Source: Leeuwenhoekiella aestuarii
GTDB lineage: Bacteria; Bacteroidota; Bacteroidia; Flavobacteriales; Flavobacteriaceae
Direction: 5' to 3'
Length of the DNA: 64,000 nucleotides
Assembly (NCBI RefSeq): GCF_004104055.1
Contig: NZ_QOVJ01000001.1
Location: 434,001 to 498,000 of the forward strand
Shown: one piece after another, positions 1-64,000 of the stretch
How the letters are laid out: each line of letters starts with the position of its first letter
Numbering within the stretch: position 1 is the first letter of the stretch
Program-made: the position numbers and the translations under genes
Notes under the pieces: generated by a model
Seen by the model: only the letters and a program-made list of their open reading frames with translations
Told to the model about the DNA's origin: nothing
Databases searched by the model: none

Positions 1-3000
1 CCTGATAGTGTGGGTTTTTATGTTTCCGGGCAATGCCTTACAGAAGAGTATTACATCGCAAATAAATTGGTAAAGGGGTTTTTGGGTACCAATAATATTG
101 ATACCAACTCGCGCCTGTGTATGAGCAGCGCAGTAGTGGGCTATAAAAAAACCTTTGGAGAAGACTCTGTCCCGATCGCTTATGCAGATATTGAACTGGC
201 AGATTGTTTTTTAATTACCGGAGCAAACCCTGCCTGGTGCCATCCTATTTTATTCAGAAGGATTGAGCAACACAAAGAAAAAAAGCCGGATGTCAAAATT
301 ATTGTCATCGATCCCCGCCGTACCGACTCGGCTATGTATGCCGATTTGCATTTGCAGCTTATACCGGGAACTGATATTATTTTATATAATGCAATTGGCC
401 GAAGACTGCTCGAACGCGGCCTTATTGACAAGGAGTTTATAAACAATCACACCGAAGGTTTTGCTTCTTATAAAGAGCAGGTTACTAAAACCTCGCTTAA
501 AGAAGCTGCCCGTCTATGCGGGGTCCCGCTTAACGACATTAAAAAAGCAGCAGATTTAATAGGTCTTTCTAAAGCTTTTATAAGTATGTGGGCAATGGGC
601 CTTAACCAAAGCGTGGTAGGTACCAATAAAAACTTTGCCCTGCTCAACCTTTCCTTAATTACGGGACAGGTAGGTAAACCGGGCAGTGGCCCCTTCTCCC
701 TTACCGGGCAGCCCAATGCTATGGGCGGTCGTGAGGTAGGCGGAATGGCAAATTTACTGGCAGTACATAAAGATCTAATGAACCCCGAACACCGCCGGGA
801 AGTTGCCCAGTTCTGGGGAGTTGATGAAATTTCGCCAAAACCAGGATATACGGCTACAGAAATGTTCGAGGCTCTTGAAACCGGCAAGTTAAAAGCGATC
901 TGGATTATTTGTACAAATCCTGCGGTAAGTCTGCCAGACCTGTTGCGCGTGGAAAAAGCACTAAAAAACGCACGCTTTGTTGTGGTTCAGGACATTTCAA
1001 ATAAAGCTGATACCCTGGAGTATGCAGACCTTGTGCTTCCGGCAGCAGGATGGCTTGAAAAGGAAGGTACTATGACTAATTCTGAGCGCCGCATCTCCTA
1101 TTTACCCAAACTGGTAGAAGCTCCCGGAGAAGCACGCCCCGATGTAGAAATTCTCTGTGATTTCGCAAAGCGGATGGGTTTCAAAGCTTTTAATTATTAC
1201 AATACCGAAGAAATTTATCAGGAATACTGCGCGATGACTAAAGGGACGCATATTGATATTTCGTTTCTCAATTATGATCGCCTCAAAACGGAAGGCACCT
1301 TTCAATGGCCGGTTAATGAATACCGGCATCCCGGCACTGCACGATTGTTTGAAGATAAAAAGTTTTATACGCCATCTCAAAAAGCGATTTTCAATATACC
1401 TTATACGATTACCAACCGCTCTATTATGCCTTCAGAGTCATTTCCGCTTATTTTAACTACCGGAAGGGTGCGCGATCAATGGCACACGATGACCAAAACC
1501 GGTAAGGTATCCCGCCTAAAAACGCACTATCCTAAACCGGTACTTGAGATCAATCCCAGTGATGCTTTTGTATTAAATATACGGGAAGGTTATATCGTTG
1601 AAGTAAGCAGTGAAAACGGAAGCGTGCGCGTTAAGGCAACGCTCACCGACAATGTGCGCAAAGGGGTTGTTTTTTTACCAATGCACTGGGGTAAAAAATT
1701 GGGGCAAAACCTCAACCGGGCCAATAATCTTACACAGAACATGGTGGATCCTCAGAGTAAGGAACCCGATTTCAAATTCACCGCAGTGCGTGTTGAAAAC
1801 TATAAAAAGAAAAAAGAAAAAATTGCCGTAATCGGATCGGGAGCAGCGGCTTTCCGGTTTGTAGAAAATTACCGCGAACTCAACAAAACCGATACAATAA
1901 CTGTTTTTTCTAAAGAAGAACATCCATTTTACAATCGGGTATTACTACCAGAATACATAACCGAAGAACTTACCTGGGAACAGCTTCTTAAAATGAAAGG
2001 ATCGCGTCTCAAAACGCTGAATATAAAATTACACGCATCAAATCCTATTGTCGAAATAGAGCGTAAATCCCAGACCTTAAAAGATAGCAAAGGTATTTTT
2101 CACGCATATGATAAGCTAATAATCGCCACGGGAAGCCGCGCTTTTGTTCCTCCAGATGCACATCTAGATCTTAAAGGTAGATTCACGATGCGTGATAAAG
2201 AAGATGCAGACCGGTTTAAAGCGTATTTAGATAAAACAAAAATTCCGGTATCTGAAAGACGTGTGATTATTGTGGGTGGCGGACTTTTAGGTTTGGAACT
2301 CGCTGCTGCGCTACGCCATACAGGGGTCAAGATCACCATCATTCAACGTTCTTCGTATTTGATGGAGCGTCAACTGGATAGGATCTCAAGCCGAATGCTT
2401 GCTAAAGATGTACAGGAGCGCGGTATACAGGTGTATTTTGACAATGAGGTGAGTACGGTTTTTGACACTGACGAAGCCGGCGTGCTTGAAGTCACCCTAA
2501 AAAGTGGTAAGGTGCTTGAAGCCAACGCTATTGTTTATGCGATAGGAACACGCCCCAATATCGAGCTTGCACGAGCTACAGGTTTAAGTATGGGACGTGC
2601 CGTTAAGGTAGATGAGTTTTTACAAACTTCAGACCCGCGTATTTTTGCTTTGGGCGAAATCGCAGAATTCAGAAATCAAACCTACGGTATTACCGCAGCT
2701 GCAGAAGAGCAAGCAACAATTTTAGCTAACTATTTAGCGGGTGACATCAGCACCTCCTACGAGGGTTCGGTATTGATGAATATTCTAAAGTTTGACGACC
2801 TTGATTTGTGTAGTATAGGAACCATCCAGGTGCCGCATAACGATACATCCTACGAAGAGGTCATCTTTATGGATATCACAAAACGGTATTATAAAAAGTG
2901 CATCATCAAAGATGATCTCTTGATTGGAGCTGTGCTCTTAGGCGATAAACAAGAATTTGCAGAATTTAAGAATCTCATCGAAAGCAAAATTGAACTCGCC

Positions 3001-3225
3001 GAAAAAAGAGATTTGCTACTACGAGGGGCTTCAAAACAGGCACCCATAAATGGAAAGCTAATATGCTCCTGCAGTCAGGTGGGCGCAGGGAATATTGAAG
3101 AGGCGATTGCCGGGGGCTGTACCGATTTCACAAACCTTTGTAACCAAACCGGAGCCGGTCTGGGTTGCGGAAGCTGTAAAACCGAAGTACGAGACTTACT
3201 ACTTCAAACTCAAGAAGCCGTATGA
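1..3225 (+). CDS. nasA: Assimilatory nitrate reductase, NasA/NirB-like/BFD fusion (5' truncated by window edge)
   Basis: Reduces nitrate to nitrite in the cytoplasm for nitrogen assimilation. The frame is open from base 1 and conserved sequence begins at once, so the true start and the N-terminal [4Fe-4S] cysteines lie upstream; the GTG at 10 is not the start. Of 1074 visible residues, about 1-600 form the molybdopterin oxidoreductase core (motifs TGANPAWCHP, IDPRRTDSA, TGQPNAMGGREVGG) with its C-terminal dinucleotide-binding domain. About 605-980 form a NirB-like FAD/NAD(P)H reductase with two Rossmann signatures (IGSGAAA near 608, VGGGLLGLE near 755). About 1020-1065 form a BFD-like [2Fe-2S] domain (ICSCS, GLGCGSC). 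The fusion suggests that NAD(P)H electrons pass through FAD and Fe-S to molybdenum within one chain. ATGA overlap with the next gene implies translational coupling. The family is clear; the electron route is inferred. Confidence 0.9.
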   Translation, partial: PDSVGFYVSGQCLTEEYYIANKLVKGFLGTNNIDTNSRLCMSSAVVGYKKTFGEDSVPIAYADIELADCFLITGANPAWCHPILFRRIEQHKEKKPDVKIIVIDPRRTDSAMYADLHLQLIPGTDIILYNAIGRRLLERGLIDKEFINNHTEGFASYKEQVTKTSLKEAARLCGVPLNDIKKAADLIGLSKAFISMWAMGLNQSVVGTNKNFALLNLSLITGQVGKPGSGPFSLTGQPNAMGGREVGGMANLLAVHKDLMNPEHRREVAQFWGVDEISPKPGYTATEMFEALETGKLKAIWIICTNPAVSLPDLLRVEKALKNARFVVVQDISNKADTLEYADLVLPAAGWLEKEGTMTNSERRISYLPKLVEAPGEARPDVEILCDFAKRMGFKAFNYYNTEEIYQEYCAMTKGTHIDISFLNYDRLKTEGTFQWPVNEYRHPGTARLFEDKKFYTPSQKAIFNIPYTITNRSIMPSESFPLILTTGRVRDQWHTMTKTGKVSRLKTHYPKPVLEINPSDAFVLNIREGYIVEVSSENGSVRVKATLTDNVRKGVVFLPMHWGKKLGQNLNRANNLTQNMVDPQSKEPDFKFTAVRVENYKKKKEKIAVIGSGAAAFRFVENYRELNKTDTITVFSKEEHPFYNRVLLPEYITEELTWEQLLKMKGSRLKTLNIKLHASNPIVEIERKSQTLKDSKGIFHAYDKLIIATGSRAFVPPDAHLDLKGRFTMRDKEDADRFKAYLDKTKIPVSERRVIIVGGGLLGLELAAALRHTGVKITIIQRSSYLMERQLDRISSRMLAKDVQERGIQVYFDNEVSTVFDTDEAGVLEVTLKSGKVLEANAIVYAIGTRPNIELARATGLSMGRAVKVDEFLQTSDPRIFALGEIAEFRNQTYGITAAAEEQATILANYLAGDISTSYEGSVLMNILKFDDLDLCSIGTIQVPHNDTSYEEVIFMDITKRYYKKCIIKDDLLIGAVLLGDKQEFAEFKNLIESKIELAEKRDLLLRGASKQAPINGKLICSCSQVGAGNIEEAIAGGCTDFTNLCNQTGAGLGCGSCKTEVRDLLLQTQEAV

Positions 3226-4658
3226 ACGATCAATTATCAAGAGTAATCGTAAAAGGTGGCGTATTGTCTCCCGGGGAGTTGAAAACCATTCTTGAGGCTG
3301 CTGAAGGTTTTGGTCTTAAAACCGTTGCTTTCGGCTCCCGACAGGATATTCTTTTTGAGGGCGAAATACCGGAGGAAGAACTGGAATCTCAAAAATTTAA
3401 AACAGTTACTTCTGCGATGAATAGGGTAGAAAATATTGTATCATCTTATGTATCAAGCGATTTATTCCCAAATACACCCTGGCTAACTGCAGACCGCTAT
3501 TTGTATATTTTGGAGCAGTTTGAAAATACGCCGCGTTTAAAAATAAATATAGTAGACCCGCGCCAGCGTCTTGTGCCTCTTTTTACCGCACACCTAAATT
3601 TTATCGCTTCAGAGTTTGACGACTACTGGTATCTCTACCTACGCCTTCCGCATTGGGAAAGTATGCAGGAATACCCGGTACTTATTTACAGTTGGGATCT
3701 CGCAAGAGTAGCTCAGGTTATAGAAAACCTTTTGCAGGAAGAGCCCGAAACGGTGAGCATGGTTTTTGATCTGGTTATTGATGCGGTTGACTTAAACAGC
3801 CGTACGGTTGATAAGCCCTTACAAGTAGACTTTAGACCCTTCCCATATTACGAGGGGATGAACCGCATGGCTGGCGACCGATACTGGTTGGGATTGTATT
3901 GGCGTAATAACAAATATGACATCAGGTTCTTAAAAGAATTGTGCGATCTGTGTGCCGATTCAAAAATTGGAAAAATATCGCTTACTCCATTCAAATCGTT
4001 TATTGTAAAAGGAATTCCTGCGGAAGCAAAACTGAAATGGGAAAAATTTCTGGGTATGAGTGGGATTAATGTGCGGCACAGTATGCTTGAATTAAACTGG
4101 CATGTACCGGTAGCAAACACAAACGCACTAAAACTTAAAAATTATCTGGTAGATGCATTCAACGCCAGCGATATAAGCACGTATGGGCTAACATTTGGTA
4201 TAACTGATTTTACCAGACGCGTGGCATACTTTACCTCAATTGTCATTGAGCGTAATGCAACGGCGTCTCTTGAAGGCATAAATATCCCGCCTACTTTTAA
4301 TATTGTTTACGCCCGGGATTTTGATCCTAATACCCGGGATTATATAGTGTATGCGTTAGATATAGATCGGGTAAAGTTACCAGAACTGTTAATGGAACTC
4401 AGCAGAATGTATTTTGAAAATCTCGGAATACTTAAAAATCCCGTAACAGCAGAAAAACCAGAGGTTGCTACCACAAAAATTACGGTGCATCAATGCAGCC
4501 TGTGTCAGACTATTTACGACTCAAATTATGGGGATGCTACTCAGGGTATCGCACCAGGAACTTTATTTACAGACCTTCCAGAAGACTATAGCTGTTCGCT
4601 ATGCGAAGGAAATAAAGAAAATTACACAGCGGTTAGCCACTATAAAGCAGTTACCTAA
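3222..4658 (+). CDS. Sulfite/nitrite-reductase-like ferredoxin-fold protein with C-terminal rubredoxin domain
   Basis: A protein of 478 residues coupled to the nitrate reductase by a 4-base ATGA overlap. Residues 1-70 resemble the ferredoxin-like half-domain of nitrite/sulfite reductases (a GGVLSPGELKTI start, then FGSRQDILFEG). A second such half seems to lie near 330-400. Residues about 424-470 are a rubredoxin-like iron site (CSLC, then CSLC 40 residues later). The only other cysteine pair is LCDLC near 240, so the four cysteines that hold the siroheme-linked [4Fe-4S] cluster in true reductases are missing. It is therefore more likely an electron-transfer or scaffold partner of the nitrate reductase than a nitrite reductase. 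The domain reading is mine; the function is inferred from operon position. Confidence 0.72.
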   Translation: MNDQLSRVIVKGGVLSPGELKTILEAAEGFGLKTVAFGSRQDILFEGEIPEEELESQKFKTVTSAMNRVENIVSSYVSSDLFPNTPWLTADRYLYILEQFENTPRLKINIVDPRQRLVPLFTAHLNFIASEFDDYWYLYLRLPHWESMQEYPVLIYSWDLARVAQVIENLLQEEPETVSMVFDLVIDAVDLNSRTVDKPLQVDFRPFPYYEGMNRMAGDRYWLGLYWRNNKYDIRFLKELCDLCADSKIGKISLTPFKSFIVKGIPAEAKLKWEKFLGMSGINVRHSMLELNWHVPVANTNALKLKNYLVDAFNASDISTYGLTFGITDFTRRVAYFTSIVIERNATASLEGINIPPTFNIVYARDFDPNTRDYIVYALDIDRVKLPELLMELSRMYFENLGILKNPVTAEKPEVATTKITVHQCSLCQTIYDSNYGDATQGIAPGTLFTDLPEDYSCSLCEGNKENYTAVSHYKAVT

Positions 4659-5455
4659 GCTACATTTGGTTTTAAACTTATTGAATCACGCGCTGATTGT
4701 ACTTGAGAAGAAGCAATTATTTTTTGCATGTTTTCGCGATGGTTCACTACGGCTCCCAAAACAATAATCGCCGGATTACCCAGATTTTTTTCAGCATATA
4801 CCTTCTCGATGGTATTAACGGTGCCTATCCCAATCTTTTCGTCTGTACGCGTACCGTTTTGAATGATGGCAACGGGGAGTTCGCCTTTATGCTGAGCCTT
4901 AAAAACGTTTATAATTTCAGTAAGTTTTGCGGTTCCCATAAGAATGACGACCGTTGCATTACTCGTTGCTGCCAGCTGAACATCTTCAGAAAGGCGGTGC
5001 TCTTTTGTGGTACCGGTAATTACCCAAAAACTTTCAGAAACCCCGCGTAAGGTAAGTGGTATACTTTGAAGCGCCGGGACTGCCATACCTGAAGAAATAC
5101 CGGGTACCAGTTCTGTTGTGATTCCGTTTTGTGCGGCAAACACTAATTCTTCAGCTCCCCTCCCAAATATAAAAGGATCTCCACCTTTTAGTCGTACCAC
5201 AGTGCCTCTTGCGTGTGCACGATCTACAATAAGATCATTAATTTGATCCTGATGATAGGCATAACAACCTTTACGCTTTCCAACAAAAATCAATTCGGCA
5301 TCGGGATGGGCATAGTCCAGCAGCGCTGTATTGACCAGTGCATCATAAAGAACCACATCGGCATTCTTAAGATATTTTACCGCTTTGAGTGTTATAAGAT
5401 CTGGGTCGCCGGGACCTGCACCTATCAAAATCAGTCTGGGAGTAAGAGTCTGCAT
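4655..5455 (-). CDS. cobA: Uroporphyrinogen-III C-methyltransferase (SUMT)
   Basis: Transfers two methyl groups from S-adenosylmethionine to uroporphyrinogen III, giving precorrin-2, the entry to siroheme needed by assimilatory nitrite and sulfite reductases. The 266 residues match the usual single-domain length. Visible motifs are the N-terminal GAGPGDPDLITLKA loop, VVLYDALVN, and the LKGGDPFIFGRG substrate/SAM segment. No CysG-type dehydrogenase/chelatase domain is fused, so that step must come from another gene. It converges on the rubredoxin protein with a 4-base overlap of the stop codons and is divergent from the porin gene. Its position in a nitrate cluster fits supply of siroheme for nitrite reduction. 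Confidence 0.93.
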   Translation of the reverse strand: MQTLTPRLILIGAGPGDPDLITLKAVKYLKNADVVLYDALVNTALLDYAHPDAELIFVGKRKGCYAYHQDQINDLIVDRAHARGTVVRLKGGDPFIFGRGAEELVFAAQNGITTELVPGISSGMAVPALQSIPLTLRGVSESFWVITGTTKEHRLSEDVQLAATSNATVVILMGTAKLTEIINVFKAQHKGELPVAIIQNGTRTDEKIGIGTVNTIEKVYAEKNLGNPAIIVLGAVVNHRENMQKIIASSQVQSARDSISLKPNVA

Positions 5456-5489
5456 AGCATTTGTATTTAATGACCTGATAAAAATAATG

Positions 5490-5525
5490 ATTTCTACGTA
5501 TTACTACGTTAAATTACGTATTTTT
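5490..5525. promoter_or_regulatory. TACGTA-rich candidate operator between cobA and porin gene
   Basis: In the divergent cobA/porin intergenic region three near-identical half sites occur close together: CTACGTA, CTACGTT and TTACGTA, in a very AT-rich stretch. TACGTA is itself palindromic, so the sites suit a dimeric regulator. Placement between two nitrate-assimilation transcription units suggests shared control, for example by a nitrogen- or nitrate-responsive regulator; which one is unknown. Confidence 0.35.
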
Positions 5526-5610
5526 TCTGTTTATTTTCTACAATCTCATAAAAATCGTTCTTAATCTAGATAATAATTAAGTATTTATACTTATTATTTT
5601 ATTTTCTGAA

Positions 5611-5618
5611 TATATTTG
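5611..5618 (+). promoter_or_regulatory. Bacteroidota -7 element (TATATTTG) of the porin gene
   Basis: TATATTTG fits the Bacteroidota sigma factor -7 consensus TAnnTTTG and stands 27 bases before the porin ATG. No clear -33 TTTG is present. Confidence 0.55.
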
Positions 5619-5644
5619 TCTCACAAACAGAAATTATCAGAATT

Positions 5645-6922
5645 ATGAAAAAATTATGCCTTGCAGGTTTGAGTCTCCTTTTTTTTAGCAGCGTTTTTGC
5701 TCAAGAGTTTACTGCAGATGTAGATTTAAGACAGCGTTTTGAATACCGTCACGGTTACAACACGCTTTTTCCCAACAATACAGACGCTGCAGCTTTTGTG
5801 CGTCAACGCGCCCGGCTAAATTTTGGTTATAAAGCCGAAAAATTAAATGTCTTTATTGCGCTTCAGGATGTAAGTACCTGGGGTGATACCCGCCAGATTT
5901 TCCCTTCAGACGGGAATGATTCGTTTATGTTGTTTCAGGCCTGGGCAGAACTTTCTCTGGGTGAAAATTGGTCTACAAAATTAGGAAGACAGGTAATTGC
6001 TTATGATGATCAGCGCATTTTTGGCGGACTCGATTGGGCAATGCAAGGCCGTTTTCACGATGCTGCGTTATTGAAGTATAAAAAAGATAAAATTCAGTTA
6101 GATCTTGGTTTTGCCTTTAGTCAGCAGGGTGAGTCCAATTTTGGTACTCTTTATCAGGTTCCCGGTTTTTTTACCTATAAGACGATGCAATATGCCTACT
6201 TTAAAAAATCCTGGGAGTCTTCTTCCTTAAGTGTACTTGCTTTAAATACCGGCTTTCAACGCTTTGAAGACGCTCCTGTAAACACGATAGCAGATGGCGT
6301 TTACTATACGCAAACATTGGGTTCTTATTTTACGTTTCCGGCGGGTCCTGTAAATTTTAGTGGGAGTGCCTATTATCAATTTGGTGATGCCTATCCTGTA
6401 GACCAGAGTCTAAGTGCCTATCAGGTTGCTTTAGAAGCGACGTATAAGCCCGGAACAACGCTTTATGGGATAGGTGCCGAATTGCTGAGCGGTTCTGATC
6501 AGGGTAGTACAGATCGCAAGTCATTTTTTCCGCTTTACGGCACTAACCATAAATTTAATGGATTAATGGATTATTTCTACGTGGGTAATCACGCCAATAA
6601 TGTAGGGCTCAACGATGTATACGCTAAAGCTGTTTTCAAAACAGGTGAAAAGTCTTCCCTGCTGGCTGCAGCCCATTATTTTGCGGCCAATGGCAATCTT
6701 GTTGATAATGCCGAGTCGTATTTGGGTACCGAAATTGATTTGGTGTACACTCAACCACTTGTAAAAAACGTAAAACTGCAATTGGGATACTCCCATATGT
6801 TTGCTTCAGAAAGTATGAGTCTTATCAAAGGAGGAACTGCTTCAGACAATACTAACAACTGGGGCTGGGCAATGCTGGTTATTAATCCCAATCTATTTAA
6901 AAACAGTTTTAAAGAGCTCTGA
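5645..6922 (+). CDS. Outer-membrane beta-barrel porin (alginate-export-like family)
   Basis: 425 residues. A typical signal peptide (MKK, then a hydrophobic stretch ending FSSVFAQ) is followed by alternating aromatic/polar strands that suit an outer-membrane barrel, for example LRQRFEYRHGYN, RARLNFGYKAEK, WSTKLGRQVIAYDDQRIFGG. The arginine-rich early strands and the GRQ...YDDQR segment resemble alginate-export/OprD-like channels. Next to nitrate reductase and SUMT genes, a role in uptake of nitrate or another anion across the outer membrane is plausible. No C-terminal secretion domain is seen. Substrate is inferred from position only. Confidence 0.75.
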   Translation: MKKLCLAGLSLLFFSSVFAQEFTADVDLRQRFEYRHGYNTLFPNNTDAAAFVRQRARLNFGYKAEKLNVFIALQDVSTWGDTRQIFPSDGNDSFMLFQAWAELSLGENWSTKLGRQVIAYDDQRIFGGLDWAMQGRFHDAALLKYKKDKIQLDLGFAFSQQGESNFGTLYQVPGFFTYKTMQYAYFKKSWESSSLSVLALNTGFQRFEDAPVNTIADGVYYTQTLGSYFTFPAGPVNFSGSAYYQFGDAYPVDQSLSAYQVALEATYKPGTTLYGIGAELLSGSDQGSTDRKSFFPLYGTNHKFNGLMDYFYVGNHANNVGLNDVYAKAVFKTGEKSSLLAAAHYFAANGNLVDNAESYLGTEIDLVYTQPLVKNVKLQLGYSHMFASESMSLIKGGTASDNTNNWGWAMLVINPNLFKNSFKEL

Positions 6923-6991
6923 ATATGAATTCCTTCTTGAAATTATATCAATTCAGAAAATTTATTTATTATATTTTTAGACCACTTCCCC

Positions 6992-7052
6992 ATTATTTTT
7001 TCTTTCGAAAAGGCCTTCACAGAAGACAGGTTTTTTTGAAAGAAAAAATTAT
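6992..7052. terminator. Long inverted repeat between porin and mobile element, possible bidirectional terminator or element edge
   Basis: TTTTTTCTTTC at 6996-7006 is perfectly complementary to GAAAGAAAAAA at 7038-7048, extending by one more pair outward, with a 31-base loop. T- and A-rich arms could end transcription from both sides. It also marks where chromosomal nitrate genes give way to mobilization genes, so it may be a relic of an element end. No direct duplication was found around it. Confidence 0.35.
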
Positions 7053-7065
7053 TCCTGTTTTTTAA

Positions 7066-7380
7066 TCAGCGCAGCAAAAGAAAAACAACAGCAGATGCTT
7101 GTGAAAGAAAAAGAAGTAGAACTAGTGCAATAAGCCAATTGGGAATCGTCCGGGAATGCTTAATCATTCTCAATATTTCTTCTCGGTTTCTTTGTTGAGC
7201 AGTTTGATTAACTTCCAGTTTTCTAAGATGCTCCTCAATCAACTTTTCTATCTGGGTGCTATCTGCTTTTATAGACGTATCCTTTATGCATTTTTCAATC
7301 TTTTCTAGACGGTTGACTTCTTCCTTAAAGCTGTGTAATTCTTCAACGAGCAATTCTGATAGGATTTCTAATTTTGTCAT
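7066..7380 (-). CDS. Small membrane-anchored coiled-coil protein of the mobilization operon
   Basis: 104 residues, not recognised as a named family. Residues 1-75 are charged and likely helical or coiled-coil (ELHSFKEEVNRLEKIEK, IEEHLRKLE); residues 80-103 form one hydrophobic membrane helix (WLIALVLLLFLSQASAVVFLLLR). Its ATG overlaps the relaxase stop (ATGA), so it is the third gene of a MobC-relaxase-membrane protein operon. Such tail-anchored proteins often follow relaxases in Bacteroidota mobile elements and might link the relaxosome to a membrane coupling complex; this is a guess from position. Confidence 0.6.
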   Translation of the reverse strand: MTKLEILSELLVEELHSFKEEVNRLEKIEKCIKDTSIKADSTQIEKLIEEHLRKLEVNQTAQQRNREEILRMIKHSRTIPNWLIALVLLLFLSQASAVVFLLLR

Positions 7381-8204
7381 ATTCCAATTCCTTTATTGAT
7401 TACTAGTTTCAGTGCTTTTTTAGCAATTGCTTTAACCAGACTTGGTGCTATAGGAATAGTTCTTCCACCAATTGCAACACTCTTCTGACGGGATATTGAT
7501 TTCAATAAGTTACTGGCTGACATTGATCGGTGTACTTCGCTTCCTTTCAAACTTTGCCCCTTATATTCAAAACGGAATCCCTGAAGTTCTTTTGATTTGT
7601 TAATGACCGGGATTACTGTAATCTGCTTTTCCTGCATTCGGTTGATGTAGGTTTGTAATTCTTTAGCTCGTTCTTGGCCAATAGTTTGTTTGTGTGCCTT
7701 CTGTAGTTCACTTCGGATACTACTTAGTTCTAGATGCCTTTGATATTGCACATCCTTTATCGTTTGAATTCCCATTTCCTTTGCGGTATGCTCTGCTGCC
7801 AACTGACTTTGTTTGCCTATAAAACTATCCTTGTACGCTTTTCCATTTAGATCAATGCGATTTATATAGAGATGTATATGGGTATGCTCTTTATCCCGAT
7901 GTACATACGCTACTGCCTGCCGCTCTTGTAATTTCATATGTTGAATAAAAGCTTTAGTGAGTTTCCCTAAATCCTCTGTGTTCATTTGAGCTCCATCGGT
8001 TACCGTTGGACTTAGAACAAAACTTAAAGTATTGCGCTCACAGTTTTGATTGAGCGTTTGAACCGCTCTAAATTCCTCGGTGATTTCTTCTGCAGTATTT
8101 CCAACAATTAGGTAACTGTATACCTGCTCAGCTTCTTTCTCCGGATTATTACCGTATCTCAAAGCTGCGAGTGTACTTGATATGGAACTTCCTTTTCCAA
8201 TCAT
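7377..8204 (-). CDS. mobB: MobB-like relaxase/mobilization nuclease
   Basis: 275 residues. Relaxases nick one strand at oriT and stay covalently bound to it for transfer. The histidine metal-binding motif EHTHIHLYINR near residue 105-115 is the conserved HxH...NR signature of the relaxase/mobilization nuclease family, and candidate catalytic tyrosines lie in the first 30 residues (Y17, Y28, Y30). The remainder is charged and helical. The start overlaps the mobC stop by 4 bases. At 275 residues it is short, as is usual for mobilizable Bacteroidota elements that borrow a conjugation machine from a helper. No coupling protein or mating-pair gene is present here. Confidence 0.87.
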   Translation of the reverse strand: MIGKGSSISSTLAALRYGNNPEKEAEQVYSYLIVGNTAEEITEEFRAVQTLNQNCERNTLSFVLSPTVTDGAQMNTEDLGKLTKAFIQHMKLQERQAVAYVHRDKEHTHIHLYINRIDLNGKAYKDSFIGKQSQLAAEHTAKEMGIQTIKDVQYQRHLELSSIRSELQKAHKQTIGQERAKELQTYINRMQEKQITVIPVINKSKELQGFRFEYKGQSLKGSEVHRSMSASNLLKSISRQKSVAIGGRTIPIAPSLVKAIAKKALKLVINKGIGI

Positions 8205-8497
8205 GGGATGATGCTTTTAAGGTGTTTCTTGATTTCTTCAGCCACTAAAATCACTTCTTCACTGAGCTTTGGATTTCCTTTTTTATACATATTTCCAATG
8301 CGTTTAAAGTTGTTGTGGTACTTGACCAACATTTTATAGGTATTGATATGCTCTTCATTCATCCGCTCTATGATCTGTTGTTCCAGTAGGCTATTTCGGC
8401 AAAAAGCACTCAGGCTTGAGCCTGCAGCTTTTGCTTTTACCTGCAGCAGTTTTTTCTCATATACGCTGCATCTGAATTTGATAAGTGCTCGTTTCAT
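8201..8497 (-). CDS. mobC: MobC-like relaxosome accessory protein
   Basis: 98 residues. The N-terminal part (RALIKFRCSVYEKKLL, then GSSLSAFCRNSLL) looks like a ribbon-helix-helix DNA-binding fold of plasmid mobilization proteins, and the C-terminal part carries the helical region typical of Bacteroidota MobC (YHNNFKRIGNMYKKG). It would bind oriT and help the relaxase load. First gene of the mob operon, directly downstream of the nested hairpin at 8526-8575, which fits binding to an adjacent transfer origin. Confidence 0.8.
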   Translation of the reverse strand: MKRALIKFRCSVYEKKLLQVKAKAAGSSLSAFCRNSLLEQQIIERMNEEHINTYKMLVKYHNNFKRIGNMYKKGNPKLSEEVILVAEEIKKHLKSIIP

Positions 8498-8525
8498 CGT
8501 CTATAGTTTTTTCTTTGCAACCATC

Positions 8526-8575
8526 GGGAGCAAAGCAAGATTGTGGCCACAGCCACACATCTTGCCCTGCTCTCC
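8526..8575. other. Candidate origin of transfer (oriT): nested imperfect hairpin
   Basis: Arms nest in order: GGGAGC (8526-8531) with GCTCTCC (8569-8575, one bulge), GCAAGAT (8535-8541) with ATCTTGC (8559-8565), GTGGC (8543-8547) with GCCAC (8552-8556), loop CACA. The inner 7- and 5-bp arms are perfect. It lies in the 88-bp gap between primase and mobC, just before the mob operon, the usual place of an oriT in small mobilizable elements. No nic site was assigned. Confidence 0.5.
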
Positions 8576-8585
8576 AGAAATCATT

Positions 8586-9440
8586 TTAAATCTTTTTCAT
8601 CAGCCAGACATTCAGGTCTTTTTCAGCAGAATAGAACTCAGATTTATCAATGCATTTTGAAGTTGAATTCAAGAAGAAAGCTGTGGTTTTTCTTCCGGCC
8701 TCATCCCGATCCAAATAGAGCTCTATCGTTTTATAATTATCTAAAATGGGAAGTGCTTTATCTGCAAAAACAATGGAGTTTAAAATCAAAAAGTCAGCTT
8801 CTCGTTTTAAATTTGGATAGATTGTTATCAGTGATAATAGATCAAACATTCCTTCCAGAACCATCAAATTCTGGGATTCATTTTTGATCCAAGTCAGATC
8901 TTTTGGTGAGCTTGAACATTTGAAATATTTGTTTCTAAGTTCCCATCCTTCAGAATTTTTTTTGAGTCCAATGGAAAAACAATATTTATTACCAATAGTA
9001 TAGTGAACCTCCCTGCAAAAGGTATTAGCTATAGTAAGGCTGATTTTTCGTTTAGTCAAATACTGTAATAAAGCTGAATGTTGAATGAACTTTACATCTT
9101 TGATTTCAATTCCAGATTCCTTTAAATTAGAACGTTGCGGTTTTGGAAGATCGTAATTCACTGTTTTAAGTTGAGCTAAAATCTCTAGAGATTTACTCAC
9201 CGATACTTTTGAAAGCTCACAAATGAGATCTATGATGTTCCCGCCAATCCCCAATCCGTGATCGTACCAGCAGTTTAATTTTTTAGAAACTTTAAAGGAT
9301 GCTTGGGTTTCTGACCGCAGGGGACTTAGAAACCAAGCTTCCTTTTCCGAATTGCGAGTGGGAAGGTGTCCTAAAAATTCCAGCGCCTTTTCGATGGGAA
9401 TTTTTCGGGCATTTTCACACGATAGTTTTTCTTTTTTCAT
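8586..9440 (-). CDS. Toprim-domain DNA primase of mobile element
   Basis: About 284 residues from the ATG at 9440 (MKKEKLSCENAR); an earlier in-frame ATG at 9464 exists but adds only eight residues lying against the repeat array. The N-terminal half matches the degenerate primase zinc-finger region seen in Bacteroidota mobile elements (WFLSPLRSETQASFKV, then WYDHGLGIGGNIIDLI) in which most zinc ligands are lost. The C-terminal half is a Toprim fold, with the glutamate in VLEGMFDLLS and the DxD pair in LYLDRDEAGR. It would prime replication of the excised element and probably pairs with the VapE-like ATPase upstream. Confidence 0.8.
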   Translation of the reverse strand: MKKEKLSCENARKIPIEKALEFLGHLPTRNSEKEAWFLSPLRSETQASFKVSKKLNCWYDHGLGIGGNIIDLICELSKVSVSKSLEILAQLKTVNYDLPKPQRSNLKESGIEIKDVKFIQHSALLQYLTKRKISLTIANTFCREVHYTIGNKYCFSIGLKKNSEGWELRNKYFKCSSSPKDLTWIKNESQNLMVLEGMFDLLSLITIYPNLKREADFLILNSIVFADKALPILDNYKTIELYLDRDEAGRKTTAFFLNSTSKCIDKSEFYSAEKDLNVWLMKKI

Positions 9441-9464
9441 CTGTAAATAGTTTAAAAATCCCAA

Positions 9465-9660
9465 AACATCCTACCATCTTACCCATCCCAGTAAACACGG
9501 GGCTTAATGACCTGGGTAAGTCCTTTTTTCATCCTACCCATCCTACCACACATTTGGGGTAAGATGGGTAGGATTGTGGTAAGATGACTTCTTAAGATCC
9601 TACCACAAATGAACCTAATGTTTATAGGGTCTTAGAAGATTTGTGGTAGAATGGTAAGAG
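9465..9660. repeat. GGTAGGAT/GGTAAGAT repeat array with two long hairpins, candidate element replication origin
   Basis: The ~190-bp gap between the VapE-like and primase genes holds many copies of GGTAGGAT, GGTAAGAT or their complements: CATCCTACC at 9468, 9530 and 9539; GGTAAGATG at 9558 and 9578; GGTAGGAT at 9567; ATCCTACC at 9597; GGTAGAAT at 9645. Two hairpins result: 9531-9547 with 9558-9574 (17 bp, one mismatch, 10-base loop) and 9597-9610 with 9639-9652 (14 bp, one mismatch, 28-base loop). Iterated sites between replication genes fit an origin or an autoregulatory operator. Confidence 0.6.
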
Positions 9661-9681
9661 GATTTATTCTTTTTTCTTTCA

Positions 9682-10860
9682 TCAGCCTAGTTCGTAAGGA
9701 GATTCTATAAACTTCCTCTTTGCTAAGTACCCGTATATCCTGCGTTTCGGGTGTTTGATCTTCTGAAAACCAAAGCCTGAAAGGGCACGCCCCAGATTGA
9801 TCTGACTAATTCGTATGTTCAGACAATTTAGGCTAACCATAATGTCTGTGGCAGTTACAAAATCTTTTTCGTGGGTAGACTTTTCATAGTACTTGGCTAT
9901 GAGTTCCTGCTCGGTGGTCATTTTGGTATACCGCTGGTTGCGTTCCTCATTTTCATTAACATCCTTAACTGTAAGTTCCGGATTGAAATCAGGATCTTTA
10001 TAAGCCAAATGATAAGCCTGGCTCCAGAGGTCTCGAATAGCTACTTCTTTCTTATAATTAAAATCGATTGGTCCCATCAGTTCAAAACATAACCAACGCA
10101 CCGAACCTGTTTCATCATTTAAAAAGGAAGACATATTGGTCGACCCCATAAACGAACAAATTCTGGGTAGTATGGTATTTTTACGATCATAGGGCAAACG
10201 CTCGTTGATAAAGGTCTTCGAGAAAAAAGCTTTAAGCGCATTCACATCATTCTTTGAAAGTACAGCCAGCTCATCGAGATTATAGAGAAAGTTTCGGCAC
10301 AATTGAATACGGGCATCTTTATCGCTATTGATGTCTTCGGCCATATATTCGGCTAATTCCGGTGGGCAGAGATATCGGCACCAGGTTGATTTACCTGAGC
10401 TTTGACCGCTATGACTGATAATTAGAGCCTGCTTGTTGAAATACGCAGGCTCCAGAGCGCATTTGATAGCTCTTACCAGCCATTTTTTGAAATGATATAC
10501 AAATACTTCGTGTTCATAAAGCGGCACATAAGAGGCGAGCTTCTCGATATGATCGTTACCATCCCAAGCCCCCAGAGATTCAAAATATTCTCTGATTGGA
10601 TTATAGGAATCAATCAGTTCCGATTTGATCAGAATCTCCAATTTAGAAGTACTGATATCTATCCCGGCTTTGGTTAGTTCAATGATTAGTGAATTTAGAT
10701 TTAGATAGCTCCATTGCTTTTTCTGTTTCAGAGAGATTTGAAAATCGTGCGAGATTTCATTGTAAAGGATGTCGTACTTCTCAAACAGGTACTCAATGGT
10801 GTAATCGTAAACCGTCTTTTTCTTAGGATCTGCTACTTGATAAAGCTTTGAATTTTTCAT
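9682..10860 (-). CDS. VapE/VirE-family P-loop ATPase of mobile element
   Basis: 392 residues of the virulence-associated E family, helicase-like ATPases working with primases in integrative elements and phage satellites. The Walker A motif GQSSGKST lies near residue 153, followed by the acidic strand FLYNLDELA and the family segments SKTFINERLPYDRK, FMGSTN and DETGSVRWLCFEL. Residues 1-130 hold a helical N-terminal region with EYFESLGAWDGNDHI, common in the family. The C-terminal 80 residues may be a winged helix for DNA binding. It follows the HTH protein with an 18-base gap and precedes the repeat array and primase, a typical replication module. Confidence 0.85.
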   Translation of the reverse strand: MKNSKLYQVADPKKKTVYDYTIEYLFEKYDILYNEISHDFQISLKQKKQWSYLNLNSLIIELTKAGIDISTSKLEILIKSELIDSYNPIREYFESLGAWDGNDHIEKLASYVPLYEHEVFVYHFKKWLVRAIKCALEPAYFNKQALIISHSGQSSGKSTWCRYLCPPELAEYMAEDINSDKDARIQLCRNFLYNLDELAVLSKNDVNALKAFFSKTFINERLPYDRKNTILPRICSFMGSTNMSSFLNDETGSVRWLCFELMGPIDFNYKKEVAIRDLWSQAYHLAYKDPDFNPELTVKDVNENEERNQRYTKMTTEQELIAKYYEKSTHEKDFVTATDIMVSLNCLNIRISQINLGRALSGFGFQKIKHPKRRIYGYLAKRKFIESPYELG

Positions 10861-10878
10861 AGCTATAGTTTTATAGGT

Positions 10879-11169
10879 CTATAAAAATCTTCGCTTTCTA
10901 AAAGAAAGCTTTAATGCCTCTTCTTCCAATTCTGCATTAGATTGCTTGTAGTTTTGTAGCAACCACTTCTCCAATTTTTCTCTTTCAAAATAGATAAGTT
11001 TTCCATTGGGCTTACAATGCGGAATTTGTCTTGAAGAGGTAAGTTTATACATAAAGCTTTTAGATATGCCTGTGAAGTCACAGGCTTCATCAAAATTTAA
11101 TACGCGCTTGTCTGCAATTAATAATTGCTCTATACGGTCTAATTTTTCTAAAATTCTTAATAAGTCCAT
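10879..11169 (-). CDS. Excisionase-like helix-turn-helix protein
   Basis: 96 residues with a MerR/excisionase-type HTH_17 domain: NFDEACDFTGISKSFMYKLT, then IPHCKPNGKLIYFEREKLEKWL, residues about 22-72. In Bacteroidota integrative elements this small protein usually comes first in the replication/mobilization operon and acts as excision factor or regulator. A short overlapping frame at 10911-11093 is a shadow. Without an integrase in the window its partner is unknown. Confidence 0.8.
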   Translation of the reverse strand: MDLLRILEKLDRIEQLLIADKRVLNFDEACDFTGISKSFMYKLTSSRQIPHCKPNGKLIYFEREKLEKWLLQNYKQSNAELEEEALKLSFRKRRFL

Positions 11170-11278
11170 CTTTTTAGATTTTTAAGTTAATGATGGAAAA
11201 TTGGCCAACTGTCAATGATTTGAATTCAAAACAAATGACAAGAGAATCGTTTAAACTTCCAATACGTAATGGGTAACG

Positions 11279-11296
11279 ATAGGTATTATTACCTAT
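11279..11296. terminator. Perfect hairpin at the end of the cargo membrane-protein gene
   Basis: ATAGGTA at 11279-11285 and TACCTAT at 11290-11296 form a 7-bp perfect stem with a TTAT loop over the stop of the gene at 11289-12005. No T-run follows, so termination is uncertain. Confidence 0.25.
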
Positions 11297-12005
11297 TAAT
11301 GGTCTGACTTAGTAGAACAGAAATACGCTGAAGATAAGGAGAACGGTTATTGCGCCAATCAGACACATTCTTTGTGGAAATTCTTAGCAATTTACCCTTA
11401 TGGTCTTTTATTATAAAGTAGTAATTGGTAAACTCAACTATTTTAAGATTAGTCAAGTTTTCAAAACCAAAAAATACTTGACTTAAAAATTCTAAAAGCG
11501 TTTGTCTATTTATTTTAGTCGGATTGTTTGGGTTCTGGTCAATCCAGACAATAGGAGGTTTCTCTTTTAAATATTTTAAAAGCAATAGAGACTCAAAACT
11601 TTTATAATCTCCTTCAAAATAAGACTCTGAAAAAAGCACAAACACCCTCTGTATCTGATCGACCCCCACCACAATACTATTTAGTTCCTTATAAAGCTTC
11701 AGATCAAAAGAGGCCTCTTCTTTATTCTTTTCAATTGATTCATTCTTTTGAGATATAGAAAAATAGATCACAGTTATGCAAAAGAGAAAAACAAGCAAAT
11801 AAATAAATGCAAATAGAAAACGAACCCAAATTGATGCATTTTGCCAAGAAAAGAGAAACAGAATTATAAGGCAGACTAAGATTATGGTTACGAATAGTTG
11901 AGCCTGCTGTAATCTTATACCTTGAATGATAAATTTTGAACATTTCTTAAGAAGCTGTTCAAGTCTTAAAAAGGAGTTAGCTATGAGTTTAAAAAGAGAT
12001 TCCAT
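11289..12005 (-). CDS. Hypothetical protein with two membrane helices (element cargo?)
   Basis: 238 residues, not recognised. Residues 1-30 are amphipathic, residues about 35-85 hold two hydrophobic helices (FVTIILVCLIILFLFSW and FLFAFIYLLVFLFCITVIYF), and residues about 100-238 form a soluble domain rich in aromatic and aliphatic residues, with short segments such as VFVLFSESYFEGDY and IVEFTNYYFIIKDHKGKLLRI. It lies between the mobile-element HTH gene and tRNA-Leu on the same strand, where integrases or cargo genes are usually found. AT-rich codon use resembles the neighbouring element genes rather than prs. Function unknown. Confidence 0.55.
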   Translation of the reverse strand: MESLFKLIANSFLRLEQLLKKCSKFIIQGIRLQQAQLFVTIILVCLIILFLFSWQNASIWVRFLFAFIYLLVFLFCITVIYFSISQKNESIEKNKEEASFDLKLYKELNSIVVGVDQIQRVFVLFSESYFEGDYKSFESLLLLKYLKEKPPIVWIDQNPNNPTKINRQTLLEFLSQVFFGFENLTNLKIVEFTNYYFIIKDHKGKLLRISTKNVSDWRNNRSPYLQRISVLLSQTINR

Positions 12006-12133
12006 ACACTCAAATGCAGATTAACACGCTTTAAAGGTACTTATTTTGAGTTTTGTAAAGAAGAAGAAATAATAAGCAAGAAATCTATAAAAACGCTTTA
12101 TAATTGTTACTATTCTGTTACTCTTATAATCGT

Positions 12134-12167
12134 AAAAGCCTGATAGTTAAATAACTACCAGGCTTTT
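12134..12167 (-). terminator. Rho-independent terminator of tRNA-Leu
   Basis: AAAAGCCTG and CAGGCTTTT with inner TAGTT/AACTA form a strong hairpin with A- and T-runs on the two sides, five bases past the tRNA 3' end. It can work in both directions. Confidence 0.85.
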
Positions 12168-12171
12168 GATG

Positions 12172-12251
12172 TACCCCGGGCGGGAATCGAACCCGCACTC
12201 GTAAGAACTGGGTTTTGAATCCAGCGCGTCTACCAATTCCGCCACCGAGGC
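12172..12251 (-). tRNA. tRNA-Leu (anticodon CAA)
   Basis: 80 bases read on the minus strand from GCCTCGG to CCGGGGTA. The acceptor stem has two G-U pairs. The T-arm GCGGGTTCGATTCCCGC is standard, the D-arm starts GGCGGAATTGGTAGACGC, and a long variable arm marks class II. The loop TTCAAAA gives anticodon CAA, decoding UUG. One A-C mismatch occurs at the base of the anticodon loop. CCA is not encoded. It borders the mobile element, but no second copy of its 3' part was found near 6922-7066. Confidence 0.93.
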
Positions 12252-12336
12252 ATTAATGGAGGGCAAAATTAATAAAATTTCTCATTATTTAATCAAAATT
12301 CTGCTGAAATAAAGTCCGTCAAGCCAATTTAATTTA

Positions 12337-12344
12337 TACTTTTG
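12337..12344 (+). promoter_or_regulatory. -7 element (TACTTTTG) of prs
   Basis: TACTTTTG matches TAnnTTTG 42 bases before the prs ATG, just outside the tRNA-Leu 5' end. Confidence 0.6.
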
Positions 12345-12385
12345 CACCCTCTTATAAATTTAGCGAATCTAAACATAAGATAACC

Positions 12386-13327
12386 ATGTCATTATCAGCC
12401 CCTGATGCAAAAATTTTCCCGTGCACACAAAGCCGGGATTTAGCCGAAAAAATAGCGAAAGCTTACGGGCAACCGCTGGGCAAGATAATCACGTCTACCT
12501 ATAGCGATGGCGAATTTCAGCCTTCTTTTGAAGAGTCTATACGAGGATCGCGGGTTTTTATCATTGGCTCAACAATGCCAAGCAGTGAAAACCTAATGGA
12601 AATGTTATTAATGCTTGATGCTGCAAAACGTGCTTCTGCGCGTCATATCACTGCTGTTTTACCTTATTTTGGGTGGGCACGTCAGGATCGTAAAGACAAG
12701 CCACGAGTACCTATTGCAGCGAAACTAGTCGCTAATTTATTAGAAACTGCCGGAGCAACCCGTATTATAACGATGGACTTGCATGCAGATCAGATTCAGG
12801 GATTCTTTGAGCGCCCGGTTGATCATCTTTTTGCTTCAACTGTATTTTTGCCTTATTTAGAGTCACTTAATCTGCCTAATATGACAATCGCCTCTCCAGA
12901 TATGGGAGGTTCCAAAAGAGCTTATGCCTATTCTAAAGCTTTAGATTGTGATGTGGTAATCTGTTACAAACAGCGTGAAAAAGCTAACGTTATCAGTCAT
13001 ATGGAGTTGATAGGTGATGTAAAAGGCCGCAACGTTATTCTGGCAGATGATATGGTGGATACCGCAGGAACATTAACTAAAGCTGCAGACCTTATGATGG
13101 AACGCGGTGCACTAAGTGTTAGAGCGATTTGTACGCATGCACTTTTAAGTGGCAACGCTTATGAGCGCCTTCAAAACAGTAAGCTTGAAGAACTTATTGT
13201 AACAGATAGTATTCCGCCAAAACAACAAAGCGATAAAGTACGCATATTGAGTTGTGCAGATTTATTTGCCGATGTAATGCACCGCGTGCACAGCAACACG
13301 TCTATTGCATCAAAATTTTTAATGTAA
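12386..13327 (+). CDS. prs: Ribose-phosphate pyrophosphokinase
   Basis: Makes PRPP from ribose 5-phosphate and ATP for purine, pyrimidine, histidine, tryptophan and NAD synthesis. The 313 residues match the usual class I length. Motifs include YSDGEFQPSFEESIRG near the start, the ATP-site segment YFGWARQDRKDKPR, the HADQIQGFF metal segment and the PRPP loop ILADDMVDTAGT. It is followed 26 bases later by rplY, the standard flavobacterial order, so the two are probably cotranscribed from the promoter at 12337. Confidence 0.97.
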   Translation: MSLSAPDAKIFPCTQSRDLAEKIAKAYGQPLGKIITSTYSDGEFQPSFEESIRGSRVFIIGSTMPSSENLMEMLLMLDAAKRASARHITAVLPYFGWARQDRKDKPRVPIAAKLVANLLETAGATRIITMDLHADQIQGFFERPVDHLFASTVFLPYLESLNLPNMTIASPDMGGSKRAYAYSKALDCDVVICYKQREKANVISHMELIGDVKGRNVILADDMVDTAGTLTKAADLMMERGALSVRAICTHALLSGNAYERLQNSKLEELIVTDSIPPKQQSDKVRILSCADLFADVMHRVHSNTSIASKFLM

Positions 13328-13353
13328 TTTATTAATACTTAATATATAATTAA

Positions 13354-13983
13354 ATGAAGTCAATCACGATCACAGGATCTAAAAGAGAAAGCGTGGGCAA
13401 AAAGGCAACTCAAGCCCTACGTAATGCTGGAGAGGTTCCTTGCGTACTATACGGAGGGGATGAGCCAGTACACTTTAACGCACCAGAAATTGCGTTTAAA
13501 GATTTGGTTTACACTCCAGATGCGCATACCGCGACTTTGGAACTTGACGGAAACACCTATATGGCTATCCTTCAAGACATCCAATTTCACCCGGTAACAG
13601 ATCGCATACTTCACGTGGATTTCTATCAAATCTTTGAAGGTAAAGAAGTTACTATGACCATCCCTGTTCACTTTGAAGGTAACTCTAGAGGTGTACGTAA
13701 TGGTGGTGTTTTACGTAAAACATACCGTACACTACGTGTTAAGGCATTGCCTAAAAACCTTCCTGATTATGTTGTTGCAGACATCACTAAACTTAAAATT
13801 GGTGATAAATTGTACATCACAGATGTAGAACAAGGAGAATGGAAGTTCCTTCACCCAGACAACACTGTTGTTTGTCAAGTTAGAACTTCTCGTAACGTCG
13901 TTGAAGATATTGATGACGAAGATGAAGAAGGAGAAACTGAAGGTACAGAAGCTACTGAACAAGCTGCTGACGCTGCAGAATAA
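13354..13983 (+). CDS. rplY: 50S ribosomal protein L25 (Ctc form)
   Basis: Binds 5S rRNA in the large ribosomal subunit. 209 residues: an N-terminal L25 domain ([40 protein letters not shown]) and the C-terminal TL5/CTC beta domain ([16 protein letters not shown]-like segment near 115). The last 25 residues are strongly acidic ([13 protein letters not shown], then alanine-rich), as in other Bacteroidota. A strong terminator follows. Confidence 0.96.
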
Positions 13984-14005
13984 ATTGGGAAACCAATTCA
14001 ATCAT

Positions 14006-14034
14006 AAAACACCCGCATTAGCGGGTGTTTTTTT
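14006..14034 (+). terminator. Rho-independent terminator after rplY
   Basis: ACACCCGC, loop ATTA, GCGGGTGT, then a run of seven T; ends the prs-rplY unit. Confidence 0.92.
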
Positions 14035-14107
14035 ATACCCAAATCTCAAAACACCTAATTTTGAGATAAGCTTAACCCTTATATTCAAGCAAAACGCAAC
14101 AAAATCT

Positions 14108-14115
14108 TAAATTTG
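14108..14115 (+). promoter_or_regulatory. -7 element (TAAATTTG) of the pth operon
   Basis: TAAATTTG matches TAnnTTTG and lies 73 bases before the pth ATG, after the rplY terminator. Confidence 0.5.
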
Positions 14116-14188
14116 CCCTTCAATCACTTTAAAAAGTGTTTTAGTTTTAAAAAGCAACCAAAAACCTCATTCATTCAACAGCATAAAT

Positions 14189-14809
14189 ATGGCAGGTTTT
14201 TTCAGCAAACTTTTTAAAGCATCAAATGAACGTGAAGATCCCATGAAAAAATACCTTATTGTAGGCCTGGGAAACATTGGCCCCAAATATCACAATACCC
14301 GTCACAACATAGGTTTTAAAATAGTCGACGCTTACGCGGAAGAACAAGCTGTATCCTGGTCTACTGAAAAACTAGGAGATGTTGCTTACACTAAAGTACG
14401 TGGCAGAACAGTAGTACTGCTCAAGCCCAATACGTACATGAATTTGAGTGGGAAAGCGGTAAAGTACTGGATGCAAAAAGAAAAAATAAGTATTGAAAAC
14501 ATTCTGATCATCACAGATGATCTCAATCTCGATTTTGGCACCATACGTGTAAAAACCAAAGGAAGCGACGGCGGCCACAACGGACTCAAAGACATTCAGA
14601 ATCAATTGATGACCAGCAGCTACCCGCGTTTTAGATTTGGTATTGGCGACCGTTTTAGCAAAGGCAAGCAAATAGATTATGTGCTGGGTGAATGGGACAA
14701 AAATGAAGATCTTGATATGCCAGAAAGAATAGATATCTCGTGCAAGGTAATCGAAAGTTTTATAGCTTCGGGAGTATCTAATACCATGAACGCTTACAAC
14801 GGCAAATAA
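14189..14809 (+). CDS. pth: Peptidyl-tRNA hydrolase
   Basis: Releases tRNA from prematurely dropped peptidyl-tRNA. The catalytic core begins at the internal Met of MKKYLIVGLGNIGPKY (residue 19) and contains NTRHNIGF with the active-site histidine, PNTYMNLSG and DDLNLDFG. The ATG at 14189 adds an 18-residue tail (MAGFFSKLFKASNERED), an extension that is common in Flavobacteriaceae and has no upstream conflict, so I keep it; a start at 14243 is possible. First gene of a likely pth-ribF-HTTM operon. Confidence 0.93.
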   Translation: MAGFFSKLFKASNEREDPMKKYLIVGLGNIGPKYHNTRHNIGFKIVDAYAEEQAVSWSTEKLGDVAYTKVRGRTVVLLKPNTYMNLSGKAVKYWMQKEKISIENILIITDDLNLDFGTIRVKTKGSDGGHNGLKDIQNQLMTSSYPRFRFGIGDRFSKGKQIDYVLGEWDKNEDLDMPERIDISCKVIESFIASGVSNTMNAYNGK

Positions 14810-14810
14810 A

Positions 14811-15746
14811 TTGAAACAACACACTTCAGCAGAAAAATTTGACGGGCAAAAAGGCACTGTGGTTACCATTGGCACCTTTGACGGTGTGCATCTGGGTCAC
14901 CGCAAAATCATTAACCGTCTGCTAGATAGCGCTCAGAGTAACGATTTAGAATCTGTAGTACTTACCTTTTTCCCACATCCGCGTATGGTACTTCAGAAGG
15001 ATACAGGCATCAAGCTAATCAATTCTATTAAAGAACGTGTTGCCTTATTAGAAGCTTGTGATCTAGATCATTTAGTGATTCACCCGTTTACGCAAGAGTT
15101 TTCAAGACTTACCGCAGAAGAGTTTGTAAAAGATATTTTAGTAGATCAGCTAAAAGCCCGTAAAGTCATAATTGGCTACGACCATCGTTTTGGTCGCAAT
15201 CGCAATGCGAATATTGAAGACCTGAAAGCCTTTGGCGAACGTTATAATTTTGAGGTAGAAGAGATCTCAAAACAAGATGTAGATGATGTGGCTGTTAGCT
15301 CTACCAAAGTAAGAAAAGCACTTAATGAAGGGAATCTGGATCTGGCGAATGAATATCTTGGATACTCTTTTATGCTCAACGGAATAGTTTCCAAAGGAAA
15401 AGGACTGGGACGAAAATTCAATTACCCTACCGCTAATTTAAAAATTGAAGAGCCCTACAAGCTTATTCCGGCAAAAGGCGTTTATGTTGTGCAATCTAAT
15501 CTTGCCGGAAAAACCGTCTACGGAATGATGAGCATAGGTACAAATCCAACCGTTGGCGGCAATGCGCTTACCATTGAAACTTTCTTTTTTGATTTTGATC
15601 AGGATTTATATGACCAGCATTTACAAATTGAGTTACTCACCCGAATACGCGATGAGAAAAAATTCAATTCTGTAGATGAACTTATTGCAGCCATGCAGGC
15701 TGATGAACAATTTTCTAAAGCATTCATTCAAAAACTAGATGCTTAA
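14811..15746 (+). CDS. ribF: Bifunctional riboflavin kinase / FMN adenylyltransferase
   Basis: Converts riboflavin to FMN and then FAD. 311 residues: N-terminal nucleotidyltransferase with GTFDGVHLGHRKII and the GYDHRFGRNRNANIEDL segment, then the flavokinase domain from about 185 (KGKGLGRKFNYPTANL). The only good start is TTG at 14811, one base after the pth stop, so translation is probably coupled to pth; no ATG lies near the N terminus. The end overlaps the next gene by 8 bases. Confidence 0.94.
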   Translation: MKQHTSAEKFDGQKGTVVTIGTFDGVHLGHRKIINRLLDSAQSNDLESVVLTFFPHPRMVLQKDTGIKLINSIKERVALLEACDLDHLVIHPFTQEFSRLTAEEFVKDILVDQLKARKVIIGYDHRFGRNRNANIEDLKAFGERYNFEVEEISKQDVDDVAVSSTKVRKALNEGNLDLANEYLGYSFMLNGIVSKGKGLGRKFNYPTANLKIEEPYKLIPAKGVYVVQSNLAGKTVYGMMSIGTNPTVGGNALTIETFFFDFDQDLYDQHLQIELLTRIRDEKKFNSVDELIAAMQADEQFSKAFIQKLDA

Positions 15747-17097
15747 TAAATGGCTTTTTAAACAGGTAGACAACAGTGCTCTCATCGTATTTAGAGTACT
15801 GTTTGGTTTTTTAATAACCGTAGAAGCCTGGGGAGCTATCGCTACAGGGTGGGTCAAGGAAACCCTGCTTGAGGGTGATTTTACTTTTAATTTTATAGGC
15901 TTAGATTTTTTACAACCACTTCCCGGGGATGGCATGTATTATTATTATGCTATAATGGGTTTATTTGGTGTCTTTGTGATGCTCGGGCTTAAATATCGAT
16001 TTAGTGTTTTAGCCTATGCCGTGATGTGGTCAGCGGTTTATTTGATGCAAAAATCTTCATACAACAACCACTATTATCTCTTGATGCTTTTATTAGGCAT
16101 TATGGCATGTTTACCAGCACACCGCTATCTTTCTTTAGATGTAAAATACAATCCTAAGCTCAAAAAACTGAGTATGCCACGCTGGGTATATGTAATCATT
16201 ATTGCTCAACTATGGATTGTTTACACCTACGCTTCCATAGCAAAATTATACCCAGACTGGCTAGACGCAAGTATGGCCGGTGAACTTATGGAAGCTCGCA
16301 AAAACTACTGGCTGGTGGGTGATTTTCTTCAGCAAAAATGGGTACACTGGTGTATCGCTTATTTTGGGATTCTGTTTGACGGACTCATCATTCCGGCTTT
16401 ACTATATAAACCTACCCGGAAAATGGCCTTTATAATTTCGATCTTTTTCCACCTGTTCAATTCGTTCATTTTTCATATTGGCATATTCCCGTATATGTCA
16501 TTAGCGTTCACACTATTCTTTTTTCCGCCAGAAACCATACAGCGTATTTTTCTACAAGGGAAAAGATTATATACAAAAAATGAAATCATCAGACCTAAGC
16601 ACTACAAACCCGCTCTTGTATGCTTTATAATATATTTCTTAATTCAAATTGGGCTCCCTTTAAGACATTGGGTCATACAAGATGACGTGCTCTGGACGGA
16701 AGAAGGACATCGTCTCAGTTGGCGCATGATGCTGCGATCAAAAGGCGGAAGAATCAGTTTTAAAGTTGTTGATAAAGCAACAGGTTTAGAATTACCATTT
16801 AATTATCGTAAAATGCTCTCTCGCAAGCAACAACGCGCTATAGGTGCTAAACCAGATGTGATCTGGCAATTTTGTCAACGTGTGAAGAATGATTTTGCTA
16901 AAAAAGGCAAGGATGTTGCTATCTATGTAGATTGTAAAATACGTATCAACGGGGGTGACCTGAACACCTTAATAGATCCTAAAGTTGATATGACAACTGC
17001 AAAATGGGATTACTTCTGGCACAACGAGTGGCTCCTGCCCTCCCCTTTAGATAAAGAAATTAAAAAACCGCCCTATTCACGGGTTTCTTTTGAATAA
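15739..17097 (+). CDS. HTTM domain membrane protein (vitamin K-dependent carboxylase-like)
   Basis: 452 residues. The first ~290 residues hold several membrane helices with the HTTM pattern (ALIVFRVLFGFLITVEAW, SSYNNHYYLLMLLLGIMACLP, IFFHLFNSFIFHIGIFPYMSLAF), the fold shared with vitamin K-dependent gamma-glutamyl carboxylase. The C-terminal ~150 residues form a soluble beta-rich domain (HRLSWRMMLRSKGGRISFKV). Bacterial members have no settled substrate. The gene overlaps ribF by 8 bases, so it is coexpressed with FAD synthesis, though no flavin motif is seen. The family call is fairly sure, the reaction is not. Confidence 0.8.
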   Translation: MLNKWLFKQVDNSALIVFRVLFGFLITVEAWGAIATGWVKETLLEGDFTFNFIGLDFLQPLPGDGMYYYYAIMGLFGVFVMLGLKYRFSVLAYAVMWSAVYLMQKSSYNNHYYLLMLLLGIMACLPAHRYLSLDVKYNPKLKKLSMPRWVYVIIIAQLWIVYTYASIAKLYPDWLDASMAGELMEARKNYWLVGDFLQQKWVHWCIAYFGILFDGLIIPALLYKPTRKMAFIISIFFHLFNSFIFHIGIFPYMSLAFTLFFFPPETIQRIFLQGKRLYTKNEIIRPKHYKPALVCFIIYFLIQIGLPLRHWVIQDDVLWTEEGHRLSWRMMLRSKGGRISFKVVDKATGLELPFNYRKMLSRKQQRAIGAKPDVIWQFCQRVKNDFAKKGKDVAIYVDCKIRINGGDLNTLIDPKVDMTTAKWDYFWHNEWLLPSPLDKEIKKPPYSRVSFE

Positions 17098-17162
17098 ACA
17101 ATACGTATTTCTCGCCGAATAAATCAGCAGAACTTACCTGTTAATTTTAAAAGGCATTTACG

Positions 17163-17170
17163 TACTTTTG
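17163..17170 (+). promoter_or_regulatory. -7 element (TACTTTTG) of serS
   Basis: TACTTTTG matches TAnnTTTG 19 bases before the serS ATG. Confidence 0.6.
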
Positions 17171-17189
17171 CCGTCTAAAATCTAAGCCA

Positions 17190-18458
17190 ATGCTACACGT
17201 TACAGACATTCGTGACCATAAAGAAGAATACATAAAAGCGCTTACCAAGCGTAATTTTGATGCCTCTGAAGTATTTGAAAACGTTCTTTCGCTAGACGAA
17301 AAACGCCGTAGCACGCAAGCTTCTTTAGATAATACTCTAGCCGAGAGCAACAAGCTTTCAAAAGAGATTGGGATGCTTTATAAAAATGGAGAAACTCAAA
17401 AAGCCAACATTTTAAAAGAGCGTACCGGTAAATTAAAAGAAGAATCTAAGAATTTACAGGAAGTACTTACAACTACCGTTGAAGAGCTGGAGCAGTTGCT
17501 GTACACCATACCAAATATTCCGCAAGACACTGTTCCTGCCGGAAAAAGTGAAGATGATAACGAGGAGGTTTTCCGTAAAGGAGCTATTCCTGTTTTAGCA
17601 GCAGGCAGTTTACCGCATTGGGAACTGGCTAAGAAATACGACATCATAGATTTTGAGCTGGGCAACAAGATTACCGGTGCCGGTTTCCCGGTTTATAAAG
17701 GGAAAGGTTCTCGCTTGCAACGCGCGCTCATCAACTACTTTTTAGATAAAAATACTGCAGCGGGTTATACTGAATATCAGGTTCCGCATTTAGTGAATGA
17801 AGCTTCTGGTTTTGGCACCGGGCAGCTTCCTGATAAAGAAGGTCAAATGTACCACGTAGGTGTAGATGACTTGTATTTAATTCCAACTGCAGAAGTGCCG
17901 GTAACAAATATGTTTCGCGACAGCCTTTTAGATGAAAAAGACTTGCCTATAACATGCACAGGTTATACGCCGTGTTTTAGACGCGAGGCCGGTTCTTACG
18001 GTGCTCACGTACGCGGACTAAATAGATTGCATCAGTTTGATAAGGTAGAGATTGTTCGTCTTGAAAAAGCAGAAGACAGCGACGCCGCTCTTGACGGAAT
18101 GGTTGAGCACGTAAAAACAATTCTTGACGAGTTGAAACTTCCGTATAGAATATTGAGACTTTGCGGAGGAGATCTAGGTTTCACCTCTACGCTAACTTAT
18201 GATTTTGAAGTCTTTTCTACAGCCCAGGATCGCTGGTTAGAAATAAGTAGTGTTTCTAATTTCAAGACTTTTCAGGCCAATCGCCTAAAACTGCGTTACA
18301 AAGATAAAGACGGGAACAAACAACTAACACACACACTTAACGGAAGTGCCCTTGCATTACCGCGTGTTTTAGCAGGTATTTTAGAGAATTATCAAACCGA
18401 AGATGGTATCAATATCCCAGAAGTTTTGGTGCCTTATTGCGGTTTTGACAAAATTTAA
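17190..18458 (+). CDS. serS: Seryl-tRNA synthetase
   Basis: Charges tRNA-Ser with serine. 422 residues: N-terminal coiled-coil arm (about 25-105) that holds the tRNA long arm, then the class II catalytic core with motif 2 (PCFRREAGSYGAHVRGLNRLHQF) split here as TPCFRREAGSYG and RGLNRLHQFDKVE, and motif 3 at the end (LNGSALALPRVLAGILEN). Expected length and start. Confidence 0.97.
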   Translation: MLHVTDIRDHKEEYIKALTKRNFDASEVFENVLSLDEKRRSTQASLDNTLAESNKLSKEIGMLYKNGETQKANILKERTGKLKEESKNLQEVLTTTVEELEQLLYTIPNIPQDTVPAGKSEDDNEEVFRKGAIPVLAAGSLPHWELAKKYDIIDFELGNKITGAGFPVYKGKGSRLQRALINYFLDKNTAAGYTEYQVPHLVNEASGFGTGQLPDKEGQMYHVGVDDLYLIPTAEVPVTNMFRDSLLDEKDLPITCTGYTPCFRREAGSYGAHVRGLNRLHQFDKVEIVRLEKAEDSDAALDGMVEHVKTILDELKLPYRILRLCGGDLGFTSTLTYDFEVFSTAQDRWLEISSVSNFKTFQANRLKLRYKDKDGNKQLTHTLNGSALALPRVLAGILENYQTEDGINIPEVLVPYCGFDKI

Positions 18459-18579
18459 AAAACCCATACACGTTTATAGAATTCATTGCGTTTCATACAT
18501 AGTATAAAACAGATCTAATTGAAGCACTTACGTAAGTAAAGTGCTTCAACTTTAGTATCTTTAACTAAAATCATACCCT

Positions 18580-20364
18580 GTGTTACGCGCGCTAATTTTA
18601 GGTCTTTTTTGCTTTATAAATCTTGCAGCACAAGCTCAGGAAGAAATACTTGCACGCAATTATATGGAGCAAGGCGCTTATCAAAAAGCTGCCATGATTT
18701 ATGAGGATTTGGTTGAAAAAAATCCGGCGAATACCAATATGATATCGAGTCTCGTTGAAGCCTATCAACAGCTTGAAGCGTATGATAAAGCCGAAACCGC
18801 CCTTCTAAAATCACTTCAGACATCTAATAACTTGATTCACCTAGAAGTAGATTTGGGTTACAATTACCAGTTACAAGGCAATACTGAAGCAGCAACCTTA
18901 CATTACAATAAAGCCCTTAAAGCCGTTGCTCAGGAAGCTCGTTTTGCGTATTTGGTAGGGCGTACCTTTCAAAAATACAGCCTGCTAGATGAAGCGGCAC
19001 TAGCTTATAATACGGCTGCTGAAGCAGACCCAAGATATAATTTTGATCCGCAACTGGCGCTCATTTATGGCGAACAAGGCGATATTGAAAAGATGCTGAA
19101 TACCTATATTAACCTCATTGAACGCAATGAGAAATATCAAAGCATCGCCCAGCGCTATTTTAATGAGTTTATAACTGAAGATCCAGAGAACGAGGCCAAC
19201 AAGATCTTTAGAAAGCTGTTACTCACGCGTATGCAAGAAGAACCCAACCTCCTTTACAACAGATTGTTAAGTTGGTTATTTATTCAACAAAAAGAATACA
19301 ACAAAGCTTTTTTACAGGAAAAAGCAATCGCAAAACGTAGTAATAATGATCTTAACGGAATTATCGTGCTTGCCGAAGTAGCCGAAAACAATAACGAGTT
19401 TGAGCTTGCTACTTCGATGTACGAGTATTTAATCAACCAGACTTCTTCTGCAGATCTCAATTTATTTGCCAATCAGAAATTATTAGAACTACGTATTCAA
19501 AATGCTTCAGCAGATCAATTAAAATCTATTAAAACTGAATTTCAAAAGCTGATTCAAACTTATGGACAAACGCCTGAAACCTTAGCCTTACAAACAGCTT
19601 ACGCGCACTTTTTAGCGTTTAAAATGAATGAGAAAAAAGAAGCTTCAGACTTTCTGGAAAAAGCCTTAAAATTAAAAATCAACCGCTTTCAAGAAGCCAG
19701 AATCAAAATGGAACTTGCTGATATTTTAGTACTTGAAGAACGCTTTAACGCGGCCTTGATCTACTATTCTCAAATTCAGAAAAACTTAAAAGACAATATT
19801 CTGGCACAAGAAGCGCGTTTTAAAGTAGCTAAAACCAGTTATTATAAAGGTGATTTTGAGTGGGCAAAAACTCAATTGAAAGTTCTAAAATCTTCTGCAG
19901 AGCAACTCATAGCAAATGATGCACAAGATCTATACCTGCTCATTACAGATAATACGGTTCACGATTCGACTCAGACAGCCTTACAAGAATATGCCCGTGC
20001 AGATCTGTTGCTTTTTCAGAATAAAGATCAAGAAGCACTTGCTATTTATACAGATATTTTGCAAAAACACGAGGGCAAAGCAATAGAAGATGAAGCTTTA
20101 TTGGCTCAGGCTATTTTATATGAAAAAGCTAAGAATTTTGAAGCTGCCGCAGCCAATTACCTCAAAATTATAGAAGTACACGGCGAAGATATTCTCGCCG
20201 ATGATGCCCATTACAGACTGGGTAATTTATATGCAGAAGAACTGCAACAACCCGAAAAAGCAAAAGAACAGTTTGAAGAAATCATCTTCAAATTTGCAGA
20301 TAGTATCTTTTATGTGGATGCCCAGCAAAAATACCGGAAATTAAGAGGTGACGCGATTAACTAA
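18580..20364 (+). CDS. Secreted tetratricopeptide-repeat protein
   Basis: 594 residues starting at GTG 18580 with a signal peptide (LRALILGLFCFINLAAQAQ). Nearly the whole chain is TPR-like helical pairs: YMEQGAYQKAAMIYEDLVEKNP near 30, repeats near 65, 100, 135, then later units such as LLAQAILYEKAKNFEAAAANYLKII near 510 and DAHYRLGNLYAEELQQPEKA near 550. It is probably periplasmic and scaffolds an envelope complex; C-terminal units resemble YbgF/BamD-type repeats. A weak TATCTTTA lies 25 bases upstream. No partner can be named. Confidence 0.82.
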   Translation: MLRALILGLFCFINLAAQAQEEILARNYMEQGAYQKAAMIYEDLVEKNPANTNMISSLVEAYQQLEAYDKAETALLKSLQTSNNLIHLEVDLGYNYQLQGNTEAATLHYNKALKAVAQEARFAYLVGRTFQKYSLLDEAALAYNTAAEADPRYNFDPQLALIYGEQGDIEKMLNTYINLIERNEKYQSIAQRYFNEFITEDPENEANKIFRKLLLTRMQEEPNLLYNRLLSWLFIQQKEYNKAFLQEKAIAKRSNNDLNGIIVLAEVAENNNEFELATSMYEYLINQTSSADLNLFANQKLLELRIQNASADQLKSIKTEFQKLIQTYGQTPETLALQTAYAHFLAFKMNEKKEASDFLEKALKLKINRFQEARIKMELADILVLEERFNAALIYYSQIQKNLKDNILAQEARFKVAKTSYYKGDFEWAKTQLKVLKSSAEQLIANDAQDLYLLITDNTVHDSTQTALQEYARADLLLFQNKDQEALAIYTDILQKHEGKAIEDEALLAQAILYEKAKNFEAAAANYLKIIEVHGEDILADDAHYRLGNLYAEELQQPEKAKEQFEEIIFKFADSIFYVDAQQKYRKLRGDAIN

Positions 20365-20366
20365 CG

Positions 20367-20374
20367 TATCTTTG
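20367..20374 (+). promoter_or_regulatory. -7 element (TATCTTTG) before intergenic element A
   Basis: TATCTTTG matches TAnnTTTG. A transcript from here would begin about 7 bases later, at the very start of the conserved 104-nt element, and run into the DUF4286 gene. Confidence 0.55.
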
Positions 20375-20388
20375 CCGACCAAAAAAAA

Positions 20389-20492
20389 GTAAATTACCTC
20401 TGGGCCTATACTCGAGGAAATTATAAAAAAATTAGTTTAAAATAAGAGGTGAACCTCGGGGGTATTATACCCTCTGGCGGTGCCATTAAAAT
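20389..20492 (+). ncRNA. Conserved ~104-nt intergenic element, copy A (candidate structured RNA)
   Basis: Shares both ends and almost its exact length with copy B at 23268-23372. The 5' end is GTAAATTACCTCTGG; the 3' block is ATTATACCCTCTGGCGGTGC followed by CATTAAAAT. The 3' block can fold into GGGTA-TTA-TACCC (20460-20472) and TGGC-GGT-GCCA hairpins. The middle is A-rich. It lies between a promoter and the ATG of a DUF4286 gene, so it may be a 5' leader or a separate small RNA. Confidence 0.55.
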
Positions 20493-20498
20493 TGCCTT

Positions 20499-20825
20499 AT
20501 GATAATATACAATGTTACTGTTAATGTAGACGATAGTGTACATGCAGATTGGCTGTACTGGATTCGTAATGAGCACATCCCAGATATGCTTGCGACCGGT
20601 AAATTTGTAAAAGCCCTGATGACTAAAGTTTTAGTAGAAGAAGAGATGGGCGGTCAAAGCTATTCTATTCAATATACCGCAAAAAGTAAAGATTCTTTGG
20701 AGCGCTATAAGAAAGAAGATGCCCCTCGCTTACGAGAAGAGGCGGGTCGTTTTGGTGATAAAATTCTTTCGTTTAGAACAGAATTAGAGATCATAACAGA
20801 GCAAACTGAGTTTAAGCCGCAATAA
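20499..20825 (+). CDS. DUF4286 family protein
   Basis: 108 residues. The pattern MIIYNVTVNVDDSVHADWL, then WIRNEHIPDML and KEDAPRLREEAGRFGDKILSFRT marks the DUF4286 family, a small ferredoxin-like alpha/beta fold common in Bacteroidota and of unknown function. It starts seven bases after the candidate RNA element and is followed 35 bases later by rsmA, a neighbour pair often seen in this phylum. Confidence 0.85.
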   Translation: MIIYNVTVNVDDSVHADWLYWIRNEHIPDMLATGKFVKALMTKVLVEEEMGGQSYSIQYTAKSKDSLERYKKEDAPRLREEAGRFGDKILSFRTELEIITEQTEFKPQ

Positions 20826-20860
20826 TCTTTCTACACCCTTCGGAATTCTAAAAGATCCAG

Positions 20861-21718
20861 ATGAAAAAAAAGTTTACCCGTACGCATAAAAAAGCCGCTT
20901 CAGATGATCCTGTAAAGGCAAAAAAGCATTTGGGTCAACATTTTCTAAAGGATGAAAGCATCGCAAAAAAAATTGCTGATACCCTTACTTATGAAGGATA
21001 TTCTGAAGTTTTAGAAATAGGCCCCGGCACCGGTGTACTTACTAAATACTTATTACACAAAGACAGTAATGTTACGGCGATGGATCTTGATAGCGAGTCT
21101 ATTGTATACCTCAACCACAGCTTTCCGTTAGATTATGCAGAACAGATGAAAGGTTGTAGCCTGAGTGTGCTTGAAGCAGATTTTCTAAAGTTTGATCTAA
21201 GCACGCTTTATGGTGAAAAGCCATTTGCAATCACAGGTAACTTCCCGTATAACATATCAACACAAATCGTCTTTAAAATGCTCGAGTGGCGTGATCAAGT
21301 GCCTGAGTTTAGTGGTATGTTTCAAAAAGAAGTTGCCCAGCGTATTTGCGAAAAGGAAGGTAGCAAAGCCTACGGAATTCTTTCGGTATTAGCGCAGGCT
21401 TTTTACAATGCCGAATATTTATTTACCGTTCCGCCAACGGTTTTTAATCCGCCACCTAAAGTAGATAGTGGGGTTTTGAAATTGACCAGAAAATCCAATT
21501 ATAAAGACCTCGCCTGTGAGCCAGACCAACTTTATAAAGTTGTTAAAATGGCGTTTCAGCAGCGTCGTAAAACACTGAGAAATAGCCTTAAACAATTAGA
21601 TCTGAGTGATTCATTCCGCGAAAGTGAAATCTTCAACATGCGACCAGAACAGTTGAGTGTAGCAACTTTTATAAAGCTTACACAAGACATTGCAAATGAT
21701 CTGAACAACAAGGGTTAA
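20861..21718 (+). CDS. rsmA: 16S rRNA dimethyladenosine transferase
   Basis: Dimethylates A1518 and A1519 of 16S rRNA during small-subunit maturation. 285 residues: [20 protein letters not shown] near 22, SAM motif [13 protein letters not shown] near 55, catalytic NFPYNIST near 130, and the C-terminal helical domain with [13 protein letters not shown]. The first 20 residues are a basic tail. Expected size. Confidence 0.97.
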
Positions 21719-21855
21719 CTACAATTCTTAATCACTTTTGATTTAAATACATTAAAACTAGAGCCATTCAACTTCAGCTTTAATAGAAGTGAATTTTAAT
21801 CTCAATTATCGAGTTAATCTGTCTTAAAGGCGCTTTACGCTCTGTTGAGTTTCTT

Positions 21856-21863
21856 TATATTTG
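21856..21863 (+). promoter_or_regulatory. -7 element (TATATTTG) of mgtE
   Basis: TATATTTG matches TAnnTTTG and precedes the mgtE ATG by 41 bases. The ~190 bases before it hold no other recognisable feature and no M-box-like Mg riboswitch. Confidence 0.55.
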
Positions 21864-21904
21864 CCTGACTTAAAAAAATATGAACCCTCGATAAAGTAGC
21901 GACT

Positions 21905-23257
21905 ATGGCTTTTGAACTTACCGAAGACCTTATAGAGCAGATTGAAAACTTTATCGAAGTTGGGGATAACGCTTCGATTCTTGAGCTCCTAGACGAAGTA
22001 CACCACGCCGATATCGCAGAGATCCTGGATGAGATCACTACAGAAGAAGCTACCTATCTTGTAAAACTTCTGGATAGTGAGACCACTTCTGAAGCTTTAA
22101 TGGAACTGGACGAGGATTACCGGGAAGAAATTCTTGATAACCTCTCTCCTCAGGAAATTGCAGACGAGCTTAATGAGCTGGACACTGATGATGCAGTAGA
22201 CTTTTTATCTGAACTTGACGAAGACATACAACGCCAGGTAATAGATGCTATTGACGATGCGCAGCATGCTCAGGACATCATTGAGATGTTGCGTTACGAT
22301 GAGGATTCTGCCGGTGGTCTTATGGCAAAAGAATTGGTACGCGTTCGCGAAACCTGGACGGTTGCCGGCTGCGTGCGTAAAATGCGGGCGCAGGCACAAA
22401 ATGTGACTCGGGTACATTCGGTTTATGTGGTTGATAAAAACGATCATTTAATAGGCAGATTATCACTAAAAGATCTGCTTACTGCGGATGCAAAATCAAA
22501 AATTTCAGACATTTATATCCCAAATGTTGATTCGGTCAATGTGCATGATACTGCAGAAGATGTAGCCCGAATTATGCAAAAGTATGACCTGGAGGCCGTA
22601 CCAGTTGTAAACGACTCAGGTGTACTTTTAGGTCGGGTTACCGTTGATGATATTCTTGATTTTATACGAGACGAGGCAGATGAAGATTACCGAATGGCAG
22701 CAGGTATCTCACAAGTAGTAGAAGCAGATGATAGTCTGCTTAAACTTACCCGTGCACGTTTGCCTTGGTTGATGATTGGTATGTTTGGCGGCCTGAGTGC
22801 AGCGAGTATCATCACCGGTTTCAACAGTATATTTGAAACCTTCCCTAAGCTCTTAGTTTTTGTTCCCTTGATTCAGGCAACTGCCGGAAATGTAGGTGTG
22901 CAATCTAGCGCGATCGTAGTACAAGGTCTTGCCAATGATTCCCTAAAAGGAAATATCGTAAGCAGACTTTTAAAAGAATGTGCTCTGGCTCTTATAAACG
23001 GTGTTTCGATCGCTACCGTGGTTTTAATTATCAGTCATTTCTTTTTTGGCACCACCTATTTAGAATCTATAAGTATTGGGATAGCTATTATTGCTGTTAT
23101 CATTCTCGCAGCCTTAATCGGCACATTTATTCCTATTATTCTTGACAAAAAAGGCATTGATCCTGCTGTTGCAACCGGACCGTTTATTACAACAAGCAAT
23201 GATGTTTTTGGAATCCTCACCTATTTCTTAATCGCCAAGCTGATTCTGGGCTTTTAA
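21905..23257 (+). CDS. mgtE: Magnesium transporter MgtE
   Basis: Mg2+ channel/transporter of the inner membrane. 450 residues in the usual order: acidic N-terminal superhelical domain (about 1-125, many D/E pairs such as LLDEVHHADIAEILDE), two CBS domains (about 130-255: VYVVDKNDHLIGRLSL and LEAVPVVNDSGVLLGRV), and five membrane helices from about 280 with the pore segment PLIQATAGNVGVQSSAIVVQ. The N and CBS domains sense cytosolic Mg2+ and close the pore. Followed by intergenic element copy B. Confidence 0.96.
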   Translation: MAFELTEDLIEQIENFIEVGDNASILELLDEVHHADIAEILDEITTEEATYLVKLLDSETTSEALMELDEDYREEILDNLSPQEIADELNELDTDDAVDFLSELDEDIQRQVIDAIDDAQHAQDIIEMLRYDEDSAGGLMAKELVRVRETWTVAGCVRKMRAQAQNVTRVHSVYVVDKNDHLIGRLSLKDLLTADAKSKISDIYIPNVDSVNVHDTAEDVARIMQKYDLEAVPVVNDSGVLLGRVTVDDILDFIRDEADEDYRMAAGISQVVEADDSLLKLTRARLPWLMIGMFGGLSAASIITGFNSIFETFPKLLVFVPLIQATAGNVGVQSSAIVVQGLANDSLKGNIVSRLLKECALALINGVSIATVVLIISHFFFGTTYLESISIGIAIIAVIILAALIGTFIPIILDKKGIDPAVATGPFITTSNDVFGILTYFLIAKLILGF

Positions 23258-23267
23258 GCATTGTTAA

Positions 23268-23372
23268 GTAAATTGCCTCAGGCATACCCAAAGGGCGCAT
23301 TCGTTAGAAGCAATTTTTTAATTTTTTGAAGCAAATCTGGGGACATTAAACCCTTTTGGCGGTACCAGTAAA
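23268..23372 (+). ncRNA. Conserved ~105-nt intergenic element, copy B (candidate structured RNA)
   Basis: 5' end GTAAATTGCCTCAGG differs from copy A at two of 15 positions; the 3' block CATTAAACCCTTTTGGCGGT, then ACCAGTAAAT, keeps CCCTYTGGCGGTRCCA. Possible hairpins: GGG-N9-CCC and TGG-CGGTA-CCA, and GCCT-C-AGGC at the 5' side. It begins 11 bases after the mgtE stop and ends 55 bases before the thioesterase ATG, with a promoter in between, so here it is not obviously a leader. Confidence 0.55.
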
Positions 23373-23415
23373 TCTCAAAACAAACTTAGACATATATAAG
23401 CTGCGTTAAGTTTAG

Positions 23416-23423
23416 TATTTTTG
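23416..23423 (+). promoter_or_regulatory. -7 element (TATTTTTG) directly before the thioesterase ATG
   Basis: TATTTTTG matches TAnnTTTG and ends only four bases before the ATG at 23428. Transcription from it would give a leaderless or nearly leaderless message. Confidence 0.45.
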
Positions 23424-23427
23424 AAGG

Positions 23428-23835
23428 ATGAATGCGAAAACTTTCAAACTAGAATTTACTGTTCCTCCTGAGGCAATTGATGGCTTGGGTCACGTAAATA
23501 ATGTGGTTTATGTTCAGTGGGTTCAGGATGTCGCCGAAGCTCATTGGCAGCATAACTCTACCGAAGAAATGCTTGAGAAATATGCTTGGGTAGCTTTAGA
23601 AAACCATATGAAATATTTTGCTCCTGCTTTTGAAGGAGAGAAGATCGTTGCAGAAACCTGGGTTCAAAAATTTGAGGGAGTACGATCTATAAGAGAAGTT
23701 CAAATCTACAGAGTTTCAGATGGTAAAAAGCTCGCCAGCTCCGTAACAAATTGGTGTCTTCTGGATATGCGAACCCGAAAACCATTACGCATTCCTAAAA
23801 ATTTTTCGTCATATTACGAAGAAGTCAATAACTAA
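23428..23835 (+). CDS. Acyl-CoA thioesterase, 4HBT hotdog family
   Basis: 135 residues of the YbgC/FcbC-like hotdog fold, hydrolysing acyl-CoA or acyl-ACP thioesters. The start FTVPPEAIDGLGHVNNVVYVQW contains the family motif D-x2-GHVNN-x2-Y. The substrate cannot be read from sequence. The next gene, a 2-hydroxyacid dehydrogenase, starts 21 bases downstream and is probably cotranscribed. Confidence 0.87.
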   Translation: MNAKTFKLEFTVPPEAIDGLGHVNNVVYVQWVQDVAEAHWQHNSTEEMLEKYAWVALENHMKYFAPAFEGEKIVAETWVQKFEGVRSIREVQIYRVSDGKKLASSVTNWCLLDMRTRKPLRIPKNFSSYYEEVNN

Positions 23836-23856
23836 TCTCCACCCATTTTTTAGCCC

Positions 23857-24792
23857 ATGAAAATTCTACATATAGACAACAACCACGATCTAATGATTGA
23901 GCAATTAAAAGCAGCCGGTCATACCAATCACGAAGATTACACTTCTTCTAAAGAGGAGATCGAAGCTAAAATTGATCAATATGAAGGGGTTGTTATCAGA
24001 AGTAGGTTTAAAATTGATAAACAATTTCTGGATGCTGCAACTAATCTCAAATTCATCGCTCGCGTAGGCGCAGGTCTCGAAAGTATTGATATCCCATATG
24101 CAGAATCTAAAGGGGTTGCTCTTATCGCTGCTCCTGAAGGCAATCGCAATGCGGTAGGGGAACATTCCTTAGGCATGTTACTCATGCTTTTTAATAAACT
24201 GAAACTGGCTGATGCCGAAGTACGTTCCGGTCAATGGAATCGTGAGAAAAACCGTGGATTAGAACTCGAAGGAAAAACAGTTGGACTCATCGGTTATGGA
24301 AACATGGGGAATGCTTTTTCTAAAAAATTAAAGGGTTTTGACTGTGAGGTAATTTGTTATGACCTGAAGCCCAATTTAGGCAACGAAAACGCCAGACAGG
24401 TCTCTCTTAAAGAATTGCAGGAACAAGCAGATGTATTGAGTTTGCACACTCCCTGGACACCGCTTACCGATAAAATGGTAAATACTGATTTTATTGATGA
24501 ATTTAAGAAGCCGTTCTGGCTTATAAATACGGCTCGGGGTAAAAGTGTAGTTACTGCAGACCTTGTTGAAGCATTAAAAGCCGGGAAAATTTTAGGTGCT
24601 GGTCTGGATGTTCTGGAATATGAAAAACTTTCTTTTGAAAACCTGTTCACAGCAAAAGAAGAAATGCCAAAACCATTGCAATACCTCATCACCGCAGACA
24701 ATGTTGTGCTTACTCCACACATCGCCGGGTGGACGGTTGAAAGTAAAATCAAACTCGCGCAAACCATTGTAGATAAGATATTGCAACTATAA
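23857..24792 (+). CDS. D-2-hydroxyacid dehydrogenase (phosphoglycerate dehydrogenase-like)
   Basis: 311 residues of the NAD-dependent D-2-hydroxyacid dehydrogenase family. The catalytic arginine lies in NTARGKS near 228, a glutamate near 260 (VLEYEKLSFEN) and the histidine in TPHIAGWT near 286. The Rossmann motif is GLIGYGNMG near 143, and RVGAGLESIDIP near 68 is typical of SerA-like members. It lacks the C-terminal ACT domain of regulated SerA. It may be serine-pathway SerA or a general hydroxyacid dehydrogenase; no serC or serB lies nearby. Confidence 0.82.
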   Translation: MKILHIDNNHDLMIEQLKAAGHTNHEDYTSSKEEIEAKIDQYEGVVIRSRFKIDKQFLDAATNLKFIARVGAGLESIDIPYAESKGVALIAAPEGNRNAVGEHSLGMLLMLFNKLKLADAEVRSGQWNREKNRGLELEGKTVGLIGYGNMGNAFSKKLKGFDCEVICYDLKPNLGNENARQVSLKELQEQADVLSLHTPWTPLTDKMVNTDFIDEFKKPFWLINTARGKSVVTADLVEALKAGKILGAGLDVLEYEKLSFENLFTAKEEMPKPLQYLITADNVVLTPHIAGWTVESKIKLAQTIVDKILQL

Positions 24793-24857
24793 TATTCTAT
24801 TCAGGATTCCTTACTACCGGATTAAACGTTTTGATTTTCAGGGTTTTTTAGTAATTT

Positions 24858-24878
24858 AGAAATGAAAACCTCATTTCT
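24858..24878. promoter_or_regulatory. Perfect inverted repeat abutting the MarR start codon (candidate operator)
   Basis: AGAAATGA (24858-24865) and TCATTTCT (24871-24878) are perfectly complementary with a 5-base spacer, ending directly before the ATG. A 21-bp palindrome here fits autorepression by the MarR dimer; as RNA it could also hide the ribosome binding region. Confidence 0.5.
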
Positions 24879-25481
24879 ATGCAACACCTTTACAATCCCA
24901 ATTATCAAAATCAAGATCTAGCTGTACGTTCTGCTGCGGCATTAGACAAAATTTCAGATACCCTGAAAGCCCTGCTTTGGACCGGGCAAAAAGAAAGTGG
25001 TTTCTCCCCGCTTCAGCTTAAGCTTTTGCTGTTTATTGCCTATCACGAGTCAAAATACAACACAGTCAGTCAGCTCGTTGAAGAATTTCAAGTCACAAAA
25101 GCAACAATAAGTGACTGCATCAAAGCCTTAGAAAAACAAAAACTACTGACCAAGGTTTTGAATCACCGGGACAACCGTAGATTCCATATTGAATTGACTG
25201 AAAAAGGCACTCAGACCGTTTCAGAAATCAAGCCTTTTGCCAATCCCTTAATTCAAGTACTTCAATCTGAAAAAAGTGAAGATTTAGAAAAATTATACAG
25301 TAGTATGTTTTCCATACTATCTAAAATGAACAAAAGCAAACAGCTGAATCTTAAACGATCTTGTAGCGATTGTAATGCCTATCGCTCAGATGGGATCAAC
25401 CATGCGTTTTGCATGCAGTTACGCATTCAATTGCGTGATAAAGATCGCAGAATAGACTGCCCAAAGTATCAATCTAATTAA
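24879..25481 (+). CDS. MarR-family regulator with a cysteine-rich C-terminal tail
   Basis: 200 residues. A winged helix-turn-helix of MarR type covers about 40-125 (LLFIAYHESKYNTVSQLVEEF, recognition helix KATISDCIKALEKQ, wing LNHRDNRRFHIELTEKG, each part shown short). The last 40 residues carry four cysteines, RSCSDCNAY, then AFCMQL and RIDCPKY, a C-x2-C...C...C pattern that could bind Zn2+ or a metal cluster or sense electrophiles. Most MarR proteins end before such a tail. It heads an operon with a VOC protein (gap 6) and a GNAT (gap 1), probable targets of its control. Confidence 0.85.
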   Translation: MQHLYNPNYQNQDLAVRSAAALDKISDTLKALLWTGQKESGFSPLQLKLLLFIAYHESKYNTVSQLVEEFQVTKATISDCIKALEKQKLLTKVLNHRDNRRFHIELTEKGTQTVSEIKPFANPLIQVLQSEKSEDLEKLYSSMFSILSKMNKSKQLNLKRSCSDCNAYRSDGINHAFCMQLRIQLRDKDRRIDCPKYQSN

Positions 25482-25487
25482 TATATT

Positions 25488-25889
25488 ATGAAAAATAGAG
25501 TCACCGGTTTAGGTGGATTTTTCTTCAAGACTAGAAATCCCGATCAAATCAAAGAATGGTATAAAAACCACTTAGGTATTCCTACAGATCAATACGGTTG
25601 GACATTTTGGTGGAAAGATGAAAATGGCAATAAATGTTCTACACAATGGAGTCCGTTTAAAGAAGATACTACTTATTTTTCGCCTAGCGAAAAACAGTTT
25701 ATGATGAACTTTAGAGTGGAAAACCTGAAAGAGCTTTTGAAGGTATTAAAGGAGGAAGGTGTTACAATAATAGGTGAGATAGAAGAATATGATTATGGTA
25801 AATTTGGTTGGATTCTGGATCCGGAAGGCAATAAAATAGAATTATGGGAGCCTGTAGGTTCCGTGTTTTTAGAAGATAAAGATTTATAG
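25488..25889 (+). CDS. VOC-family (glyoxalase/bleomycin-resistance fold) protein
   Basis: 133 residues with the vicinal-oxygen-chelate signature: GLGGFFFKTRNPDQIKEWYKNHLG at the start and DPEGNKIELWEP at the end, where the last glutamate is a usual metal ligand. The substrate is unknown; family members include glyoxalases, dioxygenases and antibiotic-binding proteins. Placement between a MarR regulator and a PAT-like GNAT suggests detoxification. Confidence 0.85.
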   Translation: MKNRVTGLGGFFFKTRNPDQIKEWYKNHLGIPTDQYGWTFWWKDENGNKCSTQWSPFKEDTTYFSPSEKQFMMNFRVENLKELLKVLKEEGVTIIGEIEEYDYGKFGWILDPEGNKIELWEPVGSVFLEDKDL

Positions 25890-25890
25890 A

Positions 25891-26382
25891 ATGTTATTAA
25901 GCATTCGTGATTTTCAAGAAGCAGACTATCCTGAGGTTTCCAAAATATATAAGGATGGTATAGACACCGGCATCGCTACATTTGAAACTGAAGTCCCAGA
26001 CTTTAAAAACTGGAATCTCAGGTTTTACCAATCGTGCAGATTAGTGGCAATTTTAGATAGTGAAGTTGTAGGTTGGGCAGCTCTCAGTCTGGTTTCAAAA
26101 AGAAACGTTTATAGCGGGGTTGCCGAAGTAACCATTTATGTATCACAAAAGCATCAAGGACAAAAAATAGGATCTCTACTCATGAAAAAGCTTATAGCAA
26201 AAAGTGAGGAAGAAGGTTTCTGGACCCTAACTGCTCATATTTTTCCGCAAAATAAGAGCAGTATTCATTTACATCTAAAATATGATTTTAAGGTTTTAGG
26301 TGTTCACGAGAAAATTGCTAAAAGAGATAACAAATGGGAAGACAACATACTTCTGGAACGCCGCAGTACTAAGATTTTTTAG
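25891..26382 (+). CDS. GNAT acetyltransferase, phosphinothricin acetyltransferase-like
   Basis: 163 residues. The segment IYKDGIDTGIATFETEVP near 20-38 and the acetyl-CoA loop SQKHQGQKIGSLLMKKL near 90 place it with the phosphinothricin/methionine-sulfoximine acetyltransferases, which also include ArsN. It may therefore modify an amino-acid-like toxin or arsenical. One-base gap to the VOC gene: same operon as the MarR regulator. Substrate is inferred from family only. Confidence 0.83.
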   Translation: MLLSIRDFQEADYPEVSKIYKDGIDTGIATFETEVPDFKNWNLRFYQSCRLVAILDSEVVGWAALSLVSKRNVYSGVAEVTIYVSQKHQGQKIGSLLMKKLIAKSEEEGFWTLTAHIFPQNKSSIHLHLKYDFKVLGVHEKIAKRDNKWEDNILLERRSTKIF

Positions 26383-26510
26383 CTTTTTATTCTTTGTCTT
26401 TTGTCAACTATGCTGGACATCAATTTAATAGATAAATTTCAGAGGATGATCAGTATTATTTCATCAAAAAAACAAATTGAATCGAGATTATCCTTTCTAC
26501 TAAATTGTTT

Positions 26511-26518
26511 TAGTTTTG
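26511..26518 (+). promoter_or_regulatory. -7 element (TAGTTTTG) of the TM2 gene
   Basis: TAGTTTTG matches TAnnTTTG, 20 bases before the ATG at 26538. Confidence 0.5.
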
Positions 26519-26537
26519 TTCCAAATAACAAATTTAA

Positions 26538-26819
26538 ATGGAAGAAAACAAAAATTTTAGTGCAGAAAATCAAAACACAATCCATCCAAAAAACAACTTA
26601 AAAGTTACTTGTGGTGTCCTTGGTATCTTATTGGGTTATCTGGGTATTCACAAATTTGTATTGGGATATACCAAAGAAGGGATTATACAGTTAGTCGCTT
26701 TCTTTTTAACCTGCGGAATATCAGGTATAATTGGTTTTATTGAAGGTATCATTTACCTTACTAAATCTGATGAGGAATTCTATCGCACATACCAACAAGA
26801 AAAAAGACCTTGGTTTTAA
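26538..26819 (+). CDS. TM2 domain-containing membrane protein
   Basis: 93 residues. A polar 25-residue N terminus precedes the TM2 domain: helix 1 GVLGILLGYLGIHKFVLGY, a short turn, helix 2 IIQLVAFFLTCGISGIIGFIEGII (shown in parts), and the DEEFYRTY end. TM2 proteins are small two-helix membrane proteins of unknown molecular role. The start is set by a promoter just upstream; a 66-residue frame at 26401 overlapping it is not believed. Confidence 0.82.
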   Translation: MEENKNFSAENQNTIHPKNNLKVTCGVLGILLGYLGIHKFVLGYTKEGIIQLVAFFLTCGISGIIGFIEGIIYLTKSDEEFYRTYQQEKRPWF

Positions 26820-26842
26820 GAAATAGCAAAAAGAGCAATTGG

Positions 26843-28669
26843 TTAATCTAATTGCTCTTCATCTTTTCTAGACTGCTCCAGCCTTTGCTCAAGCTCTGCT
26901 TGAAATTCTTCCATAACCGGCTTTACCGTACTTTCTGGCAAATCTTCTATTCTAATGTACATCAAGCCGTCAATCGCGTCATTAAATAACGGATCTACAT
27001 TAAAAGCAACCACTTTTGCATTCTGCTTGATGTATTTTTTAATCAAAACGGGTAACCGCAAGTTTCCGGTTTCCATCTCTTCGATGATGCGATCAAATTT
27101 ATTCAGGTCTGCTTCAGTCTCATCAAAAACAAACTCTTTGTCAGCATCTTTCAGCTTTACTTTAAATTCTTTTTTCGGTCTGATGTATTGCGCCACATAA
27201 GGATCGTAGTAATGCGAGCGCATAAACTCAATCATCAGCGACTTGGAGAAGTTAGAGAATTGGTTACTAATACTCACTCCACCTATTAAATACTTATGCT
27301 CCGGGAAGCGCAAGGTGGTGTGTACAATACCGCGCCATAATAAAAATAACGGCATCGGTTTTTGCTGATATTCTTTAATAACAAAGGCACGTCCCATCTC
27401 AATACTCTCCCCCATCATTTTGTGCAGTTCGGGCTCAAATCGAAACAAGCTTTGCAGGTAAAAACCATTGATGCCATGCTCAGGCATGATCTGAGAACCC
27501 AATCCCATACGGTAAGCTCCGGCAATTTTCTTATTATCCTCATCCCATAGAAACAGATGGTGATAATGATGATCATAAGAATCTAAATCTGTAGGTTCAT
27601 TGGTACCCTCACCTACTTCTCTAAAGGTGATCTCACGTAGACGTCCTATCTCATTTAGGATATTCGGTATAATTTCGGCAGAGGCTAGAAAGACCTCATA
27701 ATTTTTGCTTTGCAACAAGCGACGCTCATTGTCCCGCAGATAATCTACTTCTGTTTCTATAAGTTCTGCTTTAACCTCTTTTACGATCTTTTTAGGCTCT
27801 TTTGGCACTTTTAACGATTGTGGAATCGTACTGAGAATTGACGATTTTTTCTCAAAAGGCTTAGCCAGCATATACGTCTTACGACGTAAGAAATCTGTAA
27901 AATCATTCAGACTTTCATGCTCTTTCTGTGAATTTACACTTATAGGATTTCCTATACGCACATGAATGGTACGTTTTTTCTGAGTGAGTAATTCTGAAGG
28001 TAATTTTGCTGTACGAAGTGTATCGCTAATACGTGAAAGCTGGTAAAATAAACGGCTGTTTTTTGCGTGAAAATAAATAGGAACCACAGGTACTTCAGCG
28101 CGCTTCACCAATTTCATAGCAGCCTCCTCCCATGGTTTATCAATAATTAATTTATCGTCTTTATAAGTCGAAACTTCACCCGCAGGAAAAATCCCTAAAG
28201 GATGACCGTTTCTAATATGTGTTATTGCCTGTTTAAAACCTGCAACGCTAGATTTGGCATCTTTATGTTCTTCAAACGGATTAACCGGCATCACATAGGG
28301 CATAAGCGGCTTGATACGATGCAGTAAAAAATTAGCAATTATTTTAAAATCGGGACGCTGCTCAATCATTAATTTAAGGAGCAAAATACCATCTATCCCG
28401 CCTAGCGGATGATTGCTTATCGTGATATAACTGCCCTTTTTAGGCAATCGTTTCAGGTCTTCTTCTGGGATGTCAAAATCAATCTCAAATTCAGCTAAAA
28501 TCGCATTTAAAAACTCCAGATCACTCAGGTGTTTATTGCGATCGTAGATCTCATTAGCTTTTGAGATCTTGAGTACTTTCATAAGGGTCCACCCCATAAA
28601 GGTGCCTGCAAAACCAAATTTGTCTACGTTAATTGCTTTTGCAACTTCTTTTGCGGTAACTAATCCCAT
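26843..28669 (-). CDS. olsF: Bifunctional aminolipid synthase, OlsF-like (PlsC-type plus GNAT-type acyltransferase)
   Basis: 608 residues with two acyltransferase domains. Residues about 60-260 resemble PlsC/hemolysin-type O-acyltransferases, with the NHPLGGIDG motif near 82 and a later FPAGEVSTY block. Residues about 310-560 resemble the OlsB-type N-acyltransferase (GNAT/PEP-CTERM-like fold; LFLWDEDNKKIAGAYRMGLG near 375). The same domain order defines OlsF, which makes ornithine or glycine lipids, phosphate-free membrane lipids frequent in Bacteroidota. The amino acid used cannot be told. Acts at the inner membrane. A palindrome upstream may be an operator. Confidence 0.78.
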   Translation of the reverse strand: MGLVTAKEVAKAINVDKFGFAGTFMGWTLMKVLKISKANEIYDRNKHLSDLEFLNAILAEFEIDFDIPEEDLKRLPKKGSYITISNHPLGGIDGILLLKLMIEQRPDFKIIANFLLHRIKPLMPYVMPVNPFEEHKDAKSSVAGFKQAITHIRNGHPLGIFPAGEVSTYKDDKLIIDKPWEEAAMKLVKRAEVPVVPIYFHAKNSRLFYQLSRISDTLRTAKLPSELLTQKKRTIHVRIGNPISVNSQKEHESLNDFTDFLRRKTYMLAKPFEKKSSILSTIPQSLKVPKEPKKIVKEVKAELIETEVDYLRDNERRLLQSKNYEVFLASAEIIPNILNEIGRLREITFREVGEGTNEPTDLDSYDHHYHHLFLWDEDNKKIAGAYRMGLGSQIMPEHGINGFYLQSLFRFEPELHKMMGESIEMGRAFVIKEYQQKPMPLFLLWRGIVHTTLRFPEHKYLIGGVSISNQFSNFSKSLMIEFMRSHYYDPYVAQYIRPKKEFKVKLKDADKEFVFDETEADLNKFDRIIEEMETGNLRLPVLIKKYIKQNAKVVAFNVDPLFNDAIDGLMYIRIEDLPESTVKPVMEEFQAELEQRLEQSRKDEEQLD

Positions 28670-28687
28670 GAATTATTAGTGTTCAAA

Positions 28688-28708
28688 ATCTTTGTTCAAT
28701 ACAAAGAT
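28688..28708. promoter_or_regulatory. Perfect inverted repeat upstream of the OlsF-like gene
   Basis: ATCTTTGT (28688-28695), spacer TCAAT, ACAAAGAT (28701-28708): a 21-bp perfect palindrome 19 bases upstream of the start codon, suitable for a dimeric repressor or activator. Minus-strand CTTTG also resembles a promoter -7 half. Confidence 0.4.
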
Positions 28709-28801
28709 GATATAATTTTTACGATTAAATTCTGAAGGTGGGTTTATCCTATACCTACCCGATAAGTAGGAGGCAAATATAGAAAAAACACACCAAGCAA
28801 C

Positions 28802-30055
28802 TTATAGTGTTACCAGTTGAACGGTATTTTGCATGACTTGCTTTAACAGCACTTCTTTATTTTTTTCAAGTTGAACGAGCGCTTTATCTGTTGCATGCCT
28901 TAGTGTATATAAGGAAACATCCTGATGCACGGTTACTTTAAAATCTGCACGCAGCTTAACCACCAACGCCTCAAGATTCTTATATTTATTATCTACACAT
29001 ACCGAAAAACTAATCGCAGAATTCTGAATAAGATCTACTTTCATTTTATACTGACCAAGAAGCTTAAAAATCTCTCCAATGTTTTCTTCTGCCATAAAAG
29101 AAAAATCAAGTGAAGATAAAGCTATTAACACCTGATTGGTTTTTCTAATATAACATGGCACGTGTGGCTCTATCAACTGCCCAATACTCACTTGTGTTCC
29201 GGAGTTTTCAGGATTTAAAAATGACTTTACAAATAACGGAATCTCCTTGCGCTGTAAGGGTTGTAATGTCTTAGGATGAATAACCGATGCTCCATAAAAA
29301 GCCAACTCAATAGCTTCCTGATACGATATAAAATTCAGCAAAACAGCATCTTCAAAATACCGTGGATCTGCACTCAATACTCCCGGAACATCTTTCCAGA
29401 TTGTTACGCGTTCTGCATTTAAACAATATGCAATAATCGCTGCTGTATAGTCACTGCCTTCTCTACCTAAAGTGGTTGAAAATCCGTTAGCGTCAGAAGC
29501 GATAAAACCTTGAGTAAGCTGTATTCCTTTTCGTGGCAATTTCCGACTTAGGTTACGCATCGTCACTTCCCAGTTCACTTTTCCTTCGCGATAACTGGTA
29601 TCGGTTTTTAAGTATTCGCGTATGTCATGCCACGTACTCCTGTAACCTTCCTGCTCTAAGTAGGCGTTTACAATGGTCGTACTCAACAACTCCCCATAAC
29701 AAACAACCTGATCATATACAAAATCATAATCTGGAGATTTATTGCGTTGTAAAAACCCTTTGAGTTCATTGAGTAAAGTTTGTATCTCTTTAAATACTGG
29801 AGCTGAAGGGTTTTCAAAAAGTTCTAGTGCGATATTGTGGTGAAAAGCTTCAACAAGCTCTAACGTATCAGATTTTAGTGTCGCTTCAAAATAACCAGCG
29901 ACAACATCCTCTAATGCGTTAGTCATTTTACCCATCGCCGAAATCACAATGACCAGATCCCCAATTTCAGTTTTCCGTAAGACTTCAACAAGATTTTTTA
30001 CACCTGTTGCGTTTTGCACAGAAGCTCCACCAAATTTATAAACTTCAAAACCCAT
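28802..30055 (-). CDS. lysC: Aspartate kinase
   Basis: Phosphorylates aspartate for lysine, threonine, methionine and diaminopimelate synthesis. 417 residues: the kinase domain starts VYKFGGASVQNATGVKNL and holds LGREGSDYTAAIIAY and WKDVPGVLSADPR; about 300-400 form ACT-type regulatory domains (LDFSFMAEENIGEIFKLL), the likely feedback site. No homoserine dehydrogenase domain is fused. It lies 9 bases after the GNAT gene on the same strand, so they may be cotranscribed. Confidence 0.94.
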   Translation of the reverse strand: MGFEVYKFGGASVQNATGVKNLVEVLRKTEIGDLVIVISAMGKMTNALEDVVAGYFEATLKSDTLELVEAFHHNIALELFENPSAPVFKEIQTLLNELKGFLQRNKSPDYDFVYDQVVCYGELLSTTIVNAYLEQEGYRSTWHDIREYLKTDTSYREGKVNWEVTMRNLSRKLPRKGIQLTQGFIASDANGFSTTLGREGSDYTAAIIAYCLNAERVTIWKDVPGVLSADPRYFEDAVLLNFISYQEAIELAFYGASVIHPKTLQPLQRKEIPLFVKSFLNPENSGTQVSIGQLIEPHVPCYIRKTNQVLIALSSLDFSFMAEENIGEIFKLLGQYKMKVDLIQNSAISFSVCVDNKYKNLEALVVKLRADFKVTVHQDVSLYTLRHATDKALVQLEKNKEVLLKQVMQNTVQLVTL

Positions 30056-30064
30056 GAGTTCTTT

Positions 30065-30553
30065 TTACGCCAGACCTTTTTCAGATAGAAATTGCTTCAT
30101 CGCTGCTACATCCATTTGCACCGTATCCCATTCTTGCATCACATTGGCACCAGAAGCTTTATAGAAATCAACCGCAGAAGTATTCCAGTCCAATACAACC
30201 CATTCTATCCGCTTTAAGCCTAATTCATAGGTGTATTTTATAACTTCTGTGTACAACGCCATCCCTATACCTTTTCCGCGATATTGCTCACGCACAATAA
30301 GATCCTCAAGATGTACTGTGCGCCCTTTCCACGTAGAAAACCTATAATAAACCAGTGCAATTCCTAAAATATCACCGTCTTGCTCTGCCACAAAACAGGT
30401 GAAATCAGAATTGTTACCCGTGCCGTAAGCTATAAGATCATCTACAGTAACCTCAACAGCATCTGGCTCTTTCTCATAAATAGCCAGTTCTTTAATTAAA
30501 CGTAAAACCTGAGCCATGTCATTTGCCTCAGCCTTGCGAATTGTTGCATCCAT
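30065..30553 (-). CDS. GNAT family N-acetyltransferase (diamine acetyltransferase-like)
   Basis: 162 residues. ATIRKAEANDMAQVLRLIKELA at the start, LEDLIVREQYRGKGIGMAL near 88 (acetyl-CoA loop), and LDWNTSAVDFYKASGANVM near 130 match the spermidine/diamine acetyltransferase group within GNAT. Substrate unproven. Directly upstream of aspartate kinase. Confidence 0.85.
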   Translation of the reverse strand: MDATIRKAEANDMAQVLRLIKELAIYEKEPDAVEVTVDDLIAYGTGNNSDFTCFVAEQDGDILGIALVYYRFSTWKGRTVHLEDLIVREQYRGKGIGMALYTEVIKYTYELGLKRIEWVVLDWNTSAVDFYKASGANVMQEWDTVQMDVAAMKQFLSEKGLA

Positions 30554-30616
30554 ATCAAAAAAATATCTCTGTTAAATATACAGCTTTAAGACTGTAAATA
30601 TTCATAGTCTAAAACA

Positions 30617-30648
30617 AAAAGCCCATCACTTAGCAGTGATGGGCTTTT
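30617..30648 (-). terminator. Rho-independent terminator after the TerB-like gene
   Basis: AAAAGCCCATCACT, loop TAGC, AGTGATGGGCTTTT: a perfect 14-bp stem with A and T runs, able to stop transcription of the TerB-like gene and from the opposite side. Confidence 0.92.
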
Positions 30649-30666
30649 AAAAACAAGTGTCTGTTT

Positions 30667-31092
30667 TTATTTTTTATCTAAAAGATATAAGTAATCTTCA
30701 AAATCTACACCTCCTTGAAAAATATCTATAGAACGCTCTATTAGATGCTTAGCGCGTTCTGCACTAAAACCGAGGCCTATTGCATATTTCTCTATTAAAA
30801 AACGCTCATGATCATCTATAGTATGATCTACAAAAATCATTTTAAACAGGTCGTGCAAACGCTCCAGACGTTTTTCTGAAGTGTTAGGCGGATTAATAGG
30901 ATATTTTTTAGCATTCTCAACGATATCAACATACTCAGACTCGTCAATATCAAGTTTAATTGCAAATCGCTTAAGCAGCTTTGTTTCTTCGGCATTTAAT
31001 TCTCCGTCTACGGTTGCCATATTAGCAATTGCCGCAAAGTGACCAAGGTTACGTCTGTGCTCGCCGCTATCAAATAAATCTGTAAAAGACAT
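30667..31092 (-). CDS. TerB-like protein
   Basis: 141 residues, all helical, of the TerB/DjlA-type fold: FAAIANMATVDGELNAEETKLL near 18 and the repeat FKMIFVDHTIDDHERFLIEKYA near 88, each with the D-G-E/D-D-H acidic motif that binds metal in tellurite-resistance TerB. No other ter gene is near, so tellurite resistance is not implied. Ends at a strong terminator. Confidence 0.82.
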   Translation of the reverse strand: MSFTDLFDSGEHRRNLGHFAAIANMATVDGELNAEETKLLKRFAIKLDIDESEYVDIVENAKKYPINPPNTSEKRLERLHDLFKMIFVDHTIDDHERFLIEKYAIGLGFSAERAKHLIERSIDIFQGGVDFEDYLYLLDKK

Positions 31093-31485
31093 GGTTTAAT
31101 TTTTAAGTCGTCAAAGATAATTATTATGCTCGCTTTAAAACAAATAAAAGTAATTATTTGGGGGATTGCAATTTCGGCTTAAAAAAGCCTCAATAGCATC
31201 GGGCTATCCGCGCTACACGGTAGCTTGCTCCTATCCCTATCCCAGGTTTTCAGCAGGCAGTGGACAGCCTTAAGTCTTCAGTCGCAGTTTGCAGGGGAAT
31301 CGTGAAATCGTTTTAATATAATTTTTTTACTTTTTACTGCTTACTGAGACTGCCTACTCTCCCATTGTCCTAACGGCATCTGAGTGATTTTTTGACCAAG
31401 ACAATAAATCGTACCGAAGCTAATGTTTTCTTAATCATTCAACTTCATTCTAGCACCCTTTGTAACTTTAAACAAAAAGGCTATA
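31093..31485. other. Gene-free stretch with short hairpins and CAGT-rich inverted segments
   Basis: 393 bases without a credible gene. Present are a GGCTT-AAAA-AAGCC hairpin (31176-31189), a GCTATCC/GGTAGC-rich block near 31200-31227, CAGT-rich text at 31256-31292 whose complement-like partner (ACTGCTTACTGAGACTGC) lies at 31336-31354, and one copy of the CTGAGTGATT...GTACCGAAGC motif pair at 31380-31420. It looks like layered intergenic repeats. Confidence 0.5.
31380..31420 (+). repeat. CTGAGTGATT/GTACCGAAGC motif pair, copy 1
   Basis: CTGAGTGATTTTTTGA at 31380-31395 and GTACCGAAGC at 31411-31420. The same two blocks in the same order recur at 60331-60377 and, inverted, at 60232-60267. Confidence 0.6.
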
Positions 31486-32511
31486 ATCATCGCAGAACCA
31501 CTCTTACAATTTAACGACAAAGGCATTTATTGTGCTGCCGCAGGCGTTTATCTCGACCCCTGGAAACCGGTGGACAAAGCAATCATTTCACACGGTCACG
31601 CAGATCACAGCCGATGGGGACACAAGTCGTATATCACGCATCACACGAATGTTCCTATCATTCAGCACCGTCTGGGCGAAATTAACGTAACGGGTAAAGA
31701 CTGGGGCGAAACTTTTGTCATCAATAACGTCAAATTCAGTTTGCATCCTGCGGGGCATATTATTGGCAGTTCGCAGATTCGCGCAGAACACAAAGGCGAA
31801 GTCTGGGTATTTACCGGAGATTATAAAACCGAAGACGACGGCATCGCGGTCCCTTACGAACCCGTAAAATGCCACACCTTTATCACCGAATGCACTTTTG
31901 GTCTTCCGGCATTTACCTGGCGGCCGCAAAGCGAAGTCTTTACAGACATCAACAACTGGTGGGCAGAAAATAAAGCCGAAGGGAAAACCTCGGTTATTTT
32001 TGGCTATTCACTAGGTAAAGCCCAGCGCTTGTTGCGCTATCTGGATACTGATATCGGCAAAATTTACACCCACGGCGCCATTGAAAACATGACCGAAGTC
32101 ATCAGGCCACTTACCGCAATGCCTGAAACAACCCGGGTAACCCGCGAAACCAAAAAAGAAGAACTCAAAGGAAATATTGTAGTCGCCCCACCCAGTGCAC
32201 ACGGCAGCACCTGGATCCGTAAAATGGTTCCATATGTGACTGCTTCAGCCAGCGGATGGATGACCTTTCGTGGAGCACGCCGCAGAAGGGCTATTGATAA
32301 AGGATTTGTACTGAGCGATCACTGCGATTGGCAGGGACTTTTAGAAAGCATCAAAGCAACCGGTGCCGAAAAAATCATCAGCACCCACGGCTACACCGAT
32401 ATTTTTACCCGCTTTTTACTCGAGCAGGGTTACGACGCCCGCACCGAGGCTACCCAATACGAAGGAGAACTCGGGGAAGAAAACAAAAAAGACGAAGCAG
32501 AAGACAATTAA
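31486..32511 (+). CDS. Ligase-associated DNA exonuclease, metallo-beta-lactamase fold (start codon unusual)
   Basis: A beta-CASP/MBL nuclease paired with ATP-dependent ligases in bacterial repair. The HxHxDH metal motif is SHGHADHSRWG, followed by HPAGHIIGSSQ, FTGDYK and LSDHCDWQG. The first standard start in frame is GTG at 31570, but that would remove a conserved N-terminal strand that is clearly coded before it (LLQFNDKGIYCAAAGVY, LDPWKPVDKA). No ATG, GTG or TTG occurs in frame between the stop at 31432 and 31570. The start given is an ATC six bases after an AAAAAGG ribosome-binding-like run; ATA at 31483 is equally possible. First gene of the repair cluster. The function is sure, the start is not. 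Confidence 0.82.
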   Translation: MIAEPLLQFNDKGIYCAAAGVYLDPWKPVDKAIISHGHADHSRWGHKSYITHHTNVPIIQHRLGEINVTGKDWGETFVINNVKFSLHPAGHIIGSSQIRAEHKGEVWVFTGDYKTEDDGIAVPYEPVKCHTFITECTFGLPAFTWRPQSEVFTDINNWWAENKAEGKTSVIFGYSLGKAQRLLRYLDTDIGKIYTHGAIENMTEVIRPLTAMPETTRVTRETKKEELKGNIVVAPPSAHGSTWIRKMVPYVTASASGWMTFRGARRRRAIDKGFVLSDHCDWQGLLESIKATGAEKIISTHGYTDIFTRFLLEQGYDARTEATQYEGELGEENKKDEAEDN

Positions 32512-32524
32512 AAAACACAGGGAT

Positions 32525-32563
32525 TCTCTCCCTCTGGGAGAGAGGTCTGAAGGACAGCGAGGG
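32525..32563 (+). repeat. Intergenic hairpin repeat between exonuclease and ligase genes
   Basis: TCTCTCCC (32525-32532), loop TCT, GGGAGAGA (32536-32543), then a purine-rich tail GGTCTGAAGGACAGCGAGG. Same plan as the two-hairpin family nearby (polypyrimidine/polypurine stem plus G-rich tail), though without a second stem. Its end supplies the GAGGGG before the ligase ATG. Confidence 0.45.
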
Positions 32564-32566
32564 GAC

Positions 32567-34207
32567 ATGAAAGCATTTGCAGAACTAATCCGGAAAATAG
32601 ACAGCACCAATAAGACCAATGTCAAGGTTGATGCGCTTACGCAGTATTTTCGCGAAGCGCCACCCAAAGACAAGGTCTGGACGATCGCTATTCTCTCGCA
32701 CCGCCGTCCACCACGACCTGTCAATACCACCTTGCTACGTACATGGGCGACTGAACTCGCTCAGATTCCGTTGTGGTTGTTTGAAGAAAGCTATCATATT
32801 GTAGGCGATCTGGCAGAGACGATTGCCCTGATCATTCCGGCTTCCGAAGAATCTTCCGAAAAAAGTCTGACGCAGTTTTTGGAAGAAATTATTGCGCTCA
32901 AAAAGAAAACCGATGAGGAAAAACGGGATTATTTACACGAAAACTGGACCGCACTCAATTATTACGAGCGCTTTGTGTTTAGCAAACTCATTACGGGAAG
33001 TTTCCGCATTGGCGTGAGTCAGAAACTGATGACCCGGGCCCTGGCCAAAGCAACCGATATTGATATCGATGTGCTGGCCTATAAATTGATGGGAAACTGG
33101 GATCCTAAAACCATTACGTTTCAGGAATTAATTTTAGAAGAAAACGCCGCAGACTACCTCAGCAAACCCTATCCGTTTTATCTCGCCTATGCCATTGAAG
33201 ATACACCTGAAGATCTGGGCGATGTCAACGAATGGTTTGCCGAGCATAAGTGGGATGGCATCCGCTCGCAGGTGATTATTCGCGAAGACGAACTCTTTGT
33301 CTGGAGTCGTGGTGAAGAACTGGTAACCGATAAATACCCGGAATTTGAGGCATTCGTAGAAGCCTTGCCTGACGGAACCGTTTTAGACGGGGAAATACTT
33401 CCGTTTAAGAATGGAGCCATCGGCACGTTTAATGATTTGCAAACCCGTATTGGCAGAAAAAATATCACCAAAGCCCAACTCAAAAAAACACCCGTAATCC
33501 TCAAAGCCTACGACATTTTAGAGTGGGAAGGCAAAGACATTCGCGATTTGGCTTTCGCTGAACGGCGGAAAATTTTAGAAACCCTATATGCTAAAGTTCA
33601 ATCTGAAGAATTGCCGTTACACCTCTCAGAAACTATTGAATTTTCAAACTGGGAGGAAGCGGCTAAAGAGCGCGAACGCAGCCGCGAAGTCATGTCTGAA
33701 GGATTAATGCTCAAACGCAAGGATTCGCCTTATCTCGTAGGTCGAAAAAAAGGCGACTGGTGGAAATGGAAAGTAGATCCGCTCACCATAGACGCCGTAC
33801 TCACCTATGCGATGCGCGGTCACGGCCGCCGCAGCAATCTGTTTACCGATTATACTTTTGGGCTTTGGGATGAAGAAAAGGAAGAACTCGTCACTTTTGC
33901 CAAAGCCTACTCGGGATTGACTGATAAAGAATTTCGCAGCCTGGATGCGTGGATTAAAAAGAACACCCTGGAGCGTTTTGGCCCTGTACGTAGTGTCACT
34001 CCGCATCATGTGTTTGAAATTGCTTTTGAAGGCATCGCCCTTTCCAAACGCCACAAAAGCGGTGTTGCAACCCGATTCCCAAGAATGCTACGCTGGCGAA
34101 AAGACAAAAAAATTGAGGAGGCAAATACCCTGGAGGATTTGAAGCAATTGATTCCGAGCGCTGCAAAAAGCAGTACGAAGGACTCTCAAGAAAAGAAGGC
34201 AAATTAA
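32567..34207 (+). CDS. ATP-dependent DNA ligase (ligase-associated repair cluster)
   Basis: 546 residues from ATG 32567, preceded by GAGGGGAC; an open frame reaching back to 32363 is only read-through into the previous gene and a repeat. The N-terminal helical domain (MKAFAELIRKIDST) precedes the nucleotidyltransferase core with the lysine of EHKWDGIRSQ near 225 and DGEILPF near 278; the OB-fold domain covers about 410-530 (KRKDSPYLVGRKKGDWWKWK at its start). This Lig-B type acts with a partner exonuclease, Lhr-like helicase and PdeM in bacterial DNA damage response, all found in this cluster. Confidence 0.94.
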   Translation: MKAFAELIRKIDSTNKTNVKVDALTQYFREAPPKDKVWTIAILSHRRPPRPVNTTLLRTWATELAQIPLWLFEESYHIVGDLAETIALIIPASEESSEKSLTQFLEEIIALKKKTDEEKRDYLHENWTALNYYERFVFSKLITGSFRIGVSQKLMTRALAKATDIDIDVLAYKLMGNWDPKTITFQELILEENAADYLSKPYPFYLAYAIEDTPEDLGDVNEWFAEHKWDGIRSQVIIREDELFVWSRGEELVTDKYPEFEAFVEALPDGTVLDGEILPFKNGAIGTFNDLQTRIGRKNITKAQLKKTPVILKAYDILEWEGKDIRDLAFAERRKILETLYAKVQSEELPLHLSETIEFSNWEEAAKERERSREVMSEGLMLKRKDSPYLVGRKKGDWWKWKVDPLTIDAVLTYAMRGHGRRSNLFTDYTFGLWDEEKEELVTFAKAYSGLTDKEFRSLDAWIKKNTLERFGPVRSVTPHHVFEIAFEGIALSKRHKSGVATRFPRMLRWRKDKKIEEANTLEDLKQLIPSAAKSSTKDSQEKKAN

Positions 34208-34253
34208 AATAATAGTACTATTTGTAAATTGAACTGAATTCAAAATACCAGAA

Positions 34254-34313
34254 GGCTCCCCTCCTTAAAAAAGGAGGGGGAAATTTTAGCTATGCTAAAA
34301 TCGGGGTGGTTTT
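34254..34313 (+). repeat. Two-hairpin repeat, copy 1 (left arm of DUF559 cassette)
   Basis: Stem 1: CCCCTCCTT 34258-34266 / AAGGAGGGG 34271-34279, loop AAAA. Stem 2: ATTTTAGC 34283-34290 / GCTAAAAT 34294-34301, loop TAT. Tail: CGGGGTGGTTTT 34302-34313. It ends 15 bases before the DUF559 ATG and is mirrored after that gene. Confidence 0.85.
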
Positions 34314-34328
34314 AATACGCGAGTGATT

Positions 34329-34691
34329 ATGAAAAAACAAATACACAACATCAAGGCTCTGGAGTCCAGAAGAAAGTATTTGCGATCTCATTTAACCCCG
34401 GCAGAAGCTTTTCTTTGGAAACATCTGCAGCGCTCGCAACTGGCTGGTCGGAAATTTAGAAGACAACACAGCATTATGTATTTCATCGTTGACTTCTATT
34501 GTCCTCGGGAAAAATTGATTATCGAATTGGATGGTCAATACCACCTGAATCCTGATGTTGCAGAATACGATGCATACAGAACTGAAAAGCTGGAAGAACT
34601 CGGGTTTACAGTCATCCGCTTTGAAAATAAGATGGTGTTTGACTTTTTACCAAGTGTATTAAAAGAAATTGAGGATAATTTTAAAAAATAA
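34329..34691 (+). CDS. DUF559 endonuclease-like protein between inverted repeats
   Basis: 120 residues from ATG 34329 (a GTG two codons earlier is less likely). DUF559 proteins share the Vsr/restriction-endonuclease fold: LRSHLTPAEAFLWKHL at the start, LAGRKFRRQHSIMYFIVDFY with the first acidic residue, the core EKLIIELDGQYH with the E-x-D pair, and FTVIRFENKMVF at the end. It is probably a small DNA nuclease. It interrupts the ligase-helicase order and is bracketed by inverted copies of a two-hairpin repeat (34254-34313 and 34694-34745), so the whole 34254-34745 segment looks like a mobile or selfish cassette. Nuclease activity and mobility are inferred. Confidence 0.85.
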   Translation: MKKQIHNIKALESRRKYLRSHLTPAEAFLWKHLQRSQLAGRKFRRQHSIMYFIVDFYCPREKLIIELDGQYHLNPDVAEYDAYRTEKLEELGFTVIRFENKMVFDFLPSVLKEIEDNFKK

Positions 34692-34693
34692 TG

Positions 34694-34745
34694 AACCACC
34701 CCTTCCCGATAAAATCGGGACACCCCTCCTCAACAGGAGGGGAGC
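34694..34745 (-). repeat. Two-hairpin repeat, copy 2 (right arm of DUF559 cassette, inverted)
   Basis: Read on the minus strand: stem 1 CCCCTCCT/AGGAGGGG (34742-34723, loop of 4), stem 2 TCCCGAT/ATCGGGA (34720-34704, loop TTT), tail AGGGGTGGTT (34703-34694). Stem 1 and tail match copy 1; stem 2 differs in sequence but keeps its fold. It starts 3 bases after the DUF559 stop. Confidence 0.85.
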
Positions 34746-34750
34746 TTTGG

Positions 34751-34806
34751 GCTCCTTCCTTTTTTAAGGGAAGGTGGATTTGCCGCAGGCAAAGACGGAA
34801 GGGTTT
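34751..34806 (+). repeat. Two-hairpin repeat, copy 3 (before the helicase gene)
   Basis: Stem 1: CCTTCC 34754-34759 / GGAAGG 34769-34774. Stem 2: TTTGCC 34779-34784 / GGCAAA 34788-34793, loop GCA. Tail GACGGAAGGGTTT. Same plan as copies 1, 2 and 4 with diverged sequence. It ends 9 bases before the helicase ATG. Confidence 0.7.
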
Positions 34807-34815
34807 ATCTCGCTT

Positions 34816-37284
34816 ATGACCCAAAAACAACTCCATACCCTCGCCAAATCCTGGTTTAAAGATCAGGGATGGAAACCTTTTGCATTTCAGGAAGAGACCT
34901 GGGAGGCATTTTTGGATGGTAAAAACGGCTTACTAAACGCACCTACTGGCAGTGGAAAAACCTATGCCCTTTGGGTGGCATTCGTACTTGATTACATCAA
35001 AAATAATCCCGGTTACAAAACCAAACATAAAGCCGGACTCAAAGCAATCTGGATCACACCTTTACGCGCACTTTCGGTGGAAATCGCGCAGGCAGCACAG
35101 CGCTTTGCAGATGGTTTGGAAACCCAACTAACGGTTGGCATACGCACAGGAGACACGCCTCAGGCGGAACGCGCTAAGCAAAAACGTAAAATGCCCGATC
35201 TGCTCATCACAACGCCCGAAAGTTTACAGTTGCTGTTAACCTCCAAAGGCTATGAGAAGGTTTTTAAAGACTGTACCGCTATTGTCATTGACGAATGGCA
35301 CGAATTGCTGGGCAGTAAACGAGGTGTGCAAACCGAACTCGGACTTTCAAGGCTTAAAGCCATTGCTCCAAAATTACGCATCTGGGGAATTTCGGCGACT
35401 ATTGGCAATCTGGATCAGGCGCGGGAGGTGTTATTGGGACCCGATTCTCAAGCTTTTAAAAATTCGATTTTAGTCAAGGCCAATCTGGGAAAAACCTACA
35501 AGGTAGAAAGCATTATCCCCGAAACAATGGAAAAATTCCCGTGGCGGGGTCATATGGGCTTGCACTTACTGGAAGAAGTCGTGCCTATCATCAATAACAG
35601 CAAAACCACCCTGCTGTTTACCAATACTCGCGCACAGTGCGAACTCTGGTTTCAAAAGATGATGTACAAGCATCCGGAATTCGCCGGAGAGATGGCGATG
35701 CACCATGGCAGCATCAACAAAGAAACCCGACTTTGGGTAGAGCAAGCGATCCATAATGAAAGCCTGAAAGCGGTGATTTGCACCTCAAGTCTTGATCTTG
35801 GGGTTGATTTTGCTCCGGTGGAAAGCATCATTCAAATTGGTGGCCCCAAAGGTGTTGCCCGCTTTTTACAACGAGCCGGGCGTAGCGGTCACCAGCCCGG
35901 TAAAGAAAGTGTCATTTACTTTTTACCCACGCACGCCATCGAACTCATTGAAGCTTCAGCGCTGGGAAAAGCAGCCATTAATCAGGTGGTTGAAGATCGA
36001 ATTCCCTATTTACTGAGTTTTGATGTGTTGATCCAGTACTTGACAACGCTGGCCGTAGCAGACGGTTTTTATCCGGCTGAAATCTGGAAAGAGGTAAAGC
36101 AAACTTTTTGTTTTCAGGCAATGACCGAAGACCAATGGCGGTGGATTCTCAATTTTATAACCAAAGGAAGTCAGTCATTACAAGCCTACGACGAGTATAA
36201 AAAAATAGAGATTGAAGAAGACGGGAAGTTTAAGGTTCACAGCAAAGCGGTCGCGATGCGGCATAGGCTTCAGATCGGTACCATTGTTGGCGACGCGGCG
36301 CTTCAGGTTAAATATTTAAAAGGTGGCTACATCGGTACGGTTGAAGAATGGTTTATCTCCAAGCTTTCGCCCGGTGATGTGTTTACCTTTGCCGGAAAAA
36401 ATCTGGAGCTCTACCGCATCAAAGGTATGCAGGTTTTAGTCAAAAAGGCAAAAACCAAAAAGCAGGCCCGCGTTGTGAGTTGGATGGGCGGCAGACTGAC
36501 GCTTTCGGCACAAATGAGTGAGTTGCTGCGTGAAGAATTGTATTCGGCGAACTTGCCTTTGGATCAACAGACCCGCGAGCTTCAGGCTTTAAAAGATATT
36601 TTTGACCGGCAGCGCCTGGAATCTATCGTTCCCAACAACGATCAGTTTTTGATTGAAACCTTTAAAAGCCGGGAAGGTTATCATCATATTTTTTACCCAT
36701 TTGAAGGACGTTTTGTTCACGAAGCGCTGGGCAGTTTGCTCGCTTATCGCATCAGTTTACTTTCGCCCATAACCTTCAGCATTGCTTTTAACGATTACGG
36801 ATTCGAAATTCTTTCCGACCAAAAAATTGATATGCAGCAGGTGCTGGATAACGACTTATTCACTTCGGCCTATTTGTTTGAAGACCTGCAACGAAGTCTC
36901 AACAGTACTGAAATGGCCCGACGGAAATTCCGGGATATCGCCGTAATCAGTGGTATGGTTTTCACCGGTTTCCCCGGAAAAATCGTCAAAAACAAACACC
37001 TGCAAAGCAACTCGCAATTGCTGTTTGAAGTTTTTCGAGATTACGAGCCGGAAAACTTACTTTTTCAACAGGCTTATCGGGAGACTTTTGAACACCAACT
37101 CGAAGAAGGTCGTTTGCGCATCGCTCTGGAACGCATCGAAAAACAGGAAATTATCGTCAAAAATTGCGAGAAAGCTACGCCCTTCTCCTTCCCCATCATT
37201 ACCGATCGACTTCGGGAAAAATTAAGTAGTGAAAAACTGGAAGACCGCATCAAAAATATGCTGCGCTATCTGGATAAGATATAA
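34816..37284 (+). CDS. Ligase-associated Lhr-like DEXH DNA helicase
   Basis: 822 residues from ATG 34816; an in-frame ATG-like start at 34774 lies inside a repeat and would code repeat sequence, so I reject it. Superfamily 2 motifs: Q-like FAFQEETWEAF, Walker A NAPTGSGKTYAL, Ib TPLRALSVE, DEWHE (DEVH-type box), SATIGN, TSSLDLGVDFAPV, and motif VI QRAGRSGHQPG. The C-terminal half holds the Lhr-core winged helix and domain 4. Members unwind 3'-5' and act with the ligase and exonuclease of this cluster. The DUF559 cassette now parts it from the ligase gene. Confidence 0.94.
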   Translation: MTQKQLHTLAKSWFKDQGWKPFAFQEETWEAFLDGKNGLLNAPTGSGKTYALWVAFVLDYIKNNPGYKTKHKAGLKAIWITPLRALSVEIAQAAQRFADGLETQLTVGIRTGDTPQAERAKQKRKMPDLLITTPESLQLLLTSKGYEKVFKDCTAIVIDEWHELLGSKRGVQTELGLSRLKAIAPKLRIWGISATIGNLDQAREVLLGPDSQAFKNSILVKANLGKTYKVESIIPETMEKFPWRGHMGLHLLEEVVPIINNSKTTLLFTNTRAQCELWFQKMMYKHPEFAGEMAMHHGSINKETRLWVEQAIHNESLKAVICTSSLDLGVDFAPVESIIQIGGPKGVARFLQRAGRSGHQPGKESVIYFLPTHAIELIEASALGKAAINQVVEDRIPYLLSFDVLIQYLTTLAVADGFYPAEIWKEVKQTFCFQAMTEDQWRWILNFITKGSQSLQAYDEYKKIEIEEDGKFKVHSKAVAMRHRLQIGTIVGDAALQVKYLKGGYIGTVEEWFISKLSPGDVFTFAGKNLELYRIKGMQVLVKKAKTKKQARVVSWMGGRLTLSAQMSELLREELYSANLPLDQQTRELQALKDIFDRQRLESIVPNNDQFLIETFKSREGYHHIFYPFEGRFVHEALGSLLAYRISLLSPITFSIAFNDYGFEILSDQKIDMQQVLDNDLFTSAYLFEDLQRSLNSTEMARRKFRDIAVISGMVFTGFPGKIVKNKHLQSNSQLLFEVFRDYEPENLLFQQAYRETFEHQLEEGRLRIALERIEKQEIIVKNCEKATPFSFPIITDRLREKLSSEKLEDRIKNMLRYLDKI

Positions 37285-37394
37285 CCCTTCCAATTAACAC
37301 AATTTAGCCTTTGCTTAAGAACAATATAACAGCCAATAGCCCATAAATAGCGGCTTCAGGTCGTATCTTTAGAATAACTAAAAAATCAAAAGTT

Positions 37395-37802
37395 ATGACA
37401 ACTGTAAAACCATATTTAACATTTAGAGGAGAATGCCAGGAAGCATTGAATTTTTATCAGGACTGCTTTGGTGGTGATATCATTAATAAAGAAACTTACG
37501 AAGGGAAAGAAATTGATATTCCCGGAAGCTATCGCAATAAACTGCAACACGCAGAATTGAAAGGAAAGGGAATTCATTTGATGGCGTATGATGCGTCACC
37601 TGACACACCGGTACAACAGGGAAATACCGTGCAATTGGGAGTGGATCTGGATAGTAAAGAAGAAGTTACCGACTTATTTAATAAACTATCTGCCGAAGGC
37701 CAAAGTCTGGCAGACCCGCAAGAGACCAGCTGGAATGCATTTTATGCCCGTGTACGCGATAAGTATGGTGTAAACTGGATGCTAAATGCTGACCTGAACT
37801 AG
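37395..37802 (+). CDS. PhnB-like VOC-family protein
   Basis: 135 residues. TVKPYLTFRGECQEALNFYQDCFGG at the start (first ~20 read as PYLTFRGECQEALNFYQ), LMAYDASPD in the middle and FYARVRDKYGVNWML at the end mark the PhnB/YjdN subgroup of the glyoxalase fold, which is of unknown enzymatic role. It stands between the helicase and pdeM genes but has its own terminator and a TATCTTTA element 25 bases upstream, so it is likely an independent insertion into the cluster. Confidence 0.84.
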   Translation: MTTVKPYLTFRGECQEALNFYQDCFGGDIINKETYEGKEIDIPGSYRNKLQHAELKGKGIHLMAYDASPDTPVQQGNTVQLGVDLDSKEEVTDLFNKLSAEGQSLADPQETSWNAFYARVRDKYGVNWMLNADLN

Positions 37803-37830
37803 CAAACACCCATTGCTATTGAAAAAGAAT

Positions 37831-37867
37831 AAAAAAGTACCGAAGTAAATGCTTCGGTACTTTTTTT
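37831..37867 (+). terminator. Rho-independent terminator after the PhnB-like gene
   Basis: GTACCGAAG (37837-37845) / CTTCGGTAC (37852-37860) followed by seven T and preceded by six A; bidirectional in form. The stem shares GTACCGAAG with the motif pair seen at 31411 and 60368. Confidence 0.9.
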
Positions 37868-37914
37868 GTTGTAGGGTTGACGAACCCGGCGAAATGACTG
37901 AAATTTGCAGGGCT

Positions 37915-38550
37915 ATGAATCAGTCGCTCTCTATTTTAGATCAAAATTTTGTCCTATACCCTTCGGGTGGGATTTTTTGGGTCGAAAAATCGACTTTACT
38001 TATTGCTGATGTGCATCTGGGGAAGGTTTCACACTTTAGGAAACACGGTAGCGCAGTTCCATTTAAAGCGATCGCTGAAAATTTCAACCAACTTACCCGC
38101 ATTGCAAATTCTTTTGAAGCAAGCAGCATTTGCTTTTTAGGTGATTTATTCCACAGCAGTCTCAATACCGAATGGAAACTTTTTGAAGATTGGGTCAACT
38201 CCCGCACGGAAAAAATCATTTTAGTAGCCGGAAATCACGACATTATCAATCCGTTGAAATATGAGAAGCTGGGCATTGCCATTTATTCAGAAATCATAAC
38301 TGAAGGATTTTTGCTCACCCACCATCCTGAGGAGCGCGAAGGGGTATTCAACTTTTGCGGGCACATTCATCCCGGAATACGCTTGGGCGGACTGGGGCGT
38401 CAGGTATTGAAACTTTCGTGTTTCTTTAAGACTGAAAATCAGTTGATATTACCCGCTTTTGGTACCTTTACGGGAAACTATTATCTGGAACCCAAATCGG
38501 GCGATCAGGTTTTTGCCGTGACTAAAAATGAGGTGATACAGGTGTGTTGA
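37915..38550 (+). CDS. pdeM: Ligase-associated DNA damage response endonuclease PdeM
   Basis: About 211 residues from ATG 37915 (MNQSLSILDQNFVLYP), preceded by GCAGGG; earlier in-frame ATGs at 37894 and 37849 would read into the terminator. Calcineurin-like metallophosphoesterase motifs: IADVHLGKVSHFRKHG, FLGDLFHS, VAGNHD, THHPEE and CGHIHPGIRLGG. PdeM is the fourth member of the ligase-associated DNA-repair set, so all four genes lie within 7 kb. Confidence 0.92.
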   Translation: MNQSLSILDQNFVLYPSGGIFWVEKSTLLIADVHLGKVSHFRKHGSAVPFKAIAENFNQLTRIANSFEASSICFLGDLFHSSLNTEWKLFEDWVNSRTEKIILVAGNHDIINPLKYEKLGIAIYSEIITEGFLLTHHPEEREGVFNFCGHIHPGIRLGGLGRQVLKLSCFFKTENQLILPAFGTFTGNYYLEPKSGDQVFAVTKNEVIQVC

Positions 38551-38595
38551 GCCCCTTCTGAATCCCCCCAAAGGGAGGACTTTAAAAAACGCATT

Positions 38596-39393
38596 ATGAA
38601 AAAGAAACTCGCAGTACTCAATTTGCTTTCTGTTATTCTGGTTTTAGCCGTTAACGGACTTTCACAAGTGCAACGCTGGAATGATACTACAATTGGTGAA
38701 ATGAGTGCCCGCTACGACAATCTGTTTACACCTGCGGGGTATGCGTTTTCAATTTGGGGACTCATCTTTCTGGGTTTGGTGGGCTACGCGCTTTTCGGCA
38801 TCAGACGGGCATTTTTCAGTAAAAAAGAGACTCCGCATATCGAGCAAACCGGATATTGGTTTGCTATTGCAAATGTGCTCAATGCTGCCTGGGTTGTCGC
38901 ATTTACCTACGATTATATTTGGCTTTCGGTCCTGATCATGCTGGGAATACTGGTTTCGCTATTAAAAATTGTCATCAAAACCAATATGGAACGTTGGGAT
39001 GCGCCCATTGAAATCATCGCTTTTGTCTGGTGGCCTATTTGTTTTTATAGTGGTTGGATCGCTGTGGCGACGATCGCTAATATTTCAGCTTTTTTAGTCA
39101 GTGTTGGGGTTGAATTTTCACAGCTTACACAAATCGTGATTACAATGGTGATGATTACAATCGCGGTGTACCTCAACAATCTGATGATCAACCTGCGCAA
39201 TATGCGCGAATTTGCACTGGTAGGTGCCTGGGCGCTCTTTGCAATTTTTATCAGACACAATGGTGAAATTGCTGCCATTGCTTATTATGCGCTTGCCGGA
39301 GCCGTGGTTTTGACCGTCGCTGCAGGTTTACACGGTTATCGCAATCGAGCTACCAATCCTATGGAAAAATTAAAACAGCGTTTTAATAATTGA
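38596..39393 (+). CDS. TspO-like / tryptophan-rich sensory membrane protein
   Basis: 265 residues with about seven membrane helices. The segment LFTPAGYAFSIWGLIFLGL near 42-60 and FAIANVLNAAWVVAFTYDYIWLS (read in two parts) resemble the long form of TspO/MBR-related proteins in Bacteroidota. TspO proteins bind tetrapyrroles or lipids; this longer subgroup has no known role. It follows pdeM after a CCCCCCAAAGGGAGGA hairpin repeat. Confidence 0.7.
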   Translation: MKKKLAVLNLLSVILVLAVNGLSQVQRWNDTTIGEMSARYDNLFTPAGYAFSIWGLIFLGLVGYALFGIRRAFFSKKETPHIEQTGYWFAIANVLNAAWVVAFTYDYIWLSVLIMLGILVSLLKIVIKTNMERWDAPIEIIAFVWWPICFYSGWIAVATIANISAFLVSVGVEFSQLTQIVITMVMITIAVYLNNLMINLRNMREFALVGAWALFAIFIRHNGEIAAIAYYALAGAVVLTVAAGLHGYRNRATNPMEKLKQRFNN

Positions 39394-39841
39394 TAGTAAA
39401 AGGAATTTCTTCTTCGAAAAGTACTTTGATTCGTTGGATAAAGTCCGTGTGAAATGGGTTGATAAGCACATTATATTCTTGTTCAAAATAATTTAAAGGA
39501 ATTCGGGCTGAAGGTACTGCAAAAGCTAGAGATTGTTTCTGTAATGCCCACCGGGTTCCCAATTCCTGAGTACTTCCTGGATATGGTCTTCGATCCCAGT
39601 CTCTAGGCAGTCTTTTCAAATCTATCTGTTGCGGTTCTGCATCAACTTCCAATACTGCAATTTTCCACTTAAAATCAGAAACCGCGGCCCCACGAATGGA
39701 AAGGTGTTCAAGCATAGCCAAGGAAACAGCACTGGCAGCGTAAATCACCGGGGTATAGGCTTTATTCCATCTTGCACCGGCAGGGCCATATCCCAAGGCA
39801 GAATAGCCTTCCCGATCTATATAGATTCTATAAACCCGCAT
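39383..39841 (-). CDS. RES-domain toxin (NAD+ phosphorylase family)
   Basis: 152 residues from ATG 39841, which overlaps the antitoxin stop by one base (TAATG); an earlier in-frame ATG at 39859 is less likely. The RES fold shows RVYRIYIDREGYSALGYGPAGARWN with the leading R/Y, TPVIYAASAVSLAMLEHL (the E of the S-x-A-x-LE motif) and GTRWALQKQSLAFAVPSA with the RES-like R...S site. RES toxins degrade NAD+. Coupled to an Xre/MbcA/ParS antitoxin. It converges on the TspO-like gene with an 11-base overlap. Confidence 0.92.
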   Translation of the reverse strand: MRVYRIYIDREGYSALGYGPAGARWNKAYTPVIYAASAVSLAMLEHLSIRGAAVSDFKWKIAVLEVDAEPQQIDLKRLPRDWDRRPYPGSTQELGTRWALQKQSLAFAVPSARIPLNYFEQEYNVLINPFHTDFIQRIKVLFEEEIPFTINY

Positions 39842-40260
39842 TATACAACTGCTCCCCAAGCTAACGCATCAAGCGCCTCATCTACATAATTAAGACCATT
39901 AGGATCCTGTATCATTTCTTTAGGAGTAACATTACCTAAAGCGTAGTTAGGAGCTTCTAACCAATTTAAAAAGTTTTGCTCATCCCCAAAAACGGCGATG
40001 CCCTTTTTAATGACCTCATTCACATCATACACCATTTTTGAACTCAACTTGCTTAAGGTGCCATTACCCGATTTCCAACGGGAAATTGTAGATGGATTTA
40101 CGTCTAAAAAATGAGCGCTTTCTTCCTGATTAAACTCTAAAAAATCTAACACTCGTTTGGCTTTTTGATACGGTAAGGTCTCTTGCCGCCAATACGCCAC
40201 AGCCGCCTCATTTACTGTTGCAGTTTTTAATGATTCTTCAATAGCTTTATAGGACTTCAT
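39841..40260 (-). CDS. Xre/MbcA/ParS-type antitoxin of the RES module
   Basis: 139 residues from ATG 40260 (MKSYKAIEESL); starts farther upstream (ATG 40281, TTG 40287) would place the operator palindromes within the gene. An N-terminal Xre-like helix-turn-helix (RVLDFLEFNQEESAHFLDV, STISRWKSG) precedes the C-terminal toxin-binding domain (GIAVFGDEQNFLNWLEAPNYALG near 90-112, read in parts). It would neutralise the RES toxin and repress the operon. Confidence 0.9.
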   Translation of the reverse strand: MKSYKAIEESLKTATVNEAAVAYWRQETLPYQKAKRVLDFLEFNQEESAHFLDVNPSTISRWKSGNGTLSKLSSKMVYDVNEVIKKGIAVFGDEQNFLNWLEAPNYALGNVTPKEMIQDPNGLNYVDEALDALAWGAVV

Positions 40261-40268
40261 AACACTAA

Positions 40269-40316
40269 TACTTAATTGCATTTGCAATATAAAAAATATT
40301 TAAATACAATTAAGTA
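40269..40316. promoter_or_regulatory. Operator region of the RES/Xre operon: two palindromes
   Basis: TACTTAATTG (40269-40278) and CAATTAAGTA (40307-40316) form a perfect 10-bp inverted repeat 28 bases apart; beside the first arm ATTGCA-TT-TGCAAT is a further perfect palindrome. Placed directly upstream of the antitoxin ATG, they fit cooperative autorepression. Confidence 0.6.
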
Positions 40317-40391
40317 CAAATGATCAATTCTATTTTATTGAAAATCAAAACTTAAAGGTCCAATACAGTTTCATGTATTAATCAAAAAAAT

Positions 40392-41747
40392 CTAAATCAT
40401 AGACTTAATGTCACTCGCCCAGCTCGGGTAGGTAAATACAATTCCCTTTAGGGTGTTAACATCAAGCTTACCGCACATCGCCATAACAAACATGTTGATG
40501 GTTTCGGCGGCATCCCAGCTAAGGAGGTGTGCGCCTAATACATAACCGGTCTCTTTATCTACAATAGTTTTAAACGCATAGCAGTTTTGGTTCATGCGTT
40601 TGGAATTGTACCAGTCGGGTACGTTTTGCTCTTTGACCACAAAATCATAACCGGCATCACGCGCCTGCTTTTCGTTCATCCCGACCATCGCCAACTGCGG
40701 TTGAGTAAATACCACCGAAGGCGTAGGCGGTACATCGAGTTTCATATAGTTTTCGCCCTTAATGATATTCTTTGCGGTAATACGCGCTTCCTGATGCGCA
40801 ACGGGGGTAAGCGGTAATTCTCCACTGGCAGCAACGTCCCCGCAGGCATACACATTTGGGTTTGTCGTACTTTGGGTATATTCATTAATGGTGATTCCGC
40901 GGTTTGAGAAAGCGACATTTCCTTTTTCTAAATCCAGATCAGCAATAGCCGGGACCCGACCCGCAGTATTAAAAACCATTTCGGCTTTAATCTCTTTTTC
41001 CTCGCCGTCAACATCAAGGGTAACCCGGTAATTCTTGCGTAATTTTTCGACTGCCGTGGCGCGGGCATTAAAAATAAATTTGATCCCCAGTTGTTCTGAA
41101 TTTTCCTGAAGATAGTGAGCTAAACCTTCGTCAAAATTTGAAAGGATTCGGTCGTTTACATCCACTAGGGTTACGTCTACGCCACATCGGGCTGCGATAT
41201 GGGCAAACTCCATCCCAATGTAGCCCGAACCTACAAAGATCATACTTTCAGGTAAGGCTTCAAGTTCCAGAAAGTCATCACTAATGAGTACGTGTTCCCG
41301 TCCGGGGATTTTCAGCTCTAGTGGAATGTTTCCGGTTGCAATCACAATTTTATCTGCAGTCACCGTCTTTCCTTCTACGGAAAGTGTTTTTTCGTCTAAA
41401 AATTTTGGAGATTGATGGTAGAGCTTAATTCCCAGATCTTCCAGTTTTCGCTCTGTGGTAAAAGGAACCGCTTCGGTAAATGTTTTTTTAAATGCCATTA
41501 GATCTGACCAGTCTATTCTGGGTAAATCACAAACCCCTTTGCCCTGCATATCAATACTACGCTCTAAAACTTCGGTAATACCTACCAAAACTTTTTTGGG
41601 ATCACAGCCGCGATTGGCGCAGGTTCCGCCGTATTCTCTATTGTCTGCAATAGCCACAGACATACCTGCATCAACAGCATCGTAAGCCACATGTTTACCC
41701 GCATTACCAGTGCCAATGATAAACAGATCATAATGTTCAATTCCCAT
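40392..41747 (-). CDS. FAD-dependent disulfide-oxidoreductase-like flavoprotein
   Basis: 451 residues from ATG 41747 (a TTG three codons earlier is weaker). It belongs to the class I pyridine nucleotide-disulfide reductases: FAD loop IIGTGNAGKHVA, redox disulfide GGTCANRGCDPKK, NAD(P) Rossmann FVGSGYIGMEFAH, and second FAD site ACGDVAASGE. The dimerisation domain keeps GAHLLSWDAAETINMF, but the usual catalytic H-P-x4-E motif near the end is replaced by YPSWASD, so it is probably not a normal glutathione reductase or lipoamide dehydrogenase. The redox partner is unknown. Confidence 0.86.
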   Translation of the reverse strand: MGIEHYDLFIIGTGNAGKHVAYDAVDAGMSVAIADNREYGGTCANRGCDPKKVLVGITEVLERSIDMQGKGVCDLPRIDWSDLMAFKKTFTEAVPFTTERKLEDLGIKLYHQSPKFLDEKTLSVEGKTVTADKIVIATGNIPLELKIPGREHVLISDDFLELEALPESMIFVGSGYIGMEFAHIAARCGVDVTLVDVNDRILSNFDEGLAHYLQENSEQLGIKFIFNARATAVEKLRKNYRVTLDVDGEEKEIKAEMVFNTAGRVPAIADLDLEKGNVAFSNRGITINEYTQSTTNPNVYACGDVAASGELPLTPVAHQEARITAKNIIKGENYMKLDVPPTPSVVFTQPQLAMVGMNEKQARDAGYDFVVKEQNVPDWYNSKRMNQNCYAFKTIVDKETGYVLGAHLLSWDAAETINMFVMAMCGKLDVNTLKGIVFTYPSWASDIKSMI

Positions 41748-41828
41748 AAAACTCAATTTTTATAAAGATAGCGGAGTGTCACGCTTCTTTGTGTTAGTGA
41801 AATTGTAAAATCCCCTTATTATAAACAA

Positions 41829-41860
41829 AAAAAGAGCCCAATGATCAATCAGGCTCTTTT
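41829..41860 (-). terminator. Rho-independent terminator of the sigma-factor operon
   Basis: AAAAGAGCC (41830-41838) / GGCTCTTTT (41852-41860): perfect 9-bp stem with A and T runs, just past the stop of the membrane-protein gene. Confidence 0.88.
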
Positions 41861-41880
41861 GAAAACATATTATTCAATTT

Positions 41881-42489
41881 TTAGTCGTTCCCGTACGCAT
41901 TTAACCGCTCCAGGTCATTTTCGTTTTCTTTCAGTTTTTTATCATAATCAGCATAAATATATTTGCTTCCCAAGACAAGTAATAGCAGTAGAACTCCAAA
42001 TAAAATTCCGTTTTCTAACAATTGGTCGGAATTTTCAAAAACATCCCATCCTTTCTTCCATTTCACAAAACTAAGTCCTGTAAAAACGACCCAGATCGCA
42101 ACAATACTTATATCATAAATTGCTGTTTTTGCCGTATGGATTCTAAACTTAGAAATTGCCTTTTGCAAGTCTAAAATACTAAGCTTACCATAGTCTATTT
42201 TCTTCAACGTACTGTGCTGAAAATATGAAAACACCATTAACGCTGATGCTACAAATAGCAAACCGAGATACAGCGGTGATTCTCTCAAAACGACCATCAT
42301 TACTACTGAAAGAGCTGCATAAACCAAAGCCATATTTTTCCCGGCAATGGAGATCTTCAAGAATTTATCAAAACTGCTCTGCGCTTTATTAAACTCTACA
42401 TTCTTCAATTTTTCTTCGTTGATCTGAACACGCTTTTCAAGGCTGTTCATATCATTTTTCCATATATTTTTCAGTTCATCTACATTCAT
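41881..42489 (-). CDS. Membrane protein paired with ECF sigma factor (possible anti-sigma factor)
   Basis: 202 residues, not a named family. Residues 1-45 are charged and soluble (VDELKNIWKNDMNSLEKRV), followed by four hydrophobic helices near 50-68, 72-90, 125-142 and 162-180. A soluble N terminus facing the cytoplasm and membrane helices, with the gene four bases after an ECF sigma gene, suggest an anti-sigma factor. No zinc-binding HxxxCxxC anti-sigma motif is seen. The function is inferred from position. Confidence 0.6.
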   Translation of the reverse strand: MNVDELKNIWKNDMNSLEKRVQINEEKLKNVEFNKAQSSFDKFLKISIAGKNMALVYAALSVVMMVVLRESPLYLGLLFVASALMVFSYFQHSTLKKIDYGKLSILDLQKAISKFRIHTAKTAIYDISIVAIWVVFTGLSFVKWKKGWDVFENSDQLLENGILFGVLLLLLVLGSKYIYADYDKKLKENENDLERLNAYGND

Positions 42490-42493
42490 AATC

Positions 42494-42985
42494 TTATGTA
42501 TTAAGTTCTTGTTTCCATTTTTGTTTAATGCGACTTATTTTAGTGGACACATTTGTTTTTGTGATACCCAAAATCTGAGCGATCACCTCATAATCTTTGT
42601 CCTCGAGATATAAGAACATGAGGGCTCTATCAAATTCATTCAACTCATTAAGCAGTTTTTGTAAAACATCTTGCTCATAGCTTCTTTCGCTAGCCTCAGA
42701 AGCCGTTGTATAATCTAGCAGACCTGCGTCCAGACTTACCAGTTTACCTTTGTGTTTAAATGTTTTACGATAGTGAGAAATCGCAACATTCATTGAGATC
42801 CGGTACAACCAGGTCGTCATCGCATAGGTATCGTCATACGTATCGAGAGATTTCCAGATTTGTATTAGAATTTCCTGCTCCAGATCTTTTTTATCATCTT
42901 CATCCTTACAATACATCGTGATCACTTTATATAAAATGCCCTTGTACTTCTGAATGATGTTAATAAATGTGGTTTGCTTACTCAA
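42494..42985 (-). CDS. ECF-type RNA polymerase sigma factor
   Basis: 163 residues. Region 2 appears as DLEQEILIQIWKSLDTYD and MTTWLYRISMNVAISHYRK; region 4 as LNEFDRALMFLYLEDKDYEVIAQILGITKTNVSTKISRIK (read in parts), with the helix-turn-helix ILGITKTNVSTKI. Such sigma factors direct a stress or envelope regulon. The four-helix membrane protein downstream is the probable control partner. Confidence 0.93.
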   Translation of the reverse strand: MSKQTTFINIIQKYKGILYKVITMYCKDEDDKKDLEQEILIQIWKSLDTYDDTYAMTTWLYRISMNVAISHYRKTFKHKGKLVSLDAGLLDYTTASEASERSYEQDVLQKLLNELNEFDRALMFLYLEDKDYEVIAQILGITKTNVSTKISRIKQKWKQELNT

Positions 42986-43129
42986 ACTTTCTAGTTGTGT
43001 TGATATACCTTATTATTCGCAGCATTTTTAAATAAATCACAGATTTGAGAATTTTTTTCTGAAAGAAGTAAGATATGTTACTAAAAATACTAAATCTCAA
43101 ATCCAGTTTTAAAACCAATATTTACGCAT

Positions 43130-43137
43130 TATCTTTG
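43130..43137 (+). promoter_or_regulatory. -7 element (TATCTTTG) directly before mfd
   Basis: TATCTTTG matches TAnnTTTG and ends seven bases before the mfd ATG, which predicts a leaderless or nearly leaderless transcript. Confidence 0.5.
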
Positions 43138-43144
43138 CTCGTCT

Positions 43145-46100
43145 ATGGGTAAAACCACCATCACCAAACCTTTTTTAGAGTCTTTGCAACTGCAGAAACT
43201 CGGGGATGCTCTTGCCGCATCTCAAAATAGAATCAAATTAGACGGACTCATAGGGTCTTCAATGTCTATCACTCTGGCTGAAAGTTTTAAAACTGCAGAT
43301 AAACCTTTTTTACTCATTTTAAATGATAAGGAAGAAGCGGCTTATATTTTAAACGATCTTGAACAGCTGGTCAAAGAAAATGATGTGCTTTTTTATCCCG
43401 GTAGTTACCGAAGACCCTACCAGATTGAAGAGACTGATAACGCCAATGTGTTATTGCGTGCCGAAGTTCTTAACCGCATCAACAGCCGTAAAAAACCCGC
43501 GCTGGTTGTCACTTACGCCGATGCACTTTTTGAAAAAGTTGTAACCCGAAAAGAGCTCGATAAAAGCACGCTTAAAGTAAAGCTCAATGACAAGATCTCA
43601 CTCGATTTTGTAAACGAAATGCTTTTTGAATACAAGTTCAAACGGGTGGATTTTGTTACTGAACCCGGTGAATTTTCGGTGCGTGGGGGGATTATCGATG
43701 TGTTTTCATTCTCTCACGATCAGCCGTATCGTATAGAATTCTTTGGGGATGAGGTAGACAGCATCCGTACATTTGATGTGGAAACCCAACTTTCTGTTGA
43801 CAAGATCAGTAAGATCAGTCTCATGCCTAACGTAGAAAATAAGGCACTGCAAGAAACTCGGGAGAGTTTCTTAAAATACATCGCAGAAAACACTGTGATC
43901 TTTACACAAGATATTGAGCAGCTTGCGTCACGTATAGATACAAATTTTAGCAAGGCAGAAGAAGCTTTTAATAAGCTAGAGAGTGAGATCAAACGGAATA
44001 CTCCTGCAGAGTTATTTTGTGACTCTTCCATGATCAAAAGACAGTTGTTAGATTTTACTTTAGTATCTTTTAATGAAGCTATTTCTACTGCAAATTCAAA
44101 AAAAACAGATTTACAAATTCAATTTAACCAGCAACCACAGCCCGCGTTTAATAAGCAATTCAATTTATTGATTGAAAATTTAAACGAAAATTATGAGGCT
44201 GGTTATACCAATTACATCTGTTGTTCTAGTGAGCAACAGGCAAAGCGTTTTCAGGATATTTTTAACGATGCAGATCTTAACGTTAAGCAATACGAGACAA
44301 TTATTCTCTCGCTATATCGCGGCTTTATAGATGATGATTTGAAAATGGTTTGTTACACAGATCATCAGATTTTTGAGCGCTATCATAAATTTAAACTGAA
44401 AGACGGCTACGCAAAAAAACAGGCCATTACTTTAAAAGAATTGACCAGCCTGCAAGTGGGTGATTACATCACGCATATTGATCACGGGATTGGTAAATTT
44501 GGTGGACTTCAAAAAATTGAAGTTGAAGGTAAACGTCAGGAGGCTATTAAGTTGATCTACGGAGAGCGCGATGTACTATACTTGAGTATCCACTCATTAC
44601 ACAAAGTCACTAAGTACAACGGGAAGGACGGCAAACCCCCTCAGATTTATAAACTAGGAAGTGCTGCCTGGAAAAAACTCAAGCAAAAGACAAAAACTAA
44701 GGTTAAAGAAATCGCCTTTAACCTCATTAAATTATATGCAAAACGCCGCCTGGAAAAAGGCTTTGCTTTTGGTCCGGATACGTATTTACAAAACGAACTT
44801 GAAGCGAGTTTTATCTATGAAGATACACCCGATCAAAGCAGCGCTACCGAGGCGGTAAAAGCAGATATGGAAAGTGCTCGCCCGATGGACCGCCTTGTTT
44901 GTGGAGATGTTGGTTTTGGTAAAACCGAAGTCGCCATTCGCGCAGCCTTTAAAGCGGTAGATAACGGGAAGCAGGTTGCGGTTTTAGTACCCACAACAAT
45001 TTTGGCGTTTCAGCATCATAAGACCTTTAGTGAACGGCTTAAAGATTTACCGGTTACGGTAGATTATCTGAATCGTTTCCGCACTGCGAAAGAAAAAAGA
45101 GAAACGTTAGAACGCTTAGAAAATGGACGGGTGGATATCATTATAGGTACGCATCAATTGACCAGTAAGAATGTAAAGTTTAAAGATCTGGGTTTACTCA
45201 TTGTAGATGAGGAGCAAAAATTTGGTGTTGCGGTTAAAGACAAACTCAAGACTATAAAAGAAAACGTAGACACACTCACACTAACAGCAACGCCTATTCC
45301 GCGTACGTTACAGTTTAGTTTGATGGCTGCTCGAGATCTGAGTACGATTACCACAGCCCCACCCAATCGCTATCCTATAGAAACTCATATTGTCAGATTA
45401 CAGGAAGAAACTATACGCGATGCCGTGTCTTATGAGATACAACGTGGCGGACAAGTTTTCTTTATTCATAATCGTTTACAAAATATCAAGGAAGTAGCCG
45501 GAATGATTCAGCGTCTTGTACCAGATGCTAAAATTGCTATTGGTCATGGTCAGATGGACGGTAAGAAACTCGAAGAGTTGATGCTCAAGTTTATGGCGGG
45601 TGAGTTTGACGTTTTGGTCTCTACCACGATTGTAGAAAGCGGTCTCGACGTACCCAATGCCAATACGATTTTCATCAATAATGCCAATAATTTCGGGCTT
45701 TCAGACCTGCACCAGATGCGCGGTCGTGTGGGCAGAAGCAATAAAAAAGCATTCTGTTATTTTATTACGCCACCACTTTCAGCGATGACCGAAGATGCCC
45801 GGAAGCGTATGACTGCACTGGAGCAGTTCTCCAGTTTGGGCAGCGGCTTTAATATCGCAATGAAAGATTTAGAAATTCGTGGTGCCGGTGATTTATTAGG
45901 TGGTGAGCAAAGTGGCTTTATCAACGAAATAGGTTTTGATACCTATCAAAAAATCCTGAACGAAGCCATTGAAGAATTGAAAGAGAATGAGTTCGCCGAT
46001 TTATATGCCGACCAAAACACAGATGATGAAAACAAAGAGTACGTCAAGGATACGGTAATCGATTCTGATTTCTCATTGCTCTTCCCGGATGACTACATCA

Positions 46101-46534
46101 ACAACATCACCGAGCGTTTAAATCTCTATACCGAACTCAACAATCTAAAGACCGAAGAAGAACTCGCAGCTTTTGAAACCCGACTGATTGACCGTTTTGG
46201 CGAACTGCCACCACAGGCTGAAGATTTGCTGAATTCGGTAAGAATTAAATGGGTTGCCACACATTACGGACTCGAAAAAGTGGTGATGAAAAACAAAAAG
46301 CTCATCGGGTTTTTTATCGCTGACCAGAATTCTAAATTCTACCAAAGCGCGGCCTTCTCCAGAGTCCTTCAGTATGTACAAACCCATTCAAACCGGGTCA
46401 CGCTTAAAGAAAAGAAAACTTCAAAAGGCCTGCGTTTACTCCTCACCGCTCCGGGAATTTCTTCTGTAAATAAAGCCATCGAATTGCTGAAACCTTTGAT
46501 GCCTAAGAAAGTTGAGCTGGCTGAAAACGAGTAA
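43145..46534 (+). CDS. mfd: Transcription-repair coupling factor
   Basis: 1129 residues. Pushes RNA polymerase off DNA lesions and recruits UvrA. UvrB-like N-terminal domains (about 1-340), the RNA-polymerase-interacting domain (LQVGDYITHIDHGIGKFGG near 438), then the RecG-like translocase: Walker A CGDVGFGKTEVA near 585, DEEQKFGV (DExQ box) near 685, TATPIPRTLQ, GRVGRSNKKA; C-terminal TRCF domain about 980-1080. Normal length. Confidence 0.97.
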   Translation: MGKTTITKPFLESLQLQKLGDALAASQNRIKLDGLIGSSMSITLAESFKTADKPFLLILNDKEEAAYILNDLEQLVKENDVLFYPGSYRRPYQIEETDNANVLLRAEVLNRINSRKKPALVVTYADALFEKVVTRKELDKSTLKVKLNDKISLDFVNEMLFEYKFKRVDFVTEPGEFSVRGGIIDVFSFSHDQPYRIEFFGDEVDSIRTFDVETQLSVDKISKISLMPNVENKALQETRESFLKYIAENTVIFTQDIEQLASRIDTNFSKAEEAFNKLESEIKRNTPAELFCDSSMIKRQLLDFTLVSFNEAISTANSKKTDLQIQFNQQPQPAFNKQFNLLIENLNENYEAGYTNYICCSSEQQAKRFQDIFNDADLNVKQYETIILSLYRGFIDDDLKMVCYTDHQIFERYHKFKLKDGYAKKQAITLKELTSLQVGDYITHIDHGIGKFGGLQKIEVEGKRQEAIKLIYGERDVLYLSIHSLHKVTKYNGKDGKPPQIYKLGSAAWKKLKQKTKTKVKEIAFNLIKLYAKRRLEKGFAFGPDTYLQNELEASFIYEDTPDQSSATEAVKADMESARPMDRLVCGDVGFGKTEVAIRAAFKAVDNGKQVAVLVPTTILAFQHHKTFSERLKDLPVTVDYLNRFRTAKEKRETLERLENGRVDIIIGTHQLTSKNVKFKDLGLLIVDEEQKFGVAVKDKLKTIKENVDTLTLTATPIPRTLQFSLMAARDLSTITTAPPNRYPIETHIVRLQEETIRDAVSYEIQRGGQVFFIHNRLQNIKEVAGMIQRLVPDAKIAIGHGQMDGKKLEELMLKFMAGEFDVLVSTTIVESGLDVPNANTIFINNANNFGLSDLHQMRGRVGRSNKKAFCYFITPPLSAMTEDARKRMTALEQFSSLGSGFNIAMKDLEIRGAGDLLGGEQSGFINEIGFDTYQKILNEAIEELKENEFADLYADQNTDDENKEYVKDTVIDSDFSLLFPDDYINNITERLNLYTELNNLKTEEELAAFETRLIDRFGELPPQAEDLLNSVRIKWVATHYGLEKVVMKNKKLIGFFIADQNSKFYQSAAFSRVLQYVQTHSNRVTLKEKKTSKGLRLLLTAPGISSVNKAIELLKPLMPKKVELAENE

Positions 46535-46711
46535 TAACTCAATTATTCAGATCCTGGTAATCATTCCTTAAACCTTGTTATCACTGTAATGTCAGGTAAA
46601 TGACGGGTAAGTGCAGGCGCAAAAAATTGGCTGAAAGTGCTTTCTGTTTTTAGTATTGCAGTGTCTAACATTCTTGTATTTTTAGATGCGCATCAACTAC
46701 AAGAGCAATCT

Positions 46712-47548
46712 ATGTCACTTATGAAACAGCCACAACTTGGGCTTAAAATTTTAGAATTACGCCAACAAAAAGGATTTACTCAGGAAGAACTTGTAGAACA
46801 GTGCAATATTTCGGTGCGTACCATTCAACGTATTGAAGCCGGCGAAGTAATGCCACGCGTTTATACTGTAAAAACGATTCTTGCAGCTCTGGATCGCGAT
46901 TTTGACGACCTACAGGAAACAGCATTTGAGAAAAAAGTCAAAAAAGCATTTCTCTTAGAAATTGATGAAACTAAAAATGTTTCCTTCCTGTTTACACAGC
47001 TTAATCTGGGCTGGATTGCCGGGATAATCAGTATGATTCTACTGGTTTTTCAACTCATTGAAGAAACGTCTTATCTATCCACAGACCGGTATTATTTTGG
47101 GGAGGTATTTTATGTCGTCATAACAGCCTTGGGTGCACTTGCTTTTGCGCTGCATATGCGGTCTTTCGTACTTATAGGCGGACTGTTTAAAGCGCAGTTT
47201 TTAAAGACCAGTGCAATCATTGCTATAGCCATCAATACCCTTATCGCGCTGTATTCTGTGTTTGATCTTCATTCTGAATACATTCCTCTGGAAGCTTTTG
47301 CGGTAATTTACAGTGTGCTCTTTGGGGTGCTGTTTATCTGTATGGGCATCGGACTTTTAAAAACCAATAATTTGGGTCAATTGCCTAAAGCAACGGGAAT
47401 TATCAATTTGGTTTTGGGGGCTATGTTTTTGACGGTGATTATGTCCGTCGTTGCAGGTCCGGCAAGTATTCTAGCTCAGGGGCTTTATGTTGCGATTATT
47501 TTGAGGGCAATTCAAGTACTTAAAGCAGAAATACCCAATAATACCTAA
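46712..47548 (+). CDS. XRE-type regulator fused to a membrane domain
   Basis: 278 residues from ATG 46712; an open frame back to 46637 has no conserved coding. Residues about 10-65 are an Xre helix-turn-helix (LKILELRQQKGFTQEELVEQ, then SVRTIQRIEAGEVMPR). After a linker, about 100-275 form six or so membrane helices (LGWIAGIISMILLVFQLI, FAVIYSVLFGVLFICMGIGLL). Such HTH-membrane proteins in Bacteroidota probably act as membrane-bound regulators; the signal and targets are unknown. Confidence 0.8.
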   Translation: MSLMKQPQLGLKILELRQQKGFTQEELVEQCNISVRTIQRIEAGEVMPRVYTVKTILAALDRDFDDLQETAFEKKVKKAFLLEIDETKNVSFLFTQLNLGWIAGIISMILLVFQLIEETSYLSTDRYYFGEVFYVVITALGALAFALHMRSFVLIGGLFKAQFLKTSAIIAIAINTLIALYSVFDLHSEYIPLEAFAVIYSVLFGVLFICMGIGLLKTNNLGQLPKATGIINLVLGAMFLTVIMSVVAGPASILAQGLYVAIILRAIQVLKAEIPNNT

Positions 47549-47586
47549 TTTAGATATTTCAATTATTCACTATTAGATTTTAAGAT

Positions 47587-48069
47587 ATGCGAAGTGCGTT
47601 AGTAGGAAGTGTTTTGTTTTTGCTTTTCATTAGCTGCCAGAGTAAAGAAACAAATCAAACATATGCCACAAGCAGTCAAGTTGATTTTAAACAGGTTGAA
47701 AACCTTGTGCAGCAGGTTTTCGATAGTATTTGGTCTGCAAAAAAAGCTACTGCGATTTCAAAATATCAAACAGAAGATTTCTTGCTTCTAGAACACGGAG
47801 CCGTCTGGACTAATGACAGCATAAATGACTGGTGCAAACGGGCGGCTATTCGTGATCAGGGTATTAAACGCGTAAATACGTTTGACTTCTTTGAACAGAA
47901 AAAAGAAGGAGCTCGCGTTTGGATGGCCTATCACAATTATGCCACCTTCACTAAAGATGATCAAGTTTTAGGCAAAGGTCAGTGGCTTGAAAGTATCGTC
48001 GCAGTTAAAAAAGATAGTGTTTGGCAGCTGGAGCTGATGCATTCTACACGAGTACCAACGACAGAATAA
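47587..48069 (+). CDS. NTF2-like lipoprotein
   Basis: 160 residues. The signal LVGSVLFLLFISCQS has a lipobox cysteine at 17, so it is a lipoprotein. The rest is a SnoaL/DUF4440-like NTF2 fold: a helix VENLVQQVFDSIWSAKKATA, strands TEDFLLLEHGAVW and ARVWMAYHNYATF, and WLESIVAVKKDSVWQLELMHST. Function unknown; it may bind a small ligand. Confidence 0.72.
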   Translation: MRSALVGSVLFLLFISCQSKETNQTYATSSQVDFKQVENLVQQVFDSIWSAKKATAISKYQTEDFLLLEHGAVWTNDSINDWCKRAAIRDQGIKRVNTFDFFEQKKEGARVWMAYHNYATFTKDDQVLGKGQWLESIVAVKKDSVWQLELMHSTRVPTTE

Positions 48070-48080
48070 GACCTGAAAAC

Positions 48081-48437
48081 TTAGAAGTGATAAAACGCAT
48101 CCTTAAAATGCTCTAGCTTTTCCTGAGTTTTATTTTTTAAAACAGCAATCACATCAAAACGGGTTTCAATATCCAAATCGTTTGAGATGATGTATTCATT
48201 TGCTGCTTTAACAAGCAATTTTATTTTGGATGGTTTTATAAATTCCTGAGGATCGCCAAAAAAATCAGAATTTCGGGTTTTGACCTCTACGATGACGAGT
48301 TGGTTATCTTTTTGAGCGATAATGTCTATTTCGGCTTTATTGAAAAACCAGTTGCGTTCCAGTATCTCGTACCCCTCACGCTCCAGATAATCGGCTGCAT
48401 ACTGTTCGCCCCATTTCCCCAGTTCGTTATGGTTCAT
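48081..48437 (-). CDS. yraN: YraN family (UPF0102) endonuclease-like protein
   Basis: 118 residues: NELGKWGEQYAADYLEREGY at the start and the PD-(D/E)xK core EIDIIAQKDNQLVIVEVKTR, the classic YraN pattern of a Holliday-junction-resolvase-like fold. Activity is unknown. Sixteen bases separate it from the LD-carboxypeptidase gene on the same strand, a neighbour pair common in Bacteroidota. Confidence 0.94.
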   Translation of the reverse strand: MNHNELGKWGEQYAADYLEREGYEILERNWFFNKAEIDIIAQKDNQLVIVEVKTRNSDFFGDPQEFIKPSKIKLLVKAANEYIISNDLDIETRFDVIAVLKNKTQEKLEHFKDAFYHF

Positions 48438-48453
48438 CTCTCAAAAACATTAA

Positions 48454-49359
48454 TTATTCAATCTGATCAAAATAAATTTTTGCGCCGCGTTCATTAACTT
48501 CCAGCGAAGTGCTTCGCCCCATAATAAGTGCTCGGTTATCTTTTAAATGTCCTGCCGGAAAGTCAAAGCAAACAGGATAATCGTATTCACTTACAGCATC
48601 TAAAACAATCTCCTGAGCCGTTTTTCCAAAAGCAACTGAATTGTCATGCATGCTGGTCAAACCACCCACTACAAGGCCGCGAAGATTGCGTAACATTCCA
48701 TTACGTTTGAGGTTGACCATCATACGATCTACGTGGTATAAATACTCATCAAGATCTTCTATAAACAGAATCGTATTATCTGTATTTATAGCAGAATGGC
48801 TTCCGCATAAAGAATATAAAATAGAAATATTACCACCTACCAGTTCGCCTTTTCCAGTACCTTGACGATTGAGTGGATGACTCTCTATGTGATAGTGTAA
48901 AGGTTTACCCGACCAAGCGTTTTCTAATGTTTGTTTTGCAACGGCAGTATTTCGAGAAATCCCAACCGGCATAACAGCGTGAATGGTCTCAAAACCCAGT
49001 TTATGAATTTGTGAATGCAACACCGTTACATCGCTATATCCTACAACCCACTTAGGATATTTTACAAATTTGTAAAAATTGATCTCGTCTATAATCCGCA
49101 CCGTACCGTAACCACCTTTCGCACACCAAACTGCTTTGATTTCGTCATCATCTAACATCTCTTGCAAATCTGCAACACGCAATTTATCTGTACCACCATA
49201 TTGATTATCTGCTGCTCCAATAGTTTTACCTAAGACCGGCACTAATCCACAAGATTTTAAAAGAGCTATCCCGTCATCGAGATCAGTTTTATCAACCTTA
49301 CGTGCAGTACACACAATTCCTACTTTATCTCCTTCAACTAAATAAGGTGGGGTTACCAT
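48454..49359 (-). CDS. ldcA: LD-carboxypeptidase, peptidase family S66
   Basis: 301 residues. Cleaves the terminal D-alanine from muropeptide tetrapeptides in cell-wall recycling. Motifs: PPYLVEGDKVGIVCTAR at the start, CAKGGYGTVRIID, the nucleophile serine in VVGYSDVT near 115, NISILYSLCGSH, and the C-terminal glutamate/histidine pair in IEDLDEYLYH and FDFPAGH. No signal peptide, so it is cytoplasmic. Confidence 0.93.
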   Translation of the reverse strand: MVTPPYLVEGDKVGIVCTARKVDKTDLDDGIALLKSCGLVPVLGKTIGAADNQYGGTDKLRVADLQEMLDDDEIKAVWCAKGGYGTVRIIDEINFYKFVKYPKWVVGYSDVTVLHSQIHKLGFETIHAVMPVGISRNTAVAKQTLENAWSGKPLHYHIESHPLNRQGTGKGELVGGNISILYSLCGSHSAINTDNTILFIEDLDEYLYHVDRMMVNLKRNGMLRNLRGLVVGGLTSMHDNSVAFGKTAQEIVLDAVSEYDYPVCFDFPAGHLKDNRALIMGRSTSLEVNERGAKIYFDQIE

Positions 49360-49679
49360 ATTGTATCTATTATGGGCGGTACAAAAGCCCGATTACTTTA
49401 AAATTTATTCGTGGTGCTTCAGCTTCTTTATTTCTCAGAAATTATACCAAGCTGTGCAAAAGTAAACACATCTTTCATTATAAACAGCACATCAAACTTA
49501 GCGCTGTTTTGAATATGTTAGGCTAAATACAGAAGGCATGTTAAAAGAAAACTACAAATAAATTATGCAATATTATAAACTATTTAAAACACTAATATAC
49601 GACTTATTAAATGTAGTGTATCTCTGGTTTTGTTTAAGGTCATAAATGGTATCTTTGCCGCTGAAATTTTAATCCTGAT
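49360..49679. other. Gene-free divergent promoter region (LD-carboxypeptidase / metG)
   Basis: 320 bases of AT-rich sequence between divergent genes. Only the metG -7 element at 49650 and a weak GGGC/GCCC hairpin near 49374 are seen. No open frame here has coding character. Confidence 0.6.
49650..49657 (+). promoter_or_regulatory. -7 element (TATCTTTG) of metG
   Basis: TATCTTTG matches TAnnTTTG, 22 bases before the metG ATG. Confidence 0.6.
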
Positions 49680-51761
49680 ATGAGTCCAAAAAGATATACA
49701 ATTACCGCTGCACTACCCTATACTAACGGTCCTATTCACATAGGTCACCTGGCAGGAGTATATGTACCTGCTGACATTTATGCCCGTTATTTAAGAGGAA
49801 TGGGCAAGGATGTTGCTTACATCTGCGGTAGCGATGAGCATGGTGTTGCTATTAGCATAAAGGCTAAAAAAGAAGGTATTACTCCACAAGAAGTAGTAGA
49901 TAAATACCATAAAATCATTAAAGATTCTTTTCAGGAATTTGGGATTTCTTTTGACAATTATTCACGTACTTCTGAACCGGTGCATCACGATACCGCTTCA
50001 GAATTCTTTAAAAATCTTTATGAAAAAGGAGATTTTATCGAAGAAGTAACCGAGCAATTGTATGACCCGGAAGCCAACCAATATCTGGCAGATCGTTTTG
50101 TTATAGGAACCTGCCCCAAATGTGGTCATGAGGAAGCTTACGGAGATCAGTGTGAAAATTGCGGATCGTCGCTAAATGCGACCGATTTGATCAATCCAAA
50201 ATCTACGATATCAGGTGCAAAACCCATCCTGAAAGAAACCAAACACTGGTTTTTACCTCTTGAACGTTACGAGGACTTCCTAAAGCAATGGATTCTGGAG
50301 GATCATAAGAAGGATTGGAAATCTAATGTTTACGGTCAGTGCAAATCATGGATTGACGACGGCTTGCGACCCCGTGCGGTAACCCGCGATCTCGACTGGG
50401 GAATTCCCGTACCGGTTGAAGGAGCCGAAGGTAAAGTACTATACGTATGGTTTGATGCGCCTATCGGCTATATTTCGTCTACTAAAGAATGGGCAGCACG
50501 CGAGGGCAAAAACTGGGAAGACTACTGGAAACAAGACGACACCAAATTGGTGCACTTTATTGGGAAAGACAATATTGTTTTTCACTGCATCATTTTCCCA
50601 AGTATGCTTAAGGCGGAAGGCAGCTATATTTTACCCGATAATGTTCCTGCAAATGAGTTTTTAAACCTCGAAGGCAATAAGCTTTCGACCTCCAAAAACT
50701 GGGCGGTGTGGTTACACGAATACCTTCAGGATTTTCCCGGTCAACAGGACGTGTTGCGTTACACCCTAACCGCAAACGCTCCCGAAACTAAAGACAACGA
50801 CTTTACCTGGAATGATTTTCAGGCGCGTAACAATAACGAGCTGGTTGCAATCTTTGGAAATTTCATCAACCGCGTGGTCGTCCTGACCAATAAATATTAC
50901 GAAGGTGCAATTCCGCAGGCTTATGACTTTAATGAAGAAGACGAGCGTGTGCTTGCCGAAATGAAAGCCTACCCGGCAGTTATTGCAAGTTCTATTGAAC
51001 GCTATCGTTTCCGCGAAGCGCAAAATGAATTGATGAATGTAGCCCGACTCGGAAACAAATACCTGGCCGATGCAGAGCCCTGGAAAACTGTAAAAACTGA
51101 TACGGAACGCACCCAAACCGTGATGTATGTGGCCTTACAAATCGCAGGAACACTTGCTGTTTTGAGTGAACCTTTTTTACCCCATACCGCAAATACGCTC
51201 AAACAGATGCTTAATATTGAGAGTGAAGATCCGTTAATGCGTTTACCAGAACCCTTGAGCTGGGAAATGCTGGGAGCGAAAATAGATTTACTTCCCGTAG
51301 GACACGTGATCAATCAGGCTGCGCTGTTATTCAGTAAGATTGAAGACGAACAAATACAAAAACAACTCGATAAACTTGAAGCGACTAAAATGAGTAATCA
51401 AGTCGAAAATACCACAGTAACCCCACAAAAAGAGACCATTCAGTTTGATGATTTCACCAAACTTGACATGCGCGTTGGAACCATTATTGAAGCTGAAAAA
51501 ATGCCGAAAACCAAAAAGCTTTTAGTTTTAAAAGTAGATACCGGTATTGACGTACGCACCATCGTTTCAGGCATAGCCGAAAGTTTTAAGCCCGAAGATA
51601 TTATAGGTAAACAGGTGACCGTTTTGGTAAATCTTGCCCCTCGTGCACTACGCGGCGTAGAAAGCGAAGGCATGATTTTAATGACCGAAGATACACAAGG
51701 CAAACTCGTGTTTATGAATCCCGATACCGCTGGCGTTAAAAATGGTGGGGTGATTAGTTAG
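49680..51761 (+). CDS. metG: Methionyl-tRNA synthetase
   Basis: 693 residues. Class I synthetase: HIGH motif NGPIHIGHL near 15, zinc knuckle [17 protein letters not shown] near 144, and KMSKS-type motif KLSTSKNWA near 337. After the anticodon-binding helices comes a C-terminal EMAPII/Arc1p-like tRNA-binding OB domain, about 585-693 ([17 protein letters not shown]), which forms dimers. Normal for the phylum. Confidence 0.97.
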
Positions 51762-51768
51762 TCTAAAA

Positions 51769-51823
51769 GCTTCCCTCCTTAATGAGGAGGGAAAATTTCA
51801 GCTTTGCTGAAACAAGGGTGGTT
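51769..51823 (+). repeat. Two-hairpin repeat, copy 4 (solo, between metG and tex)
   Basis: Stem 1: TTCCCTCCT 51771-51779 / AGGAGGGAA 51785-51793. Stem 2: TTTCAGC 51796-51802 / GCTGAAA 51806-51812, loop TTT. Tail CAAGGGTGGTT 51813-51823. Stem 1 and tail match copies 1 and 2, yet no DUF559 gene is present. A further TCCCGA/TCGGGA hairpin (51844-51861) lies 20 bases on. It starts eight bases after the metG stop. Confidence 0.82.
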
Positions 51824-51894
51824 CTACAGGCCGCACCGAGCGCTCCCGAAAGTAATCGGGACGAGATGCCACTCATTAAATAATATTAAACAGC

Positions 51895-54030
51895 ATGTCC
51901 ACCATCCTCTCCTTCGTAAAATCGCAAACCAACCTCCCGGAAAGCAGCATTAAAAACACGCTGCAACTGCTGGAAGAAGATGCGACGATTCCCTTTATTG
52001 CGCGCTATCGTAAAGAACGCACCGGTAATCTGGACGAAGTGCAAATCGGGGATATTGTAAAATTTAAAGAGCAGTTTGAAACCTTAGAAAAACGCAAAGC
52101 CACCATTCTAAAAGCGTTAGAAGAACAGGAAGTATTAACACCGGAACTTCAGAAAGAGATTGAAAATACAAGCGATACGACGGCTTTAGAAGACTTGTAC
52201 CTTCCTTATAAAAAAACGCGAAAAACCAAAGCCGATACGGCTCGTGAAAACGGACTCGAACCCCTGGCCAAAATCATTATGGCTCAAAATACCCGGGATT
52301 TAGAACACGCAGCCGGAAGGTTCACAAACAAGGATGTCACTTCAACGGAAGAAGCCCTGGAGGGCGCTCGCCACATCATTGCAGAATGGATCAACGAGCG
52401 TACAGACCTGCGCAATTACCTCAGAAATCAGCTGGAGCGTCACGCCCAGATCACGACCAAAGTGGTTAAATCAAAAAAAGACGACGAGAAAGCCCTGAAA
52501 TACAAAGATTATTTTGAATGGGAAGAATCGCTTTCGCGCATTCCCTCGCATCGTTTTCTTGCGCTTTCCCGTGCTGCAGAAGAAGGATTTATTCGACTTA
52601 AAGTAGCTATTGATAACGATCGCGCTTTGGAGCACATGGAAAACCGACTCCTTAAATCTCAGGGCGATTGCGCAGATCAAATCAAAACTGCCGCCGCAGA
52701 TGCGTATAAGCGGTTGCTGTTCCCGGCTTTGAGTAACGAAGCGCTAAGTGCTGCAAAAGAAAATGCAGATGCCGAAGCGATTTCGGTTTTTGCTAAAAAT
52801 TTACGCCAGCTTCTGTTAGGTTCTCCGCTGGGTGAGAAACGCATACTGGCGATTGATCCCGGCTTTAGAACCGGTTGTAAAGTGGTTTGCCTGGATGAAA
52901 ATGGCGGACTTCAACATAACGAAACTATCTATCCGCATCCACCAAAAAACGATACCAAAGGCGCGATGCGGAAAATCAGCTTTCTGGTTGACGCACACAA
53001 GATCGAAGCTATTGCTATTGGTAACGGAACCGCTAGTCGGGAAACCGAACAGTTTATAAAACGCATGCAATTCAATAGAAATCTGGAAGTTTTTGTGGTG
53101 AGCGAAGCCGGCGCGAGTATTTATTCGGCTTCAAAAATCGCACGGGACGAATTTCCCAATTATGACGTGACCGTTCGTGGTGCGGTTTCCATTGGGCGCC
53201 GACTTGCAGATCCGCTAGCCGAACTCGTAAAGATTGATGCAAAATCCATTGGTGTAGGCCAATACCAGCACGATGTAGATCAAACCAAATTGAAAAATGA
53301 ACTCGACCGCGTGGTTGAAAGTTGTGTGAATACGGTTGGGGTAAACATCAACACCGCCAGTGTACCGCTGTTGAGCTATGTTTCCGGAATTGGGCCTAAA
53401 CTGGCAGAAAATATTGTTGCCTATCGCGACGAAAACGGTGCTTTCGCTTCGCGGAAAGAAATACTGAATGTTCCCCGTTTGGGTGCCAAAGCCTACGAAC
53501 AGGCGGCCGGTTTCCTGCGCGTTAAAAATGCCGAAAATCCGCTGGACGATTCTGCGGTGCATCCCGAACGCTACGATTTGGTTGAAAAAATGGCCAAAAG
53601 CCTAAAGGTTTCCGTGGAAGAATTGGTGGGCAACAAAACCGTTTTGAAAGAATTGAGTCTTGAAGATTATGTGACGGATGAAGTGGGCGAACTCACGCTG
53701 AAAGATATCGTTGACGAACTCGAAAAACCCGGACTGGATCCACGTGAGCCGGCAAAAGCGTTTACCTTCAATCAAAACATTCGCAAAATAGAGGATCTCG
53801 AAGTTGGTCAACTGCTTCCGGGGATTGTAAATAACATTACCAACTTTGGCGCTTTCGTAGATATCGGGATAAAAGAAAGTGGCTTGATTCACATCTCCAA
53901 CCTGGCCGACGGCTTTGTAAGTGATGTTAATGCACACGTGAGTTTGCAGGAACACGTAGTCGTTAAAGTGCTGGAAGTAGATATCAAGCGCAAGCGTATT
54001 CAGCTCAAATTGCATAAACTGAATGCTTAG
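51895..54030 (+). CDS. tex: Tex-family RNA-binding transcription accessory protein
   Basis: 711 residues. N-terminal helical domain with PFIARYRKERTGNLDEVQ near 34, YqgF-like RNase H fold (RILAIDPGFRTGCKVV near 318), tandem helix-hairpin-helix (SYVSGIGPKLAENIVAYR near 498) and a C-terminal S1 RNA-binding domain (PGIVNNITNFGAFVDIG near 641). Tex proteins act around transcription, related to eukaryotic Spt6. The stop overlaps the next gene by 8 bases. Confidence 0.96.
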   Translation: MSTILSFVKSQTNLPESSIKNTLQLLEEDATIPFIARYRKERTGNLDEVQIGDIVKFKEQFETLEKRKATILKALEEQEVLTPELQKEIENTSDTTALEDLYLPYKKTRKTKADTARENGLEPLAKIIMAQNTRDLEHAAGRFTNKDVTSTEEALEGARHIIAEWINERTDLRNYLRNQLERHAQITTKVVKSKKDDEKALKYKDYFEWEESLSRIPSHRFLALSRAAEEGFIRLKVAIDNDRALEHMENRLLKSQGDCADQIKTAAADAYKRLLFPALSNEALSAAKENADAEAISVFAKNLRQLLLGSPLGEKRILAIDPGFRTGCKVVCLDENGGLQHNETIYPHPPKNDTKGAMRKISFLVDAHKIEAIAIGNGTASRETEQFIKRMQFNRNLEVFVVSEAGASIYSASKIARDEFPNYDVTVRGAVSIGRRLADPLAELVKIDAKSIGVGQYQHDVDQTKLKNELDRVVESCVNTVGVNINTASVPLLSYVSGIGPKLAENIVAYRDENGAFASRKEILNVPRLGAKAYEQAAGFLRVKNAENPLDDSAVHPERYDLVEKMAKSLKVSVEELVGNKTVLKELSLEDYVTDEVGELTLKDIVDELEKPGLDPREPAKAFTFNQNIRKIEDLEVGQLLPGIVNNITNFGAFVDIGIKESGLIHISNLADGFVSDVNAHVSLQEHVVVKVLEVDIKRKRIQLKLHKLNA

Positions 54031-54925
54031 AATCGCATACCATCCCATCTATAAGCATCCACTTCCTGAAGGACACCGTTTCCCGATGGAAAAATACGAG
54101 CTGCTCCCCAAGCAGCTGCTTCACGAGGGTACCTGTACCGAAGCGAATTTCTACGAACCCGGTTTTCCTGATGAGAAATACATCACGGCTGTTCATACAC
54201 CCGAATACGTCACCAACCTTAAGACCCTTAATAGTGAGCGCAGAGCGGCACGCAAAATTGGCTTTCCGCTTTCGCAAGAATTGGTTGATCGCGAACAAAT
54301 TATTGCGCAGGGCACTATTTTGGGTTGTCATTACGCCTTAGAGAACGGCATCAGTTTTAATATCGCCGGTGGTACACATCACGCGTATTCTGATCACGGT
54401 GAAGCTTTTTGCCTGTTTAACGACCAGGCGATTGGCGCACGCTACCTTCAATCAAAGGGATTAGCGCAACAAGTTCTCATTGTAGATCTTGATGTACATC
54501 AGGGTAACGGTACGGCTGAAATTTTTCAGGGAGATGATTCGGTGTTTACCTTTAGTATCCACGGGGCAGGTAATTATCCGTTTAAGAAGGAAGTTTCCGA
54601 TCTCGATATAGCAATTCCTGACAACAGTGGCGATGCTTATTATTTAGGAAAGTTGAAAGAAACCCTGCCTCGTTTGATTGATCAGGTAAAACCCAACTTC
54701 ATTTTTTACCTTAGCGGCGTTGATATTCTAGAAACCGATAAACTTGGAAGGTTATCGTGCAGCGTTGGAGGCTGTAAAGAACGGGATCGTTTTGCCCTGA
54801 GTTGTTTTCGCGAAAGCAAAATCCCCGTTCAGGTTAGTATGGGCGGTGGGTATTCTCCTGATATTAAAATAATTATTGAAGCACACGCCAATACATACAG
54901 ATTAGCTCAGGAAATTTATTTTTAA
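54023..54925 (+). CDS. Histone-deacetylase-family (class II-like) amidohydrolase
   Basis: 300 residues of the arginase/deacetylase fold. Zinc and catalytic motifs: GGTHHAYSDHGEAFCLFND with the HH pair, VDLDVHQGNGTAEIF with D-x-H metal ligands, and FYLSGVDILETDKLG with the third aspartate, where GGGYSP closes the site. Bacterial members deacetylate acetylpolyamines or acetyl-lysine, and some reverse acetylation of acetyl-CoA synthetase; an acs gene lies 3.4 kb away but the link is not shown. It overlaps tex by 8 bases. Confidence 0.92.
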   Translation: MLRIAYHPIYKHPLPEGHRFPMEKYELLPKQLLHEGTCTEANFYEPGFPDEKYITAVHTPEYVTNLKTLNSERRAARKIGFPLSQELVDREQIIAQGTILGCHYALENGISFNIAGGTHHAYSDHGEAFCLFNDQAIGARYLQSKGLAQQVLIVDLDVHQGNGTAEIFQGDDSVFTFSIHGAGNYPFKKEVSDLDIAIPDNSGDAYYLGKLKETLPRLIDQVKPNFIFYLSGVDILETDKLGRLSCSVGGCKERDRFALSCFRESKIPVQVSMGGGYSPDIKIIIEAHANTYRLAQEIYF

Positions 54926-55010
54926 AATTTGAATTTCAACACTTTAAAGTTGTATCGGGTGATTTTCACCCTTTTTTAATATAAAAAATTGGTTTATAAC
55001 CTTTTATACC

Positions 55011-55018
55011 TATTTTTG
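55011..55018 (+). promoter_or_regulatory. -7 element (TATTTTTG) of the lipoprotein gene
   Basis: TATTTTTG matches TAnnTTTG with a TTGG about 22 bases upstream in the -33 position; 24 bases before the ATG at 55043. Confidence 0.55.
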
Positions 55019-55042
55019 TTAAAACTTTTAACAATTTTGAAA

Positions 55043-55582
55043 ATGAAGAAATTTACTACCTTTTTTGCCCTTACCATTTTTGCTTTCGCATTCAATTCTT
55101 GTGATGCAGTTGATGAATTGACTGAAATTGATGTTGATACCACTATCACAAAGGATTTAGTGATTAGCGTTGCCGAAGGAGAAACCACTTTTTCAGAAAG
55201 TGCTTCTATCAGTATTGATGATGAGCAAGTACAAGACAATCTTGATAAAATAGAAGATTTACAAATCACAAAACTTACCTACCAAATTCTTAGTGTAAGC
55301 GGTACTGAAGATGTTATCGCATCGGGTAGTTTCACTGCTGCGAGCAGTACGTATCCTTGGTTTTCTGCCGGGGATAGTGCTTCTGTTAATTTAACGACTG
55401 CCGCTGCTGATGGAACTGTCTACGAAATTGAAGTAAACCAGACTTTAGTAGATGCGTTTGAAGCAGACTTGAGAAGTGGTGCCACAGCAACATTATCAGC
55501 TTCAGGAACTGTATCTGATGCTCCTGTAAGCTTTACTGTACGTATTACCGCTGACGTTAAAGTAACTGTTGATGCGATCTAA
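55043..55582 (+). CDS. Hypothetical lipoprotein
   Basis: 179 residues from ATG 55043; the open frame to 54989 covers promoter sequence and is rejected. The signal KKFTTFFALTIFAFAFNSC ends in a lipobox cysteine near 20. The mature part is acidic and beta-rich with many Thr/Ser (ITKDLVISVAEGETTF, FTAASSTYPWFSAG, ATLSASGTVSDAPVSF). No known family recognised. Own promoter and terminator; a single-gene unit. Confidence 0.72.
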   Translation: MKKFTTFFALTIFAFAFNSCDAVDELTEIDVDTTITKDLVISVAEGETTFSESASISIDDEQVQDNLDKIEDLQITKLTYQILSVSGTEDVIASGSFTAASSTYPWFSAGDSASVNLTTAAADGTVYEIEVNQTLVDAFEADLRSGATATLSASGTVSDAPVSFTVRITADVKVTVDAI

Positions 55583-55597
55583 TAGATACTCAATTTA

Positions 55598-55631
55598 TAA
55601 AAAACCCGATGCCATCGCATTGGGTTTTTTT
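55598..55631 (+). terminator. Rho-independent terminator after the lipoprotein gene
   Basis: AAAAACCC and GGGTTTTTT arms with inner ATGC/GCAT pairing and a seven-T run. Confidence 0.85.
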
Positions 55632-55718
55632 ATGCCCTGTTTTTCCTGAAAACCAGTAAGTGCAGGTAGCACACTTGTTAATAATGAGTTATATTCGTAA
55701 AAAATTAACAATTATTTT

Positions 55719-55979
55719 ATGCCTATACCTGAAAATGCCCGGAAATACTGGCGCGAAAACATCAAATATCTCACCGTCTTATTGATCATTTGGTTCGCTG
55801 TTTCCTTTGGTTGCGGCATACTTTTTAAAGACTTCCTCAATCGATATAGTTTGGGCGGTTTTAAATTGGGCTTTTGGTTTGCCCAGCAGGGCAGTATCTA
55901 TGTGTTTGTGATTCTCATTTTTGTCTACATCCGGCTCATGAACAAACTGGATAAGAAATACGGCTACAACGAAAAATAA
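55719..55979 (+). CDS. DUF4212 small subunit of SSS-family symporter
   Basis: 86 residues: ARKYWRENIKYLTVLLIIWF and FWFAQQGSIYVFVILIFVYI (read in parts) give two membrane helices, with the RLMNKLDKKYGYNE end typical of DUF4212. These proteins pair with sodium:solute symporters of the VC_2705 type. It starts 20 bases before the symporter gene. Confidence 0.9.
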   Translation: MPIPENARKYWRENIKYLTVLLIIWFAVSFGCGILFKDFLNRYSLGGFKLGFWFAQQGSIYVFVILIFVYIRLMNKLDKKYGYNEK

Positions 55980-55999
55980 CCCACACCAATCAACTTATT

Positions 56000-57772
56000 A
56001 TGGATGTTCAAATCTGGACCTGGCTATTAGTAGGCGTATCATTTGCGCTTTATTTTGGAATTGCAATCTGGGCCCGTGCGGGTTCTACTAAAGAATTTTA
56101 TGTTGCCGGCGGCGGCGTCTCCCCTTTAGCCAATGGGATGGCAACCGCGGCAGACTGGATGAGTGCGGCTTCGTTTATCTCGATGGCCGGTATTATTTCC
56201 TTTGCAGGTTATGATGGTTCGGTATATTTAATGGGTTGGACCGGCGGTTATGTGCTTCTTGCGCTTTTGTTGGCGCCTTATCTGCGTAAGTTTGGCAAGT
56301 TTACCGTACCCGATTTTATCGGCGATCGTTATTACTCCAACACCGCCCGTACCGTTGCCGTGATCTGCGCCCTTATCGTATCGTTTACCTACGTGGCCGG
56401 ACAAATGCGTGGTGTAGGTATCGTTTTTTCACAGTTTCTTCAGGTTGAGATTACCACCGGGGTGGTCATTGGGATGGCTGTGGTTCTGGTATTCGCTTTT
56501 TTAGGCGGAATGAAAGGCATCACCTATACTCAGGTTGCGCAATACTGCGTGCTCATTTTTGCCTTTATGGTACCCGCGATTTTTATTTCGATACAAATGA
56601 CGGGTAATATTATTCCGCAGATTGGGATGGGCGGTCGTGTAGAAGATGGCACCTACCTTCTTCAGAAACTGGACAACCTGCATACGCAGCTGGGCTTTAA
56701 AGAATATACCGAAGGCACCAAATCTACCTGGGATGTTTTTGCAATTACCCTGGCCCTTATGGCAGGTACTGCCGGACTGCCTCATGTAATCGTGCGCTTT
56801 TTTACGGTCCCCAATGTAAAAGATGCCCGTAAATCAGCCGGGTGGGCATTACTGCTTATTGCTATTCTGTATACCACGGCACCGGCAGTTTCAGTTTTTG
56901 CGCGTACCAACTTAATTGAAACCGTAAGCAATCAGGAGTATTCTTCGTTGCCGGAATGGTTTAAAAACTGGGAAAATATGGGGCTTATTGCCTGGTCTGA
57001 TAAAAATGAAGATGGAAAAATTCAATATGTAAATGGAGAAGCCACCACTGGAAAACCGGAGTTTACCGATGCTCGTGGCGCCAACGGAGAACGCATCATT
57101 TCCAATGCTTCTTCGGAAACTAACGAACTCTATGTAGATCGGGATATTATGGTACTGGCAAATCCTGAAATTGCTCAACTACCCGCATGGGTGATTGCCC
57201 TAGTTGCCGCCGGTGGACTCGCCGCAGCGCTGTCTACGGCTGCCGGTTTGTTACTGGTCATTTCAACTTCGGTATCTCACGACCTGATTAAAAAACAATT
57301 AAAACCTGATATTTCAGACAAAGGCGAATTGCTGGCGGCACGTATTAGTATTTTTGTTGCTGTGGTTGTAGCAGGTATTTTTGGCATTTATCCGCCGGGA
57401 TTTGTAGCCGCCGTCGTTGCACTGGCTTTCGGGCTTGCGGCTGCTTCGTTCTTTCCGGCAATTGTTCTAGGGATTTTTGACAAACGCATGAACCGGCAGG
57501 GCGCCATTAGCGGAATGATCGTAGGGATCATCCTGATGCTGTTTTATATGATACGGTTTAAGACCGGCCTCATTGGTGTTCTAGATCCGCTACCGCCATC
57601 CGAATGGTGGTTTGGCACCTCACCTGAAGGTTTTGGAACCGTAGCGATGACGGTAAATGTGGTTATTTCGGTAATCGTTTCCAGACTTACACCTGCACCA
57701 CCTGAAGATGTACAGGATATTGTAGAAAACATTCGTATTCCCAGCGGTGCAGGAGAAGCTCATGATCATTAA
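56000..57772 (+). CDS. Sodium:solute symporter, VC_2705/ActP-like (acetate or monocarboxylate uptake)
   Basis: 590 residues, about 13 membrane helices. SSS-family motifs: FYVAGGGVSPLANGMATAADWMSAASFISMAG (read in parts), YVAGQMRGVGIVFSQFL, TAGLPHVIVRFFTV and GGLAAALSTAAGLLLVISTS. About 310-390 is a polar insertion (WSDKNEDGKIQYVNGE) seen in this subgroup. With DUF4212 upstream and acetyl-CoA synthetase downstream it most likely imports acetate with Na+. Substrate is inferred from position and family. Confidence 0.9.
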   Translation: MDVQIWTWLLVGVSFALYFGIAIWARAGSTKEFYVAGGGVSPLANGMATAADWMSAASFISMAGIISFAGYDGSVYLMGWTGGYVLLALLLAPYLRKFGKFTVPDFIGDRYYSNTARTVAVICALIVSFTYVAGQMRGVGIVFSQFLQVEITTGVVIGMAVVLVFAFLGGMKGITYTQVAQYCVLIFAFMVPAIFISIQMTGNIIPQIGMGGRVEDGTYLLQKLDNLHTQLGFKEYTEGTKSTWDVFAITLALMAGTAGLPHVIVRFFTVPNVKDARKSAGWALLLIAILYTTAPAVSVFARTNLIETVSNQEYSSLPEWFKNWENMGLIAWSDKNEDGKIQYVNGEATTGKPEFTDARGANGERIISNASSETNELYVDRDIMVLANPEIAQLPAWVIALVAAGGLAAALSTAAGLLLVISTSVSHDLIKKQLKPDISDKGELLAARISIFVAVVVAGIFGIYPPGFVAAVVALAFGLAAASFFPAIVLGIFDKRMNRQGAISGMIVGIILMLFYMIRFKTGLIGVLDPLPPSEWWFGTSPEGFGTVAMTVNVVISVIVSRLTPAPPEDVQDIVENIRIPSGAGEAHDH

Positions 57773-57795
57773 TTTTTGAAAAATAGATTTTAATA

Positions 57796-58179
57796 ATGCC
57801 GTCTTTCAAATTCAATCACATTGCACTTTCGGTAAAAGATGTGAATGCCTCGGTTGATTTTTATCAAAACGTATTTCAGTTTGAAGAACTGGAAAATACC
57901 GCTTCCAACTCAAAGACGCGTTGGTTATCGCTGGGTGAAGGCAGAGAATTGCACCTGATTCCCAGGCCTGATGCGGTGATTAAAACCAACAAAGCCGTTC
58001 ATTTTGCTATGGCTACTTCAGATCTAACTGCATTTATCACCCATATAGAAACTCTTGGTATTGCGTATTCAGATTGGAAAGACACACCTTTAAAAAACTA
58101 CGTCAGGGATGATGGAATTAGGCAGGTTTATTTTCAGGATCCCGATGCCTACTGGATTGAAGTCAATGAAGCATTCTGA
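57796..58179 (+). CDS. VOC-family protein in the acetate operon
   Basis: 127 residues: FNHIALSVKDVNASVDFYQNVF at the start (first glyoxalase half) and YFQDPDAYWIEVNEAF at the end with the metal-ligand glutamate; HLIPRPDAVIKTNKAVHFA in the middle. It is a single-half lactoylglutathione-lyase-like protein of unknown substrate, 23 bases after the symporter gene. Confidence 0.85.
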   Translation: MPSFKFNHIALSVKDVNASVDFYQNVFQFEELENTASNSKTRWLSLGEGRELHLIPRPDAVIKTNKAVHFAMATSDLTAFITHIETLGIAYSDWKDTPLKNYVRDDGIRQVYFQDPDAYWIEVNEAF

Positions 58180-58309
58180 TTGGATTGTATTCCATTTTCA
58201 TTTTTTAGCAAAAATTTAATGAAATCGATACATTCCCGATAGAAAAGTTCAGACAGAATCGATATCGTTTTAGTAATTTTAAGCGTCATAACTACAAGTA
58301 TTAAATCGC

Positions 58310-60220
58310 ATGAGTAATTATCATATCAAACATTTAGAAGAATATTTTCAAGTCTATCGCAAATCGGTACGCAATCCTGAAAGTTATTGGGAAGAAATTG
58401 CCGAAGAACACTTTATGTGGCACAAACGCTGGGATAATGTATTAAGCTATGACTTTGAGAAGCCGGAATTTAAATGGTTTGAAGGAGCAAAACTCAACAT
58501 TACCGAAAATTGCATCGACCGCCATCTGCGTACACGAGGTGATAAGACAGCCATTCTTTTTGAGCCCAACAATCCGGATGAGGAAGCACAGCACATCAGC
58601 TATAACGAGTTGCACGAACGTGTCGCTAAAATGGCCAATGTGTTCAAATCACAAGGAGTCAAAAAAGGAGATCGTGTCTGTATCTACTTACCTATGATTC
58701 CCGAACTGGCTGTTTCAGTCCTTGCATGTGCCCGAATAGGCGCGATCCATTCCGTTGTATTTGCCGGGTTTTCGTCCAGTGCGCTTGCAACCCGTATTAA
58801 TGACTCTGACTGTAAACTGGTTATCACCAGCGACGGATCTTTTCGCGGTAGCAAAACCATCGATTTAAAAGGAATTGTTGATGAGGGATTGAAAAAATGC
58901 GACAGCGTCGAAACCGTTTTGGTTGTAAATCGCATCAATGCAGAAATTGAAATGAAAGAAGGCCGTGACCAATGGTTACAGCCACTTCTGGAAAAAGCTG
59001 AAACTACCTGTGCTCCCGAAATTATGGATGCTGAAGATCCGCTGTTTATTTTATACACGTCGGGATCAACCGGAACGCCCAAAGGAATGGTACATACCAC
59101 CGCCGGGTATATGGTCTATTCTGCGTTTACCTTTAAAAATGTATTTCAATACCGGGAAGATGATGTGTACTGGTGTACGGCAGACATCGGCTGGATCACC
59201 GGTCACAGTTATATTGTTTACGGTCCGCTGGCCAATGGCGCCACAACAGTTATGTTTGAAGGCGTGCCCAGCTATCCCGATTATGGCCGCTTCTGGGAGA
59301 TTGTAGAAAAACATAAAGTCACCCAGTTTTATACCGCGCCAACAGCAATTAGAGCTTTAGCCAAAGAAAATCTGGAACACGTAGAAAAATACGACCTGAC
59401 TTCCTTAAAAGTACTGGGTACCGTAGGCGAACCCATCAATGAAGAAGCATGGCACTGGTATGACGAAAATATCGGAAAGAAAAAATGCCCTATTGTAGAT
59501 ACCTGGTGGCAAACCGAAACCGGGGGAATTATGATCTCGCCTATTCCCTACTCCACCCCCGCGATTCCAACTTTTGCCACTTTGCCGCTACCTGGTATTC
59601 AGCCAGCGCTTATGGATGAAGAAGGAAACGAAATCAAAGGCAATCAGGTTGATGGCAGGTTGTGTATCAAATTTCCCTGGCCATCGATGGCCCGTACCAT
59701 TTGGGGCAATCATCAACGCTATAAAGACACTTATTTCTCAGCCTTTAAAAACATGTATTTTACGGGAGATGGGGCTTTACGCGATAGCGTAGGCTATTAC
59801 CGTATTACCGGTCGGGTAGACGACGTAGTGATCGTTAGCGGTCACAATCTGGGCACAGCACCTATAGAAGATGCGATTAACGAGCACCCGGCAGTGGCCG
59901 AAAGTGCCATTGTGGGTTATCCACACGAAGTGAAAGGTAATGCGCTTTATGGCTATGTGATCCTTAAAGAAACCGGGGAAAGTCGTAATCAGGACAACCT
60001 GCGTAAAGAGATCAATCAATTGATTTCAGATCGAATTGGGCCTATCGCCAAGTTGGATAAAATTCAGTTTACAAATGGACTTCCAAAAACCCGTAGTGGT
60101 AAAATCATGCGTCGTATTCTGCGTAAAATAGCTTCTAATGACACCTCAAATCTGGGAGACACCAGTACATTACTAAATCCTGAAATTGTACAAGAGGTGA
60201 TGGATAATGTGATTAAATAA
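58310..60220 (+). CDS. acs: Acetyl-CoA synthetase
   Basis: Activates acetate to acetyl-CoA through acetyl-AMP. 636 residues: N-terminal YFQVYRKSVRNPESYWEE, AMP-loop YTSGSTGTPKGMVHT near 251, DTWWQTETGG near 400, TGDGALRDSVGYY, GRVDDVVIVSGHNLGT, and the acetylation-site segment LPKTRSGKIMRRILRK near 595, whose lysine is the usual regulatory acetylation target. Last gene of the acetate uptake-activation cluster. Confidence 0.96.
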   Translation: MSNYHIKHLEEYFQVYRKSVRNPESYWEEIAEEHFMWHKRWDNVLSYDFEKPEFKWFEGAKLNITENCIDRHLRTRGDKTAILFEPNNPDEEAQHISYNELHERVAKMANVFKSQGVKKGDRVCIYLPMIPELAVSVLACARIGAIHSVVFAGFSSSALATRINDSDCKLVITSDGSFRGSKTIDLKGIVDEGLKKCDSVETVLVVNRINAEIEMKEGRDQWLQPLLEKAETTCAPEIMDAEDPLFILYTSGSTGTPKGMVHTTAGYMVYSAFTFKNVFQYREDDVYWCTADIGWITGHSYIVYGPLANGATTVMFEGVPSYPDYGRFWEIVEKHKVTQFYTAPTAIRALAKENLEHVEKYDLTSLKVLGTVGEPINEEAWHWYDENIGKKKCPIVDTWWQTETGGIMISPIPYSTPAIPTFATLPLPGIQPALMDEEGNEIKGNQVDGRLCIKFPWPSMARTIWGNHQRYKDTYFSAFKNMYFTGDGALRDSVGYYRITGRVDDVVIVSGHNLGTAPIEDAINEHPAVAESAIVGYPHEVKGNALYGYVILKETGESRNQDNLRKEINQLISDRIGPIAKLDKIQFTNGLPKTRSGKIMRRILRKIASNDTSNLGDTSTLLNPEIVQEVMDNVIK

Positions 60221-60231
60221 GTATTGCTCTT

Positions 60232-60267
60232 GCTTCGGTACAATTGCTCCTGCGGGCAATCACTCAG
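60232..60267 (-). repeat. CTGAGTGATT/GTACCGAAGC motif pair, copy 3 (inverted)
   Basis: On the minus strand CTGAGTGATT (60267-60258) precedes GTACCGAAGC (60241-60232). It forms 10-bp and 14-bp perfect inverted matches with copy 2 at 60331-60377, bracketing the terminator. Confidence 0.6.
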
Positions 60268-60301
60268 CAACCGCAATGAACACATACATTTAGTTTAAAA
60301 T

Positions 60302-60344
60302 AAAAATCACTCAACTACCACAATCGGTAGCTGAGTGATTTTTT
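60302..60344. terminator. Bidirectional terminator between acs and ssb
   Basis: AAAAATCACTCA-CTACC and GGTAG-TGAGTGATTTTT make a long stem with one bulge and A/T runs, ending both the acs (+) and ssb (-) units. Confidence 0.88.
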
Positions 60345-60377
60345 GAGTTTGAAAAACTCTAAAAATTGTACCGAAGC
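60331..60377 (+). repeat. CTGAGTGATT/GTACCGAAGC motif pair, copy 2
   Basis: CTGAGTGATTTTTTGA at 60331 and AATTGTACCGAAGC at 60364-60377, the last base touching the ssb stop. Same blocks as copy 1 at 31380. Confidence 0.6.
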
Positions 60378-60709
60378 TACTTACTCAGCATCAACAGCTC
60401 GTCGCAGACAATCTCAGTAAGATAGCGTTTCTCACCTTGTTTGGTTTCATATGAACGAGAGGTTAATTTCCCTTCAATAGCAATTTCTTTGCCTTTTGAA
60501 AGATAGTTTTCAATTATTTCCGCCGTTTTACCCCAGGCCACTACATTGTGCCATTGTGTATCTGTGACGCGTTCGCCTTTATTGTTTTTGTAAGTTTCAT
60601 TAGTCGCGATACTGAATTTTGCCAGCTTCTTACCCGATTCCAGATTTACGATTTCAGGATCATTACCTAAGTTTCCGATCAACTGTACTTTGTTTCTTAA
60701 TGTGCTCAT
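60377..60709 (-). CDS. ssb: Single-stranded DNA-binding protein, short form
   Basis: 110 residues: STLRNKVQLIGNLGNDPEI at the start, FSIATNETYKN, DTQWHNVVAWGKTAEI and GKEIAIEGKLTSRSYET give the complete OB fold. It ends at CDELLMLSK without the acidic C-terminal tip (D-D-I-P-F type) that recruits partner proteins in replication SSB. It is thus probably a secondary SSB; the main one would be elsewhere. Confidence 0.92.
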   Translation of the reverse strand: MSTLRNKVQLIGNLGNDPEIVNLESGKKLAKFSIATNETYKNNKGERVTDTQWHNVVAWGKTAEIIENYLSKGKEIAIEGKLTSRSYETKQGEKRYLTEIVCDELLMLSK

Positions 60710-60742
60710 GATTTTTGTTTTTACGTTAAACAGTTAATATTT

Positions 60743-60762
60743 ATTTCCACGAAGGTGGAAAT
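60743..60762. promoter_or_regulatory. Perfect hairpin in the ssb upstream region
   Basis: ATTTCCAC (60743-60750), loop GAAG, GTGGAAAT (60755-60762), 33 bases before the ssb start. Possible operator or leader hairpin. Farther on, CGTTTGTA is repeated at 60870 and 60880 with 10-base spacing. Confidence 0.35.
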
Positions 60763-61003
60763 CTCATTTGCCCTCATTACAGATCTTTTACTGTAACTCA
60801 TTGACAGGGCAAAGATTAGAAAGGCCTCAAAAAACAGTCGGTTGGTAAGTAGTTACTTTCGCTTATAATCGTTTGTAAACGTTTGTACTACGGATAATTA
60901 CCATTACTAATCAAAAAGTCCCTGTGTTAAAAGGGAAAATAACCTATTGACTTTCAGCATAATTATAAACAATTTGCCAGTGAACTAACAAAAGCCCAAC
61001 TTT

Positions 61004-62386
61004 ATGCTCAACACATTCTTAAGCTGCAGATCTAAAAAAAATGAAAAAAACCTACTTCACGATGATCTCTATTTCAATAATTTAAGAAAAACCGAATACG
61101 GCAGACTCGATACACAAAATCATATCTATCTGGATTACACAGGTGGAGGTTTGTACAGCTTATCCCAATTGGAGAAGCATCATAAAATTTTAAAAGACCA
61201 TACGTTTGGGAATCCACATTCTACTAATCCCACCTCTTTACACGCCACAAAACTTGTTGAAGATGCACGAGCGGCTGTTTTGGATTTTTTTAAAGCAGAA
61301 AACTACTACTGCATTTTTACACAAAATGCTTCAGGCGCTTTAAAGATCGTAGGAGAATGCTACCCATTTACAACAGGCAGTGAATATCTTTTACTTTCTG
61401 ACAATCACAACTCCGTAAATGGAATTCGCGAATATTGTGTTGCGAAAGGCGGATGCTATAATTATGTTCCTGTTCAAGTTGAAGATCTCAGAATTAACGA
61501 AGAAGAATTACATATTGCACTAAACCAAGAAAAACATGCTAAAAGACTTTTTGCTTATCCGGCACAATCTAATGTTTCAGGAGTACGACATGATCTCAAT
61601 TGGATAAAAAAAGCTAAAGATCTTGGTTGGGATGTTTTATTGGATGCTGCGGCCTTTGCCCCCACATCAGAATTGAATTTATCTAGGATAGAACCTGACT
61701 TTATCTCCCTATCATTCTATAAGATCTTTGGTTACCCCACAGGCTTGGGTGCTCTGCTGGTTCACAAATCAAAATTCAATGAATTATGCAAACCTTGGTT
61801 TGCAGGGGGTACAGTAACCTTAGCAAGTGTAAAATCTCCACACCATTATTTAGCCAAAAACCATGAGCGTTTTGAAAACGGAACCTTAAATTATCTAAAC
61901 ATTCCTGCTCTAAAAATCGGTTTAGAGCATATAAAAGCTATTGGCATGCAACGCATAAACAAACGGATAAATTCACTTTCTAAATATCTTTTTAATAAAC
62001 TCAATGACCTCAATCATCATAATAAAACGAAAAAAGTTAGAATCTTTGGCCCACAAGATCGTATTCAAACCGGAGGAACTTTGATTATGTGTTTTTATGA
62101 TTCTGAGGGGAAACAAATTCCATTTGAAGAGATAGAGCGCAGAGCTAATGCTCATAACATTTCATTACGCACCGGCTGTTTTTGTAATCCTGGTATTGAT
62201 GAGATCAACAATGATCTTAATTCTGACGAATTACACGATTTTTTTACCAGTAACCATCAAGGTGGATATCGAGAAATTATTAATGCCTTGCAAAAAATGC
62301 GAGGCGCAACACGTATCTCTGTAGGTCTGGCAACAACAAAATCTGATTTGGATCAATTTTTAAATTTCGTAGATAGCTTAAACTAA
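61004..62386 (+). CDS. Class V aminotransferase (cysteine desulfurase / MoCo sulfurase-like)
   Basis: 460 residues of the PLP-dependent class V fold. IYLDYTGGGLYSLSQL near 42, NPHSTNPTSLHATKLVEDAR near 71, FTQNASGALKIVGE, DAAAFAPTSELNLS with the PLP aspartate, and the lysine in DFISLSFYKIFGYPTGLGAL near 245. A cysteine lies in RTGCFCNPG near 391, the place of the desulfurase nucleophile loop. These features match the N-terminal domain of molybdenum-cofactor sulfurases more than IscS. No MOSC domain or Fe-S gene is adjacent, so the acceptor is unknown. Confidence 0.84.
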   Translation: MLNTFLSCRSKKNEKNLLHDDLYFNNLRKTEYGRLDTQNHIYLDYTGGGLYSLSQLEKHHKILKDHTFGNPHSTNPTSLHATKLVEDARAAVLDFFKAENYYCIFTQNASGALKIVGECYPFTTGSEYLLLSDNHNSVNGIREYCVAKGGCYNYVPVQVEDLRINEEELHIALNQEKHAKRLFAYPAQSNVSGVRHDLNWIKKAKDLGWDVLLDAAAFAPTSELNLSRIEPDFISLSFYKIFGYPTGLGALLVHKSKFNELCKPWFAGGTVTLASVKSPHHYLAKNHERFENGTLNYLNIPALKIGLEHIKAIGMQRINKRINSLSKYLFNKLNDLNHHNKTKKVRIFGPQDRIQTGGTLIMCFYDSEGKQIPFEEIERRANAHNISLRTGCFCNPGIDEINNDLNSDELHDFFTSNHQGGYREIINALQKMRGATRISVGLATTKSDLDQFLNFVDSLN

Positions 62387-62793
62387 CAGACTTATATTTT
62401 CCCAAATTTTTAATGATATTTTACGAATAAATAACAATTAGAAACAGCCTAAGATCTTCACCTATTTTATCCACAATTTTATAAGTTATGAACGTTGATA
62501 ACATAAAACTTTCCATTTAGGTTAAATGCTTCTCTACTAGCATTTGCAAGCTTTTCCTTTAAAACACAATTATTAATTTAAAATTAATTTTCTGTAAACT
62601 TTTTAGATTTTATAAAAACATTAATTACTGAAAATCAATGTATTAACCTTATTTTTTTGACAACTTTTAGCATGTATTAAAATACAATGTTGATAACAAT
62701 GTTGAAAAAGTTAGTAGTACTACTCACAATGCAAGGCATTAAAATTTCAACTTTATACTTCTCAAAAGCTATCATTTTTTAACGTCTACTTGT
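62387..62793. other. AT-rich gap with DnaA-box-like sites upstream of nrdB
   Basis: 407 bases without a gene. It contains an exact DnaA box TTATCCACA at 62467-62475, near-boxes on the minus strand at 62493-62501 (TTATCAACG) and 62688-62696 (TTATCAACA), a direct repeat CAATGTTGA at 62685 and 62697, and the palindrome TGTATT-AA-AATACA at 62673-62686. It is the promoter region of nrdB; DnaA control of nrd genes is known in E. coli. Confidence 0.5.
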
Positions 62794-64000
62794 ATGGAAA
62801 TTACCGAGGTAATAAAAAGGGATTTTACGACCAAAACCTTTCATTTACACAAAATCACAAATGCTATTTTAAAAGCCATGACCGCGGTTGAACACGGTGG
62901 TCCTAACGATGCAGAAGAAATCTCTCAAAATGTTTATGCTGCGCTTCTGGAGCGTAAAAATGCAGATGCTGCTTACAAGCCCACTGTAGAAGAGGTTCAG
63001 GATTTTGTGGAGAACAAACTGATGGAAGGTGGTTTTTTTGATGTTGCAAAAGCCTATATCCTTTACAGAAACGAGCAGGCTCAAAAAAGAAGGTCTAATA
63101 TTTTTGAAAAACGCATCAACTTAAAACCATACGAGTATCCTGCACTTTATGAATACGTGCCCGCAATTAGACACTCGTATTGGATTCATACAGAATTCAA
63201 CTTTACCAGTGATATACAAGATTTTAAAACCCGCCTTTCTGATACTGAGCGTAGCGCTATAAAAAATACGATGCTAGCCATCTCTCAGATAGAAGTGGCT
63301 GTAAAAAGCTTCTGGGGTGATATTTATCACAAAATGCCTAAGCCAGAAATTGGTTCTGTTGGCGCAACCTTTGCCGAAAGTGAAGTAAGGCACCACGATG
63401 CCTACTCACACCTCCTTGAAATTTTAGGTCTTAATCAGGAATTTAAAAACCTGAAGAAAAAGCCGGTGATCATGAAGCGTGTTCATTATCTGGAAACCGC
63501 TTTAAAAAACGCGAAAAGTGATGATAATAAAGAATATGCCGAGTCTGTTTTATTGTTCTCTTTATTTATAGAGCACGTATCCCTGTTCTCGCAGTTCTTG
63601 ATCATTATGGCCTTCAACAAGCACAGAAATGTCTTAAAAGGTATCTCTAACGTGGTAGAAGCGACTTCTAAAGAAGAGCAAATACACGGAGACTTTGGCA
63701 TAGACATCATCAATATCATTAAAGACGAAAATCCGGAGTGGTTTGATGCAGAATACCATAGTATGATTCAAAATATGTGTAAAGATGCATTTGTAGCAGA
63801 GAGCGACATCATAGACTGGATTTTTGAAGCAGGCGAAATAGAATTTTTACCAAAAGTTTTGGTTAAAGAATTCATCAAAAAGAGATTTAATGATTCCCTT
63901 GAAAGCATAGGAATCGAAAAGATATTTGAGGTAGATGAAACCCTTCTCGCAGAAACCGAATGGTTTGACGATGAGATCATAGGTACCAAACACGGAGACT
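62794..64000 (+). CDS. nrdB: Ribonucleotide reductase small subunit with N-terminal ATP-cone (3' truncated by window edge)
   Basis: 402 complete codons are visible, with no stop before the edge. Residues 1-95 are an ATP-cone (EVIKRDFTTKTFHLHKI, then VEEVQDFVENKLMEGGFFDVA), a nucleotide-sensing module normally on the large subunit. The rest is a class I R2 ferritin-like domain: metal and radical residues in AESEVRHHDAYSHLLEI (E, H and the Tyr at the E. coli Y122 place), LFSLFIEHVSLFSQF, and ATSKEEQIHGDFG (E-x2-H). ATP-cone NrdB is established in Leeuwenhoekiella blandensis, where it controls activity through the oligomeric state. nrdA probably follows outside the window. Confidence 0.93.
   Translation, partial: MEITEVIKRDFTTKTFHLHKITNAILKAMTAVEHGGPNDAEEISQNVYAALLERKNADAAYKPTVEEVQDFVENKLMEGGFFDVAKAYILYRNEQAQKRRSNIFEKRINLKPYEYPALYEYVPAIRHSYWIHTEFNFTSDIQDFKTRLSDTERSAIKNTMLAISQIEVAVKSFWGDIYHKMPKPEIGSVGATFAESEVRHHDAYSHLLEILGLNQEFKNLKKKPVIMKRVHYLETALKNAKSDDNKEYAESVLLFSLFIEHVSLFSQFLIIMAFNKHRNVLKGISNVVEATSKEEQIHGDFGIDIINIIKDENPEWFDAEYHSMIQNMCKDAFVAESDIIDWIFEAGEIEFLPKVLVKEFIKKRFNDSLESIGIEKIFEVDETLLAETEWFDDEIIGTKHGD

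Follow-up and report, generated by a model that had tools for sequence, protein, structure and literature searches.

Triplex-type repeats around DUF559 nuclease genes: a candidate mobile nuclease-repeat element of Flavobacteriaceae

DUF559 is a protein family of unknown function, represented in Escherichia coli K-12 by ycjD. In Leeuwenhoekiella aestuarii a DUF559 gene lies between a ligase gene and a helicase gene and is framed by palindromic repeats that face each other, which raises the question of whether nuclease and repeats belong together as one mobile unit. Such a pairing would give both a testable function. We analysed the whole 64,000-nt stretch of DNA around the gene (the window) together with related loci in Flavobacteriaceae and other bacteria. 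The following features of the window are used below:

32363 to 34207, + strand: upstream neighbour, ATP-dependent DNA ligase, start not fixed (Pfam)
34258 to 34311, + strand: left A-type triplex motif (mismatch-free, scanner score 9; single-stranded DNA fold z –5.3)
34329 to 34691, + strand: DUF559 (PF04480) nuclease gene, 120 aa, Vsr-like PD-(D/E)XK fold (Pfam E 1.1e-31)
34693 to 34744, – strand: right triplex motif, A type, tail towards the gene (scanner score 8; single-stranded DNA fold z –5.3)
34754 to 34805, + strand: third triplex motif, B type (scanner score 9; single-stranded DNA fold z –3.5)
34816 to 37284, + strand: downstream neighbour, Lhr-like helicase (ATG at 34816, ORF open from 34774)
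51771 to 51822, + strand: solitary triplex motif of the same plan, between ORFs 49680-51761 and 51895-54030 (scanner, fold)

The 4.43-Mb genome has a single PF04480 match, this nuclease gene. Translation may start at the ATG at 34329 or at an in-frame GTG, position 34323, and the stop codon occupies 34689-34691. Scanning 34000-35000 against Rfam gave no match, neither to an RNA family nor to an intron. The cassette is hosted by a run of repair-type genes (31570-38550) that comprises the ligase, the Lhr-like helicase, an ORF at 31570-32511 that has no Pfam match and is exonuclease-like by eye, and an ORF at 37849-38550 that is phosphoesterase-like by eye; this run resembles the Lhr-Core/MPE/Exo/Lig cluster. 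A defence-system reading of the cassette was set aside, as PADLOC matches were weak only. The PglX model of PADLOC matched the DUF559 protein weakly (E 0.006).

The initial annotation had described a unit at 34254-34745 made of two facing arms of shared order, each with two hairpins and a tail. Both arms were found as described, the right arm being the left order reversed (left: hairpin 1 CCCCTCCTT/AAGGAGGGG at 34258-34279, spacer hairpin at 34283-34301, third strand GGGGTGGTT at 34303-34311; right: third strand at 34694-34702, spacer hairpin at 34704-34720, hairpin 1 at 34723-34742). Their distances from the gene, given as 15 and 3 nt, needed small corrections: the left tail ends 17 nt before the ATG (11 nt before the GTG) and the right arm starts 2 nt after the stop. 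Hairpins and tail are thus present, but a third arm at 34754-34805 had been missed and the tail proved to be a triplex mirror. This B-type arm (stem CCTTCC..GGAAGG, spacer hairpin TTTGCC..GGCAAA, third strand GGAAGGGTT) differs from the A arms in its stem and is identical in plan, and it forms with the right A motif a REPIN-like pair at 34693-34805. The repeat unit is better delimited as 34256-34808.

The tail of every arm is a mirror image of hairpin 1's purine arm by the triplex code, in which G faces G and either A or T faces A. When the left tail GGGGTGGTT was compared with reversed AAGGAGGGG (that is, GGGGAGGAA), the code was followed with zero mismatches. Judged from the letters, the defining feature of the arms is a potential intrastrand triplex, not two hairpins and a tail. 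The linkers of the window motifs measure 18-23 nt, each with a second hairpin, where the E. coli motif has TTA. Our triplex scanner is sequence-blind and encodes the block plan only (hairpin, linker, mirror third strand); it returned four motifs from the 64-kb window, three at the DUF559 gene and the solitary one at 51771-51822, no motif from another 400 kb of the same genome, and none from each of 10 dinucleotide shuffles of the window. As a check against circularity, motifs were chosen by their G positions alone and the letters opposite the inner A of the purine arm were counted: A 75, T 39, C 2 and G 1, with A or T in 114 of 117 cells, which are not independent because the copies are related. 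In the 4.43-Mb genome the exact outer hairpin CCCCTCCT..AGGAGGGG has two copies, one to either side of the gene (reversed control 0; mean in shuffled windows 0.00). A simple scattered-REP reading was rejected, the exact hairpin being found in its own genome solely at this gene, though variants occur elsewhere (51771).

We examined the surroundings of stand-alone DUF559 genes in Flavobacteriaceae, where PF04480 is present in 188 of 397 genomes. The stand-alone set (open frame up to 202 aa) comprised 89 of 91 loci among the matches listed, with one dropped at a contig end (G305) and one for an internal stop (G040). Flanks sufficed for scoring at 87 of these 89 family loci and at 56 of 60 named loci from a separate search, and the two sets partly overlap. 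Among the matches listed, a motif lay within 300 nt at 74 of the 87 family loci (both sides 48, one side 26) and was missing from this distance at 13. The named loci had motifs within 300 nt on both sides in 39 of 56 cases, on one side in 17 and on neither in 0. Motif density beside DUF559 genes was 6.5-7.5 per kb in the first 100 nt, the value of 6.5 being that of the 89 stand-alone genes among the matches listed, and fell to 0.10-0.14 per kb beyond 700 nt. As background for the strict scanner, neighbourhoods of helicase, LeuRS and MetH genes totalling 302,746 nt contained 1 motif; this sample excludes three loci (L205, L212, L235) and includes two filled MetH loci (L277, L294). Counting plain hairpins gave an agreeing result (both sides 35/57, one side 18/57; background 4 of 4173 positions). 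The recurrent nuclease-repeat partnership suggested by the initial annotation is borne out by these counts, and relatives were not mostly without such flanks.

The association was also visible between genomes. PF04480 was present in 63 of the 68 genomes with an A or B hairpin and in 125 of the 329 without (Fisher 6e-18, uncorrected for kinship and, like all genome-level p-values here, inflated because of shared ancestry). Taken separately, the A hairpin marked 30 genomes, 28 of them carriers, and the B hairpin 55, 52 of them carriers; reversed-pattern hairpin controls matched in 2 of 397 genomes each, and five genomes have an A or B hairpin yet lack PF04480. We consider the association of DUF559 genes with triplex motifs very likely real.

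The arrangement of the motifs was less regular than the initial annotation had supposed. Inverted copies on both flanks did not prove to be the rule: in alignments of 200-nt flanks among the matches listed, direct repeats scored above threshold at 53 of 89 loci and inverted repeats at 29 of 89, and we therefore rejected inverted terminal repeats as a general rule for stand-alone loci. The threshold of 18 was set from the inverted control, and the window, with a score of 15, falls below it; the direct-repeat control was high (99th percentile 72) because the repeats cluster. At 32 of 89 loci among the matches listed, the nearest motif on either side pointed its tail towards the gene, which is the arrangement seen in the window. 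Away from DUF559 genes, motifs occur as solitary units or pairs, the pairs in genome G329 being 112-117 nt apart. Solitary copies are present beside unrelated genes (51771-51822; 16 exact ones in G329), as is also the case for REPs. In one stretch of the latter genome (L298, C1:302300-307300) an A-motif pair is found twice in the same surroundings, 2779 nt apart (914/1031 and 3693/3810), apparently a tandem duplication with the motifs inside.

Comparison with empty loci bears on how the cassettes arrived. Of 19 family loci, 11 had the ligase and helicase genes abutting (gap no larger than 38 nt), two carried a DUF559 cassette and two other DNA, and in four the ligase was not found; an insertion, judged against such empty sites, is supported. 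Within single genera, LeuRS was filled in G144 and empty in G000, with the insert in frame in place of about 13 variable-loop codons; MetH was filled in G396 and empty in G018; and hemD had lost its own start codon and was fused behind DUF559 in G144 and G329, both of the same genus as the window, and not in G000, a congener of G144. No target-site duplication was seen in the within-genus filled and empty pairs. On this allele comparison, the DUF559 DNA is an insertion relative to the empty alleles at the ligase-helicase, LeuRS, hemD and MetH sites. At the ligase-helicase site the DUF559 gene is retained in the window and in four named Leeuwenhoekiella species, with differences in motif orientation and type among their copies. 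Within this genus a stem changed from CCCCTCC to CTCCTCC, and the third strand changed to match, from GGGGTGG to GAGGTGG.

Whether a site was filled repeatedly is a separate matter. On a LeuRS host tree of 41 rows the filled or empty state required 9 changes (shuffled mean 11.2), or 10 (shuffled mean 11.9) when L248, counted as empty in the first version, was taken as filled; two rows (L033, L259) were dropped because their anchors were not found, and the filled share in this tree is not a frequency, since filled rows were chosen for being filled. Independent insertions were rejected as a conclusion: AU tests did not reject one clade of filled copies at any of three sites (p-AU ligase-helicase 0.88, LeuRS 0.83, MetH 0.94). 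These tests are compatible with a single origin per site, so the filled and empty changes may be losses or gains, and vertical descent with losses may account for the shared sites. The searches made for the AU tests found better trees than our quick tree, and the fine branching of the latter, including an apparent jump within MetH, is therefore weak. Homogenisation of arms within elements was also considered and rejected, the arms of an intragenic element being no more alike than those of different elements at the same site.

DUF559 copies were also found in frame inside housekeeping genes. At least 59 matches lay in open frames of at least 340 aa among the matches listed, and those listed frames had no internal stop. 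Motifs were scored at 39 of these loci; a 40th (L295) entered the empty-site, tree and residue analyses and not the motif scoring, and L197 was dropped from the domain set for a stop in its stretch. The hosts of the fetched copies, recognised by flanking peptides and confirmed by Pfam for one protein each, were LeuRS (editing domain), MetH (between two B12-binding parts), IleRS (class I synthetase domains), RecG, HemD (DUF559 in front) and HisD (DUF559 behind). With a relaxed scanner, whose background was 4 motifs in 302,746 nt, 33 of the 39 scored intragenic copies among the matches listed had an arm on each side within 150 nt, the two in opposite orientation, 5 had arms on one side and 1 had none. 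In most of them the third strand points outward, the opposite of the arrangement in the window, and the relaxed matches here and in other phyla have linkers of at most 5 nt. Since the arms lie inside stop-free frames, the palindromes are translated and give short peptides of the kind PLSxGEGxGE. Each genome searched, filled ones included, had a single match for LeuRS and a single one for MetH, apart from one fragmented LeuRS. Conserved host sequence adjoins the inserts (LeuRS FTTRPDTIFG, MetH GKILMATVKGDVHD, RecG PHILVMTATPIPRTL), and the same sites are used across many genera.

Some LeuRS and MetH copies deviate from this picture. The LeuRS of G002 (L248) has a 143-residue loop at the insertion site with VDY and EFEG instead of VDF and EVDG, and from these residues it looks like a decayed DUF559 domain kept in frame. 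Loops of 30-34 residues, against 15 in most empty rows, were seen in L249 (G037), L251 (G029) and L263 (G027), and they may be scars of lost inserts. In L185 (G379) the insert occupies a second MetH site on the activation-domain side; the quick tree places it, with weak support, among the inserts of the MetH linker, as though it had moved within the gene. Inteins were excluded as an explanation, since a domain of about 105 residues leaves insufficient space for splicing domains in the filled gaps (MetH 164-167 codons against 34-35 empty; LeuRS 146-172 residues against 15-34). A Pfam search of six host proteins found no protein-splicing domain.

The window protein was modelled by AlphaFold with a pLDDT of 91.2. 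Its nearest solved structure was the DUF559-like protein of Neisseria gonorrhoeae (PDB 3hrl, TM-score 0.85 on the target), followed by the homing endonuclease I-Bth0305I (PDB 3r3p, TM-score 0.77; sequence similarity E 5e-4) and by Vsr (PDB 1vsr, TM-score 0.53; Foldseek E 0.014), and the statement that DUF559 has a Vsr-like nuclease fold and no transposase fold holds. Across 139 aligned domains among the matches listed, E26, D55 and E66 were conserved in all 139, D68 in 138 and H72 in 137, and we take their putative catalytic role from Vsr. Profile, fold and conserved acidic and His residues together place the protein in PF04480 and among the Vsr-like PD-(D/E)XK nucleases. Neisseria, the source of structure 3hrl, is also host to the dRS3 repeats, which are described as CGTC-1 REPs (PMC3733652).

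The pairing extends beyond the Bacteroidota. YcjD of E. coli K-12 is annotated as DUF559 and has been assigned to the PD-(D/E)XK superfamily (PMC1189080). A 15-kb stretch around ycjD in MG1655 (L034) held one motif, of boxC form (6205-6240), on one side only and 167 nt past the stop. The fabI-sapF site carries ycjD and boxC in MG1655 and an efflux operon in ATCC 25922 (L337; one strain each), where 18.5 kb at the site held no motif. A 2026 paper describes ycjD and eefRABCD as alternatives at the same site (PMC12817139). A 1401-base query over this site was at least 80% covered in 3333 of 5426 E. coli genomes. Ten plasmid loci chosen from 43 records (hosts Azospirillum, Sphingomonas, Sinorhizobium, Deinococcus, Photobacterium and cyanobacteria) had a motif within 300 nt in 6 cases with the strict scanner and within the 1.5-kb stretch in 9 with the relaxed one; the locus beside a pglX gene (L204) had no motif in its 1.5-kb stretch with the relaxed scanner. 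In the Synechocystis plasmids (L204, L198), DUF559 genes are next to or embedded in pglX and DUF1156 gene regions.

We modestly favour a reading in which the DUF559 gene and the surrounding triplex motifs are one mobile nuclease-repeat element, with solitary motifs and pairs as its gene-less descendants. The most economical reading, towards which we lean slightly, is that the repeats spread through the action of the nuclease and not of host repair. A motif turned single-stranded on the lagging strand, in transcription or in repair would fold into a hairpin with a third strand; the Vsr-like nuclease would recognise the folded motif, or the motif as duplex, and cut there or at an empty target; and repair would fill the break with a copy of one motif, of two paired motifs or of the whole motif-nuclease-motif cassette. 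Should the nuclease indeed act on the motifs, the element would be a mobile system founded on DNA ends that form triplexes, and the nuclease domain, in frame in LeuRS, IleRS, RecG and MetH, would apparently have become a lasting part of the host protein.

Alternatively, DUF559 could be a homing endonuclease of the free-standing, non-splicing kind, cutting empty alleles at conserved neighbour sequence and being copied in by recombination, with the motifs as landing sites or scars and not substrates. The fold and distant sequence kinship shared with I-Bth0305I, the patchy presence at the same sites beside conserved host sequences in many genera, and the apparent decayed domain in the G002 LeuRS, as expected after a homing cycle, are all consistent with this. 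We nevertheless consider it unlikely: flank co-conversion was not convincing (LeuRS upstream identity 77% over the nearest 30 nt and 83-100% farther out; no such pattern at hemD), and homing leaves the triplex motifs at most copies unexplained, the stand-alone ones of several phyla included. It is still less probable that DUF559 is a repair or surveillance nuclease, acting on triplex motifs to resolve structures that are stalled or mispaired, in the manner of Vsr at mismatches, and kept close to them while the repeats spread otherwise. Such a role would agree with the description of a Caulobacter SOS response without cytosine methylase that depends on the DUF559 protein VsrA (PMC12907096) and with the reported tie between triplex motifs and genome instability (PMC4666352), but it predicts neither a gene in frame inside essential genes nor a single motif-bracketed copy in a genome where hardly any other motifs were found. 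That the motifs are terminators, insulators or elements of an unrelated transposase between which DUF559 genes merely gather is highly improbable. Solitary motifs at other intergenic places and the five hairpin-bearing genomes without PF04480 fit this idea, but the association spans sites, hosts and phyla and the gene is present in 63 of 68 hairpin-bearing genomes.

The mobile nuclease-repeat element that we favour has partial counterparts among known systems. The nearest are the boxC/PIT/TM motifs, which share three consecutive blocks and the class II purine code and of which the copy beside ycjD has the boxC form. The boxC/TM motif is reported as widespread, as tied to genome instability and as linked neither to any gene class nor to transposons, phages or plasmids (Holder et al. 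2015, PMC4666352), and in E. coli its copies are described as always intergenic and, in five cases, as inverted pairs. Many DUF559-flanking motifs, in contrast, lie in frame inside genes. The same source gives CD and NMR studies of the triplex for one G/C-rich motif, and its ITxF search allows loops of 1-6 nt (PMC4666352). All three window arms have the Y/R hairpin and third-strand mirror, with linkers of 18-23 nt that hold a hairpin in place of such a loop, and they are therefore a long-linker variant of boxC/PIT/TM.

The CGTC REPs are defined by a CGTC tag at one end of a palindrome. Of 180 long-linker motifs near DUF559, 84 had CGTC at the junction of third strand and spacer hairpin, and random 16-mers had it in 44 of 1780 cases; in the window the B motif has it and both A motifs lack it. 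In the description given by Di Nocera et al. (2013, PMC3733652), CGTC REPs are simple tagged palindromes and no nuclease partner is named for them. Our search of the open-access literature found no paper linking DUF559 to boxC/TM or CGTC repeats. We tentatively raise the wider possibility, in which our belief falls somewhat short of that in the Flavobacteriaceae element, that DUF559 proteins are the missing mobilising enzymes of bacteria-wide triplex-ended elements, covering boxC/PIT/TM, orphan CGTC REPs and in-frame insertions, with the triplex structure as mobility signal.

I-Bth0305I resembles DUF559 in fold and, distantly, in sequence; it is labelled a mobile intron protein in the PDB, whereas the window gene stands alone between two genes. 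To our knowledge I-Bth0305I has no triplex arms and the Rickettsia palindromic elements have no nuclease domain. The latter are like the intragenic copies in being palindromes in frame inside functional genes, as outlined in PMC3733652. REPIN/RAYT, the parallel drawn by the initial annotation, differs in its enzyme, RAYT being a tyrosine (Y1/HUH) transposase and DUF559 a nuclease of the Vsr/I-Bth0305I fold, and the cassette is for this reason not a member of that system. The two are alike in a gene bracketed by palindromic repeats, with inverted pairs and solitary copies elsewhere, and REPIN/RAYT serves as a working functional analogy for the DUF559 cassette.
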